DNA of 64,000 nucleotides from Chitinophagales bacterium (GTDB lineage Bacteria; Bacteroidota; Bacteroidia; Chitinophagales; Chitinophagaceae). The DNA lies in the NCBI GenBank assembly GCA_015654595.1, contig JAATGQ010000142.1, forward strand, positions 1 to 64,000, in the 5' to 3' direction. This document shows, one piece after another, positions 1 to 64,000 of this stretch. Under the pieces are notes generated by a model that saw only the letters and a program-made list of their open reading frames with translations, was not told the origin of the DNA and did not search any database. Within the stretch, counting starts at the first letter, position 1. Each line of letters starts with the position of its first letter. A program made the translations under genes and the position numbers.

Positions 1-1973
1 AAATTACGGCGGATGTATGCCGGCACAGTTTCAAACTCATTATTCGGGTCGGCAGCATTCACGTTGAACGACAAGTTTCGCAACTTGTTGATCCGTTCGG
101 CCGCACGGCGCTTAAGATCATCCGCATCGTCCTGCGCTGCAGGCTCCTCTGCGGGCGTATTCGGCACCGAATTAGAGAGAGGCTGAGATTGATGGGCCAC
201 GGGCGCATCCGCCGTCGAATCCTTTTCCCTGAATACAAGCTGCATGTCGGGTGAAGCGTCATCTTCCTTCACCGGAGGCTTAGCAGGCGTGTTTAGGGTT
301 GGTTCTTTTGCCTCGTTGTGTTCCGGGTTGGATTTATAATCACTCCTTTGGTCTTCCGCATAAATATTGGAAGGCCTGGCCAGATATCCTCCTGCCGCTG
401 CAGACGAAGGAGAATTCGTTGTCCCCAAAGAAGGGTTTTGAGCTTTTTGAACAGGATTCGCTTCAGGCTCGGAATTAAGCACCCATTCAATACGGGTCGG
501 CTGCTCGTCCGTCCCGCGTTCTTTCATCCGCGGATCATCATCCGAATGAAAAGGCGAAGGCGGCGCTACCGGCTCCTCCTGCTGCATATTGGCAGCATAA
601 GGCACATCATCCGTAAGGAAAGGAGAAGCTTGTGTATGGCGGGTCCGCGGATCGTCAACAAAAACGCGGGGCTCCTGGCTGCCGAACAGCGTCGGCGCAG
701 CAGACGGCTGCGACTTGTCAACCAGCTTCGGCTGCAGCGGATCCGGAACGACAGCCGGAGGGGTATTCTGCGCCATCAGCGTCGGCGGTATGGGTGAAGC
801 CGCAGTCGTAGCAGCAGGCATTTGCGGAGCGCCAGCACCTGCAGCGGGCATCTGAGGAGCAACAGCCGTTATAGCCGGGGCAACGGCCGCCGCCGCTGTT
901 GCGCGCAGCTCTGCCTGGCGATCTTCCTCCGGTCTGTTCAGCGTCATAACGATCTTTTCCTCTCTCTTTGGCTCGGGAGTAGCCGGCGTCTTGATCGTAA
1001 AAGGATCCTTATGCTCAAAACCTGTAGCAATCAGCGTGATACTCAGATTAGCGCCAAGGCTGTTGTCATAGCCCAGACCGAGGATAACATCAGAGTGTTC
1101 TCCAGCCTGACTGAGCAGGTAGTTCTGAATGATATCCACCTCATCCATCGTAAATTCGAACTCGCCATCGCTGGAGTTGATATTGATCAGTATCCACTTG
1201 GCGCCGCGGATATCGTTATCGTTGAGCAGCGGAGAGTTAAGCGCTTCTTCGATGGCACGTTGAGCGCGGTTATCCCCCTGGGCAGAAGCACTGCCAAGGA
1301 TCGCTACCCCGCCATTGCGCATGACGGTACAAACGTCCGCAAAGTCGACATTGATCTGGCCGGTGCTGTTGATCACATCGGTGATACACTTGGCCGCAGT
1401 AGCCAGTACGTTGTCGGCCTTTTCAAATGCCTCTTTCATTTTGAGGTTGCCAAACTGGTGACGAAGCTTGTCATTACTAATGACCAGCAGCGTATCCACG
1501 TATTGTTTCATGATCCTGATCCCCTCTTCCGCCTGTTGCTGCCTTTTCTTCCCTTCATAGGAGAAAGGCGTAGTAATGATACCAACAGTCAGAATACCCA
1601 GGTCCTTACAGATCTTGGCAATAATGGGCGCACCACCGGTTCCGGTACCGCCGCCCATACCAGCCGTGATAAAGGCCATCTTGGTATTGACTTCGAGGAT
1701 CTGCTTGATCTCCTCCAGACTCTCTTCAGTCGCCTGTCTACCGATGTCCGGGTTGGCGCCGGCGCCAAGTCCCTGTGTCAGATGAGGCCCAAGCTGTATC
1801 TTATTGGGTACACTGCTTGTGGCTATCGCCTGCGCATCGGTATTACAAATGATGAAATTCGTTCCTTCTATGTTCTGTGCGAACATATGGTTTACTGCGT
1901 TGCTGCCACCACCGCCCACACCAATCACCTTGATGATGGACGACTTCTCTTTCGGTAGATCGAACTGGATCAT
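1..1973 (-). CDS. ftsZ: Cell division protein FtsZ (3' end cut by window edge)
   Basis: FtsZ is the tubulin-like GTPase that forms the Z ring at midcell. The start is the CAT at 1971-1973, giving a protein beginning MIQFDLPKEKSSIIKVIGVG. The glycine-rich nucleotide loop GGGSNAV is near residue 21 and the tubulin signature GGGTGTG is at about residues 107-113. The GTPase core ends near residue 330. A very long linker rich in Pro, Ala, Gln, Asp and Glu (about 300 residues) follows, and then a typical Bacteroidota C-terminal peptide, VPAYIRRN, which runs off the left edge. At least 657 residues are present, against about 380-400 for E. coli or B. subtilis FtsZ; the excess is all linker. It is the last gene of the dcw operon, 45 bp after ftsA. 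The C-terminal peptide normally binds FtsA. Confidence 0.97.
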   Translation of the reverse strand, partial: MIQFDLPKEKSSIIKVIGVGGGGSNAVNHMFAQNIEGTNFIICNTDAQAIATSSVPNKIQLGPHLTQGLGAGANPDIGRQATEESLEEIKQILEVNTKMAFITAGMGGGTGTGGAPIIAKICKDLGILTVGIITTPFSYEGKKRQQQAEEGIRIMKQYVDTLLVISNDKLRHQFGNLKMKEAFEKADNVLATAAKCITDVINSTGQINVDFADVCTVMRNGGVAILGSASAQGDNRAQRAIEEALNSPLLNDNDIRGAKWILININSSDGEFEFTMDEVDIIQNYLLSQAGEHSDVILGLGYDNSLGANLSITLIATGFEHKDPFTIKTPATPEPKREEKIVMTLNRPEEDRQAELRATAAAAVAPAITAVAPQMPAAGAGAPQMPAATTAASPIPPTLMAQNTPPAVVPDPLQPKLVDKSQPSAAPTLFGSQEPRVFVDDPRTRHTQASPFLTDDVPYAANMQQEEPVAPPSPFHSDDDPRMKERGTDEQPTRIEWVLNSEPEANPVQKAQNPSLGTTNSPSSAAAGGYLARPSNIYAEDQRSDYKSNPEHNEAKEPTLNTPAKPPVKEDDASPDMQLVFREKDSTADAPVAHQSQPLSNSVPNTPAEEPAAQDDADDLKRRAAERINKLRNLSFNVNAADPNNEFETVPAYIRRN

Positions 1974-2018
1974 AACTAATAATTTAAAACAAAAAATAGG
2001 CTCTCTCTAAACTCTATA

Positions 2019-3395
2019 TCAAAGGGTATGATCTTCTTCTTCTTTAAAAAGGTCGATAATCCCATCCTTGAATTTGCCCCAGAAATCTTTCATGCCTTTT
2101 CTGTTGCGAACTCTTTCCTGTTGTAATTGCTCCGGACTAAAGGCCGGTTCTTCGGTAGGCATTTCTGCCTTCCTTAAATTCTCAGGCACCTCTACCTTAC
2201 GGAACTGGCTTTCGAAATCTTTCCGATTGTGCTCGTAATCGCTGTATCCTTTCAGGATGAGACCAATACAAGTCGCATAAGTTGGACGCGCCAGCTCTTC
2301 GATATGCCCCGATGCCAGATGCTCTGTCGGGTAACCGATCCGGGCGTTGAGACCCGTGATATACTCCGTCAGCTGGATCAGGTGTCTGAGCTGGGATCCC
2401 CCGCCGGTAATCACAATACCGCCATTGAGCATCCGGTTATCCAGCCCTACCTGCTTGAGGTGATAGCTGACAAAGTCCATGATCTCGCTCATACGGGCCT
2501 GGATGATGTTGGCCAGATTCTTTACGCTGATCTCCTTCGCCGGCATGCCGCGCAGACCAGGGATAGTGATAAAGGCATTGGCCTTTGCCTCGTTGGAGAG
2601 AGCAGAGCCGAACTGGACCTTCATCTGCTCGGCCTGTGTCTTGAGGACACCCAGACCGGTTTTGATATCATTCGTGATATTCTCGCCGCCAAACGGGATG
2701 ACTGCGGTGTGCTTCAGGATACCTTCATAGAACACGGCCAGGTCGGTTGTACCCCCGCCGATGTCAACGATGGCAACGCCAGCTTCCAGATCTTCCTGTC
2801 CCATTACGGCAGCAGCAGATGCCAACGGCTGAAGGACGAGGTCCTTTACGTGCAGGTTGCTCTTTTCCACAGCTCTGTTGATATTCCGGATCGCGTTCTT
2901 GTCGCCGGTAATGATGTGGAAGTTAGCGCCGACTTTTACGCCGCCATATCCAATCGGATTAGGGATGTTCTGAAAATTGTCGACCGTAAACTCCTGCGGA
3001 ATCACATCGATGATCTGATCGCCAGCGGGAATATAGGTCTTATACTGATCGGCAACCAGCTGCTCGATCTCACGGCGCGTGATCTCTTCGTCGGTATTTT
3101 GCCGGACGATGTCACCACGGGTCTGGAGGCTCTTGATATGATGACCGGCGATGCCGACATATACTTCCCCGATCTCCAGGTTTGGATTGGAAGCATAGCA
3201 GTTATCCAGAGCCATCTGAATAGCTTTGATCGTCTCATCAATATTCAACACCTGACCATGCTTTACTCCATTGGAGTTGGCGCGGCCAAACCCAATGATC
3301 TCAAGCTTGCCATAGTCGTTCTTACGACCTGCGATGGCTGCGATCTTTGTCGTCCCAATATCCAAACCGACTATTATGGGTTGTTCGTGATTCAT
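2019..3395 (-). CDS. ftsA: Cell division protein FtsA
   Basis: FtsA is the actin-fold ATPase that tethers FtsZ filaments to the inner membrane. The 458-residue product has the phosphate-1 loop GLDIGTTKIAA near the N terminus, a phosphate-2 motif VDIGGGTTDLAVF near residue 210, and an adenosine-binding segment GGIVITGGGSQL near residue 325. The C-terminal part is charged, with MKDFWGKFKDGIIDLF near the end resembling the amphipathic membrane-targeting helix of the family. It lies between ftsQ (29 bp upstream) and ftsZ (45 bp downstream), the usual dcw order. The long plus-strand reading frame over the same bases is an antisense shadow. Confidence 0.97.
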   Translation of the reverse strand: MNHEQPIIVGLDIGTTKIAAIAGRKNDYGKLEIIGFGRANSNGVKHGQVLNIDETIKAIQMALDNCYASNPNLEIGEVYVGIAGHHIKSLQTRGDIVRQNTDEEITRREIEQLVADQYKTYIPAGDQIIDVIPQEFTVDNFQNIPNPIGYGGVKVGANFHIITGDKNAIRNINRAVEKSNLHVKDLVLQPLASAAAVMGQEDLEAGVAIVDIGGGTTDLAVFYEGILKHTAVIPFGGENITNDIKTGLGVLKTQAEQMKVQFGSALSNEAKANAFITIPGLRGMPAKEISVKNLANIIQARMSEIMDFVSYHLKQVGLDNRMLNGGIVITGGGSQLRHLIQLTEYITGLNARIGYPTEHLASGHIEELARPTYATCIGLILKGYSDYEHNRKDFESQFRKVEVPENLRKAEMPTEEPAFSPEQLQQERVRNRKGMKDFWGKFKDGIIDLFKEEEDHTL

Positions 3396-3424
3396 AGCTT
3401 AGTTTATTTTGATAGTTGTTTTTT

Positions 3425-4576
3425 TTAATTTCTTGCCGGCATTACAGCTCTTGGCTGCCTGCCGTTGTTAACTGAATTATGTGTTGCCGGTGTTGTATGG
3501 CTCACCGGAGGCCTTCCATGCGCGGCAGGCCGCACTGGGGGTTTTTCATGGGATACAGGACGGCCAGATGCGCTGGCTGCAGGCACAGCGGCACGGGCGG
3601 ATACGGAACTGTCATGTGAACCGGGAACAAGGTCGTAGTTGGAGAGATCGTGTTCAGTCATCGTACTGCGTTCCAATGGACGTATGTTCGACTGACGAAC
3701 AGTATCCGGTTGCAATTGCTGTGCCGAGTGTATCAATTCTCTGATATTATTCATTCCCTGAATCGAATCATAACGGCTTTGCTCACTTCCTTTTTTTATT
3801 CCTATGACCTGCCCGGAATAGGATACGTCGATGCGATCATATTTGTCGAATCCGGTTCGGCTTAGTACCTGCGAATAGAACAGGAACAGCCGGTGAAACT
3901 TCTGCGCAATATCACTTTCGTCTCCAAAGGTGACGCGGTGATGCCCGACTTCAGGCTCCAGTTCAAATTGCCGGTCGGGCGTGATAACCACTTGTGCGAC
4001 CTGCGCTGTCCAGAAAGAATCATTCCGGATAAAATCGCCAAGATGCAGGATGCCCATCGTCAGTGCGCTGTCTTTTCCGGTAAGCCTTGCCTTCGCCGAA
4101 GGGTAGCCGGTAAACACAGGCAGCCTTGCCGGCAGCTTTTCCTGTAAAGGAAGCTGTACTCCGCTGCTGTCCAGATAGAAGCTGTTCCCCTCGACGGTAA
4201 AGACCCGAACGGCAGGCTCTCTTTCGACTATATTCGCCCATAGTACCCCATTGTTATCAAAGAACAATTGCGCATCCTTGATCCACCAGTTCTTCTCCAG
4301 GTTTGTTTCCAGACGCCTCAGGTCAAAAGACTGGATCGGCTTGTTGGCCCCTTTTCCCGCCCCCGCCTTGATCAGCAGATCGGCAATGGCTTTTTTATCG
4401 ATAAACAGCGGCACATTGGCACCCGGCCCCGAGATCTCGATATCATAACCTTTGCAGGTATTGCTGTTCCGATAGCGCATGGCCGCCACCAATAACACCA
4501 GGACGCCGGAGCCCGCAATGCCCCAGCCCAAGACCGTCAAAACCCTCCTGATAGTTACTCTTCTGGCCATTTTCAT
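3425..4576 (-). CDS. ftsQ: Cell division protein FtsQ/DivIB-type
   Basis: This is a bitopic divisome protein of 383 residues. A basic N terminus (MKMARRVTIRR) is followed by one transmembrane helix at about residues 12-31 and a periplasmic part that begins with a POTRA-like segment. It corresponds to the FtsQ family, which recruits FtsL and FtsB to the septum. Sequence similarity in FtsQ is always weak, so much of the call comes from position between murC and ftsA. The last 70 or so residues are rich in Pro, Ala, His and Arg (for example PVRPAAHGRPPVSH) and look disordered, a tail that E. coli FtsQ lacks. A 13-bp hairpin lies in the 76-bp gap before it. Confidence 0.85.
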   Translation of the reverse strand: MKMARRVTIRRVLTVLGWGIAGSGVLVLLVAAMRYRNSNTCKGYDIEISGPGANVPLFIDKKAIADLLIKAGAGKGANKPIQSFDLRRLETNLEKNWWIKDAQLFFDNNGVLWANIVEREPAVRVFTVEGNSFYLDSSGVQLPLQEKLPARLPVFTGYPSAKARLTGKDSALTMGILHLGDFIRNDSFWTAQVAQVVITPDRQFELEPEVGHHRVTFGDESDIAQKFHRLFLFYSQVLSRTGFDKYDRIDVSYSGQVIGIKKGSEQSRYDSIQGMNNIRELIHSAQQLQPDTVRQSNIRPLERSTMTEHDLSNYDLVPGSHDSSVSARAAVPAASASGRPVSHEKPPVRPAAHGRPPVSHTTPATHNSVNNGRQPRAVMPARN

Positions 4577-4586
4577 TTTTTATGAG

Positions 4587-4620
4587 ACCCGTCCAACGGC
4601 CATAGGTCCGTTAGACGGGT
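4587..4620 (-). other. Hairpin between murC and ftsQ
   Basis: ACCCGTCCAACGG (4587-4599) pairs with CCGTTAGACGGGT (4608-4620), leaving one mismatch and an 8-nt loop. It lies in the 76-bp gap between murC and ftsQ, one of the few larger gaps in the dcw operon. No T-run follows on the minus strand, so it is not a classical intrinsic terminator. An RNA processing or stability element is possible. Confidence 0.5.
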
Positions 4621-4652
4621 ACAAAAGTGTCCGGGCGGAACCCGTCACAATC

Positions 4653-6023
4653 TTATCTGACATGGTTCAACAACTGCCGGATGGGTTCGATCAACGTATC
4701 GATATCCCCAGCTCCTGCAGTGATAACCAACTTCATTTCTGCTGCTCTTTCGTTTATCGTCTCCAGCACTTCTTTTTTATCATACAGCTTTACCTTCCCC
4801 GGCGTCATCCCGTCAGCAATCAGCTGGCTGGTCACTCCTTCGATCGGCAGTTCCCGGGCCGGATAGATCGGCAACAGGAATACTTCATCGGCCAGATCCA
4901 GACTTTCGGCAAATCCATCGACAAAGTCCCTCGTTCTGGTAAAGAGGTGCGGCTGAAAGATGACTGTGCACTTTTTATCAGGGTACAGTTCTTTTGCTCC
5001 GCTGATCAGCGCCCGCAACTCTTCCGGATGGTGCGCATAGTCATCGATATAGACTATCCGCGGCTCTTTGACAATATATTCGAATCTTCTTTTTACTCCT
5101 TTGAAGGCGGCTACCGCGGCCACAATCTTATCCCCCGGGATACCCAGCTGATGTGCTACGCCGATAGCGGCGGTGGCATTCTCCACGTTGTGCCGTCCGC
5201 CCATGGACAATACGACCCTGTCCAATTCCCAGTCGGCTGTTTTGACACTGAACATATAGTCGCCCTGGTCGATCGTAATGTCCGCAGCATATACATCCGG
5301 ATGACCGGCTGAACTGGCACTATAGGTCAGATGACGGTCGCCCTTCAATTCGCTTTGGCGCTCGAGACCATTCTTATTCAACAGCAATCCTCCGGGTTTT
5401 AGACGTCCGGAGAAGTCGACAAAAGCCTGTTTCACCGCGTTTTCGGTACCATAAATATCAAGGTGATCCGCATCCATGGCGGTGATAACTGCTATATCCG
5501 GACTGAGCCTCAAAAAGCTTCGGTCATATTCGTCGGCTTCCACGACACAGACATTACGTTCGCTGCTCCAGTAATTGCTGTTATAATTTACCGCAATGCC
5601 CCCCAGGAAAGCGTTACATCCATAGCCGCTATGACGCAGTATATGGGCGATCATCGTGGTGATCGTAGTCTTGCCGTGTGTCCCGGCAACACATATATTA
5701 AAGGAGTGGTTGGTGATCAAACCAAGCACTTCGCTCCGCTTCATCAACACCTGCCCTTTCTGCTTATACCAGACCAGCTCTTTATGGGCTGCGGGAACAG
5801 CGGGCGTATAGACGACCAGCTCGGGAGAAGCAGGTATCTGCTCCAGGTCTTCTTCATAGTGTATCGCGATGCCTTCTTCTTCCAGCTGATGGGTCAGCGG
5901 CGTCGCGGTACGATCGTATCCGCTGACGGCTTTGCCGTGGAATTTGAAGTACCGGGCCAGAGCGCTCATTCCGATGCCGCCGATACCTATAAAATAGACG
6001 CTATTTATATCTTTAAATTCCAT
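4653..6023 (-). CDS. murC: UDP-N-acetylmuramate--L-alanine ligase MurC
   Basis: MurC adds L-alanine to UDP-MurNAc with ATP, the first step in building the peptide stem in the cytoplasm. The 456-residue product has the N-terminal Rossmann-like UDP-binding motif YFIGIGGIGMSALA, the ATP-binding loop GTHGKTT near residue 115, the Mur-ligase segment EADEYDRSFL, and DDYAHHPEELRA in the C-terminal domain. These residues and the length fit MurC, not MurD or MurE. Its start codon overlaps the murG stop by one base (TAATG on the minus strand), which suggests translational coupling. Confidence 0.97.
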   Translation of the reverse strand: MEFKDINSVYFIGIGGIGMSALARYFKFHGKAVSGYDRTATPLTHQLEEEGIAIHYEEDLEQIPASPELVVYTPAVPAAHKELVWYKQKGQVLMKRSEVLGLITNHSFNICVAGTHGKTTITTMIAHILRHSGYGCNAFLGGIAVNYNSNYWSSERNVCVVEADEYDRSFLRLSPDIAVITAMDADHLDIYGTENAVKQAFVDFSGRLKPGGLLLNKNGLERQSELKGDRHLTYSASSAGHPDVYAADITIDQGDYMFSVKTADWELDRVVLSMGGRHNVENATAAIGVAHQLGIPGDKIVAAVAAFKGVKRRFEYIVKEPRIVYIDDYAHHPEELRALISGAKELYPDKKCTVIFQPHLFTRTRDFVDGFAESLDLADEVFLLPIYPARELPIEGVTSQLIADGMTPGKVKLYDKKEVLETINERAAEMKLVITAGAGDIDTLIEPIRQLLNHVR

Positions 6024-7120
6024 TACTTCTTTTCAATCGTCTTTAAAATTGCTGTTGCAATCCTTCCCGCTGCGTCGGTGACAGCCAGCCGGCCTATATT
6101 GGTTTTCAGTTCCTGCTGTGTCGCCTTGTCTTTCGACAGCGCGATGACAGCCGGCAGTAATTTTTCTTTTGCTTCGCTGTCTTTCACCATCCACCCCGCC
6201 TTTTTGTCGACCAGGTGGTGGGCATTGGCTGTCTGATGATCTTCTGCCGCAAAAGGAAAGGGTACGAACACAACAGGTTTTTTTGATACGCACAACTCGG
6301 CGATCGACATGGCGCCCGCCCTTGAGATCACTACATCACCCGCGGCGAAAGCATATTCCATTTTGGGGATGAAGTCGCTTGTCCAGACATTGGATCTTCC
6401 CTTGCTGATAGCCGCGGCTTGGCCGGCAAAAGGTTTTCCTGTCTGCCAGATGAGTTGAATCCCGGCCTTTTCAAACTCATCGATGCCTGCGGCAACGGCT
6501 TCGTTGATCCCTTTTGCCCCAAGACTTCCCCCCGTCGACAGGACGGTGGGCTTTGCCGGGTCGAGACCAAAGAAACGAATGGCCTCATCCCGGGAGACGG
6601 AGCTTTCGACAATATTGCCGCGGACCGGATTTCCAGTCAGCTCGATCCGGTCGGCAGGAAAGAATTTTTCCATCCCATCGCTGGCGACGAAGATGCGGGA
6701 CGCCTTCTTTCCAAGCAGGATATTGCTTTTACCCGCGAAGCTGTTGCTTTCGTGGATAAAGGTTGGTATTCCTTTAGCCTGCGCTGCGCGCAGAACGGGG
6801 AAGCTTGAATATCCCCCGACACCGATAACAGCATCGGGTTGGAAAGAGCGCAGGATACGATTGACCTGAAGAAAACTTCGGATCAACTTGAAAGGCAGAC
6901 CTATGTTTTTGATCAGGTTGCTTCTGTTGAACCCGGCGATATCAAGCCCTTCGATCCGATAGCCAGCCTGGGGTACTTTTTCCATTTCCATTTTGCCTTT
7001 TGCGCCGACAAACAGCAGCTCGCAATCGGGTTGCTGTCGCTGGAGCGCAGCGGCTATAGCGATGGCGGGGAAGATATGACCACCCGTCCCTCCCCCTGCG
7101 ATGATAAATCGTTTACTCAT
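6023..7120 (-). CDS. murG: UDP-GlcNAc transferase MurG (lipid II synthesis)
   Basis: MurG transfers GlcNAc from UDP-GlcNAc to lipid I at the inner face of the membrane, giving lipid II. The start chosen is the ATG at 7118-7120 (MSKRFIIAGGGTGGHIFPA), because the family's first glycine-rich loop GGGTGGH must lie close to the N terminus; the longer open frame upstream is ftsW sequence read in another frame. The 365-residue length is normal. The second glycine-rich loop is seen in TGGSLGAKGIN, and the donor-site region in ISRAGAMSIAEL and PFPFAAEDHQTANA. The start overlaps the end of ftsW by 8 bp, and the stop overlaps the start of murC. Confidence 0.96.
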   Translation of the reverse strand: MSKRFIIAGGGTGGHIFPAIAIAAALQRQQPDCELLFVGAKGKMEMEKVPQAGYRIEGLDIAGFNRSNLIKNIGLPFKLIRSFLQVNRILRSFQPDAVIGVGGYSSFPVLRAAQAKGIPTFIHESNSFAGKSNILLGKKASRIFVASDGMEKFFPADRIELTGNPVRGNIVESSVSRDEAIRFFGLDPAKPTVLSTGGSLGAKGINEAVAAGIDEFEKAGIQLIWQTGKPFAGQAAAISKGRSNVWTSDFIPKMEYAFAAGDVVISRAGAMSIAELCVSKKPVVFVPFPFAAEDHQTANAHHLVDKKAGWMVKDSEAKEKLLPAVIALSKDKATQQELKTNIGRLAVTDAAGRIATAILKTIEKK

Positions 7121-8363
7121 AGGATACCTCCTTTTCCTTTCCTTCGGCCAACTCGGCGTTGCGGGCAACACTGAGAATGATACCGATAGCCAGACAGGTG
7201 AACAGGAAAGAACTCCCACCCATACTGACCAGGGGTAAGGTCACCCCGGTAACAGGAAACAAATTGACATTGACCGCCATATTCGATAGCGCCTGGATAA
7301 CCAACGTAAAGCTGAGCCCCAGAGCCAGGAAGGCCCCAAAGGCAAAGGGGCAGCGGCGGAATATCCGGATGCTTCGTAATAAAAAGACCAGGTAGATCAA
7401 TACTATAAAAACACCTCCGGCTATTCCGTATTCTTCTATAATGATCGCAAAAATGAAATCGGAATAGGGGTGAGGCAGGAAATTCCGTTGCTGGCTGTTA
7501 CCAGGCCCAAGACCAAGGATCCCTCCCTTAGCGATGGCAATCTTTGCCTGGTTGGTCTGGTAATTATTATCGCCGTTGTCCTCTTTTTCTCCATATACAA
7601 ATGTTTCGACACGGCTGATCCAGGTGCTGACACGGACAGAAAGACGGGAATGGCCTTCTGTCTTTGGTTTCTCGGTGACTCCGCCATTCGACTTATGCCG
7701 GATTACGGCAGCAGAGATCAGCAGACAGACCGGAATAGCAGCAACCGCGATGGTTAACAGCAGATGCTTGCCGCTGACGCGTCCTATAAACAGCAGCATC
7801 AGACTGGTTGCGCCGGTCAGCAGCGCTGTGGACAGATTAGCCGGAGCGATCAACAGACAAACAATCGCCACTGGCGTGATCACCGGGATAAAGCCGGCAC
7901 GGAAGTCTTTGATCACATCCTGCTTCTTGCTCAACAGACGGCTCAGGTACATAAAGAGCGCCAGCTTTGCAAGGTCGGATGTCTGAAAGGTCATGTTGAT
8001 GATCGGCAGGCGGATCCAACGGCTGCCCTCATTCAGTTTGACGCCAAAGAAAAGGGTATAGAACAACAGCGGAATGGATATCAGAAAGAGTATCCGTGCC
8101 ACTTTTGAGTATATGGTATAATTGACCTGGTGCGCGAAATAGATGACCATGACGCCTACCAGGATGAAAGCAAACTGCTTGAACAGATACACTTCGGTAT
8201 TGCCCTTATACATTTTATAGGCCAAAAGGCCCGTCGAACTGTATACGACGAGCAGGGACACAACAGCCAGCAGGACCACGGCGGTCCAGATGACTTTGTC
8301 GCCCTTGGTCCTTGACCGGAGGCTGCCAAATGGAGTGCGTTCTATCGTTGTCGATGTACTCAT
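7113..8363 (-). CDS. ftsW: Septal peptidoglycan polymerase FtsW (SEDS family)
   Basis: This is a polytopic SEDS glycosyltransferase of 416 residues that polymerises lipid II with its partner transpeptidase, here the ftsI product. About ten hydrophobic segments are visible from VIWTAVVLLAVVSLLVVYSS onwards. Family motifs seen are NEGSRWIRLP, the QTNQAKIAIAKGGILGLGPG loop, and FLPHPYSDFIFAIIIEEYG, typical of FtsW/RodA. Position inside the dcw operon and next to murG favours FtsW over RodA. The extracytoplasmic loop between the middle helices is long, with a charged stretch around TEKPKTEGHSRLSVRVSTW. Confidence 0.95.
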   Translation of the reverse strand: MSTSTTIERTPFGSLRSRTKGDKVIWTAVVLLAVVSLLVVYSSTGLLAYKMYKGNTEVYLFKQFAFILVGVMVIYFAHQVNYTIYSKVARILFLISIPLLFYTLFFGVKLNEGSRWIRLPIINMTFQTSDLAKLALFMYLSRLLSKKQDVIKDFRAGFIPVITPVAIVCLLIAPANLSTALLTGATSLMLLFIGRVSGKHLLLTIAVAAIPVCLLISAAVIRHKSNGGVTEKPKTEGHSRLSVRVSTWISRVETFVYGEKEDNGDNNYQTNQAKIAIAKGGILGLGPGNSQQRNFLPHPYSDFIFAIIIEEYGIAGGVFIVLIYLVFLLRSIRIFRRCPFAFGAFLALGLSFTLVIQALSNMAVNVNLFPVTGVTLPLVSMGGSSFLFTCLAIGIILSVARNAELAEGKEKEVSYE

Positions 8364-8390
8364 TATTTATTTGATCCATTCCGATGGTCT

Positions 8391-8415
8391 GGCGGGTCAG
8401 CCCGCCGGCCGGCCG
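8391..8415. repeat. GC-rich hairpin and palindrome between murD and ftsW
   Basis: GGCGGG-TCAG-CCCGCC (8391-8406) is a perfect 6-bp stem with a tetraloop, and is followed directly by the palindrome GGCCGGCCGG (8406-8415). Both sit in the 62-bp gap between murD and ftsW. No T-run follows in the direction of transcription. It may be a dispersed GC-rich intergenic element. Confidence 0.4.
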
Positions 8416-8425
8416 GAAGGATGGT

Positions 8426-9766
8426 TTACAGATCTCTGACGGCCTCTTTAAACTGACGGCCTCTTTCTTCATAATTTTTGAACAGGTCAAAGCTCGCACA
8501 GGCCGGGCTGAGCAGGACGACGTCGCCTTTCGTGGCGAAGTGAAAAGCCGCCTTTACCGCCTCTTCCGCACTTGCCGTGTTAACCATCAACGGAACGTCA
8601 TTCTGGAAGGCTTCATGGATCTTCCGGTTGTCGACACCCATGCAAACAATAGCTTTTACCTTTTCTTTGACCAGGTCACGGATCAGATCATAGTCATTTC
8701 CCTTATCTACACCACCGAGGATCAGGATGGTTGGTTTATCCATACTTTCAAGCGCATACCAGGTGCTGTTCACATTAGTGGCTTTTGAATCGTTGATGAA
8801 CTCTACTCCCCGTACGGTACTGACGTACTCCATACGATGTTCCAGCGCTTCAAAGCTCTGTATGGCTTCGCGGATCTTTTCTTTCCGGATACCGACGGTA
8901 GCCGATGCTATGCCTGCTGCCATAGTGTTATATTGATTGTGGATGCCTTTGAGGGCAAAATCGTAAATGCTCATTTGCAGTTTTTCGCTGGTTGTGCTGA
9001 CATTCATTTGTCCGTTCCTGATAAAGCCGCCTTTATTCGGTTCCTGTTGCATAGTAAATGGGAGGTGGTTAGAGTGAATTTGGAAATGGCCTATATATTG
9101 GTTTATCACAGGATCATCTGCGTTATATATAAAATCGTCATTCGCAGTCTGGTTCATCGTGATCCTGAACTTACTGCGGATGTAATTTTCAAACTTGTAG
9201 TCGTAGCGGTCGAGGTGGTCTTCCGTGATATTGGTCAGGACGGCTACGTCGGGGCGGAAGGTGACGATATCATCCAGCTGGAAGCTGCTGATCTCACACA
9301 CATACCAGGGCTTGGGATCTTCTGCCACCTGGCGGGCAAAGGAATAACCGATATTACCCACCAGCGCACAGTCCAGTCCGCCCTGCCGGCAGATATGATA
9401 GATCAGTGCAGTCGTCGTGCTTTTGCCATTACTGCCGGTGATACCGATGATGCGGCTTTCGCCTTTGTAACGGTAGGCCAGTTCGATCTCGCTGATGACC
9501 GGAATCCCTTTGGCGCGGATTTGCTTTACCAGCTCGTTCTTTTCGGGGATACCTGGGCTCTTCACGATCTCGTCGGCAGCCAATACCCGATCTACAGTAT
9601 GTCCCTTTTCTTCGAACTCGATCTGGTGTTGCTGCAGAGCCTGTCGATAACCGTCTTTCAGCGAACCGCCGTCGGATAAGAACACGTCATACCCCCGGCT
9701 GGCCGCCAGTATAGCTGCGCCAACGCCGCTCTCTCCACCTCCAAGTATGACCATTCGTTTTGACAT
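8426..9766 (-). CDS. murD: UDP-MurNAc-L-Ala--D-Glu ligase MurD
   Basis: MurD adds D-glutamate to UDP-MurNAc-L-Ala. The 446-residue product starts with a Rossmann-type segment MVILGGGESGVGAAILA, then the ATP loop GITGSNGKSTTTAL near residue 113. NITEDHLDRYDYKFENYIRSK is the Mur-ligase central-domain signature containing the metal-ligand histidine. FINDSKATNVNSTWYAL and ILILGGVDKGNDY in the last domain are MurD-specific. A gap of 325 bp separates it from mraY upstream, the largest break in the dcw operon, so it could have a promoter of its own, although none was recognised. Confidence 0.96.
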   Translation of the reverse strand: MSKRMVILGGGESGVGAAILAASRGYDVFLSDGGSLKDGYRQALQQHQIEFEEKGHTVDRVLAADEIVKSPGIPEKNELVKQIRAKGIPVISEIELAYRYKGESRIIGITGSNGKSTTTALIYHICRQGGLDCALVGNIGYSFARQVAEDPKPWYVCEISSFQLDDIVTFRPDVAVLTNITEDHLDRYDYKFENYIRSKFRITMNQTANDDFIYNADDPVINQYIGHFQIHSNHLPFTMQQEPNKGGFIRNGQMNVSTTSEKLQMSIYDFALKGIHNQYNTMAAGIASATVGIRKEKIREAIQSFEALEHRMEYVSTVRGVEFINDSKATNVNSTWYALESMDKPTILILGGVDKGNDYDLIRDLVKEKVKAIVCMGVDNRKIHEAFQNDVPLMVNTASAEEAVKAAFHFATKGDVVLLSPACASFDLFKNYEERGRQFKEAVRDL

Positions 9767-10091
9767 AACATTCTGCTTTTGTACGGATGCGCTCTGGGGC
9801 CACTCCCTGTTTTTTCATGGTTTGGATGATGCCGCAAGGACGGATTTATCGAGGCATTGATGTCTTTTATGGAGGCATCAATGTCTTTTCAATGTTCTCG
9901 ATGAATCCGGCTGCACCGTTTTGAGGGTCGGATTTTAGGTTTTTCAAAAGCATGGACTTTTACTGCACCACAATTCATTTTCATTCGGCCTGCCGAGCTA
10001 AGCTCTGCTCAGGCAGGGTCGGTTCCTCAGGTTCATTCAGCGGGTTTGGTTTTTCATATAAGATTTTCTATATCTCCCTGCTTAGGGGTAA
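9767..10091. repeat. Non-coding gap between mraY and murD with direct repeat and hairpin
   Basis: No gene is visible in these 325 bases. Two features stand out. An imperfect tandem repeat with a 21-bp period lies at 9851-9891 (GAGGCATTGATGTCTTTT then GAGGCATCAATGTCTTTT). A hairpin lies at 9989-10017, with CCTGCCGAGC pairing to GCTCAGGCAGG around one bulged A. A CCTGCCGGCAGG palindrome also occurs at 23990-24001, so the hairpin may belong to a dispersed intergenic family. Confidence 0.5.
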
Positions 10092-11372
10092 TTACCTGAT
10101 CTTTAATGTCGCGATAGCAAATGCCACACATAGGATCGTTACGATCCAAAACCTGGTTACAATTTTACTTTCATGATAGCCTAGCTTCTGGTAATGATGA
10201 TGCAGGGGGCTCATGAGAAAAACCCGTCGACCTTCTCCATATTTCTTCTTCGTATATCTGAAATAAGTGACTTGTATCGTTACGCTGAGTACTTCCACCA
10301 GGAACACACCGCAAAAGATGGGGATTAGCCACTCTTTACGAACAATGATAGCCAGGGCTGCTATAATACCGCCAAGGGTAAGACTCCCCGTGTCTCCCAT
10401 AAATACCTGGGCAGGATAGGCATTGTACCACAGAAATCCCAGACATGCCCCGATCAAAGCGCCGATGAAGATCGACAGTTCACCCAGGTTGGGGATGTAC
10501 ATAATGTTCAGGTACTCGGCGAACCGGATATTACCGCTGGCATAGGCAAATATGCCCAGACAGGCGCCGATGACCGCGCTGGTCCCCGTCGCTAACCCAT
10601 CCAATCCATCGGTGAGGTTTGCCCCATTGGAAACCGCGGTGATGATAAAGATGACGATCAGGATATACAGGACCCAGGATAGATTTCTTATTCCGGCAGG
10701 CAGAAGCTTGGAATAATTAAATTCATGGTTCTTTACAAAGGGAATGGTGGTGATCGGTTCCTTGGCCGGTACAAACACTTTCTTTTCTTTACCCAGCGTA
10801 ACGGTCTTCCAACCAGTCGTATCGGTGGGCAGGGACTGGCCAACATATTCCCGGTAGACCAAGGTATTGCTGTTGAAATAAAGGGTTGCGCCGACCACCA
10901 CTCCAAGGACAACCTGCCCAAGTACTTTGAACCATCCGGCAAGACCGTCTTTGTCTCCTTTTTTATAAGGAACACCCTGTTCCTTGGCAATCCGCTTTGC
11001 CCGCATCTTCAGATAGTCGTCGATAAAACCGATCAATCCAAGCCAGATCGTACTAAAGATCATAAGCCGGATATAGGCTTTATGAAGATCAGCCAGCAGG
11101 AAGGTAGGTATCAGTATAGCCAGGATGATAATAAAACCACCCATCGTAGGCGTTCCTTTCTTTTGTTGTTCGCCGGCAAGTCCCAGGTCGCGAACGGTTT
11201 CCCCGATCTGCTTCTCTACGAGGAAGCGGATGAGCTTTTTTCCAAAGATCATGCTGACAATAAGAGAGAACAGCACAGCCAGCAACACCCGGAAGGTGAT
11301 GAACTGAAACAAAGCGCTGCCGGGCACCTTGATACTATTCTGCTTGAACCATTCAAATAAGTAATACAGCAT
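10092..11372 (-). CDS. mraY: Phospho-MurNAc-pentapeptide transferase MraY
   Basis: MraY transfers phospho-MurNAc-pentapeptide to undecaprenyl phosphate, making lipid I in the membrane. The 426-residue polytopic product contains the family motifs GTPTMGG (near residue 75), the catalytic Asp cluster [36 protein letters not shown], and the MraY-specific histidine motif [11 protein letters not shown] near the C terminus. Compared with the 360 residues of E. coli MraY, it has an extra hydrophilic insert of about 60 residues around residues 165-220 (ending near [14 protein letters not shown]), an insertion seen in Bacteroidota MraY. murE ends 14 bp upstream. Confidence 0.97.
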
Positions 11373-11386
11373 GTTGGTCCTGTTAT

Positions 11387-12853
11387 TTATTTATCGAGCA
11401 ACTCGAAAAATTCCAATAAAATTTGTTTATCGTCAAAGGGATACTTCACCCCTTTTATTTCCTGATATTTTTCGTGTCCCTTCCCGGCAATAAGCACGAT
11501 ATCCTCCGGACCTGCCAGGTTAAGAGCCGTCCGTATCGCCTCTTTTCTGTCAGTAATAGAAATATATTTCCTTCTTGCTGCGGTATTCAGCCCTTCTTCC
11601 ATATCCCGGATGATCTGCTCGGGGTCTTCACTACGGGGATTATCGGAAGTAAGGATGGCCTTATCGCTATACTCACAGGCTGCAGCAGCCATGAGCGGAC
11701 GCTTTGTTTTATCCCTATCCACACCGCAGCCAACGACGGTGATGATCCGCTCGTGACCCTTTCTCAACTTCTGGATAGTCGTCAGCACATTGATCAGCGC
11801 ATCGGGCGTATGAGCATAGTCGACGATCCCGATGATCCTGTCCTTTGGAGACAACACATAATCGAACCTCCCCTCCGCACCGGTAAGCGTACTAAGTACC
11901 CTGAGCACCTCCCCCTTGTCTTCTCCCAAACAAATGGCTGCACCATAGACGGCCAAAAGATTATATGCATTAAATTCCCCGATCAACCTGAAATGAACTT
12001 CCTGGTCGTTGACGCTCATGATCAAACCCGTCAAATTGTTTTCCAGTATCCGGCCCTTGAATTCCGCTAACGTTTTCAGGCTGTAGAAATACTTTTTCGC
12101 GTTGGTATTCTGCAACATGACGGCGCCTCTCTTATCATCCGCATTGGAGATCGCAAAGGCGTCAGAAGACAGCGAATCAAAGAAGGATTTCTTTACTCTT
12201 ATATATTCCTCGAATGTCTTGTGATAATCGAGGTGATCATGGGTGATATTACTGAATAGTCCGCCCGCATACCGGAGCCCAGCGATGCGATGCTGGTGAA
12301 TAGCATGCGAGCTCGTCTCCATAAATGCATGGGTACAACCTGCGTCAACCATTTCCCGGAGCAGCGCATTGAGATGCAGCGGGTCGGGTGTGGTATGCGT
12401 AGCAGGAACGATGCGCTCCCCAATATGATTCTCAACGGTTGAGAGCAGACCACATTTATAACCAAGCCCGGATAACAGCTTATATAATAAAGTGGCGATC
12501 GTCGTCTTTCCGTTGGTGCCCGTAACGCCTACCAACCGCAGCTTTTCAGATGGCTGACCGTAAAAGTTATGGGCGATGACGCCGGCGGCAGCCAGCGAGT
12601 CTTCTACCTGGACATAGGTAACGCCATCCTGCAGGGTCCCGGGCAGCTGTTCGCATACGATGACGGTGGCGCCTGCCGCAATCACGTTAGGAATAAACTG
12701 GTGCCCGTCGGTATGTGTTCCGCGCTGGGCAATAAACAAAGAGCCCGGAGCCGCTTGCCGGGAGTCGGTAAAGAGCGCAGCAACAGTCCTGTCCCTGTCC
12801 CCATGAACAGAGCGGATGCTTACCTTATATAATATGTCCTGCAGATTTGCCAT
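11387..12853 (-). CDS. murE: UDP-MurNAc-tripeptide synthetase MurE
   Basis: MurE adds the third amino acid of the peptide stem. The 488-residue product shows the ATP loop [14 protein letters not shown] near residue 110, the domain-2 signature [17 protein letters not shown], and [14 protein letters not shown]. The motif [13 protein letters not shown] carries the DNPR signature that in known MurE enzymes marks specificity for meso-diaminopimelate instead of L-lysine, so this organism probably has DAP-type peptidoglycan. It lies 17 bp after the ftsI gene and 14 bp before mraY. Confidence 0.97.
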
Positions 12854-12870
12854 ATCCCTTTCGGGTTTTG

Positions 12871-14976
12871 TTAATCCAGTTGAATTAAAATCGTTTCCTT
12901 CTTCCGGTAGGGCGAGCCTGGCTGTATGCTTTGGCTTTTCACCTTTCCGCTGCCGCTGACGGCCACCTTCATATCCATGCTCTCTAATAGAAAAAGCGCG
13001 TCCTTCAATCCCATTCCTTTTACGTCGGGCACGATCTGCTTTGCCACCGTTTCACGGCTGAGGGTGGGCCGTCCCCCCGGCTCAGAAGCATACATCCTTG
13101 CCCAGTCACCTTTCCCGGCACTATCGACATAACCGACGTTCAGCGTGCTTGCAACTTCTTTCAGATCCTTTGTCAGACCGGCATAATAGAACTTGGAGCT
13201 GTCCGGTGTCAGGGTCGGCGTAACGCCGGGACCCGGGTCGGTGCTCATCAGGTGGTCGGCCAGCTCTTTAAAAACGGGCCCGGCTACCGCAGCACCATAG
13301 AATACCTTTGCAAAGGGCTTGTTCTTTATTACGACGATACAGGTATACTTCGGATGATTAGCCGGAAAGTACCCTACAAAGGACGACTGATAAATATGAT
13401 CGGCGTAAGAGCCATTATTCGCTACAAGAGCGGTCCCCGTCTTGCCCGCTACCGTGTAAAAAGAATTCTTGAAGAGCTTCATCGCCGTTCCTTCGGGGGA
13501 AGTACAGACACCTTCCAGACATTCTTTTAACTGCTGCAGCGTACCCGGACTACAGATGTTTTCGATCAGCGTAGTCGGCTGTACCTCACGGACGGTGATC
13601 CCATTTTCCTGTATCGCGCTAACGAGATAAGGCTTCATCATCCGGCCATTGTTGGCGACCGCATTATAAAGGGTCAGCGTTTGCAGCGGCGAAACCAGCA
13701 CTTCATAGCCAAAGGCCATCCAGGGCAGTGTCGTATTCGACCAGGTCCTGGATTTGGGCGATTTGATCACCGGGGACGATTCTCCAAGCAGATCGATACC
13801 GGTACGCTGGTTGAGATGCAGCTTCTTCAAATGTTCTACAAAGCCGCTGGGATTGCCATTGTAATTGGCAACAGCCAGTTTTGCCATGCCAACATTCGAA
13901 CTCAGCTCGAACGCCTCTTTTATTGTAAAGCTCTTATTGTCGTGTGGCTCCGCATCGTAAACAGTACGGCCGGAATACTTCCAGCTTCCGCCTTCCAGGT
14001 TTATGTTGTCGTGGAGAGTAACCTTTTTATCTTCCAATAACGACAACATCGTAGCCAGTTTGAAGGTCGAACCAGGCTCAGTAGCCGTGATCGCATAGTT
14101 GAAATTCTCCCAGTACGATGTGTCGGAGATACCAAGATTGGCGATGGCCTTGATCTTACCCGTAGCTACTTCCATTACGATACAGGTGCCATGCTCTGCG
14201 TTATTGGCGGCCAGCTCCTTTAGCAATGCGTTTTCGGCGATATCCTGGATGTTGACATCGATAGTAGTGATGATATCTTTTCCGTTGACGGACTCTATCT
14301 CATAGCCTTCGACAGGGATATAGGCGCCGCCGGCAATATAACGGACGAGTTTTCGGCCGGTCTCCCCCTTTAGCAAAGTATCATAGGTCCTTTCCAATCC
14401 AACGTTCTGTGCGTTGGTACGGGCAAGACCGACGGTGCGGTTGGCAAGAAGGCCAAACGGGTTAAGCCGCTTGCTTTTAGCTTCTGCAATAAATCCGCTC
14501 TTATTGCGGCCTTCCCGGACAAGCGGGAATTTGCGAAGTTCCTGGTACTGTTCAAACGAAACGTTTGGCTTTAACAGGAAGAAGCGATCGGTATCCTGGT
14601 ACCCTTTCAGCAATATTTTTTTATAAGCACAGGCAGATTCGTCGCCAAAAAGACCGGAAAGACAAATGGAAAGCGAGTCCAGGTTTTCAGTAAACCGTTT
14701 GCCATTCTTTTCCCGAAGACCGTCGGCGCCGAAGTCGATATAAATATTGAAATAGGGAATGGAAGTACTGAGCATGCTGGAGTCGGCACTGTAGATCGTC
14801 CCGCGTTCCGCATCCAGCTCGATGAATTTCTGGTGGAGGCTGTCGCTAAGACCTCTCCAGTAAGCGCCCTGGACACGCTGGATATACACGACTTTGCCCA
14901 GTATCACCAGGCTTAGCGCCGTGATACCGAGAAAGCAGAGGTAGACCCTCCAAAGTATATCCCGTTTGACTTCCAT
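12871..14976 (-). CDS. ftsI: Septal transpeptidase FtsI (PBP3-type) with C-terminal PASTA domain
   Basis: This is a class B penicillin-binding protein that cross-links septal peptidoglycan and partners FtsW. The 701-residue product has an N-terminal transmembrane helix at about residues 9-29, a dimerisation domain starting around ERGTIYSADSS, and a transpeptidase domain with all three active-site motifs: STFK at residues 303-306 (acyl-enzyme serine 303), SSN in LSSNVGMAKL, and KTG in VAGKTGTALV. The last 60 residues begin VPDVKGMGLKDALFLLE and form a PASTA repeat, usual for Bacteroidota and Gram-positive FtsI but absent from E. coli. Only 2 bp separate it from the ftsL-like gene, so the two are probably co-translated. 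Confidence 0.95.
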   Translation of the reverse strand: MEVKRDILWRVYLCFLGITALSLVILGKVVYIQRVQGAYWRGLSDSLHQKFIELDAERGTIYSADSSMLSTSIPYFNIYIDFGADGLREKNGKRFTENLDSLSICLSGLFGDESACAYKKILLKGYQDTDRFFLLKPNVSFEQYQELRKFPLVREGRNKSGFIAEAKSKRLNPFGLLANRTVGLARTNAQNVGLERTYDTLLKGETGRKLVRYIAGGAYIPVEGYEIESVNGKDIITTIDVNIQDIAENALLKELAANNAEHGTCIVMEVATGKIKAIANLGISDTSYWENFNYAITATEPGSTFKLATMLSLLEDKKVTLHDNINLEGGSWKYSGRTVYDAEPHDNKSFTIKEAFELSSNVGMAKLAVANYNGNPSGFVEHLKKLHLNQRTGIDLLGESSPVIKSPKSRTWSNTTLPWMAFGYEVLVSPLQTLTLYNAVANNGRMMKPYLVSAIQENGITVREVQPTTLIENICSPGTLQQLKECLEGVCTSPEGTAMKLFKNSFYTVAGKTGTALVANNGSYADHIYQSSFVGYFPANHPKYTCIVVIKNKPFAKVFYGAAVAGPVFKELADHLMSTDPGPGVTPTLTPDSSKFYYAGLTKDLKEVASTLNVGYVDSAGKGDWARMYASEPGGRPTLSRETVAKQIVPDVKGMGLKDALFLLESMDMKVAVSGSGKVKSQSIQPGSPYRKKETILIQLD

Positions 14977-14978
14977 TT

Positions 14979-15599
14979 TTATTTTTTTACGCTGTCCACC
15001 AACACAAAGGGCGGGCGGGTCAGCTCTTTTAGACCAAAGGGTTCGACGGCTCTGGCCAGTTCGCTTTGTTTGCTTCTGAACATCACTTCGCTTCTCAGCG
15101 TCTTGTACTCATATTGCAATTCTTTCAATTCTTTATTTGTCCGGCTGATATCGCGTGATATCTTATCGGCATAGTGTCCATTATAGATATAAACAACCGC
15201 GAGACCCGCAAGGAACAGAAAGAACATGATGTTCTTCATGACCCAGCGATAACCAACCATCGTGGCGGAGCGACGGGCTTTAGTCGTTGTCCCTGGCTCA
15301 TCGCCGGCTTCGCTATCCCTGGCGGCCTTGTTAGCGCGGCTGCTTTCGGCTGAGCCGTCCCGTTTGTTACGACGCGGAGCCTCTTCAATAGTCTCTTTTT
15401 CTTCAGCAGCCGGAGCAGCTTCGCCTTTGCTGCGGCGCTTCGCCTTCTCTTCCACGGCTGGCACGACAGGCGCAACTTCCCTATTGCCGCGTGCCCCCTT
15501 TTTCGTGGTCAGGTCCGCTGCTTCGGCGGTGACTTCTTGCGAGTCGTCCACCGAATCCTCCCAAGGGGGAAGTCCGTTGTCTTTTACTTTCTTCTTCAT
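14979..15599 (-). CDS. ftsL: FtsL-like divisome protein with long charged N terminus
   Basis: This is a small bitopic protein of 206 residues. The C-terminal half has the FtsL layout: one transmembrane helix (IMFFLFLAGLAVVYIYNG, about residues 125-142) followed by a periplasmic coiled coil (ISRTNKELKELQYEYKTLRS). The N-terminal 115 residues are highly charged and of low complexity, with alternating acidic and Lys/Arg-rich blocks (KRRSKGEAAPAAEEKETIEE), and are probably disordered in the cytoplasm. FtsL of E. coli has only about 35 cytoplasmic residues. Position between rsmH and ftsI is the standard ftsL place. Sequence similarity within FtsL is low, so the call rests on architecture and context. 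Confidence 0.8.
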   Translation of the reverse strand: MKKKVKDNGLPPWEDSVDDSQEVTAEAADLTTKKGARGNREVAPVVPAVEEKAKRRSKGEAAPAAEEKETIEEAPRRNKRDGSAESSRANKAARDSEAGDEPGTTTKARRSATMVGYRWVMKNIMFFLFLAGLAVVYIYNGHYADKISRDISRTNKELKELQYEYKTLRSEVMFRSKQSELARAVEPFGLKELTRPPFVLVDSVKK

Positions 15600-15631
15600 T
15601 CTCGTTCTCTATATCCTGGTCGAATAAAAAT

Positions 15632-16561
15632 TTATAGGCGCTCAGCGACACGAAGCTTTGCACTACGGGATCGCGGATTCTGGCGTAATTCGATATCACC
15701 GGGCGAAACCGGCTTTTTGGTAATCGCTTTTAACAGGAGGGGGGCCACACTTTTACCAAAGGGGTCAGACTGATCTTCATCTTCAAAAGAACCTCTTTTA
15801 AAAAAGTTCTTGACGAGCCGGTCTTCAAGGGAATGGAAGGTGATGATGGCTACACGACCGCCGGGTGACAAAAGACCTGGCGTTTGTTGCAGCATTTCTT
15901 TCAGCGCACCCAACTCATCGTTTACTTCTATGCGTAAAGCCTGGAAGACCTGAGCAAAATACTTATTGGGATTCCCTTTCACCACGCTGTTCAATGCGGC
16001 TTTGAAGTTCGATATCGTTTTTAACGAAACGGAGCGGCGAACCTGAACGATAGTGCGGGCCAGCGTTTTGGCATTGGTTACCTCCCCGAATTGCTCAAAC
16101 AGCAAATGCAGCTGCTGCTCGGAGTAAGTATTGACCACATCATAAGCGGTCAGCGTCTGCCGCTGGTCCATACGCATATCGAGATCGGCATCATAACGGA
16201 AGGAGAATCCGCGGTCGGCTTCGTCGAACTGATGACTGCTGACACCCAGGTCGGCGAGAATACCGTCTACAGGACCCGCATCATGAAGACGCAGAAAGCG
16301 ACCGATATGCCTGAAGTTATGCGGCAGAAACGTAATACGGGAGTCATTGGGAACGTTGGCGCGGGCGTCGCTGTCCTGATCGAAGACAAACAACTTTCCT
16401 TCCGGCCCCAGCCGCTCCAGGATACCCCTGGAATGACCACCACCCCCGAACGTACAGTCGACATAAGTCCCACCCGGAATGATCCGAAGACCGTCGAGTG
16501 TTTCCTGCAGCATTACGGGCAGATGATAGGCCCCTTGATCCTTGTATTCAGGAGTTGTCAT
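15632..16561 (-). CDS. rsmH: 16S rRNA (cytosine-1402-N4) methyltransferase RsmH
   Basis: RsmH (MraW) methylates N4 of C1402 in the 16S rRNA decoding centre with S-adenosylmethionine. The 309-residue product begins with the substrate and SAM region YHLPVMLQETLDGL and GTYVDCTFGGGGHSRGIL. Other family motifs are DGILADLGVSSHQFDEADRGFSF, LDMRMDQRQ, and the C-terminal PGGRVAIITFHSLEDRLVK. It overlaps the end of mraZ by 4 bp, the classic mraZ-mraW pairing at the head of dcw clusters. Confidence 0.97.
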   Translation of the reverse strand: MTTPEYKDQGAYHLPVMLQETLDGLRIIPGGTYVDCTFGGGGHSRGILERLGPEGKLFVFDQDSDARANVPNDSRITFLPHNFRHIGRFLRLHDAGPVDGILADLGVSSHQFDEADRGFSFRYDADLDMRMDQRQTLTAYDVVNTYSEQQLHLLFEQFGEVTNAKTLARTIVQVRRSVSLKTISNFKAALNSVVKGNPNKYFAQVFQALRIEVNDELGALKEMLQQTPGLLSPGGRVAIITFHSLEDRLVKNFFKRGSFEDEDQSDPFGKSVAPLLLKAITKKPVSPGDIELRQNPRSRSAKLRVAERL

Positions 16562-17019
16562 TGTGTGAACCCTCCCGGGTTCATCACCTGCTTAGCCAGG
16601 CTGCTGAATGCTTCCGGTGAAAAAGATTCAAAGAACTGTTGGTACTTACTTTTATCCCAGATTTCTATCTTGTCCAGTGCGGCAACAAGCACGATATCTT
16701 TTTCGAGACCGGCATGTTCTTTCAAATTTGGCGGAACCAACAATCGCCCCGCAGAATCCAGCTCTGCCATCGTCGCTCCATTGAGAAAATATCTCCTGAA
16801 TTGACGAACTTCGGGGTCAAAATCGTTCAACTGGTTTATACGGGCGAAAATCGGCTCCCAGCTTTTCATCGGATACAGACTGAGACATTTTTCAAATCCT
16901 CGATTAATGACAAACTGGGTTGTCCCGTCTTCCGGCAGTTGCTTTTTAAAGCCAACCGGGAGCAGGAAGCGACCTTTCGAGTCGAGGGTTGCTTCATATT
17001 CGCCCAGAAAACCAGTCAT
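16558..17019 (-). CDS. mraZ: Transcriptional regulator MraZ
   Basis: MraZ is a DNA-binding protein of the AbrB-like fold that controls the dcw operon it heads. The 153-residue product has two copies of the family half-domain: the first around GEYEATLDSKGRFLLPVGFK, the second around GATMAELDSAGRLLVPPNLK, both with the DxxGR signature. The start is the ATG complement at 17017-17019. There is no recognisable Shine-Dalgarno sequence. The upstream region holds three 10-bp-spaced copies of a MraZ-box-like sequence, so autoregulation is likely. Confidence 0.96.
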   Translation of the reverse strand: MTGFLGEYEATLDSKGRFLLPVGFKKQLPEDGTTQFVINRGFEKCLSLYPMKSWEPIFARINQLNDFDPEVRQFRRYFLNGATMAELDSAGRLLVPPNLKEHAGLEKDIVLVAALDKIEIWDKSKYQQFFESFSPEAFSSLAKQVMNPGGFTQ

Positions 17020-17054
17020 TTATGAGGAGTTGAATCGAATTACATTAATTACTA

Positions 17055-17081
17055 ACACAAAATAACACATTTTCCCACTTT
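17055..17081 (-). promoter_or_regulatory. Triple MraZ-box-like repeat upstream of mraZ
   Basis: Read on the minus strand the sequence is AAAGTGG-N3-AATGTGT-N3-TTTGTGT, three copies with an exact 10-bp period, ending 36 bp before the mraZ start. Published MraZ operators are 10-bp-periodic repeats of the AAAGTG(T/G)-N3 or TGGGN-N5 type. The first copy matches that consensus exactly and the other two keep the GTG core. Position and period fit an autoregulatory site; binding itself is inferred. Confidence 0.65.
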
Positions 17082-17106
17082 ATATGGGAAATTTGAAAAA
17101 TTTAAT

Positions 17107-17232
17107 TTTTCCACAGCAGTGCATTACCCATGCGGAACTGGGCTTGTATTAGATCTTGAGAATCAGGACGATGCTTTTTTGAGAACGAAGCTGTGCAGAA
17201 GCTGTGAATAGCGGTGGAAAAACTGTGAACAA
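17107..17232. promoter_or_regulatory. Cluster of DnaA-box-like 9-mers, helically phased
   Basis: TTTTCCACA at 17107-17115 (plus strand) fits the DnaA-box consensus TTWTNCACA. On the minus strand four 8-of-9 matches follow each other: TTCTGCACA (17200-17192), CTATTCACA (17211-17203), TTTTCCACC (17221-17213) and TTGTTCACA (17232-17224). Their starts are 11, 10 and 11 bp apart, so all lie on one face of the helix. A strongly AT-rich stretch (17030-17110) adjoins. The rest of the 17020-17457 gap holds the MraZ-box repeat and a terminator and no gene. Confidence 0.5.
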
Positions 17233-17360
17233 ACCTGGGGATATACCCATTTTTTGTAAAATGCTCCTGGTTATGTTGAAGTTTATCGAAAGTCAACAAT
17301 TACCCCATCCTCTCCCGGCAATCCAACTTGCTCCTCTTTGCCTTAACGGGGTAAAAAAAT

Positions 17361-17390
17361 GAAAAAACCGGCAAATTTTGGTTTGCCGGT
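17361..17390 (-). terminator. Intrinsic terminator of the GH13 gene
   Basis: ACCGGCAAA (17367-17375) pairs perfectly with TTTGCCGGT (17382-17390) around a 6-nt loop. On the minus strand the stem is followed by TTTTTTC and another T-rich run. It lies 68 bp after the stop of the GH13 gene and separates that gene from the dcw operon. Confidence 0.85.
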
Positions 17391-17457
17391 GGGACTTCGT
17401 GGGAGGAATCCGATCCGGCATCAGAAACCCGGATCGAATGGAAAGACCAGAATAGCT

Positions 17458-19188
17458 TTAGGGCAACTCCAGTACAAGCGCCTCAAAGGGCCGTAGCACA
17501 TCTTTAGGAGCCGAATCGGGATAATTTCCAAGCAGCAGCTTCGCCCCTTTCAGGTAGTCGCCAAGGTTGGCCGCTGCCTGATGATCTCTGAAATTCAACA
17601 CCACCAGTACCTTTTTACCCTGTAATTCCCGGATATAGGAATAGACTTCGGGATTATAGCCATCGATAAGATGGTAAGACCCATACACAAAGATCGGATT
17701 CGACTTACGAAGCCGGATCAGCTTCCTGAAGTAATGTAACACCGAAGCGGAATCCTTCTCTTCGTGAGCAGCATTAACCAATGTATAATCCGGGTTAACC
17801 TTCAACCAGGGAGTACCTGACGTAAAGCCGGCATTGGCCGAGCTGTCCCACGGAAAGGGAGTACGGCCGTTGTCGCGGCCAAAGCGCTTCTCGCTCTCGA
17901 GGAAAGAATCGACATTCCCCCCGGTGGCCTTCAGATGCTGGTATTTATTCAAGGTTGCCACGTCGCGATAGTCATCTATCGTTTCAAAGCGGATATTGCC
18001 CATCCCCAGCTCGTCTCCATAATAGGCATAAGGGGTCCCGCGCATCGTCAGCAGGAAAGTATTGAGCATTTTTGCGCAATAACCTCGGAAAGGAAGGCTA
18101 TCGCTGCCCCAATGACTTAACATTCTTGGCTGGTCGTGGTTCCCAAGAAAAACAGATACCCACCCCTTCTGGCTGAAGATCGTATCCCATTTGCTATAGA
18201 CTTTTTTGAATTCCAGCAGATCGTAGCCGGGCTTCCCCTTGCCGACATCCATTACTTCAAAATGATAGGCCATATTCAACTCGTTTCGATCAGGCCCTAC
18301 AAGATCCATGGCATCGTCTAACGTACTGCCGGCGCCTTCGGCAACTGTCATGATATCGTATTTGCTGAGAACATCCTTGTTCATTTCCTTCAGGTAGTCG
18401 TGCAGGTGAGGACCCATCCCATAATACTTGATAATATCCTGCTCGTATCCTTTTGGAAATTCCGGCCAGGTCGTGTCTTTTGCCACAAATTGAAAAGCGT
18501 CCATCCGAAATCCGTCAATACCTTTATCCAGCCAGTATTTCATCATTTTGTAGATCTCCTGTCTTACGACCGGGTTTTCCCAGTTGAGATCGGGTTGCTG
18601 ACGGGAGAAATAATGGAGGTAGTAAGAGTTGGTTGGCGTGTCCAGTTTCCAGGCATCGCTGTTGACATCGAAGAAGCTCCAGCGGGGTGTAGGCGTTCCT
18701 CTTTCCGCATTCCACCAGTGATAGTAGTTCCGGTATGGATTTTCTCTCGAACTCCTGGATTGAAGGAACCATTCGTTCTGATCGCTGGTATGGTTGACAA
18801 CCAGATCCATAACGAGTTTGAGATGGCGGACATGCATCTCCTTCAGCAGGGTATCGAAATCGGCCATCGTCCCGAAATCCTTCATGATCGCACGATAGTC
18901 GCTGATATCATATCCATTATCGGTATTGGGAGAAGCATAGATCGGATTAAGCCAGACGACGTCTACGCCAAGGCTTTTGATATAGTCCAGTTTGGAGATG
19001 ATCCCTTTGAGATCACCGATACCATCACCATTGTTGTCTTTAAAACTGCGGGGATACAATTGATATACGACAGCTTCTTTCCACCATTTTCTGCTGGCGC
19101 TGTCAGGAAGCGGCGTATTCTGCGGAACCGGGTTGTTACAGGACGCAAGCATCAATAGCGCCAATGGTAACATTTGAAGTTTGAACAT
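17458..19188 (-). CDS. GH13 alpha-amylase/alpha-glucosidase family lipoprotein
   Basis: This is a 576-residue glycoside hydrolase of family 13, acting on alpha-glucosidic bonds of starch- or maltose-like sugars. The N terminus MFKLQMLPLALLMLASCNN is a lipoprotein signal with lipobox LASC, so the enzyme is probably anchored at the cell envelope. Family motifs are present in order: VVWLNPIYASPNTDNGYDISDY, DLVVNHTS, GFRMDAFQF (catalytic nucleophile Asp), TVAEGAG (acid/base Glu) and FLGNHDQPR (transition-state Asp). The start of the mature domain, WWKEAVVYQLYPRSFKDNNGDG, is of the oligo-1,6-glucosidase/alpha-glucosidase subgroup. The substrate cannot be read from sequence alone. No SusC/SusD pair is adjacent, so it is not in a visible polysaccharide-utilisation locus. 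Confidence 0.92.
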   Translation of the reverse strand: MFKLQMLPLALLMLASCNNPVPQNTPLPDSASRKWWKEAVVYQLYPRSFKDNNGDGIGDLKGIISKLDYIKSLGVDVVWLNPIYASPNTDNGYDISDYRAIMKDFGTMADFDTLLKEMHVRHLKLVMDLVVNHTSDQNEWFLQSRSSRENPYRNYYHWWNAERGTPTPRWSFFDVNSDAWKLDTPTNSYYLHYFSRQQPDLNWENPVVRQEIYKMMKYWLDKGIDGFRMDAFQFVAKDTTWPEFPKGYEQDIIKYYGMGPHLHDYLKEMNKDVLSKYDIMTVAEGAGSTLDDAMDLVGPDRNELNMAYHFEVMDVGKGKPGYDLLEFKKVYSKWDTIFSQKGWVSVFLGNHDQPRMLSHWGSDSLPFRGYCAKMLNTFLLTMRGTPYAYYGDELGMGNIRFETIDDYRDVATLNKYQHLKATGGNVDSFLESEKRFGRDNGRTPFPWDSSANAGFTSGTPWLKVNPDYTLVNAAHEEKDSASVLHYFRKLIRLRKSNPIFVYGSYHLIDGYNPEVYSYIRELQGKKVLVVLNFRDHQAAANLGDYLKGAKLLLGNYPDSAPKDVLRPFEALVLELP

Positions 19189-19350
19189 GGGAGGGGTCGC
19201 TTGAGTTGAAAGCCAATTTAGCGCTTTTTTTATAATTCGCGGCTACCCCTTCCTTACCCTTAAAGAGGCATTTGACCGGGATTCGTTTTCCCGTCAATAT
19301 TCGCTAATTTAGCCGCACATAAAACCGGCGGCAGTTGGCCGCCTTCGTCT

Positions 19351-20688
19351 ATGAAACCAGCCCATCTTTCCATTGCTGATTACAGCTATACCCTGCCAGA
19401 GGAAAATATTGCCTATTACCCGCTTTCGCAAAGAGACGCCAGCAGGCTGCTGATCTATCGGGAAGGCGGGATCCGCGAAAGTACCTACCGCGATATTGCG
19501 GATTTTTTTCCGGAAGCCTCCTTACTGGTATTCAATAATACCCGGGTCGTAGAAGCGCGTATCGTTTTTCAAAAACCAACCGGCGGCAGGATCGAGATCT
19601 TTTGCCTTGAGCCGCCCGCAGAATACGGAGGCATTGCACAGGCGATGTCGCAAACCGGCAGCGTTCGGTGGAGATGCCTGATTGGCGGGGCTTCGAAATG
19701 GAAACCTGGTCAGGTGCTGCAGAAAACGATCGACACCGACGAACCAAGCGCCGAAGGCCTGGCCAATACTGAATCTGGTGCAACTGCTCATAACGCGACA
19801 ACTCAAACGCCCTCGCATAAGGCACAGCCGCTGACGCTCGAAGCGCGTTTCCTCGGGAAAGAAGGCGACGCCTTCCTGATCGAACTAGCATGGCAGCCTG
19901 CCGAACTCAGCTTTGCCGGGCTTTTACACCGCGCAGGACTGATCCCTCTCCCACCCTATATCAGCCGGGCAGCAGAGCCCTCCGACAACCAACGGTATAA
20001 GACCATCTATGCGCAGCACGATGGATCGGTTGCAGCGCCAACGGCAGGTCTGCACTTTACCGACGCTATCTTTGAATCGCTGGACAAACGCCATATCAAC
20101 CGGACCTTCGTCACCCTGCACGTTGGCGCCGGCACCTTTCTCCCCGTAAAGTCAGCCACTCTTGGGGAACATATTATGCACATGGAATTTATAGTGGTAG
20201 CAGCGGCCGTCATATACCAGCTGAAAGAAACGCTCGCCGCTGGACGCCTGATCGTACCCGTCGGCACTACCTCTACGCGAACGATAGAAAGTCTGTATTG
20301 GATGGGGGTAAAAGTATTGCGCAATCCTTCCCTCCAACAGGAGTTGCTGACGGTCGAACAATGGGACGCCTATGACCTGGATGCACAAGAGCCTGTTCTG
20401 GAAGCGCTGACCGCTCTGCTCGATTGGATGAAACAAAACGGACTGGAGGAACTGATGAGCAAAACGCAGCTCCTGATCGCCCCCGGCTATCGCTGGCGAA
20501 TCGTCCGCGGCCTTGTCACCAATTTTCATCAGCCGGAATCGACACTGCTGCTGCTGATCGCAGCTCTCATCGGGCAGGAATGGCGGCGGGTGTACGACTA
20601 CGCACTGGAACACGGATTCCGGTTTCTGAGTTACGGCGACGGGTGCCTTTTATGGGGAGATGAATCGAATCAATTTACCGCCTCATGA
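19351..20688 (+). CDS. queA: tRNA preQ1(34) S-adenosylmethionine ribosyltransferase-isomerase QueA
   Basis: QueA moves the ribosyl part of SAM to preQ1 in tRNA wobble position 34, forming epoxyqueuosine. The 445-residue product shows the family segments NIAYYPLSQRDASRLLIY, LLVFNNTRVVEARI, YKTIYAQHDGSVAAPTAGLHFT, TLHVGAGTFLPVK, VPVGTTSTRTIESL and TNFHQPESTLLLLIAAL. It is longer than the roughly 350 residues of E. coli QueA. About 35 of the extra residues form a Thr/Ala/Ser-rich low-complexity insert around residues 130-162. A TAATTTAG element lies at 19305-19312. The stop overlaps the next start as ATGA. Confidence 0.95.
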   Translation: MKPAHLSIADYSYTLPEENIAYYPLSQRDASRLLIYREGGIRESTYRDIADFFPEASLLVFNNTRVVEARIVFQKPTGGRIEIFCLEPPAEYGGIAQAMSQTGSVRWRCLIGGASKWKPGQVLQKTIDTDEPSAEGLANTESGATAHNATTQTPSHKAQPLTLEARFLGKEGDAFLIELAWQPAELSFAGLLHRAGLIPLPPYISRAAEPSDNQRYKTIYAQHDGSVAAPTAGLHFTDAIFESLDKRHINRTFVTLHVGAGTFLPVKSATLGEHIMHMEFIVVAAAVIYQLKETLAAGRLIVPVGTTSTRTIESLYWMGVKVLRNPSLQQELLTVEQWDAYDLDAQEPVLEALTALLDWMKQNGLEELMSKTQLLIAPGYRWRIVRGLVTNFHQPESTLLLLIAALIGQEWRRVYDYALEHGFRFLSYGDGCLLWGDESNQFTAS

Positions 20689-21218
20689 CGGCGTTTCGCT
20701 ATATATGGATTGCTTTGATCGGTTGGTTGACAACAAACCAGGCATCCTCTTTCCCCTTCTATACATTCCGGCCGGTGACGCTTTCCTCTATCACCCTCTC
20801 CGACACTATCCCCAGACCGGTTGGGCTGGTCAACGATTTTGAACACCTCTTTACGCAACAGCAGATCGATCAGCTGGACGACCTGATCCACGCGTTTGAA
20901 CAACGGACCACCATCGAGATCGGCGTCATCACCGTGGACAGCTCGCTTACCATGGCTGGCAATTTTGACTTCTTTACTCAAAAGACGATGGATGCCTGGT
21001 TGATCGGGAAGAAAGACAAGAACAATGGGATACTGATCGGCATTTCAAAGCAGTTCCGAAAGATCCGGATACAAAAGGGGGCGGGGATCGAAAAAGAGCT
21101 CTCCAATGCCGACACGAAAAGACTGATCGACGAAGCCTTTCTGCCCTTCTTCAAGAAAGGAGAATATTACGAAGGACTGCTCAACGGCCTGAAGACGCTG
21201 ATGCAGCGTTTGGAATAA
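20685..21218 (+). CDS. TPM-domain protein, probably exported
   Basis: This 177-residue protein has an N-terminal hydrophobic segment (IWIALIGWLTTNQASSF) that looks like a signal sequence, followed by a TPM domain from about residue 45: VNDFEHLFTQQQIDQLDDLIHAF, TTIEIGVITVDS and NNGILIGISKQFRKIRIQKG. TPM proteins are thylakoid Psb32-like or bacterial exported proteins linked to membrane-protein repair or phosphatase activity; the role here is unknown. Usual bacterial relatives carry C-terminal membrane helices, which are missing. It overlaps queA by 4 bp (ATGA), so the two are probably co-translated even though no functional link is known. Confidence 0.85.
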   Translation: MTAFRYIWIALIGWLTTNQASSFPFYTFRPVTLSSITLSDTIPRPVGLVNDFEHLFTQQQIDQLDDLIHAFEQRTTIEIGVITVDSSLTMAGNFDFFTQKTMDAWLIGKKDKNNGILIGISKQFRKIRIQKGAGIEKELSNADTKRLIDEAFLPFFKKGEYYEGLLNGLKTLMQRLE

Positions 21219-21275
21219 TCCTCAGCAGCAGTCTTCAATGTGCGGACGCCATCCTTTGCCGCGTCTCTACACCAA

Positions 21276-22643
21276 CTACTCTTCGTCTTCTTTTAATGGA
21301 ATTTCCAGCGTGAACGTAGTTCCCTTGCCAGGCAAGCTGTCTACCTTTATCTTACCGTCATGCGCTTCCACGATCGTCTTTACATAGCTCAATCCAAGAC
21401 CAAAGCCTTTCACGTTATGAAGATTACCGGTATGCGCGCGATAGAATTTTTCGAAGATGCGCCGCTGGGTCTCTTTATTCATCCCGATGCCATTATCCTC
21501 GATGCGGATGATCAGACTTTTGGTAGTGCTATGCGTGGTAATACGGATAAACGGATTCTCTTTTGAGTACTTGACCGCATTATCGATCAGGTTGGTGATG
21601 ATGTTCATAAAATGAACCTCGTCGGCCTTAAGCAGATCGTTCTTTGCGTTGAGCTGCAGCTCGGAATGACCGCCTTTGCCTTCCAGCTGCAGATGGAAAT
21701 TTTCCATAGCCTCCTGAATGATAACATGGGCGTGTAGCGGCTTGCGGTTAAGCTGCTGTTCCTGTCTGTCGAGCAGGGATGCCTGCAGGATAGTCTCCAC
21801 CTGCTTATTCATCCGGCGGTTCTCTTCCTTGATAATGCCGGTAAAGTATTCGGATTTGCTTCTGTCCTGGATGACCTTCTCATTCCGTAACGCATCTACC
21901 GCCAGGGAGATAGTGGCCAGGGGCGTCTTGAATTCATGGGTCATGTTATTGATGAAGTCATTCTTTATTTCACTGAGCTTCTTTTGCCGCAGCAGCGCAT
22001 TGACGGTCACATAAAAGGCGGCGATAATGACCAGCGTAAAGAAGATAGCCCCGATGATCATCATCCGCATTTCGCCAAGTACGATACTTTTAAATTCTGG
22101 AACGACGATGATCAGCAACTCATCCGGTATGATGCTGTTGCCATAAGTGTCCTCCGGCGCTTCCAGCGGCATAAAGGCAGACAGGTTATGAACGGTATCT
22201 TCTATAGCGCGCAGAAAGTCTTTTGATTGTAGCTCGGGCGTACGGAAAGTCAGATTAGAAGGTCCCAGATCGGAGGAGATGGAAAATTCGTAGTGCGTAT
22301 TCTTTAGCCCCAGCGTATTAAACGCTTTCTTCAACTTATCATTGATCTCTTCGACAGAGAACTTTTCAGCGATTGGCTGCGGACGCAGGATCTCCATGGA
22401 GAAAGGATCAGCGGGACGCCAACCGGCTCCCGGAGGCCTAAGGCGAATGATCTTGGTGGCGCCGCTTCTCTGCTGGACCAATTCCTGTCCGACAAAATTT
22501 GCTGCATCGACCAGCTTGTGATGGAGCTCTTCCTGCTTATTCTCCACCATGGTTAATATCCAGTTGATCTGTATATAAATTATACCGATCAGGGATAGGG
22601 TGATCAATACAACGATGATAGGGAAAATTTTTTTCAAACCCAT
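21276..22643 (-). CDS. Sensor histidine kinase (orphan)
   Basis: This is a 455-residue membrane sensor kinase. A first transmembrane helix (IFPIIVVLITLSLIGIIYIQI, about 6-26) and a second (about 195-217) flank a periplasmic sensor region with no recognised domain. The dimerisation/phosphoacceptor motif NNMTHEFKTPLATIS has the phosphorylated His at residue 236. ATP-binding motifs follow: an N-box in ITNLIDNAVKYSKENP, G1 in IRIEDNGIGMN, and G2 in VKGFGLGLSYVK. No response-regulator gene is adjacent, so the partner is elsewhere or the gene pair has been split. The signal is unknown. Confidence 0.92.
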   Translation of the reverse strand: MGLKKIFPIIVVLITLSLIGIIYIQINWILTMVENKQEELHHKLVDAANFVGQELVQQRSGATKIIRLRPPGAGWRPADPFSMEILRPQPIAEKFSVEEINDKLKKAFNTLGLKNTHYEFSISSDLGPSNLTFRTPELQSKDFLRAIEDTVHNLSAFMPLEAPEDTYGNSIIPDELLIIVVPEFKSIVLGEMRMMIIGAIFFTLVIIAAFYVTVNALLRQKKLSEIKNDFINNMTHEFKTPLATISLAVDALRNEKVIQDRSKSEYFTGIIKEENRRMNKQVETILQASLLDRQEQQLNRKPLHAHVIIQEAMENFHLQLEGKGGHSELQLNAKNDLLKADEVHFMNIITNLIDNAVKYSKENPFIRITTHSTTKSLIIRIEDNGIGMNKETQRRIFEKFYRAHTGNLHNVKGFGLGLSYVKTIVEAHDGKIKVDSLPGKGTTFTLEIPLKEDEE

Positions 22644-22946
22644 ACTTTTTGATCCATCTGCAAATTAATCAAAAGGAAGACCGGCCACCTTTTTTCACCC
22701 TTCTTGCAGCAGGCTATTTAACGAAGGTTTCACAAAGAAAAGGGATTTAAAGCTAAAAAGAGCTATATTTAGAAAAGGGAAATTCGCACCGGCAGACGAG
22801 CCCGATTCGATCTAACCAACCAGGGCCGGCGCCCAAAATATCTATTAAGAGCATGATAGTCAACCTCCACGAGCATTGCCAATAGAAAAAGCCCATTTTT
22901 TGCGGGGGGCGTTTTCAATACCGCAGGATTACTTAATTTAGATGCT
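22644..22946. other. Divergent intergenic region between the kinase gene and yqgE
   Basis: No gene is supported in these 303 bases, which must hold divergent promoters. A TAATTTAG element at 22934-22941 lies 5 nt before the yqgE start and resembles the Bacteroidota -7 box TAnnTTTG with one change. No clear element was found for the kinase gene. Confidence 0.4.
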
Positions 22947-23501
22947 ATGGAGAATCCAGCACCGGGCATATTACTGATTGCAGATCCCTTCCTGAAAGAT
23001 CCCAATTTCATGCGGACAGTTGTGTTTTTGTGCGAACACCAGGATGAAGGCAGTTTCGGATTTGTGTTGAACAAGAACTACGATTATACATTGGATGAAC
23101 TGGTGAGCGGACTGGAAGACCTGACCAAGATACCTGTCTACCTCGGCGGCCCGGTTCAAATGGACACGATTCACTTTCTACATCAATATCCCGACAAGAT
23201 AACGGGCGGCTATGAGATCATCGATGGAGTATTCTGGGGCGGAAATTTTGAGACCGCAATCGACCTGATCCGTGCAGGCGAGATCGATATGAGCAAGATC
23301 CGCTTTTACATTGGCTATTCCGGATGGGGCAGCGGTCAACTGGCCGATGAGTTAAAAGAGAAATCCTGGCTCACTGTACAAGCCAGCCGAAGGCTTGTAT
23401 TTCATAAACATCCCTCGGAAATATGGAAGGATGCACTCCGGCATCTGGGCGGGGAATACGAGATGATGGTCAATTTCCCGATCGACCCGCAATTGAACTA
23501 A
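22947..23501 (+). CDS. YqgE/AlgH family protein
   Basis: This 184-residue protein belongs to the UPF0301 (YqgE/AlgH) family, a compact alpha/beta fold of unknown biochemical function found across bacteria. Diagnostic segments are GILLIADPFLKDPNFMRTVVFLCEHQDEGSFGFVLNK split over residues 8-44, VYLGGPVQMDTIHFLH, and FYIGYSGWGSGQLADELKEKSWL. No signal peptide is present, so it is cytoplasmic. A TAATTTAG element lies 5 nt before the ATG, so the transcript may be leaderless. Confidence 0.93.
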   Translation: MENPAPGILLIADPFLKDPNFMRTVVFLCEHQDEGSFGFVLNKNYDYTLDELVSGLEDLTKIPVYLGGPVQMDTIHFLHQYPDKITGGYEIIDGVFWGGNFETAIDLIRAGEIDMSKIRFYIGYSGWGSGQLADELKEKSWLTVQASRRLVFHKHPSEIWKDALRHLGGEYEMMVNFPIDPQLN

Positions 23502-23558
23502 ACTTCCCAGGTCCATAGCTCAGACTTCGCGCATCCGCCGGTTCCTGACCAATAACGC

Positions 23559-23602
23559 TTTGCCCTAAGGGCAAAAAGAAGGCCCCGGCAGAAGCCGGGG
23601 CC
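23559..23602 (-). terminator. Terminator of atpC, with adjacent palindrome
   Basis: GGCCCCGGC (23581-23589) pairs perfectly with GCCGGGGCC (23594-23602) around AGAA. On the minus strand TTCTTTTT follows, so it ends the atpD-atpC transcript. Next to it lies a second stem, TTTGCCC-TAA-GGGCAAA (23559-23575). It lies between convergent yqgE and atpC and could serve both. Confidence 0.8.
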
Positions 23603-23671
23603 CGAAACTAACATTTTGTATTCCGTGGGGCTTGGACCATAAGCGAACCGCAAGGGTTTATCAACCTACGA

Positions 23672-23932
23672 TTATGCTTCCACAGGTACTGCGCCTTCAA
23701 CCAATACGGTTACCTTATTGTGAATGACTTCGACGAAGCCGCTTTGTATGGTAAAATAGGCGAGATGGTTATTTTTGTCTTTCAGTACTTTCACCCGGCC
23801 AGCCTTGAGTGCGCTAACGAGCGGAGCGTGCTTGTCCAACACTTCGAACAGTCCGTTTACACCAGGCAACTGAACGCCGTAGACATCTGCGCTAAACAAT
23901 TTCTTTTCGGGTGTTAATATTTCTAAGTTCAT
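23672..23932 (-). CDS. atpC: F1Fo ATP synthase epsilon subunit (short form)
   Basis: The epsilon subunit links the F1 catalytic head to the rotor and can inhibit ATP hydrolysis. The 86-residue product (MNLEILTPEKKLFSADVYGV... GLFEVLDKHAPLVSALKAG) is only the N-terminal beta-barrel domain; the C-terminal helical hairpin of the 139-residue E. coli subunit is missing, as is common in Bacteroidota. It follows atpD by 76 bp and shares its transcript. A CCTGCCGGCAGG palindrome lies in that gap at 23990-24001. Confidence 0.95.
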   Translation of the reverse strand: MNLEILTPEKKLFSADVYGVQLPGVNGLFEVLDKHAPLVSALKAGRVKVLKDKNNHLAYFTIQSGFVEVIHNKVTVLVEGAVPVEA

Positions 23933-23989
23933 ACCCCTGAGGGAACTTTATTTTGTTAAGATAAATGAGTCGATCGTCGGGGAACCTTA

Positions 23990-24001
23990 CCTGCCGGCAG
24001 G
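23990..24001. repeat. CCTGCCGGCAGG palindrome between atpD and atpC
   Basis: This is a perfect 12-bp palindrome inside the atpD-atpC gap. It resembles the arms of the hairpin at 9989-10017. It may belong to a dispersed GC-rich intergenic repeat family, although two copies in one window are thin evidence. Confidence 0.35.
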
Positions 24002-24008
24002 CCGCAGA

Positions 24009-25538
<1,530 letters not shown>

Positions 25539-25633
25539 TTATCCGAAAAACGCCCATCCCTGGTACACTGCTTTTGATGGGCCTTCGGGTAGCAACCTTT
25601 TGTATTGCTAGACGAGGGTTTTAAATTTGGCTG

Positions 25634-25641
25634 CAAAGGTA
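25634..25641 (-). promoter_or_regulatory. -7 promoter element for atpD-atpC
   Basis: The minus strand reads TACCTTTG, a full match to the Bacteroidota -7 consensus TAnnTTTG. No good -33 TTG was found at the expected distance. It would give a leader of roughly 120 nt for atpD. Confidence 0.5.
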
Positions 25642-25680
25642 AGGGGACAAGGGGAAATTAAAAATAGTTGATTCATTTCT

Positions 25681-25688
25681 TATTTTTG
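25681..25688 (+). promoter_or_regulatory. -7 promoter element directly before the GNAT-like gene
   Basis: TATTTTTG matches TAnnTTTG and ends 5 nt before the ATG at 25694. With the usual spacing the transcript would start at or next to the start codon, that is, leaderless. No clear -33 element is present. Confidence 0.4.
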
Positions 25689-25693
25689 TTGAT

Positions 25694-26863
25694 ATGGAAT
25701 TAATCGAAGTTACCAGTCCCGCACTGGCAAAGGAATTTATCCAGGTGAACATCGAACTCAACCGCGGAGTGCCCGGTTACATCCGGCCCATAGACAAGGA
25801 AATCGAAGAAGTCTTTGATCCTGAACATAATAAAGCATTCCGACAGGGAGAGCTCGCCCGCTGGATACTAAAGGACGACGATGGACGCAACATCGGGCGC
25901 ATCGCAGCTTTTGTCAATAAAAAGTATAAAAATAAAGGCGACGACGTCCCCGTCGGAGGCATAGGCTTCTTTGACTCCATCAATAAACAGGAAGCCGCAG
26001 ACATGCTGCTGGACGTAGCCAAACACTGGCTGGGACAGCGGGGAATGGAGGCGATGGACGGCCCCATCAACTTTGGCGAACGCGACAAATGGTGGGGACT
26101 GCTTGTAGAAGGCTTTCACGAGCCTTTATATGGCATGAATTTCAATCCCCCTTATTATAAGGAACTGCTTGAAAACTATGGTTTTAAGCCCTTTTTTCAC
26201 CAGCTCTGCTTTGGTCTGGACCCCATGAAGCCACTAAATCCCAAACTGTTGGCCCGCCATGCCGCCATTGCCGCAGACCCGGCCTACAGCGCCCGGATGA
26301 TCGAAAAAAAGAACCTGGAAAAATATGCAGACGATTTTCTGGAGGTCTATAACGCTGCGTTTGCAGGACACGGCGGCTCCAAATCAATGCGCCGGGAAAT
26401 GGCCCAGGGGCTTTTTAAGAAAATGAAACCCCTGATCGACGAAAGGGTCATCTGGTTCGCCTATCACAACGATAAACCCGCCGCCATGTTCGTCAATATT
26501 CCCGAACTCAACCAGTACTATAAGCACTTCAACGGCAAATTCGGACTGCTGCAGAAATTGCAGTTCCTTTGGCTCCGCAGCAGGGGCGCCTGCCGCCACT
26601 TTACCGGGATCGTCTTCGCCGTAGCCCCCGAATTCCAAGGGAAAGGCCTGGACGCCTATATCGTCGGCGAATCCGCCAAAGTGATACAGCCGGCGAAGTT
26701 CTATCAGCACTATGAAATGCAATGGATCGGAGACTTCAACCCTAAAATGGTCAATGTAGCCAAAACGCTGGGCGATACCTTCGTCAGCCGGAAGCTGACG
26801 ACTTACCGGTATTTGTTTGACCGGACAAAGGAATTCAAGCGGCACCCCATGGTTTCCGCCTGA
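25694..26863 (+). CDS. GNAT-like (YghO-type) protein of unknown substrate
   Basis: This 389-residue soluble protein resembles the uncharacterised YghO-like branch of the GNAT superfamily. Visible segments are ELARWILKDDDGRNIGRIAAFVNKK near residues 53-77, GGIGFFDSINKQEAADMLLD, PINFGERDKWWGLLVEGF and, near the C terminus, GIVFAVAPEFQGKGLDAYIV, whose QGKGL fits the acetyl-CoA loop QxxGxG/A of GNATs. GNAT proteins transfer acyl groups from acyl-CoA, but the substrate here cannot be inferred. It is a single-gene unit, divergent from atpD and ending at a shared bidirectional terminator. Confidence 0.75.
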   Translation: MELIEVTSPALAKEFIQVNIELNRGVPGYIRPIDKEIEEVFDPEHNKAFRQGELARWILKDDDGRNIGRIAAFVNKKYKNKGDDVPVGGIGFFDSINKQEAADMLLDVAKHWLGQRGMEAMDGPINFGERDKWWGLLVEGFHEPLYGMNFNPPYYKELLENYGFKPFFHQLCFGLDPMKPLNPKLLARHAAIAADPAYSARMIEKKNLEKYADDFLEVYNAAFAGHGGSKSMRREMAQGLFKKMKPLIDERVIWFAYHNDKPAAMFVNIPELNQYYKHFNGKFGLLQKLQFLWLRSRGACRHFTGIVFAVAPEFQGKGLDAYIVGESAKVIQPAKFYQHYEMQWIGDFNPKMVNVAKTLGDTFVSRKLTTYRYLFDRTKEFKRHPMVSA

Positions 26864-26872
26864 GTATAAAAT

Positions 26873-26898
26873 AAAAAGCAGGGTCCACCCTGCTTTTT
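26873..26898. terminator. Bidirectional terminator
   Basis: AAAAAGCAGGGT-CC-ACCCTGCTTTTT is a perfect inverted repeat with T5 on both strands. It lies between the convergent GNAT-like gene (stop at 26863) and the NmrA-like gene (stop at 26912) and can end both transcripts. Confidence 0.9.
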
Positions 26899-26911
26899 AT
26901 CTTCACGGCCT

Positions 26912-27787
26912 TTATTCAAAGAAAGCACGGTGCTTTTCGATAAACTCCACTATTCCCATCGGCTCCTGGCCGGTTATATCCTTTACCACCGTGTTCGTTC
27001 CGGCAAAAACCCCATCCCTGCAATCCTGCGCAACACTCGAGATATGCTGTATAAAATGAGGACCAAACCCCATCTTAGGCGCTTCCTCCTGGTAGGTCTC
27101 TATGCTGATCGCGTCATAAGTTATATTTCTGCCCAAGACCTGGGACAGTATTTCTGCTGTCTCATATAAGTTATATTCTTTTGGACCGTACAACGGATAG
27201 ATCTTTCCGGCATGCGCATCGGGATTAACCAGCAACTCTGCGATTACTCTCCCCTGATCCTCGGTCGCGATCGGCGCATACCTACCTTCCCCAAATGGCA
27301 GCACTATCTTATTGCCCGTCTTTACCGTATTAAAATACATCAGCCATTCCGCAAAGAATGTCGGACGGATATGCGTAACTTTTAGTCCTGACAGATCCAG
27401 CATACGCTCCGAAATCCAGTGATCCTGTGCGGCGTGACTCTTGGCTTCCCTACGTGCGGATTTTTGCGACATGTTCACAATATTGTTGACGCCCTGCTCA
27501 CGAGCTGCCTGTATCAGATAAGCTGTTGCAGCAAGTATCCCCGTCTGCTGGATCGGATATACAAAGTAAACGCCGGTAATTCCTTTCAACGCCTCGCTTA
27601 GGGTATTGAAGTCCCCAAGTTCACCCTGTAAAATTTCGATGCCCTGGTCCTCGAGTTTTTTTGAACGTTCATCGATCTTATGAACAAGCGCTCTTATCTG
27701 AACTCCTTTTTTCAGGAGCTCGCGGATCACATAACCGCCGGTATTACCGGTAGCTCCCGTCACCAGGAACTTTTTTTGACTATCCAT
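26912..27787 (-). CDS. NmrA-like NAD(P)-binding protein
   Basis: This is a 291-residue atypical short-chain dehydrogenase. The N-terminal Rossmann motif VTGATGNTGGYVIREL is the NmrA/quinone-oxidoreductase-2 type GxxGxxG, followed by ALVHKIDERSKKLEDQG and VYFVYPIQQTG. In the family the SDR catalytic Tyr is often lost. Members act as redox-sensing regulators or NAD(P)H-dependent reductases; the substrate is unknown. It is the last gene of a four-gene minus-strand operon with an AraC regulator, an SDR and a membrane protein; gaps are 33, 13 and 14 bp. Confidence 0.87.
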   Translation of the reverse strand: MDSQKKFLVTGATGNTGGYVIRELLKKGVQIRALVHKIDERSKKLEDQGIEILQGELGDFNTLSEALKGITGVYFVYPIQQTGILAATAYLIQAAREQGVNNIVNMSQKSARREAKSHAAQDHWISERMLDLSGLKVTHIRPTFFAEWLMYFNTVKTGNKIVLPFGEGRYAPIATEDQGRVIAELLVNPDAHAGKIYPLYGPKEYNLYETAEILSQVLGRNITYDAISIETYQEEAPKMGFGPHFIQHISSVAQDCRDGVFAGTNTVVKDITGQEPMGIVEFIEKHRAFFE

Positions 27788-27820
27788 AATTTATTTATAT
27801 TTAAAGTTTAAAGAAAATAG

Positions 27821-28546
27821 TTACCTGTTCGCATTTCCTTTCAACACCACCAGCTGCCGGATAGAAGTCAGGTGTCCAAACAGTACCAGGGGCACAACAA
27901 ATGAAGGCAGCCAGTTGAATGGGAAGTTTAAAATGGCAATAGCCGGCTGGTCAAACGCAAACCTTTGCAAAGGTGTCGGGGCCGACAGCAGTGCGTTTAC
28001 AACAATATTCAGTAAAAGCCCAAGACAAACTATATTCCATAACAGCATGCCCCGCCGGTTGAAGCTACCTTTCGACACTCCAAAATAGGCAGCAAATGGT
28101 GCCGTGATCCCTGCAAGGATATCATAATTTCGGCCCTCGAACGTCATCAGCCCGGGTACAGCTTTGTTAAGATAAAGCCAGAAAAGAACCAGTTCGACAG
28201 GAATGCGTACGATATTCAACCAGGTCAGATTCTTCAACGGCAAACTATCGGCAAAGGCGCGGCCTTTCGAAGTGGCAAAGACCAGCACGATGACCAACAT
28301 TCCCGGCAGGATACCCAAGAGCAGGAACCTGGGCGGAAAGGACTTGGGCTTCGTAGTATATACACCATTCAATGCCAGTATCGCCTGGAGTATCAGCCAG
28401 CCCGCTAAGGCAGCGAAAATGACCATCGCCCTTCTCTGTGTTGCTGAGACACCCGAAACATTGACCGTACGCACAAACAACAACAACGCAGCGACCGTCG
28501 TCAGGCCAAAAACCAATGGAATGTAAAAAGGTAAAAAAGGATTCAT
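27821..28546 (-). CDS. Polytopic membrane protein of unknown function
   Basis: This 241-residue protein has about seven hydrophobic segments (for example FYIPLVFGLTTVAALLLFV, FLLLGILPGMLVIVLVFAT and LLWNIVCLGLLLNIVVNAL). No family motif was recognised. It lies between an SDR and an NmrA-like gene in the AraC-headed operon, so it probably shares their regulation. Its role, whether transport or sensing, cannot be read from the sequence. Confidence 0.8.
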   Translation of the reverse strand: MNPFLPFYIPLVFGLTTVAALLLFVRTVNVSGVSATQRRAMVIFAALAGWLILQAILALNGVYTTKPKSFPPRFLLLGILPGMLVIVLVFATSKGRAFADSLPLKNLTWLNIVRIPVELVLFWLYLNKAVPGLMTFEGRNYDILAGITAPFAAYFGVSKGSFNRRGMLLWNIVCLGLLLNIVVNALLSAPTPLQRFAFDQPAIAILNFPFNWLPSFVVPLVLFGHLTSIRQLVVLKGNANR

Positions 28547-28559
28547 AACATTTTATTTA

Positions 28560-29315
28560 TTACATGCCTGGACTGAGTTTTCCCATCATATTGATAGCCG
28601 TCTTTCTGTTTAGGAATTTAAAGCCGAATAACATCAACCGGTTCTTCCAGCCCTGTATAACATGCGGCGTTTTTCTTTTTTCCAAAGCCGCTACCAGCTC
28701 TTTAGCTACCTGCTCACTTGTAGAAAGAACAAATTCGGGAAGTGACTTTGCCGTCTGACCTGCATTCCTGTGAAAATCTGACTTGGCCGCACCCGGATTA
28801 AAACTCAATATGAAGACCCCTTTTTTCCTGAACTCGTACCACAGCGATTCTGAAAAATTCGCAACAAAACTCTTGGTGCCCGCATATACTGAACTGCCAG
28901 GAAAGGAGGAATAGGCAAGCAAGGAACCGATGTTTACCAATGCATCGCCCGACTTTGCATTTTTCAGAAATGCATGCGACAATATGACCAGGGCTCCCAT
29001 ATTCAAAAACATAATACCCATCTGGCTTTGCACCGACAAGTCGACAAAGCTGCCGTAGACGCCTGCACCTGCGTTATTGATAAGCACATCATACTTATCT
29101 TCTTCCAGATGAACCGCGATCCTCTCGACATCCTCTTTCTTCGTAAGGTCGGCGACAAGATAACTATGCCCCTGGCCTTTCAGTTCTCCCACTGCACGAG
29201 CCAGTTTTTCTTCATTACGGGCAACCAGCGTCAAACGATACCCTTTATCAGCCAATAGCCGGGCCGTAGCCAAACCAATGCCGCCGCTAGCCCCTGTTAT
29301 CAATATTCTTTTCAT
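28560..29315 (-). CDS. Short-chain dehydrogenase/reductase
   Basis: This is a 251-residue classical SDR oxidoreductase. The NAD(P)-binding motif ITGASGGIGLATA is at the N terminus, NNAGAG near residue 81, the catalytic Ser in LVNIGSLLAYSSFPGS, and the active-site YAGTK (YxxxK). The Arg-rich segment after the first strand (LVARNEEKLARAV) favours NADP. The C-terminal GWKNRLMLFGFKFLNRKT resembles the DltE/YqjQ-like subgroup. The substrate is unknown. It is the second gene of the araC operon. Confidence 0.9.
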   Translation of the reverse strand: MKRILITGASGGIGLATARLLADKGYRLTLVARNEEKLARAVGELKGQGHSYLVADLTKKEDVERIAVHLEEDKYDVLINNAGAGVYGSFVDLSVQSQMGIMFLNMGALVILSHAFLKNAKSGDALVNIGSLLAYSSFPGSSVYAGTKSFVANFSESLWYEFRKKGVFILSFNPGAAKSDFHRNAGQTAKSLPEFVLSTSEQVAKELVAALEKRKTPHVIQGWKNRLMLFGFKFLNRKTAINMMGKLSPGM

Positions 29316-29329
29316 GATCGTATAGTTTA

Positions 29330-30223
29330 TTAGTTAAAAAACTGTTTCTTAAAATCACTGGGCGTCTTCCCCGTCTCTTTCTTGAATAGTTTCGAGAAGT
29401 ACGACATGTTTTCAAATCCAAGGGAATAAGCGACATCGGAAACATTCTCTCCCGAATCTCTCAGCCTTTTTTTGGCGATGCCGATAAGCGCGATGTGAAT
29501 AAGCTCCTGGGCCGTTTTGCCCGTTTCCTGCTTCAACAGGGAAGTCAGATAGCGGGGTGACATATGCAGCGCCAGTGCCAGAGCGGCAACCGAGGGGAGC
29601 CCTTCCGTCGACAATTGATCTTCCTGTATGTAGCTTTCCAATAGCTTATTAAAAGCTGTAACCGTTTTGCCTGTCACCTGCTTGCGATTGATAAACTGCC
29701 GTTTGTAGAACCGTTCGGCATATCGGAGCATGGAACTTATGTTCGCCAGGATAATTCCTTTACTGAACTCATCTTCATTGTTATCATACTCTCCCCCTAT
29801 CGTCTGAAACAATTGGAGAATGATCTTTTCTTCCCGCGGAGAAAGATGCAACGCCTCATCTGTCTCGTAATCGAAAAAAGGATACTTCTGAATCTCCTTT
29901 TGAAGGGGATTGCCAAGAAGGTAGTCTTCGTCAAAAAGGATGATATATCCGTCCTCCTCAAATTCCAGATTTTTGATCTCAATAACCTGACGCGGTTTCC
30001 AAAAAACCATAGATCCTTTGTCGTGATCAAACTTCGTGCGTCCATAAAGCCAATGACCGGCTTTCACCTTTTTCAGACCTATCATATAAAAATCACCGGT
30101 GAATTCCTTGAAATTTAAAACCAGGTCAGGCGTAATCCGGATCAGACTCAACATCGGATGTTCGGGATCAGGGAAGCCATTGTCCCGATGCATTTCACTG
30201 ATGGATTTAAAATGTTTAGTCAT
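29330..30223 (-). CDS. AraC-family transcriptional regulator
   Basis: This 297-residue regulator has a C-terminal double helix-turn-helix of AraC type: LALALHMSPRYLTSLLKQETGKTAQELIH, then VAYSLGFENMSYFSKLFKKETGKTPSDFKKQF with the family signature. The N-terminal half is a cupin-like sensing domain of the kind common in Bacteroidota AraC proteins. It heads the four-gene operon, 14 bp before the SDR gene, and probably controls it. A TACCTTTG element on the minus strand lies about 40 bp before the start. Confidence 0.92.
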   Translation of the reverse strand: MTKHFKSISEMHRDNGFPDPEHPMLSLIRITPDLVLNFKEFTGDFYMIGLKKVKAGHWLYGRTKFDHDKGSMVFWKPRQVIEIKNLEFEEDGYIILFDEDYLLGNPLQKEIQKYPFFDYETDEALHLSPREEKIILQLFQTIGGEYDNNEDEFSKGIILANISSMLRYAERFYKRQFINRKQVTGKTVTAFNKLLESYIQEDQLSTEGLPSVAALALALHMSPRYLTSLLKQETGKTAQELIHIALIGIAKKRLRDSGENVSDVAYSLGFENMSYFSKLFKKETGKTPSDFKKQFFN

Positions 30224-30585
30224 TGCTTATAGTTTTACCGTTTTATCATCCGTTGTCAGGACAAAGGTAGTTCGGCCATATGCCTCGTGCTAACGCTAAT
30301 CTCAGAAATACTAGCACTAATTTCCCATGGGTCATCACCCCGGATCGCCTAATAGTTAATCAATATTGTACCAGGTTTTTACAGGTTCACTATCAAGGCT
30401 TTATAAAGCTAAACTGTCCAATCCCTTACTTTATATCGCCATTTTGTGTCGGAAAACGATTGGTCGTAGCCCATAAAGAAAAAGCCGGGCTGACGCCCGG
30501 CTCCCGGCAAAGCATATTTCCCGGACATTCAGGTAAAAAGCAGCCATCTATTTTTTTAGTTTAGACAGCCACTTTTAATCCGACC
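30224..30585. other. Intergenic region between araC gene and RND operon
   Basis: No gene is supported in these 362 bases. It contains the araC promoter element (TACCTTTG on the minus strand, 30269-30262) and, near the other end, the RND operon terminator. The middle part (30300-30480) shows nothing that I recognise. Confidence 0.4.
30484..30501 (-). terminator. Terminator of the RND efflux operon
   Basis: GCCGGGC (30484-30490) pairs with GCCCGGC (30495-30501) around TGAC. On the minus strand TTTTTCTTT follows. It lies 85 bp after the stop of the RND transporter gene. Confidence 0.8.
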
Positions 30586-33500
30586 TCACCCCATCGCAAC
30601 CGCAGGCATCCCAACCGGAGCGGAAGGCTCCTGTGCATCATGATCGATGCGGGGAGCCAGCAGTTTGTAAAGAACAGGCGTTACCACACGGGTAAGAATG
30701 GTAGAACTCAGCAATCCGCCGATGATCACTATCGCCAGCGGCGAATAGAGGGGATTGTTCTCAGCCACAAGAGGGATCAGACCACCGATCGCCGTCAGCG
30801 TCGTTAGGATGATGGGCACAAAACGGGTTTCGCCTGCCTCCTGGATAGCCTCGTCGAGTCCCTTACCGCCCCTGCGCAGCTGGTCCGTGTAATCAACCAG
30901 CAGGATGGAATTTTTGACTTCGATGCCGATCAGCGCGATGATGCCGATAACCGCGACAAAAGAAAAGGTATTGCCGGTCGCCAAAAGGATCAAAACAGCT
31001 CCAATGATACCCAGCGGAACAACCGAAAGAACGATTAGCGTACCGCGGAAGGTTTTGAATTCCAGGATCAGGATACCGAGGATCCCAAAGATAGTGATCA
31101 GCAGAATTGCGCCCAGACCGCCAAAGCTCTCCTGTTTGCTTTCTACTTCTCCCGCAGCCTTATAAGTAGCGCCTTTCGGAAAGTCCATTTTATCCAGTTT
31201 CTTCAGTACCCCCTCGGTTACGCGCGTGGTGTTGTATCCGCTTTGCAAAAAGGCGGTAACGGTCGTATACCGGTCCTTGTCGTAGTGCTTGATACTGGTC
31301 GGCGAACTCTGGAATTGGATATCTGCCAGCTGGCTCAGCGGAATCGACGCTCCGGTAGAAGAGCTGACATAGACCTTATTCAGCGCTTCGATCGTCTGTT
31401 GCCTGTCGCGGGGCAAACAGACATTGATGTTGTAATCATCTCCCTTATTATTCTCCTTCCGGAATTTGCCTACGTCAAGCCCGGCGATGGCCAGCCGGAT
31501 CGTACGGTCGATCTCGTTGACAGGAACACCCAGGATACCGGCCTTTTCTTTGTTGACCTTTACCTGGATATCCGTCTTCAGCGTCGTCAACTCATTGTTG
31601 ACATATATAGTCCCTTCTGTCTTCTTGAGCAGGTCTTCCACCCGGAACGCAAGACTACGCAGCGTATCGAGGTCTTCCGAAAAGAGCCGGATCGCGATGG
31701 GCGCCTCAACAGGAGGCCCCTGCTCAAAGTCCTTGACTTCGATCTTTGCGCCCGGATAGTCGCTGAACAACTGGCGAAGACTGTCGATCATCTGTCTTTT
31801 TCGGTAGGAAGGCGTCTCTTTCAGTTGGATAAAAAGCTGTGCATAATTGCTTACCTCGTTTTGCGGAATGACGTTGTAATAGATACGGGGATTCCCACGA
31901 CCGACATTGGTCGCATAGTTCTTCAGATCCGGCAGATGGTCGATATGCCTTTCGACATAACGCGCTACACTGTCCGTCGCGGTAAGACTGGTCCCCAGGG
32001 GCGTCGTGATATTGATCAGGAACATTGGCTTTTCGGAGGCGGGAAATACGCTGAAACCAACTCTTGGAACCAATGCCACACATCCGATAAAGATACCCAG
32101 CGCTACCAGCAGCGTAGTCCTTGGATGGATGATCGCATTGTGCAAAAGCCTGCGATAAGAACCATTGATCAGGCGGTGTAAGCCGCGAAGGAAAAAGTTA
32201 CCTTCGGGATGTTCGTGCGCGCTGAGTATCCGGCTCGACAGAAACGGAACGATCGTAAGCGATACAAACAGAGACGCCAGCACCGTAGTCACCACTGCAG
32301 CAGGAAGACTACGTATAAAGTCACCCGCTCCTTCCGGCAGGAACATCAAGGGCAGGAACGCAAAGATCAGGGTGGCGGTACAGCCGATCACAGCCAGGCT
32401 GATCTGCCGGGTAGCGGCGATCGCCGCATCTTTACGGGTATAGCCAAGTCGTAAATACCGCTCGATATTCTCCACGACAACAATACTATCGTCCACCAAA
32501 AGCCCAAGCGCCACAACCATTCCAACGATACTCATCTGGTTGATGGTGATATGAAAAAGGTCCAGCAGGAACAATCCTATCAGCAGGGACAACGGAATGG
32601 AAAGCATTACGACGATGGATGCGCGGGGCCCCAGCGGCAGCAGGGTCAGCAGCACCAAAAAGATTGCAATCCCGAAATCCCTTGCAAAATGTCCAAGACG
32701 CGTCCGGACGCTCTCTGCATTATTGAAGCTCTTATTATACCCAATACTGGGAGGCAGGTCGTGCTGGAACTTCTCTAACACGGGATCCATCTCTTTTTCA
32801 ATAGCAAAGATATTGGTACCTGCCTTGCGGCTTGCAGTGACAAACACGCCCCTCTTACCGTTGAGACGACCGATATAATTCTGGTCTTCATAGCTGAAGG
32901 AAACATCAGCAATATCCTTTACATAGATGATCTTTCCTCCGCTGCTGCTGACGATGGTGTTCTTTATTTCTTCTACGCTCTTATAATCGCCGCTGGTTTT
33001 TACATTGAACTTACGCGTTCCCATTTCAATGCTGCCGCCGGGGATATTGACGTTCTCCCGTTGGATAGCGCCCAGCACAGCATTCAATGGAAGACGATCC
33101 TGCGCCAGCTTTTCGAGGTTCAGCGAAACGCGGACCTGCTGCTGCGGGAATGCCCAGTTGTCGACATTTTTGAGACTCTTGATCTTTTCCAGTCTGTCCC
33201 GCAGCGTCTTGCTCCATTCTTCCAGATCCTTATAAGGAGCCGTTTCGCTCAGCAGCGCAACCTGGAGGATATTGACATCCGAAGGGTCAAAACGCTGGAT
33301 ATCGATGCTCAGGATGTCTTCGGGCAATGTGGGTCGTACAGCATTCAACTCCCGGATCACATCCTGGTATTTCTTATCCGGGTCTTTTTCATATTTAAAT
33401 TCCAGCTGGATAACAGCAAGACCATCATCGATAGTGCTTCGGATACGTTTGACGTCATCCATCGCATTGAAGCGCTTTTCGATAGGGTTGACGACCAGCT

Positions 33501-33705
33501 CTTCCATATCCTTGGGACTTGTGCCGGGATAGATGACGATGGCCGAGAAGCTGGGCGCCTGCATGTCGGGGTCTTCTCCACGTGGCATATTGAGCAGGGA
33601 GCTGACGCCGATCAGTACCAGCATAACAAACACGATAAGAGTGAACTGATAGTTCTTTACCGAGAAAGCGGTGAGACCGCGTGATTTTGGTGTGGGGACG
33701 TTCAT
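30586..33705 (-). CDS. RND efflux transporter (AcrB/HAE1-like)
   Basis: This is the 1039-residue inner-membrane pump of a tripartite efflux system, driven by the proton gradient. The twelve-helix layout is recognisable: the first helix at about residues 20-38, two large periplasmic loops, and TM4 with GLLVDDSIVVVENIERYL, which carries the two Asp residues of the proton relay typical of the HAE family. The segment GIIALIGIEVKNSILLVDYTDQLRRGG is the matching TM10 region. The substrate cannot be stated; the related classes export drugs, detergents and bile-salt-like compounds. It is the last gene of tetR-tolC-mfp-rnd, 9 bp after the adaptor. Confidence 0.95.
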   Translation of the reverse strand: MNVPTPKSRGLTAFSVKNYQFTLIVFVMLVLIGVSSLLNMPRGEDPDMQAPSFSAIVIYPGTSPKDMEELVVNPIEKRFNAMDDVKRIRSTIDDGLAVIQLEFKYEKDPDKKYQDVIRELNAVRPTLPEDILSIDIQRFDPSDVNILQVALLSETAPYKDLEEWSKTLRDRLEKIKSLKNVDNWAFPQQQVRVSLNLEKLAQDRLPLNAVLGAIQRENVNIPGGSIEMGTRKFNVKTSGDYKSVEEIKNTIVSSSGGKIIYVKDIADVSFSYEDQNYIGRLNGKRGVFVTASRKAGTNIFAIEKEMDPVLEKFQHDLPPSIGYNKSFNNAESVRTRLGHFARDFGIAIFLVLLTLLPLGPRASIVVMLSIPLSLLIGLFLLDLFHITINQMSIVGMVVALGLLVDDSIVVVENIERYLRLGYTRKDAAIAATRQISLAVIGCTATLIFAFLPLMFLPEGAGDFIRSLPAAVVTTVLASLFVSLTIVPFLSSRILSAHEHPEGNFFLRGLHRLINGSYRRLLHNAIIHPRTTLLVALGIFIGCVALVPRVGFSVFPASEKPMFLINITTPLGTSLTATDSVARYVERHIDHLPDLKNYATNVGRGNPRIYYNVIPQNEVSNYAQLFIQLKETPSYRKRQMIDSLRQLFSDYPGAKIEVKDFEQGPPVEAPIAIRLFSEDLDTLRSLAFRVEDLLKKTEGTIYVNNELTTLKTDIQVKVNKEKAGILGVPVNEIDRTIRLAIAGLDVGKFRKENNKGDDYNINVCLPRDRQQTIEALNKVYVSSSTGASIPLSQLADIQFQSSPTSIKHYDKDRYTTVTAFLQSGYNTTRVTEGVLKKLDKMDFPKGATYKAAGEVESKQESFGGLGAILLITIFGILGILILEFKTFRGTLIVLSVVPLGIIGAVLILLATGNTFSFVAVIGIIALIGIEVKNSILLVDYTDQLRRGGKGLDEAIQEAGETRFVPIILTTLTAIGGLIPLVAENNPLYSPLAIVIIGGLLSSTILTRVVTPVLYKLLAPRIDHDAQEPSAPVGMPAVAMG

Positions 33706-33714
33706 GGCAAAGTT

Positions 33715-34788
33715 TTAATTGCTGGTGGAAGAAATGATCTTTACGGCCGCGCCATCGGTAAGATAGCCAACCCCATCGGATACGACCTGTTGTACGCTGT
33801 CGAGTCCGCTGCTGACAGCGATAAGGCTATCCTGGAAAAAGGCAAGACGAATAGGAATTTTTTTTACCCGCCGTTGATCCGGCGTGAGCGTATAAACATA
33901 CCCTTTTGTACCGTCGCCTTCAGATAAGGCAGAAGCCGGGATAAAAGAGAAGGTCTTGCTGCCGGGAGGCTGTAGCTGCAGCGTACAAAACAGACCCGGC
34001 GCCAGCCGATGACCGTTGGGAGAGACGGTAACTTCAACGGCATATGTTCCTCCGTTGGGATCGGCCCCCTCAGCCAGCTTGGTGATCTTTCCCAGAAAAG
34101 GCTGATCAGGATAGGCGTCGATGTATACTTTGGCAGCGTCTCCCTTGTGAAGGACTGCCCAATCTTTGTCGGCTACGCCAAAACGCACAACCCACTCGCT
34201 GCTTTCTGTATCATTAAACACCAGCACGGCCGCACCAGGAGAAGCATACTCCCCTTCATTCATCAGCTTTTGCAGGATCGTACCGCCGCTTGCTGCACGG
34301 ATCTGGGCGTATTGCCTGTTGAAGCGGGCAATGCGAAGCACTTCCGTCGCCACCGAAAGCTGAGTATGGGAGTTCTGCAACGATTCCAGCGAAGCCACTG
34401 TATCCTTGTAGAGATTGGAAAGACGACCCGCATCGCGCTGCGCCTTCTGCAGGTTTTGTTCGGCCTGTGTGACCTGGGCGTCGATTTCTGTCAGGTCGAG
34501 CGTAGCCAGTAACTGACCGGCAACGGCATGGTCGCCCTCTTTTACATACACACGCGAAATGATCCCCCCTACTTTAAAGGAAAGACGAGCCTCTCCATTG
34601 GAAGCGATCAGGCCGGAATACTGAAGGGTGCGGCCTTTGGATAGCGTGACGACCGAATGCATTTTTACCGGGATAGGCATTTCCGCAGGCGCCGCGACAG
34701 CAGCTTTATTTTCCCCGCATCTGACCAGGCTGAAAGCGAGGATCGCTACGAGCGGAAACCGAAGAGCGTGAAGGATTGGCGTATTCAT
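33715..34788 (-). CDS. RND efflux periplasmic adaptor (membrane fusion protein)
   Basis: This 357-residue adaptor joins the RND pump to the TolC channel. The N terminus (LVAILAFSLVRCGENK) looks like a lipoprotein signal, although Arg before the Cys is unusual for a lipobox. Family segments are YSGLIASNGEARLSFKVGG, VKEGDHAVAGQLLATLDLTEI (lipoyl-like domain), a coiled-coil hairpin from about residue 105 to 170, and the beta-barrel part DAAKVYIDAYPDQPFLGKI. It lies between the tolC-like and pump genes. Confidence 0.93.
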   Translation of the reverse strand: MNTPILHALRFPLVAILAFSLVRCGENKAAVAAPAEMPIPVKMHSVVTLSKGRTLQYSGLIASNGEARLSFKVGGIISRVYVKEGDHAVAGQLLATLDLTEIDAQVTQAEQNLQKAQRDAGRLSNLYKDTVASLESLQNSHTQLSVATEVLRIARFNRQYAQIRAASGGTILQKLMNEGEYASPGAAVLVFNDTESSEWVVRFGVADKDWAVLHKGDAAKVYIDAYPDQPFLGKITKLAEGADPNGGTYAVEVTVSPNGHRLAPGLFCTLQLQPPGSKTFSFIPASALSEGDGTKGYVYTLTPDQRRVKKIPIRLAFFQDSLIAVSSGLDSVQQVVSDGVGYLTDGAAVKIISSTSN

Positions 34789-34814
34789 ATACTTATGTTT
34801 TGGAGGTGTTGATT

Positions 34815-36275
34815 TTAGAATTTGTAAGTGGCCATAACGCGTTCCAGGTCCGCGGCCCGGTTCAATACGGCAAGCCGGCCAAGAGAATAACGGATCTCAG
34901 CGCTTGTCATCTGACTGCGCGCATCGATCAATTCCACCTGCAAAGCCTGGCCTTCTTTGAATCGCTTTTCCGAAAGCCGGTAGGCCTCTCGGGAACTGGC
35001 AACCTCATCAGACAAGGAATGCAGCGCTTCAGCCGCGGAAGAATAGTTATTCAGCGCTGTTGTGCTTTCCAGCGAAACCTGCTGAGCCAGCTGCCGATAT
35101 TGATCACCGACAGAAGCGATATCGATCTCCGCCTGTCGGATCTTGTACTTATTGTCATTTCCTTTAAAAAGCGACCAGACCATCTGAACTCCAGCCATCT
35201 GATAGAACTGCGAGCCGTCGAAGTGATAGCCGTAGCCCTGAAATCCTACGTCGTAAAAAGCATTGAGCCGCGGTACCCAATAATTCTTGTTCCAGTGAAG
35301 ATTGGATTGCTGAATCCGCTGCCAGCTGCTCAGGCGGGTAAACTCCTCCCGGCTGAACAACAAAATATCTACATCCGTATGGCTGCGGGTTGCGTCTGCC
35401 CCGCCGGCAATGGGGGCGTCAGGAATATCGGTCATGATCGTCGGGTCGACGAGTACCGGTTCATCCAGCGGCCGGTTCAGCAGAAAATTAAAATAGGCGG
35501 CGGCATTCCGGACATTGTTGCCGGCTTCGATCAGGGAAGATTCGACCTGACTGACCTGGGATTGCGAACGGAGGACGGTTTCGCGTGTCGCCATATTGTT
35601 CTCGACCAGCTTCTCGCTGACCCTCCGGTTTTCTTTTACCAACGTCAGCGCAGACAGATAGATATCGGCAGCTTTTCCCGCTTGCAGATATTGATAATAG
35701 GCCTGACGGATACTGCGAACCAGATCACGCCGGTAAATGTCCCGGTCAGCCTGGGAGGAGGTGATCGACTCGCGGCTGACCTCTTTATTATGAAGAAGAT
35801 CGGTATTGATCAGCGGAAGCGTTACCTCGAGCTTGCTGTCCTGGTAATTATTGGGAAGAAACTGAACGGATTCATTGGATACCCGCGGAAATTTATTGGA
35901 ATTCGTCAGTTGGTTCAGAGAAGAATAGACCCCGTTGAGCAGATCCCCAATCGGGATCCCGATGGAACGGCCGCCATCGGCCAGCGTATACTGGGAGTTC
36001 AGGGCCAGCTGAGGATAAAACTGCGCCCTGGCCCGCTGAAGACCGATGCGGGCTTTTTGCCAGTCGAAATTGCGTTGGTGAAGAGCCAGATTGCTGTCGA
36101 GACCCAGGCGGATATAGCGGTCAAGGATTTCGCCGCCAGGAGGTAGAGGCTGTTGAACCGGCGATGAAGCAGACGCCGCATTCGACGGGGCTGAAGATCG
36201 AGCCGGAGGCTGGGCGATAAGCTGCTGAGTATATAGCGCTGCAAGTGCAAAAAGCAGAAAGGAAAGCTTTGGCAT
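34815..36275 (-). CDS. TolC-family outer membrane efflux protein
   Basis: This 486-residue protein has a signal peptide (LSFLLFALAALYTQQLIAQ) and the TolC layout of two repeated helical domains, with YIRLGLDSNLALHQRNFDWQKARIGLQRARAQFYPQLALNSQYTL split over residues 50-95 and LAQQVSLESTTALNNYSSAAEAL in the second half. It forms the outer-membrane exit duct of the RND system. The adaptor gene follows after 26 bp. A TTAACAATGT element lies about 30 bp upstream of the start, shared with the tetR promoter. Confidence 0.92.
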   Translation of the reverse strand: MPKLSFLLFALAALYTQQLIAQPPARSSAPSNAASASSPVQQPLPPGGEILDRYIRLGLDSNLALHQRNFDWQKARIGLQRARAQFYPQLALNSQYTLADGGRSIGIPIGDLLNGVYSSLNQLTNSNKFPRVSNESVQFLPNNYQDSKLEVTLPLINTDLLHNKEVSRESITSSQADRDIYRRDLVRSIRQAYYQYLQAGKAADIYLSALTLVKENRRVSEKLVENNMATRETVLRSQSQVSQVESSLIEAGNNVRNAAAYFNFLLNRPLDEPVLVDPTIMTDIPDAPIAGGADATRSHTDVDILLFSREEFTRLSSWQRIQQSNLHWNKNYWVPRLNAFYDVGFQGYGYHFDGSQFYQMAGVQMVWSLFKGNDNKYKIRQAEIDIASVGDQYRQLAQQVSLESTTALNNYSSAAEALHSLSDEVASSREAYRLSEKRFKEGQALQVELIDARSQMTSAEIRYSLGRLAVLNRAADLERVMATYKF

Positions 36276-36306
36276 GATGTTTAATTTATTGCTATCGTAA
36301 ATACTA

Positions 36307-36316
36307 TTAACAATGT
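36307..36316. promoter_or_regulatory. TTAACAATGT element upstream of tolC-like gene
   Basis: TTAACAATGT here is identical to 37089-37098 in the tetR promoter, and 37071-37080 (TTAACAATAC) is a close variant. It lies 32 bp before the tolC-like start. A shared TetR operator is the simplest reading; this is an inference from repetition and position. Confidence 0.45.
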
Positions 36317-36428
36317 TCTTTTGAAGTCCGAAAAAAAACCCTTTCGGGCAGGCATACCTTTCCTGACACGATTGGCCGGGCCAACCTTGCAGGAAGGTGA
36401 ATTCTATGTACAGTTGCTTATTCCAGGA

Positions 36429-37061
36429 CTAGGACTTCCGTCCGCTGATATCGATATTATTGATGAACCAATTCAGGGATTGCATCATGACGGGCAAAAG
36501 CATTTCTTTTTCGGGAACAAATTTTTCCAAACGCTCCCGGATAGCAAGCGACACAAGACCATGAACAAAGCTCCAGACACTAAGGCTGACAAGCCGGGCA
36601 TCCCCCTTGTCCAGGTAGCCTCTTTCCATACACTCAGCGACAGTAGCAACGAGTCGGCCAATAGCCGCTTCGCCTTTATCCCACTCACAGTCCAACTCCG
36701 CCAGCTTCTTCATCGGTTCTTCCTGGATAAACATCAGGTTATAAAACTCCGGATGGGTCATCCCAAAATGGATATAATTCTCCCCCATCTTGTGAAGCCG
36801 CAGCAGCGGGTTTTGAATGTCGTCCAGATCCGCGTTGAGTTCATGCATCCGCTGAAATCCCAGCTCATGCAGATTAAAAAAGATATCGTCCTTATCCTTA
36901 AAGTATAAATAGACAGTTGTAGGGCTGTATTCGATCAGATCCGCGATTTTGCGAATGGTCACATGTTCGAAACCTTCCTCGGTGAACAACTTCATCGAGG
37001 CGTCGAGGATCAGTTTCCGTATCTCCAGTTTTTGCTTCTCTTTCCGCTCAGTAATGCCCAT
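36429..37061 (-). CDS. TetR-family transcriptional regulator
   Basis: This 210-residue regulator has the TetR N-terminal helix-turn-helix: LILDASMKLFTEEGFEHVTIRKIADLIEYSPTTVYLYFKDKDDIF split over residues 17-61. The C-terminal ligand domain resembles the TetR_C_33/WHG type (YIHFGMTHPEFYNLMF), which is frequent beside RND pumps. It is transcribed toward the efflux genes, 153 bp before the tolC-like gene. It probably represses both itself and the pump, since the same short motif occurs at both promoters. Confidence 0.92.
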   Translation of the reverse strand: MGITERKEKQKLEIRKLILDASMKLFTEEGFEHVTIRKIADLIEYSPTTVYLYFKDKDDIFFNLHELGFQRMHELNADLDDIQNPLLRLHKMGENYIHFGMTHPEFYNLMFIQEEPMKKLAELDCEWDKGEAAIGRLVATVAECMERGYLDKGDARLVSLSVWSFVHGLVSLAIRERLEKFVPEKEMLLPVMMQSLNWFINNIDISGRKS

Positions 37062-37098
37062 GTTAAAATATTAACAATACAAATTTACTTAACAATGT
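37061..37098 (-). promoter_or_regulatory. tetR promoter and candidate operators
   Basis: The minus strand has a perfect -7 element TAAATTTG (37087-37080). An inverted repeat TGTTAA-AATA-TTAACA (37061-37076) covers the expected transcription start and touches the start codon. A TTAACAATGT copy (37089-37098) lies just upstream of the -7 box. Such an arrangement would let a bound repressor block the promoter. Confidence 0.5.
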
Positions 37099-37259
37099 AA
37101 ATAATCCTAATTATCCGCCAATTATTTTTTTGCATCTCTTTTCTGTCTTTTTCTGCCAGACGGGTAGAAGCCAGGCCAGGCAAGCAGGAACATAATTGAC
37201 GGGCGGGGACGAAGATAAAACAATGGGAAGTATGGACTAGAGAAATTCGGGCCTGGTCA

Positions 37260-37289
37260 TTGCCCGTCGTAGGATTTGTGGTAGGTTTG
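37260..37289 (+). promoter_or_regulatory. Promoter of dnaX
   Basis: TTG (37260-37262), a 19-bp spacer and TAGGTTTG (37282-37289) match the Bacteroidota sigma-ABfr-type consensus TTG-N19-21-TAnnTTTG. The ATG of dnaX follows at 37307, after AAGGAG, a fair Shine-Dalgarno sequence. Confidence 0.6.
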
Positions 37290-37306
37290 CTGAAGGAGCG
37301 AAAACA

Positions 37307-38722
37307 ATGGATAAATTTATTGTATCGGCGCGAAAATACAGGCCCCAGGATTTCTCTACAGTGGTGGGCCAGGCGCATATTACGACTACCTTAAAAAATG
37401 CGATCCGGAACGGGCAGTTGGCGCATGCCTTTCTGTTTTGCGGACCTCGCGGCGTAGGCAAGACGACCTGTGCGCGAATTCTGGCAAAGACCATCAACTG
37501 CGAGAATGTCGGACCCGACGGAGAGGCTTGTAATAAATGCCACTCTTGTGTTTCCTTTAATGATGGGATCTCTTTGAATATCCATGAGTTGGATGCGGCC
37601 AGCAACAACTCTGTCGACGACATCCGGACCCTGGTGGAGCAGGTTCGCTTTGCGCCCCAGGCTGGAAAATACAAGGTATATATCATCGATGAGGTGCACA
37701 TGCTTAGCACCTCTGCGTTCAACGCATTCCTGAAGACGCTGGAGGAGCCGCCTCCTTATGCCATCTTTATCCTGGCGACAACGGAAAAGCATAAGATCCT
37801 GCCAACCATCCTCTCCCGATGCCAGATATTCGATTTTAAGCGGATCACCTCGGCCGATACGGTCGATCATCTGCAGGATATCTGTAACAAGGAAGAGATC
37901 AAGGCGGAAAAACCTGCCTTACAGGTGATCGCCCAAAAGAGCGAGGGTTGTATGCGGGATGCGTTGAGTATCCTGGATAAGATCGTCAGCTTTACCAATG
38001 GAGAACTGACGTATACCAATACGCTGGAGCACCTGAACATCCTGGATGCCGATTACTATTTCCGGATCCTCGATGCGATGCGTGAGCAGAACCTGTCAGA
38101 TGCGCTGCTGATCTACGATTCTATCAACCGCAAGGGTTTTGAAGGGGATATGGTACTGAATGGCCTATCGGAATTCATTCGGAACCTGCTGGTCTGTAAG
38201 GATGAAAAAGTGGCTTCCCTGCTGGAAGTCGTAGAAAGCTTTAAGGACCGTTATATCGACGTTGGAAAAAGCGTCGATACCTTATACCTGATCAGCGCGC
38301 TGAATGTGCTGAACGAAGCGGAGCTCAACTTCAAATCCGCCCGTAACAAGCGGCTGCATGTCGAGCTGGCCCTGATCAAACTCTGTTACCTGGCGCAGGC
38401 CTTACAGGTTAGTGCGGGGGATGGAAAAAAAAAGGCTGATCAGCTAAGGCCCGTGTCCTTCAGAAATATCCCGGCCATGGTCCCTGTAAAGAGCCAGGAC
38501 GGGTCAGCAGCTGACGGCGGACGGGCTGCGGCAGCCGCAGAAAAGGCGGCAACAGGCGCCCGTCTTACGATCGACGAAGGCGTACAGTCTCCCCCAGCCG
38601 ACACAACCTTCCAAACTCCGGTCGGCAGTACTGCAAGCACGGCAACGACGGCTGAGGCTGAAGCAACAGTCGCCGGCACAGCCAGGCCAACAACCGGTCC
38701 CGGCACACCCGCCGCAGGATAA
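37307..38722 (+). CDS. dnaX: DNA polymerase III subunits gamma/tau DnaX (ends at in-frame TAA)
   Basis: DnaX is the ATPase of the clamp loader. The 471 residues before the stop hold the whole motor part: Walker A in CGPRGVGKTTCARIL (about 43-57), a four-cysteine zinc module (CENVGPDGEACNKCHSC), Walker B IIDEVHML, the SRC sensor in LSRCQIFDF, and domain III up to about residue 370. Then come an A9 run at 38425-38433 and an Ala/Thr/Gly-rich linker that ends at TAA 38720-38722. The same reading frame stays open beyond that stop for 170 codons and encodes a conserved-looking C-terminal domain (next entry). The truncated protein would still work as a gamma-like clamp-loader subunit. Confidence 0.93.
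   Translation: MDKFIVSARKYRPQDFSTVVGQAHITTTLKNAIRNGQLAHAFLFCGPRGVGKTTCARILAKTINCENVGPDGEACNKCHSCVSFNDGISLNIHELDAASNNSVDDIRTLVEQVRFAPQAGKYKVYIIDEVHMLSTSAFNAFLKTLEEPPPYAIFILATTEKHKILPTILSRCQIFDFKRITSADTVDHLQDICNKEEIKAEKPALQVIAQKSEGCMRDALSILDKIVSFTNGELTYTNTLEHLNILDADYYFRILDAMREQNLSDALLIYDSINRKGFEGDMVLNGLSEFIRNLLVCKDEKVASLLEVVESFKDRYIDVGKSVDTLYLISALNVLNEAELNFKSARNKRLHVELALIKLCYLAQALQVSAGDGKKKADQLRPVSFRNIPAMVPVKSQDGSAADGGRAAAAAEKAATGARLTIDEGVQSPPADTTFQTPVGSTASTATTAEAEATVAGTARPTTGPGTPAAG
38425..38439 (+). promoter_or_regulatory. Slippage/frameshift site in dnaX: A9 run followed by TGA
   Basis: The sequence GGA-AAA-AAA-AAG-GCT holds nine A's (38425-38433) and the heptamer AAAAAAG. A -1 shift, or one extra A in the transcript, gives GGC then TGA at 38437-38439. 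A deletion of one A gives a TAA at 38445-38447. So either slip ends translation within 14 nt, after about 376 residues, just at the end of clamp-loader domain III. E. coli uses a -1 ribosomal frameshift and Thermus a transcriptional A9 slippage at the matching place to make gamma. Use of the site here is inferred. Confidence 0.65.
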
Positions 38723-39232
38723 GCCAATCCAGGCGCAGGAGGTACAGCTAATGCAGGTGCACCAGCCGGAAAACCCGGCGGAGGCTTGGGTTCCCTGTCC
38801 AAGATCAGACAGCAGTTTACCGAGAAGCAGACGGCCGCCGCTAATCAAAGCCGACCGCTGGAGATCGAAGAACTTCATAGAGCCTGGCAGCAATACGCAG
38901 ACTATCTCAGGGAAAACAAGAATCCGGCGGTTCAAAGTCTTGAGCTGGCAACCCTTCGGATCTTAAATGAGACCAACTTCGAGGTGATCACTGCCAATAA
39001 CCTGGAACAGAAATTTATTGAGCAGGAAAAACGAAAGCTGAATGATCACCTGCAAAATGCTTTTGCCAATAAGGCCATCTCCTTTGCGATCCTTGTCGAG
39101 GAAAGAGAACAGACGACCGAAGAACAGACAGAGCGGCCTCTCAACAAGCGAGAGCAATTCATCCACATCGTGGAGCAATATCCCCTTGTCAAGGAGCTGA
39201 AAGACCGCTTGCGGTTGGAGCTGGATTATTGA
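38723..39232 (+). pseudogene. dnaX: C-terminal (tau) part of dnaX, separated by an in-frame stop
   Basis: This stretch is in the same frame as dnaX and open from directly after the TAA. It first continues the Ala/Gly/Pro linker (ANPGAGGTANAGAPAGKPGG) and then encodes about 145 residues of structured, charged sequence: SKIRQQFTEKQ, PLEIEELHRAWQQYADYL, QSLELATLRILNETNFEV, KELKDRLRLELDY. This is the place and type of the tau tail in Bacteroidota DnaX. The only non-AUG start candidate is TTG at 38786. Possible readings are a recent nonsense mutation, a base-call error, stop readthrough, or independent translation. Without the stop the protein would be 641 residues. Confidence 0.7.
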
Positions 39233-39330
39233 TACGGGGCATAAGCGATTCGGTATCATAAATCGCCGTTAAAAGGTCCCTTGATTTCAGACATATCCCT
39301 TATTGGCGGGAATTTTGCCAATGTGCATCT

Positions 39331-42300
39331 ATGAGCGAAAACTCGACACCTACTCCGAAGCGTCAGATTTTTCAAACGAACTCACAAAGCCGTTGGCAGC
39401 GAATCAAATGGGGCGGCAGGATCTTACTTTTGTTTCTGATCCTGGGAGGAGTCATTTTTTACATCGCCGTATCCCGTGATTATACGCCAGCCGTTCCGCG
39501 GATCAAGGAACAAAGTCAGCTGTACAAAAAAGTGCTGGACACCAATAAGAGTTTTCTTTTCAAGAACAGCCTGATCGAACAATATGGCGGTTTCCGAAAG
39601 TATATCAATGAGAAGGTGCCCTATACCGGCGACAGCTACCCGGGCAAATCCCGGAAGGATTCTGAGCGGTTGGCGGCACAGCGGCTAAGAAAGGTCGACA
39701 CCAATTTCCGCTCCTTTACAAAATTCCCTGCCGGCATCCGGGCTGGCTTCTATGTAGACTGGGATGCGCAGTCCTTTTTATCCCTGCAGCAATACATCGA
39801 CAAGATGAACATGGTCATCCCGGAATGGATCTTTATCGATCCGACCGCGGATACGGTTTATACCGACATCGATCAGCGGGCTTGGAATGTGATGAAAAAA
39901 TCCGGGGTCAAGATCCTGCCCATCCTTTCCAACAACTATAAAGAGCTTTTCCGCGGAGACGCGGTCCATCGTATCATTAATGACCCGGCCAAAAAACAGC
40001 GCCTGATCAGCGACGTGATCAGGATCCTCGAAAAGAACAATTTTATCGGGGTCAACGTCGACTTTGAGGAGCTGGAAGAAAAAAGCAACGAGAAACTGGT
40101 GGATTTTCAGAAGGACCTTTACCAGCAGCTGCATGAACGCCATCTCCTGGTCACCCAGGACGTGATCCCCTTTAACGAAGATTATAACTTCAAAGAGCTT
40201 TCCAGGTATAACGACTATATCTTTCTGATGGCCTATGACCAGTATTCCGACGCATCCGGCCCAGGCCCGATCGCGCATCAGAAATGGGTGGAAGGCGCAG
40301 TTGACGAGGCCGTGAAGAATATCCCGGAAAGCAAACTCATCCTCTGCATGCCAGCCTATGGGTACGACTGGCGCCTGGGCAAGGAAATGTCTTCCCGGAC
40401 GGTAAGTTACCAGCAGGCATTATTTACCGCAAAGGATGAGGAAGCCACGATCGACTTTGACAACGACTCCTATAACCTGCACTATGATTATGACGACGAC
40501 GACAACGTCCGCCACCAGGTACAGTTCTGCGATGCCGCAACAATCTTCAACGAACTGAGGTTCGCAACGGAATATGGGATCGCCGGGACAGCGCTCTGGC
40601 GACTGGGGGATGAAGACCCGCGGGTTTGGGCTTTTTATGACCAGGATATGCAGAAGCAGTCGGTGGCACATTTTAACTTTTCGGCCTTCAGCCATGTCGA
40701 TGCACACAGCGATGCGGATTTCGTCGACTATGAAGGATCAGGCGAAGTGCTGGATATCATAGCCACGCCAACCAACGGTCGGATCACCCCCGAAGTCAAT
40801 ACGGGCGAAATGCTGATCAGCGAGGAGACTTATGATAGCCTGCCCTCACGTTTCGTGGCCAGAAAATATGGATCCAACGATTCGATGAAACTGGTATTGA
40901 CCTTTGACGACGGCCCGGACCCCAGCTACACGCCCAAGATCCTGGACATCCTGAGCAAGTACCATGTGCCGGCCACTTTCTTCCTCGTAGGCATCAATGC
41001 GGAAAACAATATTCCCATCGTCAAAAGAGAATTCAAAGAAGGCCACGAGATCGGCAATCATACGTTTACGCACCCTAATATTGCAAAGGTCAGTACGAAG
41101 CGGGCCATCCTGGAAATGGAATCGACCCGGCTGTTGATCGAATGCATCACAGGACATTCGACCATTATGTTCCGGGCGCCTTACAATGCGGATTTCGAAC
41201 CGGAAAAATGGGAGGAATTGATCCCCGTCGCTATCGCCCGAACCAAGAACTACCTGGATATCGGCGAGTCGATCGACCCCCTTGACTGGGAACCGGGGAC
41301 ACCCGCGGACAGTATCTTCGACAGGGTTATCCGTCGAAAAGACGAGATGACGAAGGCCGGACTCGGCGGAAATATGATCCTGCTTCATGACGCGGGCGGC
41401 GAAGACCGTTCGGCAACAATTGCCGCACTGCCGCGCATCATCGAATACTTTCAAAAAAGGGGCTTCCAGTTCACCACCGTGGCAGAGTACCTGGGTAAGA
41501 CCAAGGACGATGTGATGCCGCCCGTACCAAAAGGCAGCGGCTATTACCTGTTGCAAATCAACTATTGGTTTGCCGAACTCGGCTACTGGAGCGGTCATAT
41601 CCTGTTCTCGATGTTTATCGTGTTCATGGTGTTGTCGGTCAGCCGGGTGATCTTTATCGCCTTTATCGCGACGAAGGAGCATTTCCGCGAGAAGAAATAC
41701 GCGCTTCACCCCTATTGGGAGGCTGATGGGAAAGGAGCGCCGCTGGTAAGCATCATTGTGCCGGCTTATAACGAAGAGATCAATGCGGTCGGCAGTCTGC
41801 AAAGTCTGCTGGACGGCGACTACCCCAACTTCGAGATCATATTTGTCAACGACGGCAGCCTGGATCAGACCTATGAAAAGGTCAGCACCGCGTTTGCCGG
41901 CAATCCAAAAGTAAAGGTCCTTACGAAACCCAACGGAGGAAAGGCTTCTGCCCTGAACTTTGGCATCAGCCAGTCCCAGGCCGAATTTGTCATCTGCATC
42001 GACGCCGACACCAAGCTGAAGCAGGATGCCGTATCGCGTCTGATGGAGCACTTCGGCGGCATTCGCGGCGGCAAGAAATCCGGACAGGAGGCAAGTAAGG
42101 TGGGGGCCGTTGCCGGGAACGTCAAGGTTGGGAACCAGGTCAATCTGCTTACCCGCTGGCAGGCGATCGAATACGTCAGCAGTCAGAATTTCGACCGGAA
42201 AGCCTTTTCCTATCTCAACGCCATCACCGTTGTACCGGGAGCCATCGGGGCTTTCCGTAAGAATGCGATCGAAGAAGCCGGCGGTTTCACCCATGATACA

Positions 42301-42840
42301 CTGGCAGAGGACTGCGATCTGACCATGCGCATACTACGCCGCGGATATGTCATCGAAAACGACAACCGGGCCATCGCTATGACCGAAGCCCCGGAAACCC
42401 TCAAACAATTCTTCAAACAACGGTTCCGCTGGAGCTATGGCGTCATGCAGACCTTCTGGAAGAACCGGGATACGTTGATGAACTGGAAATACCGCTGGCT
42501 GGGCTGGGCGGCAATGCCAAACATTCTAATATTTCAATATATCATACCCTTTGTCATTCCTCTGGCCGACTTCTTTATGATCGTCGGATTGCTGACGGGA
42601 AATGCCTCCAAGATCCTGGGCTACTACCTGGTCTTTATGCTGGTGGATCTGGCAGTGGCAGTACTGGCATTCAGCATGGAACGGGAGAAGCTCTCAAAAC
42701 TCATCTGGCTGATCCCCCAGCGGCTGATCTGGCGCTGGCTGACCTGGCTGGTATTATTCAGAGCTGTACGCAGAGCATTGAAAGGAGAGCTGCAGCATTG
42801 GGGGGTTTTGAAGCGGACAGGGAATGTAAAAGTGACCTGA
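39331..42840 (+). CDS. Fusion protein: GH18-like domain, NodB polysaccharide deacetylase, GT2 glycosyltransferase
   Basis: This membrane protein of 1169 residues joins three carbohydrate-active domains. After a transmembrane helix (about 30-47) comes a GH18-like domain (about 110-430) whose catalytic strand reads GVNVDFEEL with Asp244 and Glu246. A NodB deacetylase follows (about 515-705), with TFDDGPD at 524-530, the metal-binding pair in GNHTFTH, and RAPYNAD. After membrane helices near 745-785, the GT2 domain has SIIVPAYNEE (807-816), the metal-binding DAD (891-893), the catalytic ED (993-994) and QRFRW (1030-1034), the Q/RxxRW hallmark of processive synthases, then C-terminal helices. The synthase probably polymerises an N-acetylhexosamine chain, the NodB part deacetylates it and the GH18 part trims it, as PgaC and PgaB do in separate proteins. 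The product is inferred. Confidence 0.92.
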   Translation: MSENSTPTPKRQIFQTNSQSRWQRIKWGGRILLLFLILGGVIFYIAVSRDYTPAVPRIKEQSQLYKKVLDTNKSFLFKNSLIEQYGGFRKYINEKVPYTGDSYPGKSRKDSERLAAQRLRKVDTNFRSFTKFPAGIRAGFYVDWDAQSFLSLQQYIDKMNMVIPEWIFIDPTADTVYTDIDQRAWNVMKKSGVKILPILSNNYKELFRGDAVHRIINDPAKKQRLISDVIRILEKNNFIGVNVDFEELEEKSNEKLVDFQKDLYQQLHERHLLVTQDVIPFNEDYNFKELSRYNDYIFLMAYDQYSDASGPGPIAHQKWVEGAVDEAVKNIPESKLILCMPAYGYDWRLGKEMSSRTVSYQQALFTAKDEEATIDFDNDSYNLHYDYDDDDNVRHQVQFCDAATIFNELRFATEYGIAGTALWRLGDEDPRVWAFYDQDMQKQSVAHFNFSAFSHVDAHSDADFVDYEGSGEVLDIIATPTNGRITPEVNTGEMLISEETYDSLPSRFVARKYGSNDSMKLVLTFDDGPDPSYTPKILDILSKYHVPATFFLVGINAENNIPIVKREFKEGHEIGNHTFTHPNIAKVSTKRAILEMESTRLLIECITGHSTIMFRAPYNADFEPEKWEELIPVAIARTKNYLDIGESIDPLDWEPGTPADSIFDRVIRRKDEMTKAGLGGNMILLHDAGGEDRSATIAALPRIIEYFQKRGFQFTTVAEYLGKTKDDVMPPVPKGSGYYLLQINYWFAELGYWSGHILFSMFIVFMVLSVSRVIFIAFIATKEHFREKKYALHPYWEADGKGAPLVSIIVPAYNEEINAVGSLQSLLDGDYPNFEIIFVNDGSLDQTYEKVSTAFAGNPKVKVLTKPNGGKASALNFGISQSQAEFVICIDADTKLKQDAVSRLMEHFGGIRGGKKSGQEASKVGAVAGNVKVGNQVNLLTRWQAIEYVSSQNFDRKAFSYLNAITVVPGAIGAFRKNAIEEAGGFTHDTLAEDCDLTMRILRRGYVIENDNRAIAMTEAPETLKQFFKQRFRWSYGVMQTFWKNRDTLMNWKYRWLGWAAMPNILIFQYIIPFVIPLADFFMIVGLLTGNASKILGYYLVFMLVDLAVAVLAFSMEREKLSKLIWLIPQRLIWRWLTWLVLFRAVRRALKGELQHWGVLKRTGNVKVT

Positions 42841-42917
42841 GCGGCGGGTAATTCCTCAATTTGTATTAATTTCACGGCTCGATTTCAAATTCTTCTATTC
42901 TAAATAAGAAATGCGTT

Positions 42918-44567
42918 ATGGCTGAAGTTATTTTGATGCCCCGGTTGAGTGACACGATGACGGAAGGTGTTATTGCTGCATGGCATAAAAAGATAGGCGA
43001 TCCTGTTAAGAAAGGCGAACTCCTGGCTGAAGTAGAGACGGATAAGGCGACGATGGACCTGGAAAGCTATAAGGACGGCACTTTATTATATGTAGGCACC
43101 GAAAAAGGGGGCAAGATCCAGGTAAATGACTTATTGGCTATCATCGGCGCTCCCGGAGAAGACGTTTCTTCGCTGGTAAAAGGCGGCGGCGCTGCTGCAG
43201 CAGCGCCAGCAGCTTCAGCCCCCGCACAACAAGCCCCGGCACAAGCTCCCGCTTCCGCCCCTGCAGCCGGCGGCGGTCTGGATCTGAGCAAACAGGAAGA
43301 AGTGATCCTGATGCCCCGTCTGAGCGATACCATGACCGAAGGCGTTATCGCCGACTGGCATAAGAAGGTTGGCGATACGGTAAAGAAAGGAGAGGTTCTG
43401 GCAGACATCGAAACCGACAAGGCTACAATGGAGCTGGAAAGCTATAAAGAAGGCAAACTGTTATACATCGGCGCACAGAAAGGTGAAAAGATCGCAGTCA
43501 ATGAACTGTTGGCGGTGATCGGCGATGAAAAGAAGGTCGACCTGGAAAAGATCGTCGCTTCCGCCAGGAACAAAGGTGTTGCCGGACCGGTAACGGCAGC
43601 TCAACCACAGGAAGCTCCTGCAGCAACAGCCGCGGCAACCGCAGCGGAACCGGCGCACTCCGGTCTTTCCGTAAGCGCAGACGGCCGCATCAAGGCTTCT
43701 CCGCTGGCCAGAAAGCTGGCCGCAGAAAAGGGTATCGACATCGCCCAGGTTCCGGGCAGCGGCGACAATGGCCGTATCGTAAAGAAAGACGTCGACGGTT
43801 TTGTTCCCGGTAAGGCAGCAGCCACGACGACAAGCCAACCCGCAGCCAGCGGCAATAAGGTTTCTGCACCGGCCGTTACCGGACAGGTCAGCTATGACGA
43901 GGTTCCTGTTTCCCAGATGCGCAAGGTTATCGCCAAACGCCTGGCTGAAAGCAAATTTACCGCCCCGCATTTCTACATCACCATGTCGATCGATATGGAT
44001 AAGGCAATTGAAAGCCGGACCAAGATCAACGAAGTTTCCCCTGTCAAAATATCCTTTAACGATTTTGTGGTCAAAGCCGTTTCTCTGGCGCTGAAACAGC
44101 ATCCTGCTATCAATAGCAGCTGGCTCGGCGACAAGATCCGTATCAACCACCACGTTAACATCGGCATCGCGGTTGCCATCGAAGACGGCCTGCTGGTTCC
44201 TGTTGTTCGTTTCGCCGATACAAAGAGCCTGTCCCAGATCTCCGCAGAAGTAAAAGACTTTGCACAAAGAGCAAAAGCCAAGAAACTACAGCCTTCTGAT
44301 TGGGAAGGAAGCACCTTTACCATCTCGAATATGGGTATGTTCGGCGTGGATGAATTCACCGCCATCATCAATCCGCCGGATGCCTGTATCCTTGCAGTCA
44401 GCGCGATACAGCAGGTTCCTGTCGTAAAGAACGGAGCGGTTGTACCCGGAAATGTGATGAAGCTGACGCTGAGCTGCGACCACCGCGTGGTAGACGGTGC
44501 GACTGGTTCCGCTTTCCTTTTGACGGTAAAGAGTCTGTTGGAAGAGCCGCTGCGAATGATGATCTAG
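42918..44567 (+). CDS. pdhC: Dihydrolipoamide acetyltransferase, E2 of pyruvate dehydrogenase
   Basis: This is the E2 core of a 2-oxo-acid dehydrogenase complex, 549 residues. Two lipoyl domains each carry the lipoylated lysine in ETDKATM (near residues 40 and 170), joined by Ala/Pro-rich linkers. An E3/E1-binding domain follows (KASPLARKLAAEKGIDIAQV, about 257-276), then the catalytic acetyltransferase domain with the active-site motif DHRVVDGATG near the C terminus. Two lipoyl domains and the sequence RLSDTMTEGVIAAWHKK are typical of the pyruvate complex in Bacteroidota. E1 and E3 genes are not adjacent. Confidence 0.95.
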   Translation: MAEVILMPRLSDTMTEGVIAAWHKKIGDPVKKGELLAEVETDKATMDLESYKDGTLLYVGTEKGGKIQVNDLLAIIGAPGEDVSSLVKGGGAAAAAPAASAPAQQAPAQAPASAPAAGGGLDLSKQEEVILMPRLSDTMTEGVIADWHKKVGDTVKKGEVLADIETDKATMELESYKEGKLLYIGAQKGEKIAVNELLAVIGDEKKVDLEKIVASARNKGVAGPVTAAQPQEAPAATAAATAAEPAHSGLSVSADGRIKASPLARKLAAEKGIDIAQVPGSGDNGRIVKKDVDGFVPGKAAATTTSQPAASGNKVSAPAVTGQVSYDEVPVSQMRKVIAKRLAESKFTAPHFYITMSIDMDKAIESRTKINEVSPVKISFNDFVVKAVSLALKQHPAINSSWLGDKIRINHHVNIGIAVAIEDGLLVPVVRFADTKSLSQISAEVKDFAQRAKAKKLQPSDWEGSTFTISNMGMFGVDEFTAIINPPDACILAVSAIQQVPVVKNGAVVPGNVMKLTLSCDHRVVDGATGSAFLLTVKSLLEEPLRMMI

Positions 44568-44590
44568 GTCAGTTTGCAAAAAATAGTTAA

Positions 44591-44622
44591 AAAGGGGTGT
44601 GAATTCGAATTCATGCCCCTTT
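44591..44622 (+). terminator. Probable terminator after pdhC
   Basis: AAAGGGG (44591-44597) pairs with CCCCTTT (44616-44622), and the inner bases TGTGAATTC and GAATTCATG extend the stem to about 16 pairs with two weak pairs. A short TT run ends it. It lies 23 bp after the pdhC stop. The remaining gap (44623-44797) has a 14-bp palindrome. Confidence 0.6.
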
Positions 44623-44629
44623 CCACTTA

Positions 44630-44643
44630 TATAGACGTCTATA
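44630..44643. promoter_or_regulatory. 14-bp perfect palindrome TATAGACGTCTATA
   Basis: TATAGACGTCTATA is a perfect inverted repeat, 155 bp before the small HTH gene and just after the pdhC terminator. It is the right size for a dimeric regulator's operator. No promoter element close by was recognised. Confidence 0.35.
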
Positions 44644-44797
44644 ACCGCATACAAGGGTTATCTCTTATCCTGCACAAGTTTTTTTCTCTTCCTATGGGCT
44701 AATTCGTGGACTACAGTATTTTTAAGCGAACGTTTTAATCAATTTAACAAACCACGGTTAAGGCTTGCTGACGTAGTAATAAAACCTATTACAGTTT

Positions 44798-45019
44798 ATG
44801 AAGCAGTATCTTAACCTTCTCCTACGCCTCGATCAATTTATCAGAACAAGAGGCACCGGTTCGCCGCCCGAATTTGCCCGCAAGATGGGTATTTCCGAAC
44901 GTAGCCTGTATGAATATCTCAAGGTGTTAAAGGAATTGGGCGCGCCCATTCGCTTTTCCCGGCAGGATCATTCCTACTACTACGAAAAGGACGGACAGTT
45001 CCACATCAGCTTTCTATAG
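44798..45019 (+). CDS. Small helix-turn-helix protein
   Basis: This 73-residue protein is almost entirely a winged-helix/HTH unit: LLLRLDQFIRTRGTGSPPEFARKMGISERSLYEYLKVLKEL over residues 7-47, with the recognition helix around ISERSLYEYLKVL, then a short beta wing (IRFSRQDHSYYYEKDGQF). It lacks any sensing or oligomerisation domain. It could be a DNA-binding regulator of its neighbours; targets are unknown. The length is close to the minimum, yet codon structure and motif support a real gene. Confidence 0.75.
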   Translation: MKQYLNLLLRLDQFIRTRGTGSPPEFARKMGISERSLYEYLKVLKELGAPIRFSRQDHSYYYEKDGQFHISFL

Positions 45020-45030
45020 AAAGAACAAAA

Positions 45031-45065
45031 CAAAAAAAAGAGCTGCCCATAGAAATGGGCAGCTC
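45031..45065 (-). terminator. Strong minus-strand terminator
   Basis: GAGCTGCCCAT (45040-45050) pairs perfectly with ATGGGCAGCTC (45055-45065) around AGAA. On the minus strand it is followed by T8, on the plus strand by no T-run, so it serves a minus-strand transcript although no minus-strand gene precedes it within 1 kb. It lies 20 bp after the stop of the plus-strand HTH gene. Confidence 0.8.
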
Positions 45066-45325
45066 CATAACCTTATCCTATTCAGCCCTCCCGTAGAAAC
45101 GGGCTGACTGTCTCGAAAACTGTGTCCTAAATCTTTACCAATAAACTCTATATTGGGAAGCCCGACGGGCTATTTAGTCGGATGGGATATGTCTAAATTC
45201 AGCGGGCTTGAGTCACCCTTCTATCCGGCCAGCGGTCGTCTTTCCTTTTAAGAACCTTAACCAGGAAAGACATTGTATTGGTTATTCTCGAAACTGACCT
45301 GCCTTTTTTTGTTTGTCAACCGCTG
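45032..45325 (-). ncRNA. Candidate structured non-coding RNA
   Basis: The minus strand has a perfect -7 element TATCTTTG (45339-45332), which would start a transcript near 45325. A strong terminator ends it about 290 nt later. Between them lie several stems: GTCTTTCCT with AGGAAAGAC (9 bp), AGCCC-GTC-GGGCT, ACCAATA with TATTGGT at long range, and a CAGCCC/GGGCTG stem. No ORF above 25 codons is present; a 24-codon ORF starting MSFLVKVLKRKDDRW lies near the 5' end. It lacks the conserved cores that I know for RNase P, tmRNA or SRP RNA. No -33 box is clear. Confidence 0.5.
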
Positions 45326-45331
45326 ACAGAA

Positions 45332-45339
45332 CAAAGATA
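45332..45339 (-). promoter_or_regulatory. -7 promoter element of the candidate ncRNA
   Basis: The minus strand reads TATCTTTG, matching TAnnTTTG. No convincing TTG was found 19-21 bp upstream. It is divergent from the helicase promoter about 120 bp away. Confidence 0.45.
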
Positions 45340-45457
45340 AGACAATTTTCGATGCGGCCTAATAAATCCACAAATATTTTTAAGAACGCCCTCTTCTTTT
45401 TTTTGACCTTCTCTTTCCAATTGATTCTCACCTTCTTGCATCTTAAAAGCAGCAAAA

Positions 45458-45488
45458 TTGGGTATTTTGGCGAGATTACCTAACTTTG
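45458..45488 (+). promoter_or_regulatory. Promoter of the DEAD-box helicase gene
   Basis: TTG (45458-45460), a 20-bp spacer and TAACTTTG (45481-45488) fully match the Bacteroidota promoter consensus. The start of the helicase frame at 45600 leaves a leader of about 105 nt, long for this genome, as often seen for cold-inducible helicase genes. Confidence 0.65.
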
Positions 45489-45599
45489 CGTCTGTTATAA
45501 TATACTTCCTTCTAATCACTTTCGTGACAACCTTCTGTTTATAACGCCCGAAGGATATTGCTGAGTAGATGGGCTTTTTTCAATTTAAATAGTAACATT

Positions 45600-47393
45600 T
45601 TGTCATTTCAACATCTCAATCTAATTGAGCCTTTGTTAAAAGCATTGGACAATGAGGGTTATACTACCCCTACGCCAATCCAGCAGCAGGCCATACCTCA
45701 CCTGCTTAACCGTCAGGATCTCCTGGGTTGTGCGCAAACCGGCACCGGTAAGACGGCAGCTTTTTCTCTTCCAATTCTTCAATTGATGTGCGAGGATATG
45801 GCCGGCATCAAAGAACATACGATTTCGGCAGCCGTACGCCCGATCAGCGCTCTTATTCTCACGCCAACGCGTGAACTGGCCATACAGATCGGCGATAGTA
45901 TTGCAGCTTATGGCCGCCATACAGGGATCAGACACCTGGTCATCTTTGGCGGAGTACCCCAGCACGCACAAGTACAGGCCTTGCAAAAAGGTACAGACAT
46001 CCTGATTGCAACACCGGGAAGATTACTCGACCTGATGGACCAGCGTTTTATCAGCCTGAAAGATATCCGGTATTTTGTACTGGATGAGGCGGACAGAATG
46101 CTGGATATGGGCTTTATCCACGACGTTCGCAAGGTGCTGACTAAGCTTCCTCCCAAACGTCAGTCCTTGTTCTTCTCCGCGACGATGCCGCCGGAGATAC
46201 AGAAGCTGGCGGATACCATCCTTGTCAATCCTGCCAAGGTTGAAGTAACACCGGTTTCTTCAACAGCCGAGACGATCCAGCAATCGATCTATTTTGTCGA
46301 GAAGAAAGACAAACGATCCTTGTTGCTGCACATCCTGAAGAGCAGTTCTATTCCAACTGCACTGGTTTTTACACGCACCAAACACGGCGCCGATAAGGTA
46401 GCCCAGGGTTTAACGCGGGCGGGTATCCGCGCAGAAGCGATCCATGGAAATAAATCGCAGAACGCAAGACAACGGGCCTTACATAATTTCAAGAACCGGC
46501 AGACCAGGATCCTGGTTGCGACCGATATTGCAGCCCGTGGGATCGATATCGACGAGCTTACGCACGTGATCAATTTTGAATTGCCAAACGTACCAGAAAC
46601 GTATGTTCACCGTATCGGAAGAACCGGCAGAGCAGGCGCCAATGGGACCGCGCTTTCTTTCTGCGATGCAGAAGAAAAGGAATACCTGCGGGATATTCAG
46701 AAGCTGATCGCCAGACAAATACCTGTTGTCGAAGATCATCCGCATGCCATGCACGGAGGCTCCCTGAACACCGCAGTTCCGGCAGCAGGCTCCGGACCGT
46801 CTGATCCTTCTGGTAATAACAGACGGAATGATGGCCGCAGTAACCCGCGCAGAGAAGGTGGAAACCAACAAGGCCGCAGCAACAATCCGGGTCGTAACGG
46901 TGGACAGCAGCAGGGACGTAACAATGCGTCTCAGCCGGGACGCGGCGGCAGCCAGCAACAACGTCGCGACGGCAATCAGAACAACAACAGTCGCAGCGCA
47001 GACCCCGCACGCAAGCATGCCCCCGTACAACCTCTGCAAAACGAGCAGCCGATCATAGCCGGGGATCAGGACGACTTTATCGAAAAGCGTATAGCTGAAC
47101 AGCAGCAGCGTAAAACCGTTGAGCAAAATCAGCAGCAGCGTCCCCCGAAACAGGAAAACCAACAAGACGTAGAGCAGCCAGCCAGGGAAAAACGCCCGGA
47201 GCAACAGCTCAGTCCTGAAAAGCGGGAAAAACAAGGCGCTCTCCATGGCGGCGAAAAACGTCCCGAACAACGGAAAGTAAAGCCGAACCCGGGACAGATG
47301 CCTTCGCCGGCCTTTAAGAAAGACGTTAAGGCCTCCACCGACGACGATTTTCCTTTCCAGGTAAATCAGAGCGCCGGCGACGAGCGCTGGTAA
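45600..47393 (+). CDS. DEAD-box RNA helicase (RhlE-like)
   Basis: This ATP-dependent RNA helicase unwinds RNA duplexes in ribosome assembly or RNA decay. The start chosen is TTG at 45600, giving [15 protein letters not shown] as the first residues, the usual beginning of Bacteroidota RhlE proteins; a further in-frame TTG at 45558 is less likely. Motifs in order are Q-motif [19 protein letters not shown], Ia [20 protein letters not shown], and [12 protein letters not shown]. The helicase core ends near residue 375. The last 220 residues are a low-complexity tail rich in Gln, Asn, Arg, Gly and Pro, probably disordered and RNA-binding. Confidence 0.93.
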
Positions 47394-47468
47394 GCCACGG
47401 CTTGCCCGATCGTACCGTCCCAGCGCAATGCAACTGCTGGTAAAGCAGATCAAATGGGCAATTTTGCC

Positions 47469-47476
47469 TAATTTAG
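47469..47476 (+). promoter_or_regulatory. TAATTTAG element just before the GH19 gene
   Basis: TAATTTAG differs from TAnnTTTG at one base and ends 5 nt before the ATG at 47482. The same octamer lies 5 nt before yqgE (22934-22941) and upstream of queA (19305-19312). Confidence 0.35.
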
Positions 47477-47481
47477 ACGAC

Positions 47482-48300
47482 ATGAAAACATTTTTTTTCA
47501 TACTCGTCATGAGCATAGGGCTTGGATGGACAACGGTTCCCTTCTCTCCTTCCGGAGAGACAGGCATAGCCTCCTGGTTTTCAAGAACGGAATACGAGCG
47601 TTTCTTTCCGCATCATAACGCACTATATAGCTACGATGCCTTTGTAAAGGCTGCCGCCAGCTTCCCTTTATTTGCCGGAGAAGGTTCTCCGGAAGTACGT
47701 AGACGGGAGCTGGCGGCTTTTTTTGCCCATGCCGCACACGAGACGACAAACGGCGGCCCCGGCTCTCCGGGCGGAGAATTTGCATGGGGACTTTTTTATA
47801 CGGAAGAGCAGGGCTGTAGCGGTGGAAAATGCGCGGTATACAATACAGGAGGTACCAGCATTTATAAACCGGCCCCTGGCAAAAATTACTATGGCCGCGG
47901 ACCACTTCAATTGAGCTATGCCTATAATTATGGATTGGCTGGCGCCGAACTGGGCCTTCCCTTGCTGGAAAAGCCCGAACTGGTCAGTCACGATGGCGTA
48001 GCATCCTTCCGATCCGCTCTCTGGTTTTGGATGCGTACACAGACACCAAAGCCTTCCTGCCACGACGTGATCTGCGGTAAATGGCAGCCTTCGGCAGACG
48101 ATCTTCGCCAGGGCCGTAAACCAGGCTTTGGTATGACCATCAATATTATAAATGGCGGTATAGAGTGTAAGGGACAGTCGGCCGGGATCAAGGCAAACCG
48201 AGCCGATCGGATCGGGTTTTACAAGCGATTCGCCGGCTTCTTGCACGTCCCTGTCGAAAACGATTGTGATTGCGCGGAAATGGCCCCTTATAGCAATTAG
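47482..48300 (+). CDS. GH19 chitinase, exported
   Basis: GH19 enzymes cut beta-1,4 bonds in chitin or related GlcNAc polymers with inversion. The start chosen is ATG 47482, where a signal peptide begins (MKTFFFILVMSIGLGW); the longer frame from 47428 would bury it. The 272-residue product has the catalytic Glu in FFAHAAHETTNG, the second catalytic Glu in GLFYTEEQG, and the substrate-cleft motif NYYGRGPLQLSYAYNYG. Paired cysteines (CSGGKC, CHDVIC) fit an extracytoplasmic protein. It lies 23 bp before a glycosyltransferase gene. It may degrade chitin or act as a lytic enzyme on cell walls. Confidence 0.93.
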   Translation: MKTFFFILVMSIGLGWTTVPFSPSGETGIASWFSRTEYERFFPHHNALYSYDAFVKAAASFPLFAGEGSPEVRRRELAAFFAHAAHETTNGGPGSPGGEFAWGLFYTEEQGCSGGKCAVYNTGGTSIYKPAPGKNYYGRGPLQLSYAYNYGLAGAELGLPLLEKPELVSHDGVASFRSALWFWMRTQTPKPSCHDVICGKWQPSADDLRQGRKPGFGMTINIINGGIECKGQSAGIKANRADRIGFYKRFAGFLHVPVENDCDCAEMAPYSN

Positions 48301-48323
48301 CGAGATCATCCTATTATTGCATT

Positions 48324-49511
48324 ATGAATCGTACGAACCGAAGTATTTCCCGCATCTGGCAAACGCATTCTCTTTCAATCGTTTTAATTGGTTATGCACT
48401 GATCTCCGTGATCGCCGCCATACAGGGGCTGTCAGCCGGCCCCAAGATCTATGTCCCCGGCGGCCGGCCTTATATCGACTATAACAACTACCGTATCTTC
48501 AAATTCTCTTTTTATCACCTGGTTCAGGGAAGGGATATCTACCAGTTATTTCCCGATGATCATTGGGATCTGTATAAATACAGCCCGGCCTTTGCACTCT
48601 GTTTCGGGCTCCTGTCCTGGATGCCGGACGTGATAGGATTGGTACTCTGGAACCTGATCAATTCTCTCTGTCTTTTCTGGGGGATCAAACTCCTCCCCGG
48701 GATCAGCGACATCAAAAAGAGCTGGCTGCTGCTCTTCTGCCTGCTGGAAATGCTGCTGTCGATCCAGAACACGCAAAGCAATGGATTGATGGCCGGGTTG
48801 ATCGTATTAGCTTTCGCCCTTGCCGAAAAACAAAAGTATGCTTTGTCAACCCTTTGCGTTGTCTTCTCGTTCTATATAAAGCTCTACGGAGCCATCGCTT
48901 TCCTGCTGTATCTTTTCTATCCCGGCAAAGGAAAGATCGCAGGCTGGTCCATCTTTTGGATGGTCTTCTTTGCGCTGGTGCCGTTGATCGTCGTTTCGCC
49001 GCATCAGCTTGGCTTCTTGTACCAGAGCTGGGGACACTTACTGGCCGACGACCAGTCAGCATCGATCGGACTTTCTGTAATGGGTCTTATGGAAAGCTGG
49101 TGGCAGTCAACGAGCTCTAAGAACGTCGTCACACTGGCAGGCCTTATCCTGTTGCTGATCCCGTCGATCCGTGTTTCGCAATATAAAGATCTGTCATGGC
49201 GGCTGCTTTATCTGGCCTCTGTGCTGATCTGGATGGTGATCTTTAATCACAAGGCAGAATCACCGACCTTTATCATCGTGATGAGCGGCATCGGAATCTG
49301 GTATTTTTCACAGCAACCCACTACGACAAATATCATTCTGCTGATCCTATCCTTTTTGCTGATTACGATGTCGGTATCGGACCTTGTGCCTTCGGGCGTA
49401 CGAAATGGATTTATCCGCCCCTATGGCATCAAAGCCGTAATGGGCATTGTGATCTGGGCAAAAGTGTGGTATGAACAGTTGTTCCGAAAACAAGCAGCTC
49501 CCGCAATATGA
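48324..49511 (+). CDS. GT87-like (DUF2029) polytopic glycosyltransferase
   Basis: This 395-residue integral membrane protein has about ten hydrophobic segments and the layout of GT-C glycosyltransferases of family 87 (alpha-mannosyl- or arabinofuranosyltransferases using polyprenyl-phosphate sugars). The first loop contains IDYNNYRIFKFSFYHLVQGRDIYQLF split over residues 51-76, where the family's acidic catalytic residue is expected (Asp52 in PYIDYNN), and DLYKYSPAFALCFG. Donor and acceptor are unknown. The stop overlaps the UbiA start as ATGA, so the two are translationally coupled. Confidence 0.85.
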   Translation: MNRTNRSISRIWQTHSLSIVLIGYALISVIAAIQGLSAGPKIYVPGGRPYIDYNNYRIFKFSFYHLVQGRDIYQLFPDDHWDLYKYSPAFALCFGLLSWMPDVIGLVLWNLINSLCLFWGIKLLPGISDIKKSWLLLFCLLEMLLSIQNTQSNGLMAGLIVLAFALAEKQKYALSTLCVVFSFYIKLYGAIAFLLYLFYPGKGKIAGWSIFWMVFFALVPLIVVSPHQLGFLYQSWGHLLADDQSASIGLSVMGLMESWWQSTSSKNVVTLAGLILLLIPSIRVSQYKDLSWRLLYLASVLIWMVIFNHKAESPTFIIVMSGIGIWYFSQQPTTTNIILLILSFLLITMSVSDLVPSGVRNGFIRPYGIKAVMGIVIWAKVWYEQLFRKQAAPAI

Positions 49512-50383
49512 AAAAAGGGTCTTCATCGACGATGCAATTGCTAAGACTACCTTTTTCTTTCTTCCTGGCGCCAGTGTATTGGTTTGCGCTAAGCCAGGTA
49601 GTAGAAAGGGACTGGGGCAGGTCATTGCTGATCTTTTTTATTCTCCATCTGCTGGTCTATCCCGCCAGCAATGGCTACAACAGCTATATGGATCGGGATA
49701 CGACGCCTATCGGCGGCTTGGAGCATCCCCAGCAGCCTACGCGGCAGCTTTTCCAGGTCACTTTATGGATGGATATAGCGGCGCTGGCGTTTGGCTTCCT
49801 GCTGGGTCTCTATTTCGTAACAGGTCTGGTCATCTATATTCTGGCTTCCCGCGCTTATAGTTACCGGGGTATCCGGTTGAAAAAATACCCTTTCCTTGGA
49901 TGGCTGACAGTCATCAGCTGCCAGGGAGCGCTTATCTTCTTTCTTGTCTACCAGGGCGCTCATCCTGCCGCACAGACAGCCGCCAGCCTCCAGGTACCCG
50001 TGGAAGCCATGATCGCCTGCAGCTTATTATTGGGCGGCTTTTATCCGTTAACCCAGGTCTATCAGCATGCGGCGGACCGGCAGGATGGCGTGCGAACGAT
50101 GAGCATGCTGCTTGGATACAGGGGCACCTTTTTATTTGCCGGTTTGTTTTACCTGGCAGCCTTTCTTTTGCTAGGTCACTATTTCTTCTTGAACTATCTG
50201 GGGACGAAAGAATTTATCGCGCTGGCAACCTGTATGAGTCCCGTTGCCGTTGTATTTGTGATTTGGGCGGTAAAAGTCTGGAACAACCCGGAGCAGGCAA
50301 ATTACAGAAATACGATGCGGATGAACCTGCTCGCATCAGCCTGTACCAATGCCGGTTTTATCGCCGTTCTGATCATGAGCTAA
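49508..50383 (+). CDS. UbiA-family prenyltransferase
   Basis: This 291-residue membrane protein has eight or nine hydrophobic segments and the two Asp motifs of UbiA prenyltransferases: NGYNSYMDRDTTPIGG near residues 58-73 (the first Asp of NDxxDxxxD is replaced by Ser) and YQHAADRQDGVRT near 190. UbiA enzymes move a prenyl chain to an aromatic or phospho-sugar acceptor. Two contexts are possible: with the coupled GT87-like gene, by analogy to polyprenyl-phospho-sugar pathways, or with the following polyketide genes, prenylating their aromatic product. The second is favoured because UbiA beside type III PKS recurs in Bacteroidota as I recall. Confidence 0.85.
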   Translation: MKKGSSSTMQLLRLPFSFFLAPVYWFALSQVVERDWGRSLLIFFILHLLVYPASNGYNSYMDRDTTPIGGLEHPQQPTRQLFQVTLWMDIAALAFGFLLGLYFVTGLVIYILASRAYSYRGIRLKKYPFLGWLTVISCQGALIFFLVYQGAHPAAQTAASLQVPVEAMIACSLLLGGFYPLTQVYQHAADRQDGVRTMSMLLGYRGTFLFAGLFYLAAFLLLGHYFFLNYLGTKEFIALATCMSPVAVVFVIWAVKVWNNPEQANYRNTMRMNLLASACTNAGFIAVLIMS

Positions 50384-50413
50384 GCCGGTTAGCCTCCGTA
50401 TAATAAGCGGCAT

Positions 50414-50441
50414 TTCGGGTGATGCACAAGCATCACCCGAA
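50414..50441. other. Perfect hairpin between ubiA-like and type III PKS genes
   Basis: TTCGGGTGATGC (50414-50425) pairs perfectly with GCATCACCCGAA (50430-50441) around ACAA. No T-run follows, so it may be a weak terminator or an RNA stability element that divides the cluster into two expression units. Confidence 0.5.
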
Positions 50442-50511
50442 GATTTACGCCTTCAGACTTTCGGATGGTCCCGGTTTTGCGGAAAAGTCTTTATAACAAA
50501 ACGATCCCTTT

Positions 50512-51609
50512 GTGAGCAAGATCATTTCAATCGGTACTGCAGTCCCGGCTTATCGGCATCAGCAATCGGCTATCCTCCCCTTTATGCAGCGTATTTATGC
50601 GGCAGGCAGCAATGTAAACAGGAAATTGAAGCATCTTTACGAACAAAGCGGAATCCATACGCGGTATTCGGTCATTCCTGATTATACTTCAGCTATCGGA
50701 GAGTGGCGGTTCTATCCCCCCACAGAAAATCTTTGCCCCTTCCCCTCCCTGGAGCAGCGGATGCATTGGTACCATCAACATGCTGCGCCGTTGTCCCAGA
50801 CCGCGATCGAACGCTGCCTGGATGGGTTAGAGTACGCTTCCTCCATCACGCATCTGATCACTGTCAGCTGCACCGGGATGAGCGCCCCGGGTCTCGATCT
50901 GGAATTGGTCGGAAAATTGGGATTGTCGCCATCCGTATTCCGCACTTCTGTCAATTTTATGGGTTGTTATGCCGCCATCCATGGGCTGAAACTGGCAGAC
51001 GCATTGGTGCGTTCCAGCACTAACGCACGTGTGCTCGTTGTCTGCACGGAATTGTGCACGCTTCATTTTCAGCAGGAGCCAACGCGGGATAATATGTTGT
51101 CCAGCCTTTTGTTTGCAGATGGTTCTGCCGCGGTGTTGGTCGTTCCAGCCGACGATCCCCGGAAAGGGCTGAAATTAACAGGGTTCTATTCCCTGGTCGA
51201 TGCAAAAGGAAAAGACGACATGACCTGGAATCTCTCGGCCGAAGGTTTTCGGATGACACTCTCGGGGTATGTTCCAGACCTGATAAAAAGTGACTTTGCA
51301 AGCCTGGTCGGAGAAGCCCTTTCTCAAAAGGGCACAGCGCCGGAAAAGGTGACGCACTGGTGCATACATCCGGGCGGAAGAAAGATCCTGGACAGCATTC
51401 AGAAAAGCATGGACCTTCCGGAGGACGCACTGAATGCCTGTTACGAGATCCTGGGACAGTATGGCAATATGTCCTCGCCCAGTTTGTTATTTATTTTACA
51501 AAGAATTTGGCAATCGATGGACGATAGCCGCTCTAATTGTATATTCGGAGCAGCTTTTGGTCCGGGGTTGACGATGGAAACCTTTATTGCAGAACCCGTT
51601 GGAATATAG
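50512..51609 (+). CDS. Type III polyketide synthase
   Basis: This 365-residue chalcone-synthase-like enzyme extends an acyl-CoA starter with malonyl-CoA and cyclises the chain. The start is GTG at 50512 (MSKIISIGTAVP). The catalytic triad is visible: Cys152 in NFMGCYAA, His286 in WCIHPGGRK and Asn319 in QYGNMSSPS. SCTGMSAPGLDLEL is another family hallmark. The product may be a resorcinol, pyrone or phloroglucinol; starter length cannot be read. A methyltransferase gene follows 4 bp after the stop and an FAD enzyme after that, which suggests tailoring by methylation and oxidation. Confidence 0.94.
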   Translation: MSKIISIGTAVPAYRHQQSAILPFMQRIYAAGSNVNRKLKHLYEQSGIHTRYSVIPDYTSAIGEWRFYPPTENLCPFPSLEQRMHWYHQHAAPLSQTAIERCLDGLEYASSITHLITVSCTGMSAPGLDLELVGKLGLSPSVFRTSVNFMGCYAAIHGLKLADALVRSSTNARVLVVCTELCTLHFQQEPTRDNMLSSLLFADGSAAVLVVPADDPRKGLKLTGFYSLVDAKGKDDMTWNLSAEGFRMTLSGYVPDLIKSDFASLVGEALSQKGTAPEKVTHWCIHPGGRKILDSIQKSMDLPEDALNACYEILGQYGNMSSPSLLFILQRIWQSMDDSRSNCIFGAAFGPGLTMETFIAEPVGI

Positions 51610-51613
51610 CAAT

Positions 51614-52336
51614 ATGGCCCATGATTTTTCGGTACGAAGCGGCAGAAAAGAGTTGCTCGATCTCCCGCATATCCCTTTTGCCGATATCCGACGCAATATG
51701 TCGGAATTGGAAGTGATCAATTCGACGCTGGGCGGCCATGCGATAAGTATCCGGGGATTCAGGATGCTGGCGGGCAATCGGAAGAAGATACGCATAACAG
51801 AGATTGGGTGCGGAGGCGGAGATAATCTGAAGGCATTGATGCGATATAGTCGTAGGCTTGGGATCGAGGCCAGCGTAACGGGGATCGACAGCAATGCTGA
51901 ATGCATACGGGCAGCCCGGGAAGGATGGAAAGAAGGAGACGCCCGGTGGATCCACGCCGATTACAGGAAGGCAGAACTGGAGGAGCAGCCGGATATCTTG
52001 TTCTCATCCTTGTTCTGCCATCATTTTACCGACGAGGAGCTGGTCGATATGCTGCATTGGATGGATGCCCATTCGGGTTTGGGTTGGTTTATCAACGACC
52101 TTCACCGGCATCCGATGGCTTATCACTCCATCCGGCTGCTCACACGGTGCTTCTCCCGCAGTTACCTCGTAAAGCACGATGCACCGCTGTCAGTCCTGCG
52201 GGGGTTTCAGCGGCAGGAATGGCTGCGATTGCTCGGCCAGGCAGGGCTGGAAGACTATATGCTGCGTTGGCAGTGGGCATTCAGGTGGCTGCTGGTGCGA
52301 AAAAAACAGGAAGGAACAACTGATCAATATGTTTGA
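51614..52336 (+). CDS. SAM-dependent methyltransferase
   Basis: This 240-residue class I methyltransferase has the SAM-binding motif ITEIGCGGGDNLKAL near residue 60, the acidic ribose-binding residue in VTGIDSNAECIRAA, and the motif ILFSSLFCHHFTDEELVDML. The ATG at 51614 is preferred to the TTG at 51587, which lies within the PKS gene. It starts 4 bp after the type III PKS and overlaps the FAD oxidoreductase by 8 bp, so the three genes are co-translated and it probably methylates the polyketide product. Confidence 0.9.
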   Translation: MAHDFSVRSGRKELLDLPHIPFADIRRNMSELEVINSTLGGHAISIRGFRMLAGNRKKIRITEIGCGGGDNLKALMRYSRRLGIEASVTGIDSNAECIRAAREGWKEGDARWIHADYRKAELEEQPDILFSSLFCHHFTDEELVDMLHWMDAHSGLGWFINDLHRHPMAYHSIRLLTRCFSRSYLVKHDAPLSVLRGFQRQEWLRLLGQAGLEDYMLRWQWAFRWLLVRKKQEGTTDQYV

Positions 52337-53453
52337 TGTCACCATCACAGGCGGCGGACTTGCGGGTCTGGCTCTTTCTATCCAGTTAGCACGCGCAGGT
52401 TATAACGTTGCCCTTTTTGAGAAAGACACCTATCCTCATCACAAGGTTTGCGGGGAATATATCAGTCTGGAAAGCTGGAACTTTCTGGAGGAACTGGGCC
52501 TACCCCTTAGCGACTGGAATCTTCCTATCATCAAAAAACTGCTGTTGACAACGGTCGCCGGTCAGACGATCGAACAGGAGCTGCCTTTAGGGGGCTTTGG
52601 GATCAGCCGTTACAAAATAGACGCAGCGCTGGCCGATATCGCTAAGGCGGCAGGGGTTCAACTATACGTAGGCGTGAAAGTGACCGATATCGCTTTTGAC
52701 AGGGATCATTTCAGGATCGAGACAACCGCCGGCGTTTTTGAGTCAAGAGTAGCCTGTGCAGCCTATGGCCGGAGAAGCAACCTGGACATCAAATGGAAAC
52801 GCGATTTTATCCGCAGGAGAGGCCCAAGGCTGAATAATTATGTGGGAGTAAAATACCATGTTCAAGGTCCTTTTCCTGCCGACCTGATCGGTCTGCATCT
52901 CTTTGACAACGGCTATTGTGGTATCTCCCGGGTCGAGGACAACAACTGTTGTCTTTGCTATATGACCAGGGCAAAAAATCTACAGCTTAGCGGGAACTCC
53001 CTGCAAAAAATGGAAAAAGACATCCTAAGCCAAAACCCTTACCTCAAGGAAATATTTTCCAACGCTGATTTTCTTTTCGAACAACCGCTTACGATCTCCC
53101 AGATCAGTTTTGAACCAAGGGGCCAGGTGGAAGAGCATCTTTTGTTCATCGGCGACGCGGCTGGGATGATCCCTCCCCTGTCAGGCAACGGAATGAGCAT
53201 GGCACTCCACGGCAGTAAGATCGCCTTTGGATGTATCGACGCTTATTTAAACGGTCAGATCGCCCGGTATGAAATGGAACAGGAATATACCGACCGATGG
53301 CGCAGACAGATGAACCGACGGCTTTTGGCAGGCCGATTCTTCCAACGGTGGTTCGCCGGCAAGCGCCGAACGAATCTTTTGCTATATTCGTTGAAGCCTT
53401 TCCCGAAATTGGTTTCATTTTTGATTAGTCAGACGCATGGTCAGCCTTTTTAA
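52329..53453 (+). CDS. FAD-dependent oxidoreductase (geranylgeranyl-reductase/monooxygenase-like)
   Basis: This 374-residue flavoprotein has the FAD dinucleotide motif VTITGGGLAGLALSIQLARAG at its N terminus; the start at ATG 52329 places it correctly. KVCGEYIS near residue 40 is the conserved segment of the geranylgeranyl reductase/halogenase-like group, and LFIGDAAGMIPPLSGNGMSMAL near 275-296 is the second FAD-binding motif. It probably hydroxylates or reduces the product of the upstream type III PKS. It overlaps the methyltransferase gene by 8 bp and is the last gene of the run. Confidence 0.9.
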   Translation: MFDVTITGGGLAGLALSIQLARAGYNVALFEKDTYPHHKVCGEYISLESWNFLEELGLPLSDWNLPIIKKLLLTTVAGQTIEQELPLGGFGISRYKIDAALADIAKAAGVQLYVGVKVTDIAFDRDHFRIETTAGVFESRVACAAYGRRSNLDIKWKRDFIRRRGPRLNNYVGVKYHVQGPFPADLIGLHLFDNGYCGISRVEDNNCCLCYMTRAKNLQLSGNSLQKMEKDILSQNPYLKEIFSNADFLFEQPLTISQISFEPRGQVEEHLLFIGDAAGMIPPLSGNGMSMALHGSKIAFGCIDAYLNGQIARYEMEQEYTDRWRRQMNRRLLAGRFFQRWFAGKRRTNLLLYSLKPFPKLVSFLISQTHGQPF

Positions 53454-53538
53454 AGGCCCCCGTGCCCTATATCCCACCGAAAAGCCCACCTGATCCTTAA
53501 CGGTTGCTATTCCATTTGCAAAGAACAAACTAAAGCGG

Positions 53539-54981
53539 ATGAAAAGAGCCTATCTGGGCATTTTAGCGGGTATAATCGGTTGGTTTAGCGTTCAGGCGCA
53601 GGATTATCACGCCATTGAAGGATCGCCATACGCCGGTTCTCTGGGTGTTGCAAACAATCCGGCCTCGATCCTCAGTACGCCTTACCCCTGGGATCTTACT
53701 ATATTTTCCACACAGCTGACGACAACGTCCAATGCACTCTATCTCAGCGACCTGTCTTATCTGGGAGGGGGCGGCAATACGGATGTGCACGGCACAGCCG
53801 GCAATTTCAAACGGTATGCAGCCATCAATTATAATATTCATTTATTAAATGCGCGGATCGGCCTTGGCCGCAAACAAGCCATTTCCTTTGGCGCCAATCT
53901 CCGAACCTATGGACAGGTTCGTACCGGCAAGGTCAATTACAACGATTCGATGGTGGATATGAATCAATTCTTTAACCAGAATCCGAATACGACCTACCAG
54001 GCCTGGATGGCCACGAGCAGCTGGCTGGAGCTATATGGAACGTATAGCCGAACGGTATGGGATGGGCCTTCCAGCCGCCTCAACGTCGGCGCGACATTAA
54101 AACTCATGAGGGGAATCTCCGGCGCCTTTCTCCAACTGTCGAAAGGATCGGTCACGCGGCACGTGGCGGATACGCTGACCTATTATACGATGAACGCGGG
54201 AAGCGCCCGTTATGGATATTCCTCGAACTACGACTACTGGCATGCCGATAATAGCACGACATCCAATATCAACGATTTCCTCGGTCATACCCGCCCAGGA
54301 GCCGCAATGGACTTTGGCGTCGAATACCTTATCCGGGAACAGACCGTACCCATCTTCGGCGAGCCCGACGACTATTTCGACTACAAATGGAAATTTGACA
54401 TCAGTCTGCTGGACGTCGGTTTCAATACGTATGCGTATGGCTCGCAAAGCCGCGCCGCCAGCAACCCAAAGAACACGGTATCGGATTATGATCTGAATCA
54501 GAAGTTCAACAATACGGCAAACCTGGCTGGTTTCAACGACAGCCTTGCCACCATCGTCAACTCGATCAGCCGGTTGAGCGGCACATTCAAAGTGTGGAAT
54601 CCTGCACGCCTGGTTGTAAACGTCGACAAACCACTCGAAAATCATTTTGCCGTCAACGCCAACCTCTCGCTTAACCTCGGACACAACAACTACACCTCCA
54701 AAACTTATTTTACGGATGCCATTACGCTGGCTACGATTACACCTCGTTGGGAAACAAGGAAATGGGGCGCCTACCTGCCGATAGAAGTGACGCAGGACGG
54801 AAAGGTCTGGATCGGCGGCGCCGTCAAGGCCGGACCAGTGTTGCTTGGAATCCACAACTGGGCAACGGTTTTCTCCAAAAACAAGATCCTGAACGGCGGC
54901 TTTTATCTCGCCATCACCATTCGCAGCAAAAAAGACTACGAACTCAAGGAAGACAAAATGTACACCTGCCCCAAACTTTAA
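53539..54981 (+). CDS. Predicted outer-membrane beta-barrel protein (DUF5723-like)
   Basis: This 480-residue protein has a signal peptide (LGILAGIIGWFSVQAQ) and alternating polar/hydrophobic strands rich in Gly, Tyr and Asn through its length, as in outer-membrane barrels. The beginning, SPYAGSLGVANNPASIL, resembles the PorV/FadL-like and DUF5723 proteins of Bacteroidota, and the last part (GGFYLAITIRSKKDYEL) looks like a closing strand. No function is assigned. It stands alone, 85 bp after the oxidoreductase. Confidence 0.75.
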   Translation: MKRAYLGILAGIIGWFSVQAQDYHAIEGSPYAGSLGVANNPASILSTPYPWDLTIFSTQLTTTSNALYLSDLSYLGGGGNTDVHGTAGNFKRYAAINYNIHLLNARIGLGRKQAISFGANLRTYGQVRTGKVNYNDSMVDMNQFFNQNPNTTYQAWMATSSWLELYGTYSRTVWDGPSSRLNVGATLKLMRGISGAFLQLSKGSVTRHVADTLTYYTMNAGSARYGYSSNYDYWHADNSTTSNINDFLGHTRPGAAMDFGVEYLIREQTVPIFGEPDDYFDYKWKFDISLLDVGFNTYAYGSQSRAASNPKNTVSDYDLNQKFNNTANLAGFNDSLATIVNSISRLSGTFKVWNPARLVVNVDKPLENHFAVNANLSLNLGHNNYTSKTYFTDAITLATITPRWETRKWGAYLPIEVTQDGKVWIGGAVKAGPVLLGIHNWATVFSKNKILNGGFYLAITIRSKKDYELKEDKMYTCPKL

Positions 54982-55082
54982 ATAACCGGCAAATCGATTC
55001 TCTTACGCATAAACCCAACCCATAACCGATTATGAGATCACAACTCATTTCCATTATCCATCCAAAATAAACTTTCAAATAA

Positions 55083-55098
55083 TTCTGAAAATTCAGAA
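55083..55098. promoter_or_regulatory. 16-bp palindromic operator before the GbsR-like gene
   Basis: TTCTGAA-AA-TTCAGAA is a perfect inverted repeat, 20 bp before the ATG at 55118. A 14-of-16 copy, TTCTGAAAGTTCAAAA, lies at 55701-55716 before the decayed desaturase gene. The size and placement suit a dimeric MarR/GbsR regulator acting on both genes. Confidence 0.65.
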
Positions 55099-55117
55099 AA
55101 AGAACCGACCTTTGGTT

Positions 55118-55636
55118 ATGCAATTAGCGGAAGCAAAGGCGCAATTTATCGCCAACTGGGGAAGATTTGGCACCAACTGGGGGATTAACCGGACGATGGC
55201 GCAGATCCATGCTCTGCTGCTGGTAAGCGCCGATCCACTGAGCGCAGAGGATGTCATGGAACAGCTGAGCATCAGCCGCGGCAACGCCAATATGAATATC
55301 CGCGAGCTGATCGACTGGGGACTGGTTCAGAAAGTGCTGTTTGCCGGCGAACGAAAGGAATTCTTTACCGCAGAAAAAGATATCTGGAAGGTAGCCCGGC
55401 AGATCATTAAGGAAAGAAAAAAGCGGGAACTGGACCTGATGCTGCCCGTACTCGATGAGCTGAGCCACGTAGAAGGCGACAAGAAAGACAAGAATGTAAA
55501 GACCTTTACGGATACGATACAGAATATCCGGAAGTTCAGTTCACAGGCCGACAAGGTGCTGGATACGATGATCAAGGCAGATGAACACTGGTTTATCGGG
55601 AACCTCGTGAAAATGTTCAGCGGGAAAAAGGATTGA
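55118..55636 (+). CDS. GbsR/MarR-family transcriptional regulator
   Basis: This 172-residue winged-helix protein belongs to the GbsR-like branch of MarR regulators: WGRFGTNWGINRTMAQIHALLLVS near the N terminus, recognition region DVMEQLSISRGNANMNIRELIDWGLV, then a coiled-coil dimerisation helix. The ATG at 55118 is preferred over the TTG at 55112. A perfect 16-bp palindrome in its promoter, repeated upstream of the next gene, indicates that it represses itself and the adjacent lipid-related genes. The signal is unknown. Confidence 0.9.
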   Translation: MQLAEAKAQFIANWGRFGTNWGINRTMAQIHALLLVSADPLSAEDVMEQLSISRGNANMNIRELIDWGLVQKVLFAGERKEFFTAEKDIWKVARQIIKERKKRELDLMLPVLDELSHVEGDKKDKNVKTFTDTIQNIRKFSSQADKVLDTMIKADEHWFIGNLVKMFSGKKD

Positions 55637-55655
55637 AAGATAGTCGTGATGACCG

Positions 55656-55680
55656 AGCCGTGTAAAAACGGCTTTTATTT
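55656..55680 (+). terminator. Terminator of the GbsR-like gene
   Basis: AGCCGT (55656-55661) pairs with ACGGCT (55668-55673) around GTAAAA, and TTTATTT follows. It lies 20 bp after the stop. Confidence 0.7.
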
Positions 55681-55700
55681 GAATTCAATAATTCAATATT

Positions 55701-55716
55701 TTCTGAAAGTTCAAAA
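55701..55716. promoter_or_regulatory. Second copy of the GbsR-type operator
   Basis: TTCTGAAAGTTCAAAA matches the palindrome at 55083-55098 in 14 of 16 positions; the left arm is intact. It lies about 50 bp upstream of the ATG at 55766. Confidence 0.5.
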
Positions 55717-55761
55717 CTGTCAATTTTAATAATCAGAAAAAGATCGTTCACCAAATCTCAA

Positions 55762-56157
55762 CTATATGCGACTCTTATCTTCCGTCAGCATGCGGCAGCG
55801 CTTCGCGGGGGCAATGCCCCTACCGGGAAAGCGGTGTTGCTGGAGTTAACAGCCATCGCGGGGTTTGTCATCGGGGCTTTTGGACTGCACATCTCTTTTC
55901 TGGAATACCATATACTGGCGATGGCAACCGGCGAATTGTTCACGGCATTTTTTGCAGTCTGGACGGTACATCATGATTGCGATGAAGAGGTATTTGCCAG
56001 AACGATAAGCCAGCGTTGGAAAAATAAATTGACCTATAATATGTTTTATCATCTCGAACATCATCTATACCCCGGCGTACCGACGATCAAATTGCCGGAG
56101 CTGTCCCAGCGGATCAGGACGGCAATCCCTGATCTGAAGGCCAAAGAAGTATTTTAA
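55762..56157 (+). pseudogene. Fatty-acid desaturase remnant (C-terminal part only)
   Basis: The frame ending at 56157 encodes the C-terminal third of a membrane fatty-acid desaturase: a helix pair (LLELTAIAGFVIGAFGLHI, EYHILAMATGELFTAFFAVW), TVHHDCDEE and the third histidine box YHLEHHLYPGVPTIKL. The first two histidine boxes (HxxxH and HxxHH) and the N-terminal helices are absent. The ATG at 55766, which stands where the start should be behind the operator copy, is in another frame and meets a stop after 27 codons. An internal deletion plus frameshift of a once-regulated gene is the simplest explanation. A short protein from GTG 55834 is possible but would lack the metal site. Confidence 0.7.
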
Positions 56158-56174
56158 CAAAAACCTCAAACGGA

Positions 56175-57137
56175 ATGAGACTGTTCAAATATTTAGGAAT
56201 CGCCGCCGGAATTGCGGTTGCCTATGCCCTTATCGTACACGCACTTTTCAACGACCATAGGCTTGGGGACCTGCTGGGCGTTATGACGATCGGCTTTATT
56301 TTCCTGGTCCCATTTGCGATGGGATATCTGGCCGTCTGGTTTCTGCCGGCAGAACTGGCCAGGCGTTATGAGGTCCGGATCTTTGTTCCCTGGGTTCCCA
56401 TCGTTTTCTTTTTCGGACTGACGCTGAGTTTCGGCATCGAAGGCTGGGCCTGCTGGCTGATGATCCTCCCTTTATTCCTGATAGCGGCCAGTATCGGCGG
56501 TATTCTTGCGGGATGGGACAACAGCAGGAAAGGAAAGAATCAGCAATTAAAGCTTTCTCTGACCCTACTCCTGCCTTTTATCGTCACGATCGTGGAAAAG
56601 CAATTCCACTTCACCCCTGCCCGCTACGAAGCCTATACCTCTGCAGAAATTCACTCCAGACCGGGGAAGATCTGGAGTAATGTGATCCGGGTACGGGAGA
56701 TCCCCGAAAAGGATGACCACGGATGGTTGACACGGGATCTGGGTCTTCCCAGACCGATAAAGGCGGAGCTGGACTATGCAGGCGTCGGCGGAAGCCGACT
56801 GGCCACTTTCAGCAAAGGACTGGTCTTCCGGGAAGTCGTCGAGGCCTATGAGGATGAGAAAATGATGTTCTTCACCATAACAGCCAATCCCCATGATATC
56901 CCCTCGACGACGATGGACAAACACATCGTTATCGGAGGCGATTACTTCAATGTCGAAGATGGAACCTATGTCCTTGAGCAGACGGGACAGGACACCTACC
57001 GCCTGCATTTATACAGCCATTTCACACTTTCAACGGATTTTAATTTCTATGCCGGATGGTGGGCCGAATGGATCATGAAGGATATTCAGAATAATATTTT
57101 ACAGGTAATTCAAACAAGATGTGAGCAGAATTTGTAA
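56175..57137 (+). CDS. Membrane protein with C-terminal SRPBCC/START-like domain
   Basis: This 320-residue protein has about four N-terminal transmembrane helices (for example YLGIAAGIAVAYALIVHAL and WACWLMILPLFLIAASIGGI), then a soluble domain from about residue 155: YTSAEIHSRPGKIWSNVIRVREI is the typical start of an SRPBCC (START-like) ligand-binding fold, and it ends with LYSHFTLSTDFNFYAGWWAEWIMKDIQNNIL. The function is not known; SRPBCC domains bind hydrophobic ligands, and its place behind a lipid desaturase remnant and a GbsR-type regulator suggests a membrane-lipid context. It starts 17 bp after the desaturase frame. Confidence 0.8.
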   Translation: MRLFKYLGIAAGIAVAYALIVHALFNDHRLGDLLGVMTIGFIFLVPFAMGYLAVWFLPAELARRYEVRIFVPWVPIVFFFGLTLSFGIEGWACWLMILPLFLIAASIGGILAGWDNSRKGKNQQLKLSLTLLLPFIVTIVEKQFHFTPARYEAYTSAEIHSRPGKIWSNVIRVREIPEKDDHGWLTRDLGLPRPIKAELDYAGVGGSRLATFSKGLVFREVVEAYEDEKMMFFTITANPHDIPSTTMDKHIVIGGDYFNVEDGTYVLEQTGQDTYRLHLYSHFTLSTDFNFYAGWWAEWIMKDIQNNILQVIQTRCEQNL

Positions 57138-57158
57138 TTTAACCAGGAGAAGTGAGTT

Positions 57159-57524
57159 ATGGCAAGTAAAAAAACATTAGTGCTGGGTGCCTCCGACAAT
57201 CCCGTCAGATACAGTTATCTGGCCCTTAACCGGCTTACTCGGAGCGGTCATCCTGTCGTCGCCATTGGCAGAAAGAAGGCGACGGTCGGCCCCGTGTCGA
57301 TCTCTACCGACAAACAACCAATAGCCGATATCGATACGGTAACGCTTTATCTCAATCCTGCACATCAAAAGGAATATTACGACTATATTCTTTCCTTACA
57401 TCCAAAACGGATCATCTTTAATCCCGGTACAGAAAACCCTGAGCTGGAGAAGCTGGCACAGGCCAATGGCATTCAGCCCATGAGAGCCTGTACACTGGTG
57501 ATGCTCGGCACGGGACAATACTGA
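57159..57524 (+). CDS. CoA-binding protein (YccU-like)
   Basis: This 121-residue single-domain protein is of the CoA_binding_2 family: KKTLVLGASDNPVRYSYLALNRL holds the Rossmann-type phosphate loop, IDTVTLYLNPAHQKEYYDYI and RIIFNPGTENPELEKLAQ follow as in the family. It binds CoA or a similar nucleotide; no enzyme activity is established for the family. A clear Shine-Dalgarno sequence (AGGAG) precedes the ATG, unusual in this window. It is 21 bp after the SRPBCC protein gene. Confidence 0.88.
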   Translation: MASKKTLVLGASDNPVRYSYLALNRLTRSGHPVVAIGRKKATVGPVSISTDKQPIADIDTVTLYLNPAHQKEYYDYILSLHPKRIIFNPGTENPELEKLAQANGIQPMRACTLVMLGTGQY

Positions 57525-57666
57525 AACACCAGACCTGTAATCCTCCTGCCAATATCAGTAGTTCAACCAAAGTATCGACAATACTTACTGAATTAATAAT
57601 ACATTAATGCATATCCTATTTTGATAATAGAAGGTTTTTCTTTAAATTGGGAAAATCCTTTACAAT

Positions 57667-58140
57667 ATGCTATGGCGTAAATTTAATGGTGATCTTATCG
57701 ATCTTCCCATCATTGATGCCGTTGAAAATGCAATCCGCCGTGAAAGCGAAAAGGGCTATCGGCTGAAAGTCTGCATCGGCACCGACTCACAGGTAAAAGG
57801 TTTGGAAACGGAATTTGCTACGGTCATTGTTTTTCTGCGCGAAGGACATGGAGGTTTCATGTTTATTCACAACGAAAAGACCAGACATCAGTACACGATC
57901 AAAGAGCGTATGCTGGTGGAAGTAGCAAAGAGCATCGAGATTGCGTATGAGTTGTGCAATCTTTTCAGCAAGTATAATGTCGATATGGAAGTGCATGCCG
58001 ACATCAATACGAATCCGCATTTCAAAAGCAATGATGCCCTGAAGGAAGCGATGGGTTATATACTCGGTATGGGCTTCGCCTTCAAGGCTAAACCAGAAGC
58101 GTTCGCCAGCAGCAGCTGCGCGAATAAAGTAGTGAACTAG
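57667..58140 (+). CDS. YkuK-like RNase H-fold protein (DUF458)
   Basis: This 157-residue protein resembles Bacillus YkuK and the DUF458 group. KVCIGTDSQVKGLETEFATVIVFL is the RNase H-like first strand pair with an Asp in the catalytic position, RMLVEVAKSIEIAYEL follows, and VDMEVHADINTNPHFKSNDALKEAMGYILGMGF supplies another acidic residue. An RNase H-type nuclease or nucleic-acid-binding role is plausible, but no substrate is known. No signal peptide. It stands alone, convergent with engB. Confidence 0.85.
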   Translation: MLWRKFNGDLIDLPIIDAVENAIRRESEKGYRLKVCIGTDSQVKGLETEFATVIVFLREGHGGFMFIHNEKTRHQYTIKERMLVEVAKSIEIAYELCNLFSKYNVDMEVHADINTNPHFKSNDALKEAMGYILGMGFAFKAKPEAFASSSCANKVVN

Positions 58141-58216
58141 ACAGCCAGGCTGTAACCCCCACAGGTACAGATCCTTTCGCTGACGCGGCGTCGCTGCGTT
58201 TCACACCACCCTTGTC

Positions 58217-58239
58217 TGATCGTGAGTATATCACGATCA
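58217..58239. terminator. Hairpin between convergent ykuK-like gene and engB
   Basis: TGATCGTGA (58217-58225) pairs perfectly with TCACGATCA (58231-58239) around GTATA. There is no strong T-run on either strand. Its place between two convergent stops suggests a shared end of transcription. Confidence 0.45.
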
Positions 58240-58254
58240 AAGGAATTGTCTCCC

Positions 58255-58884
58255 CTATTTTTTACCGTTGTTTTCCTTCATCTCGTTAAAAAACTCAGTG
58301 TTCGTCTCGTCGATCAGCTTGAGGATCTTATCGCGTCCCATCTTTTTAACGGCGCTCGTAACAAAACTCTGCGGCAGGAACTGCCAGGTAACACGCATCT
58401 TATCGAGAAAGGCTCTTACGTTAGCAGCAACGACCCGCTGGTTTTCTTTATCGGACTTTGTAAACACGATACAAAAAGGGATCTCCCACTCACCCAGCTT
58501 ATTGACAAATTCAAGATCTATCTTTTGGGGTTCATGCCGGCTGTCGATCAGCACAAAAACATTGACCAGGTTTTCTCTTTTCCGCAGATAGTCTTCGATC
58601 ATCTTCTCCCATTTCTTACGCTGGCTCTGGGAAACTTTCGCAAAACCATAACCGGGTAAGTCGACGATATACCACTGATCGTTGATATTGAAATGGTTGA
58701 TCAGCTGTGTCTTCCCCGGTGTGCCCGAGGTCTTCGCCAGCTTATCGCTGCCGCAGAGCATATTGATCAGCGAAGACTTGCCGACATTACTACGACCGAT
58801 AAAAGCGTATTCGGGACGATCGGGCGCCGGACACTTGGTATAATCCGGGCTGCTGACAACATAAACGGCGGATGTAATGACCAT
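58255..58884 (-). CDS. engB: Ribosome biogenesis GTPase EngB (YsxC/YihA)
   Basis: This 209-residue GTPase acts in large-subunit assembly. The G motifs are complete: G1 GRSNVGKSS (about 30-38), G2 around TSGTPGKTQLINHF, G3 DLPGYGFA, G4 TKSD, G5 in VTSAVKKMG. Length and the N-terminal sequence PDRPEYAFIGRSNVGKSSLIN are typical of the family. It is a single gene, divergent from menG. Confidence 0.96.
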   Translation of the reverse strand: MVITSAVYVVSSPDYTKCPAPDRPEYAFIGRSNVGKSSLINMLCGSDKLAKTSGTPGKTQLINHFNINDQWYIVDLPGYGFAKVSQSQRKKWEKMIEDYLRKRENLVNVFVLIDSRHEPQKIDLEFVNKLGEWEIPFCIVFTKSDKENQRVVAANVRAFLDKMRVTWQFLPQSFVTSAVKKMGRDKILKLIDETNTEFFNEMKENNGKK

Positions 58885-58950
58885 AACAGAAGAAATAAGA
58901 TCGCAAGATACAAATACTTTCCCGGGGGAAGCTTTTTAACCGGACTGGCT

Positions 58951-58958
58951 TACCTTTG
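58951..58958 (+). promoter_or_regulatory. -7 promoter element of menG
   Basis: TACCTTTG matches TAnnTTTG fully and ends 7 nt before the ATG at 58966, so the transcript would have almost no leader. No clear -33 TTG is present. Confidence 0.45.
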
Positions 58959-58965
58959 CCGCGAT

Positions 58966-59757
58966 ATGGCCAACTATTCGCACGATAAGATCGTTCCCTT
59001 CAAGGATTCTGAACTGGGTAAGAAACAGCAGATAGCTGATATGTTCGATAAAATAGCGTTCAGGTATGACTTCCTGAACCGCTTTTTGTCCGGAGGGATC
59101 GACATTTATTGGCGGCGCAGGGCCATCCGGGAACTCCGGTCGCTCACGGCTGGCGCAGCTAAAAGCGAAACCTCCCGTACCGCAAGTCAGGGATTGCGGG
59201 TACTCGACGTGGCGACAGGCACGGCGGATATGGCTATCATGGAATCCCGTCACATCCCCGGCTCGCATATCACCGGTATCGATATCTCCAATGGAATGCT
59301 CGAAATTGGCCGTCAGAAACTGGCCAAACAGGGACTGCAAGAGCGGATCCACCTCCAAACCGGGGACAGCGAAGCCCTGCAATTTCCCAACGATCAGTTC
59401 GACGCCGTGACAGTAGCCTTTGGCGTCCGGAATTTCGAAAACCTGGAAAAAGGACTGCGCGAAATGCTGCGGGTGCTCAGACCGGGCGGCCGGCTGGTGG
59501 TGCTGGAATTTTCGCAGCCCAAAACACCCGGCATCCGGCAGATCTATGATCTTTATCTGAAACTGGTTGCTCCCAATGTTGGAAAAATGGTTTCCAGCAA
59601 CAGGGAAGCCTATCAATATCTTAATGATTCTGTAAAAGCCTTTCCGGAAGGTGAAAATTTTGTCCGGATCCTTGACAGCTGTGGCTATACCAATACCCGG
59701 CTACACCGCCTCAGTCTGGGTATCTGTTCTTTATATATTGGGGAAAAAGCGCTTTAA
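58966..59757 (+). CDS. menG: Demethylmenaquinone methyltransferase MenG/UbiE
   Basis: MenG methylates demethylmenaquinone to menaquinone with SAM. The start is ATG 58966 (MANYSHDKIVPFKDSELGKKQQIADMFDKIA split after residue 20), since the longer frame upstream overlaps engB and its promoter. The 263-residue product has YDFLNRFLSGGIDIYWRRRAI, SAM motif I VLDVATGTADMAIM, GIDISNGMLEIGR, VTVAFGVRNFENLEKGL and GGRLVVLEFSQPKTP, all UbiE hallmarks. A short low-complexity insert (TAGAAKSETSRTASQG) lies near residue 65. porT follows on the same strand, an order common in Bacteroidota. Confidence 0.95.
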   Translation: MANYSHDKIVPFKDSELGKKQQIADMFDKIAFRYDFLNRFLSGGIDIYWRRRAIRELRSLTAGAAKSETSRTASQGLRVLDVATGTADMAIMESRHIPGSHITGIDISNGMLEIGRQKLAKQGLQERIHLQTGDSEALQFPNDQFDAVTVAFGVRNFENLEKGLREMLRVLRPGGRLVVLEFSQPKTPGIRQIYDLYLKLVAPNVGKMVSSNREAYQYLNDSVKAFPEGENFVRILDSCGYTNTRLHRLSLGICSLYIGEKAL

Positions 59758-59889
59758 CCAGGTCCACAATTTTTTACTTTTTTATCCGTTATCCCTTGAC
59801 CCCCAACAAAAGCCTATCCCGATCGCATCACCCCCAACTATGGCATAATTTTTACGCAGGAATCGTAATTTATTGATCTTAATCTGTTT

Positions 59890-60636
59890 ATGAAACTACT
59901 TCGGTTTAACCATCAGAGGAGTATTCTCGTGGCCTTATTGATAGGCGGGTTTTGGGCGGCAGGAAATGAGGCGTCGGCGCAAGGGCTAAGGGATGGAATC
60001 AACTTACCGGACCACGACACCAAACGATATTATCTTGGAATCGGGTTTATGGGCATTAGCTCACACCTGCAGGTAAGCGCTCACCCGCAGTTCCTTCAAT
60101 CCGACAGCGTTCTTTACGTCAACCCGGGAAACTCGGGTGGTTTTGGCGTATCGGGTATGTTTACCTTCCGGCTGGCAGAGCACTTCGAATTCCGCTTTGC
60201 TTTCCCTGAATTCATCTTTGGCAACAATACGTTATCTTATCACGTAAAGTACCCGCCGGATGGTGAAACCACCCTGGCTACGAAACAAATTCAATCGCTG
60301 CTGCTGGGCTTTCCCGCACAGTTGAAGTTCCTTTCGGACCGCATCAATAATTTCCGCGTTTATATGCTGGGCGGCGTCAACTACCGGTATGATCTGGCCT
60401 CCAATTCTTCTGCCCGTAAAGCAGAGAATCTCGTCAAGCTGGTTCCCGCCGACTTCAGCGTCGAAGCAGGGCTCGGTTTTCAGATCTACTTCCCGGTCTT
60501 TATCCTTTCCCCGGAGTTGAAGATCAGCGAAGGGATCAAGAACGTCCACAGCCGTGACCCCAATCTTCAGTATTCCAATGTCATCGACAAACTGAAGACC
60601 CGGATGATCGTCTTCTCGCTTATTTTTGAAGGGTAA
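59890..60636 (+). CDS. porT: PorT-like outer-membrane protein of the type IX secretion system
   Basis: This 248-residue protein has a signal peptide (ILVALLIGGFWAAGNEASAQ) and a beta-barrel pattern, with GIGFMGISSHLQVSAHPQF, MFTFRLAEHFEFRFAFPEF, VYMLGGVNYRYDLA and LKISEGIKNVHSRD. PorT is an accessory protein of type IX secretion, which exports adhesins and gliding proteins. The closing part, PELKISEGI, and the position directly after menG are both characteristic of PorT. Similarity in the family is modest, so the symbol is probable, not certain. Confidence 0.82.
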   Translation: MKLLRFNHQRSILVALLIGGFWAAGNEASAQGLRDGINLPDHDTKRYYLGIGFMGISSHLQVSAHPQFLQSDSVLYVNPGNSGGFGVSGMFTFRLAEHFEFRFAFPEFIFGNNTLSYHVKYPPDGETTLATKQIQSLLLGFPAQLKFLSDRINNFRVYMLGGVNYRYDLASNSSARKAENLVKLVPADFSVEAGLGFQIYFPVFILSPELKISEGIKNVHSRDPNLQYSNVIDKLKTRMIVFSLIFEG

Positions 60637-60709
60637 CCTGGCCGTCTTTCGACACCCGAAAAACCCTGGTTACTGAAGGAAGCGCGTTGATTGACCCTGC
60701 CAATAGGCT

Positions 60710-62404
60710 TTAATAATCATATTCCCTGCGGAACATATTGATGCGAACACCAGCCGAGAACGTGGTGGAGTTCGAGCTATGATAAGTATTGGAAGGGTCG
60801 TTGACGGAATAATGCCGATACATGGCCGAGGCTTCGAGAAAGAGATTTTCCTTCCACTGATAAGAGATCAGCCCGGACAGATTTAAACACTTTGCGGGAA
60901 TACCGGAGCCGATGCTAAAACCATAGTCGCGGGGGCGGGTATTATAGTTTTCGAAAATATCGCTCCCGAAGTTGACACCGGCCGAATCAAGTCCCTGCTT
61001 GTAATAGATCGCCTTGCCTTCGAGGTTCCATTTATAGGCGGGTTGATAACGGACAATGCCGATCATCTCATAAAAATTCGCGCCAAGCGGATGGGCCAGC
61101 GGCTGGTTGTAATGACTGAAGTTGGAGACGGTGTCGTCATGTGAGTAAGTGAACGGCCGAACGATATTTGTCTCGAACTGCAGGTCCAGGTTCTTTACGT
61201 CAAAGGCATCGACATACTTCACACCCAGCTGCAAGCCTTGTTTGTTGGCCCAGTAACCATCGGAGTAATGCAGGATCTGATGCAGGATAAATTCGTTGAT
61301 CAACAGCTGTCCGTACACCTGAACTCTATGGCTGATATTGGCTTTCCAGTCAACGCCGGCGGTCGTCTTGTCAGGGCTGCCATTTTGCTGTTGAGCGGAT
61401 ACAAGAAAGATGACGGGATTGAGATAGGAAAAGTCGTAGTGGTCGGCGCGGCTAAACACGACGTTCTCATAAAGACCAATATTCAGCCAGCGGGTGACAT
61501 CCAGGTTGAGATGGTGGACGACAGCGTATTTCTTGGGGTATTGGTAATCGGCAAGTGTATTGTGCTGGCTGACCAATTCCATATAGATCGTCTGATAATT
61601 CAGTTTCCAGATCCGCGTATTGAATTTCAGGAACAGATAAGGAGCGCTGTAATCGCTGAGAAAAAGTGATCGGTAGCCATTGCCGATAAAGTTCTTGTCA
61701 TACCCAAACTGGAAGTCGACATACTTCCACGCATTGAAATAGATCGAAGCGCGGTTGTCGAAATAGTCGAACCCTGTCTTTCCAAAGTGCTTGAAATAGC
61801 CGGCGCCTGGCACGGCCTCAAACCGGGCGGCACGGTCCTGAAAAAAGGAGGGACCGCGTTCCTGGTTATCGGTGAGATAAGCTGAAAAGCCAAGTTTTCC
61901 GGCGATCATCCCCCGGAGCGTGAGCCCCTTCGAGTTGAGATAAACGCGGGATTTATTCCCCTTTTCGTATGACTGGACCTGTTGGATGGCAGGGTCAAGC
62001 ACAAGGAAGAAATCCTTGTCATTTACTTCGTAAAAGTTGGCTTTATTGATATAGAAGGTATGCAGCCGGGGCCTTTTGCTGATAAAGCTATCTTTATTGC
62101 CGGTCACCCATTCAATGTTATTCATCAGCAGCGAGGAAAGATTCTGCTCGTCTACTTTGGAAAAATGGTTTATACCGCCTGCTTTATGTATCGAGTCCGC
62201 CAGTTCAGCGACGCGGACCGCGAGCTTCCTGCTGATGGGCTTAGCGGTACTGATGTTCAAATCGGGATTGGTCTGCTGCAGGATCTCTAACCGATCCAGA
62301 AAATGGTCGTATTTGGAGCCTTGCGGCAAAAAGGTCGACTGGGCCTGACTGACAGCAGGCAGCAGCCCAAAGGCCAAAATCGCCAGGAAAAGGCGGAATA
62401 TCAT
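60710..62404 (-). CDS. RemB/Wzi-like outer-membrane protein
   Basis: This 564-residue protein starts at ATG 62404, where a signal peptide lies (MIFRLFLAILAFGLLPAVSQ); the longer frame upstream is not supported. Its body has the many short amphipathic strands of an outer-membrane barrel, such as FLKFNTRIWKLNYQTIYMELV, WKYVDFQFGYDKNFIGNGYR and SNSTTFSAGVRINMF. GYDKNFIGNGYRSLFLSDYSAPYLF resembles the capsule-assembly Wzi fold and the gliding motility protein RemB of Flavobacterium. A surface-polysaccharide or gliding role is likely. It is convergent with porT. Confidence 0.8.
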   Translation of the reverse strand: MIFRLFLAILAFGLLPAVSQAQSTFLPQGSKYDHFLDRLEILQQTNPDLNISTAKPISRKLAVRVAELADSIHKAGGINHFSKVDEQNLSSLLMNNIEWVTGNKDSFISKRPRLHTFYINKANFYEVNDKDFFLVLDPAIQQVQSYEKGNKSRVYLNSKGLTLRGMIAGKLGFSAYLTDNQERGPSFFQDRAARFEAVPGAGYFKHFGKTGFDYFDNRASIYFNAWKYVDFQFGYDKNFIGNGYRSLFLSDYSAPYLFLKFNTRIWKLNYQTIYMELVSQHNTLADYQYPKKYAVVHHLNLDVTRWLNIGLYENVVFSRADHYDFSYLNPVIFLVSAQQQNGSPDKTTAGVDWKANISHRVQVYGQLLINEFILHQILHYSDGYWANKQGLQLGVKYVDAFDVKNLDLQFETNIVRPFTYSHDDTVSNFSHYNQPLAHPLGANFYEMIGIVRYQPAYKWNLEGKAIYYKQGLDSAGVNFGSDIFENYNTRPRDYGFSIGSGIPAKCLNLSGLISYQWKENLFLEASAMYRHYSVNDPSNTYHSSNSTTFSAGVRINMFRREYDY

Positions 62405-62615
62405 GGGACTGAACACCCGCAGCCGGCACGTGTTCCGAAGACCCGCAGCGGAGTGAGACAAACGTCTCGGCCCCGTTTGGGTGCTGATTTGAGGCCGGAG
62501 CCGGGAGTAAAAAGACAGGGGAGAAAGGGCAATTCTTAAAATAATCCGTTGGCTTACGAGGGTTTTAATAAATTGCGTCATAAAGTTTATCCAATAAGGA
62601 CGATCTAATTTTTAT

Positions 62616-64000
62616 ATGCGTAATTACCTGATCAAGAACATATCGTTAGTAAACGAAGGTAAGATTACTCCTTCAGATTTGCTATTCAAAAATGGCCGGA
62701 TCGAAAAAATCGGCGAAGGTATACAACCCTCTTTTGCTGTCACTGAGATCAACGGGGAAGGAAAATATTTATTGCCCGGCGTAATCGACGACCAGGTTCA
62801 TTTCCGGGAGCCGGGACTGACGCATAAAGCATCGATCTACACGGAGGCAAAGGCAGCAGTAGCGGGGGGCGTAACCTCTTTTATGGAAATGCCCAACACT
62901 TTGCCTCCGGCATTTACCCAGGACCTGCTCGAGGAAAAGTATGCCATCGGCGCGAAGCATTCGCTGGCCAATTACTCTTTTTACATGGGTACGTCCAATG
63001 ACAATGCAGACGAAGCGCTGAGGACCAATGATAAGAAAAGGGACGTCTGCGGCATCAAGATCTTTATGGGCGCCTCTACCGGGAATCTCCTGGTAGATAA
63101 TTACCTGACGCTGGATCGGCTTTTTCGGGAAAGCGAAGTACTGATCGCTACCCATTGTGAGGAGGAAAAGATCATCCGCCGGAATCTCCAACGGCTGAAA
63201 GCGGAAAACAGGGAGCTCGTAGCTTCTGACCATCCGATCATCCGGGATGAAGAAGCCTGTTTCGAATCCTCGTTGACGGCGATCCAGTTTGCCCAGAAAT
63301 ACAACAGCCGGCTGCACGTGTTCCACCTGACCACAGAAAGGGAAATGCAGCTCTTTGGAAATATGATCCCGCTGGCGGAGAAGCGGATCACTTCTGAAGT
63401 TTGCGTTCATCACCTGCATTTTACCAGCGACGACTATGCGCGGCTGGGCAACCAGATCAAGTGTAATCCTGCTATAAAGGCGCCGCATAACCGGGAAGCG
63501 CTCTGGACCGCTCTGCTGGATGACCGGCTTGACCTGATAGCAACCGATCATGCGCCGCACACCCTCGAAGAAAAAGGCTATTTCCGCGATTCGGACGGCC
63601 GGCTCAAGATGCTCAGCGCGGGCGGACACGGTTCGGGCAGCGCCTACGAACGCGCACATGCGGGATTGCCCCTGGTCCAGCATTCTCTGCGGTTGATGCT
63701 TCACTATGTCAGGGAAGGCAGGATCAGCCTGGAAAAAGTGGTGGAGAAGATGAGTCATGCCGTAGCCGCCTGCTTCAGGATCTCGGAAAGAGGCTTTATC
63801 CGGGAAGGCTATTTTGCGGATGCGGTTATCATCGATATGAACCAGTCTTCAACGGTCCGTCCCGACAATATCCTTTACAAATGTGGATGGAGCCCGCTGG
63901 AAGGGTTTGAATTCCCCGCTACGATAACCCACACGTTCGTCAACGGTCATCTTGTTTATGGAAATGGGGCGTTCGATGAATCTCAATACGGACAACGAAT
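62616..64000 (+). CDS. pyrC: Dihydroorotase (3' end cut by window edge)
   Basis: Dihydroorotase closes carbamoyl-aspartate to dihydroorotate in pyrimidine synthesis. The start is ATG 62616 (MRNYLIKNISLVNEG). The metal-binding HxR motif is in DDQVHFREPGLTH near residue 60, the carboxylated lysine in GIKIFMGASTGN, the further His ligands in ATHCEEEK and FHLTTERE, and the catalytic Asp in IATDHAPHTLEEKG. The class I type sequence resembles Bacteroidota PyrC. 461 codons are visible and no stop is reached, so only a few residues should be missing. It is divergent from the RemB-like gene, across a 211-bp gap. Confidence 0.95.
   Translation, partial: MRNYLIKNISLVNEGKITPSDLLFKNGRIEKIGEGIQPSFAVTEINGEGKYLLPGVIDDQVHFREPGLTHKASIYTEAKAAVAGGVTSFMEMPNTLPPAFTQDLLEEKYAIGAKHSLANYSFYMGTSNDNADEALRTNDKKRDVCGIKIFMGASTGNLLVDNYLTLDRLFRESEVLIATHCEEEKIIRRNLQRLKAENRELVASDHPIIRDEEACFESSLTAIQFAQKYNSRLHVFHLTTEREMQLFGNMIPLAEKRITSEVCVHHLHFTSDDYARLGNQIKCNPAIKAPHNREALWTALLDDRLDLIATDHAPHTLEEKGYFRDSDGRLKMLSAGGHGSGSAYERAHAGLPLVQHSLRLMLHYVREGRISLEKVVEKMSHAVAACFRISERGFIREGYFADAVIIDMNQSSTVRPDNILYKCGWSPLEGFEFPATITHTFVNGHLVYGNGAFDESQYGQR

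Follow-up and report, generated by a model that had tools for sequence, protein, structure and literature searches.

A probable programmed slippage site in the dnaX gene of a Chitinophagales bacterium and its counterparts in Bacteroidota

The dnaX gene and its A9 run

The dnaX gene analysed here is carried by a stretch of 64,000 nt from contig JAATGQ010000142.1 of a Chitinophagales bacterium (assembly GCA_015654595.1), hereafter called the window. On the plus strand, its ORF in the initial (zero) frame starts with the ATG at 37307, encodes 471 aa comprising domains I-III, the A9 run and part of the linker, and closes at an in-frame TAA (37307..38722); this ORF matched TIGR02397 with 442 bits over residues 6-360 and NF011531 with 680 bits. 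Domain III, recognised by its profile match to PF12169, covers residues 246-365 (38042..38401). The A9 run, a putative slippage site, lies downstream of it (38425..38433), where the zero frame reads GAT GGA AAA AAA AAG GCT GAT, the run corresponding to the codons for residues 374-376. No other run of nine or more A or T is present in the 64-kb window, and A9 matches in the 6.03-Mb genome numbered 35 and 36 on the two strands, with overlapping matches counted apart. Just 5' of the run there is a weak Shine-Dalgarno-like purine stretch, GGGGGA (38416..38421), the role of which is uncertain.

Both alternative frames close shortly after the run. Specifically, reading one base again after A9 (-1 frame) gives GGC TGA, and the TGA (38437..38439) lies 6 nt past the run, so that an additional A or -1 frameshifting by the ribosome would yield a gamma-length product of 377 aa; in the +1 frame, a TAA (38445..38447) lies 14 nt past the run, and the loss of one A, the gain of two or a +1 shift would yield a product of 379 aa. 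The predicted C-terminal tails are GKKKG for the additional A or -1 frameshift and GKKRLIS for the loss of one A. Our re-reading confirmed the first-pass annotation in its account of the run and of stops within 14 nt in both alternative frames, including their coordinates, and in its claim that either slip would end DnaX after about 376 residues, at the end of domain III.

The same annotation overlooked the TAA in the linker (38720..38722), which closes the zero frame at 471 aa. Beyond this codon, the frame of the N-terminus is open for a further 169 aa (38723..39232) as a tau-specific continuation, with the C-terminal domain at about 38819-39226, and this segment matched positions 482-614 of NF011531, the DnaX C-terminus, with an E value of 5e-12. 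In this genome, the tau product would end early at 38720-38722 unless the base is an assembly error.

The run, its stops and the tau frame in relatives

A DnaX match was obtained in 31 of 33 genomes of the genus, 113 of 117 of the family, 194 of 197 of the class and 156 of 158 of the phylum, these sets overlapping and each including the window's genome. The 333 loci, less L001-L008, which were own-genome matches, left 325, of which 321 were distinct, with the window's own copy (L009) included. A collection of named genomes, chosen regardless of frame, provided 80 loci, the nearest coming from genera such as Longitalea, Terrimonas, Chitinophaga and Flavisolibacter. Other loci (L234-L268, L225, L230, L231 and L314-L321) had been picked for a short zero frame, and frame shares over all loci are thus biased.

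We found an A run of at least nine at the domain III junction in 269 of the 321 distinct dnaX loci of the phylum, window included. By the longest A run close to the end of domain III, 46 loci had seven A's or fewer, 6 had eight, 83 had nine, 168 had ten and 18 had 11-13; runs of nine or ten thus account for 251 of the 321. At least nine A's were present in 21 of the 30 loci of the genus (eight in 3, seven or fewer in 6) and in 63 of the 80 named-genome loci, so that an absence of run and nearby stops among relatives, which the first-pass annotation had regarded as evidence against the site, is for the most part not what was found. Judging from run length, the site is dispensable in some lineages, as runs were shorter than nine in 9 of the 30 genus loci and in 17 of the 80 from named genomes. 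The suggestion that a Bacteroidota example would be of interest understated the case, the arrangement being widespread in the phylum and a form of it having been reported in 2013.

In 270 dnaX genes, runs of at least nine were absent from 300,798 nt upstream of the site and occurred twice in 177,772 nt downstream. The coding phase of the run varied, with all three phases represented (KKK, EKKK, EKKN, LKKK, VKKK and others), and it is therefore the nucleotides, not one peptide, that are kept. Of 268 loci, 253 had both non-tau frames closed no more than 35 nt after the run; by tau frame, these were 184 of 197 (zero), 64 of 66 (-1) and 5 of 5 (+1). For runs of A9 or longer, a pair of stops within 30 nt was present in 179 of 194 loci with tau in the zero frame (window counted), compared with 17.9% of linker controls, and in 61 of 66 loci with tau in the -1 frame (L077 counted), compared with 20.4%. 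Among 98 less related representatives the corresponding values were 56 of 60 against 19.2% (zero) and 30 of 34 against 18.5% (-1), and in the relatives' copies of these genes, 18-23% of control positions had stops within 30 nt in both other frames. Run and stops are conserved jointly, after domain III, in most of the relatives examined.

Within the genus, the stop pair was present in 18 of 21 loci with A9 or longer and in 3 of 9 with less (Fisher p 0.008), and on these counts the two features tend to be retained or lost jointly. Six loci of the genus (L014, L021, L032, L033, L036 and L038) have a run shorter than nine and lack at least one near stop, and are candidates for tau-only species; three others (L015, L022 and L034) have a short run and keep both stops.

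The tau C-terminal domain was located by profile in 316 of the 325 loci; seven of the remaining nine lie on stretches that seem to end early, and two (L095 and L106) do not. The 46 loci without a run of at least eight were left out of the frame counts. An uninterrupted tau frame between the run and the tau domain was found in 268 distinct loci with a run of at least eight, and it was zero in 197, -1 in 66 and +1 in 5; tau thus lies outside the zero frame in 71 of the 268 and would be reachable there only by a shift. The 268 are 270 loci without the window, on account of its TAA, and without L077, in which the tau domain is split between frames; both, L077 as -1, are counted in the figures for run length, stops within 20 nt, run controls, RNA structure and Shine-Dalgarno-like motifs, linker controls and the 270-label tree. 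L077 itself has an A10 run, and its tau domain is divided between the zero and -1 frames far downstream, which points to a second frame break or an assembly error. When the loci picked for short frames and the window were omitted, the distribution was 197 zero, 24 -1 and 3 +1 (n=224), and in the 63 named-genome loci with A9 or longer it was 45 zero, 15 -1 (L077 counted) and 1 +1, with 2 lacking a tau domain.

A zero-frame stop within 20 nt of the run was found in 65 of 67 loci with tau in the -1 frame (L077 counted) and in all five with tau in the +1 frame. The unshifted product thus ends soon after the run in these groups, and tau would therefore be made only by a shift there. Examples in single-contig genomes are L262 (a 3.47-Mb contig), L165 and L225, the last with A8. 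A FastTree phylogeny of domains I-III required a minimum of 33 changes of tau frame over the 268 labelled loci and 16 over the 224 unpicked loci; with 270 labels, there were 34 changes, compared with 58-69 in thirty label shuffles, and 17 independent pairs of tau-zero and tau-minus-1 loci were present on supported branches. A10 was found in 63 of 67 tau-by-shift loci and 116 of 198 zero-frame loci (L077 counted), an excess not independent of ancestry, and a link between A10 and tau-by-shift was dropped.

Part of this picture has a precedent. The available text of Antonov et al. 2013 lists 17 dnaX genes of 12 genera that need a shift for tau, nine of them with 10 A's, and names Chlorobium and Chloroherpeton among those with two ORFs (PMC3711429). 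In most of the 66 -1 loci, the arrangement is that of the two-ORF genes described in those parts of the paper, with A10, a zero-frame stop directly behind it and tau in -1, whereas the window, with its tau domain in the zero frame, does not have an ORF that ends right after the run followed by tau in another frame. Tau in the +1 frame and a phylum-wide interchange of frames are absent from the available parts of that paper (PMC3711429). A 2014 paper notes, in the text available, that searches for disrupted ORFs miss shifts that yield a shorter product (PMC4066793), and the window's case is of that type; cases of this kind were also described as hard to judge by comparison in the available text of Baranov et al. 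2005 (PMC1088944).

Proposed slippage by the polymerase and competing explanations

We consider it probable that the A9 run is a programmed slippage site, through which one gene would give two DnaX proteins, mainly by way of transcription. RNA polymerase would most likely slip on the T9 template, giving rise to transcripts in which the run counts 8, 10, 11 or more A's. Any mRNA with 9 + 3n A's would be translated on into the linker towards tau, and all others would meet a stop within 14 nt past the run and give a gamma-length clamp-loader subunit of 377-379 aa consisting of domains I-III.

Of the known systems, the Thermus type of transcriptional slippage fits best as far as sequence can tell. 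In Thermus thermophilus dnaX, the available texts describe a sense-strand A9 with tau encoded in the zero frame, nearby stops in the two alternative frames and a gamma-length product from slipped transcripts (PMC1088944, PMC5009743); this type is further defined by transcripts heterogeneous in A number and by tau and gamma near 1:1. The window is similar in having A9 in the sense strand, the tau domain in the zero frame and near stops in both other frames. It differs in that the zero frame, full-length for tau in Thermus, is interrupted by the TAA at 38720, in that gamma would terminate immediately past domain III, and in that the tau frame is interchangeable among relatives; moreover, slipping is our inference for the window, as are its mainly transcriptional nature and the use of both products. 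The first-pass annotation had called the site the same design as Thermus and similar to E. coli; the former likeness is the better one, and the latter falls short in RNA structure and in the +1 stop.

The E. coli mechanism is the best-surviving alternative. According to the parts of the papers available, a -1 programmed ribosomal frameshift in E. coli dnaX produces the shortened gamma (PMC5009743, PMC3711429). Applied to the window, shifting on A_AAA_AAG (or A_AAA_AAA) within the run would make gamma from uniform transcripts, an explanation that we regard as unlikely. As in E. coli, GGA AAA AAA AAG contains A_AAA_AAG in phase, the -1 TGA follows one codon further on and the product would be a shortened gamma. 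In addition, the GGGGGA stretch lies just 5' of the run, and Shine-Dalgarno-like 4-mers are enriched at this position in relatives, being present in 71 of 265 loci, a minority, compared with 11.6% of control positions. The only tRNA-Lys seen among 30 tRNA loci of the window's genome has the UUU anticodon, in a list that is incomplete and lacks tRNAs for several amino acids; E. coli likewise has tRNA-Lys UUU only. Where tau depends on a shift, it is in the -1 frame in 66 loci and in the +1 frame in 5, a ratio that fits the insertion of one A equally well.

A -1 ribosomal shift, however, needs no stop in the +1 frame, yet 169 of 198 loci with zero-frame tau had one no more than 20 nt past the run (control 31.6%), as does the window, and where tau is in the -1 frame, the remaining frame closed within 35 nt in 65 of 67 loci (L077 counted; control 47%). 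Five loci have tau in the +1 frame. Unlike in E. coli, the run in the window is longer than the shift requires, and the lengths in relatives, mostly nine or ten, likewise exceed what A_AAA_AAG needs, for which A6G would suffice; a G directly 3' of the run was found in only 99 of 270 loci. Downstream of the run, RNA structure was not in excess: the mean z over 265 loci was +0.22, 9.1% of them had a z below -1.5 compared with 7.1% of controls, and in the window z was -0.57, with 55 of 200 shuffles folding as well, a measure that a weak ordinary stem might escape. Rfam contains a dnaX element, and no match to it was found up to an E value of 1. Because stops occur in both frames, tau is found in all three frames, runs are mostly nine or longer, a following G is not preferred and structure is not in excess, slippage by RNA polymerase is favoured; transcriptional and ribosomal slipping may also act together.

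Another explanation concerns the window's own gene, namely that dnaX was damaged or mis-assembled through the TAA at 38720, in which case the cassette here would be a relic or could not be judged. Among 198 loci with a run of at least eight and tau in the zero frame, the window is the only one with a linker stop of this kind, and because the 197 others lack it, we take the TAA as a mutation or an assembly error; the assembly, moreover, is fragmented, with 265 contigs and 87% completeness. On the other hand, the genome has only one dnaX match above the family cut-off, the downstream tau domain is still recognisable and in frame, and the A9 run and both stops are intact, suggesting that the TAA is a recent change or an error. 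We therefore hold a damaged or uninterpretable cassette to be improbable.

Slippage during replication, rather than transcription, would make the run a contingency locus at the DNA level, which toggles cells between tau and gamma-only states. Long homopolymers mutate easily, and species often differ in run length and in tau frame. However, E. coli cannot do without DnaX tau, so gamma-only cells should not persist; in addition, in the 253 of 268 loci noted above, both other frames would yield a protein of gamma length instead of a null product, and the run is nine or ten A's long in 251 of 321, so that we regard such a locus as very improbable. Least credible of all is the explanation of the run as a by-product of a lysine-rich linker and of the stops as chance: the run does encode Lys-Lys-Lys in the window, and AAA makes up 71% of the Lys codons upstream of the run in these dnaX genes, but no run of at least nine occurs in the 300,798 nt upstream, three coding phases are used, the coupled stops come at four to five times the control rate and in some lineages the zero frame ends right after the run with an intact tau domain in another frame, and chance or lysine coding was thus rejected for the phylum by the run-length and stop controls.

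Junctions without the run and the two proposed products of dnaX

A different arrangement was found in eleven loci without a long A run, in which an in-frame UAG lies at or near the junction. These are all eight genomes drawn of genus g460, of a Bacteroidales family (L334, L394, L398, L399, L400, L401, L404 and L407), together with L085, L089 and L092, in which the UAG is at 2788, 4102 and 4099, respectively; the in-frame stops of the zero frame in L089 and L092 thus belong to this group. The context is conserved as TAG ATW GCN AGR and is followed by a short hairpin-like stretch, and past the UAG the tau domain is in the same frame in 11 of 11 loci (E 5e-15 or better, with L085, L089 and L092 among the loci iterated into the profile). 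Neither A run nor UAG was seen in the stretch read in the neighbouring genera g500 and g502. The element looks like a programmed UAG read-through to tau, for which it is a candidate; another possibility is that UAG is a sense codon in these genomes. Two of the records have "RUG" in their names, and we take these to be rumen genomes.

Bacteroidaceae loci that lack the run carry a small GC hairpin at the junction, variable in sequence (L084, L094, L098, L106, L188, L273, L299 and most of L364-L393), with a score of at least 12 in 32 of 35 loci, compared with 13.8% of 840 control windows. It takes the forms GGGC-NNN(N)-GCCC, GGCC/GGCC, AGGCC-UUCG-GGUCU and GGGG/CCCC, and the encoded amino acids change; in a few loci another hairpin scores best, and L186 and L384 have none. 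A stop pair within 40 nt accompanied it in 62.5% of 32 loci, compared with 22.3% of controls, too weak a difference to claim a frameshift element. L384, of the same family, differs from the relatives with a hairpin in that it has a long A run (ACT AAA AAA AAA AAG), followed four codons later by a TAG in the zero frame. Two further loci lack a long A run and have tau out of frame: in L235 the zero frame ends at a TAA just after domain III and the tau domain is in the -1 frame, and in L105 it ends at a TAA after GAG TGC and the tau domain is in the +1 frame. A mechanism for reaching tau was found in neither; U_UUA_AAA in L235 was considered as a -1 site and discarded, as the -1 frame stops one codon later.

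The UAG loci, the Bacteroidaceae hairpin and the L235 and L105 genes suggest that the junction, not poly-A as such, is under selection. As a tentative and quite possibly mistaken generalisation, the end of domain III in Bacteroidota dnaX may be an old and strongly kept point of decision between two products with interchangeable decoding, mostly poly-A slippage with tau in any frame and, where the run was lost, UAG read-through in 11 loci and possibly the Bacteroidaceae hairpin. In the literature searched, the window's site belongs to a known type, and its phylum-wide spread, the interchange of frames and the UAG variant were not found in print; specifically, the open-licence literature, judged by title and the start of the abstract among the matches listed, yielded no report of dnaX slippage across Bacteroidota or of UAG read-through in dnaX.

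The retention of the arrangement in most of the relatives examined suggests, from comparison of their genes, a long-kept way of encoding two replication proteins in a single gene. According to the available text of one report, it is known for few bacteria whether they produce a separate gamma and what purpose it has (PMC5009743). Our comparison predicts, lineage by lineage and with cultured isolates included, which Bacteroidota would make gamma and through which frame. It also assembles a large set of naturally occurring slippage sites that can be compared with one another for run length, frame and stops, and it names lineages in which the site has been lost, so that the need for gamma becomes directly testable.
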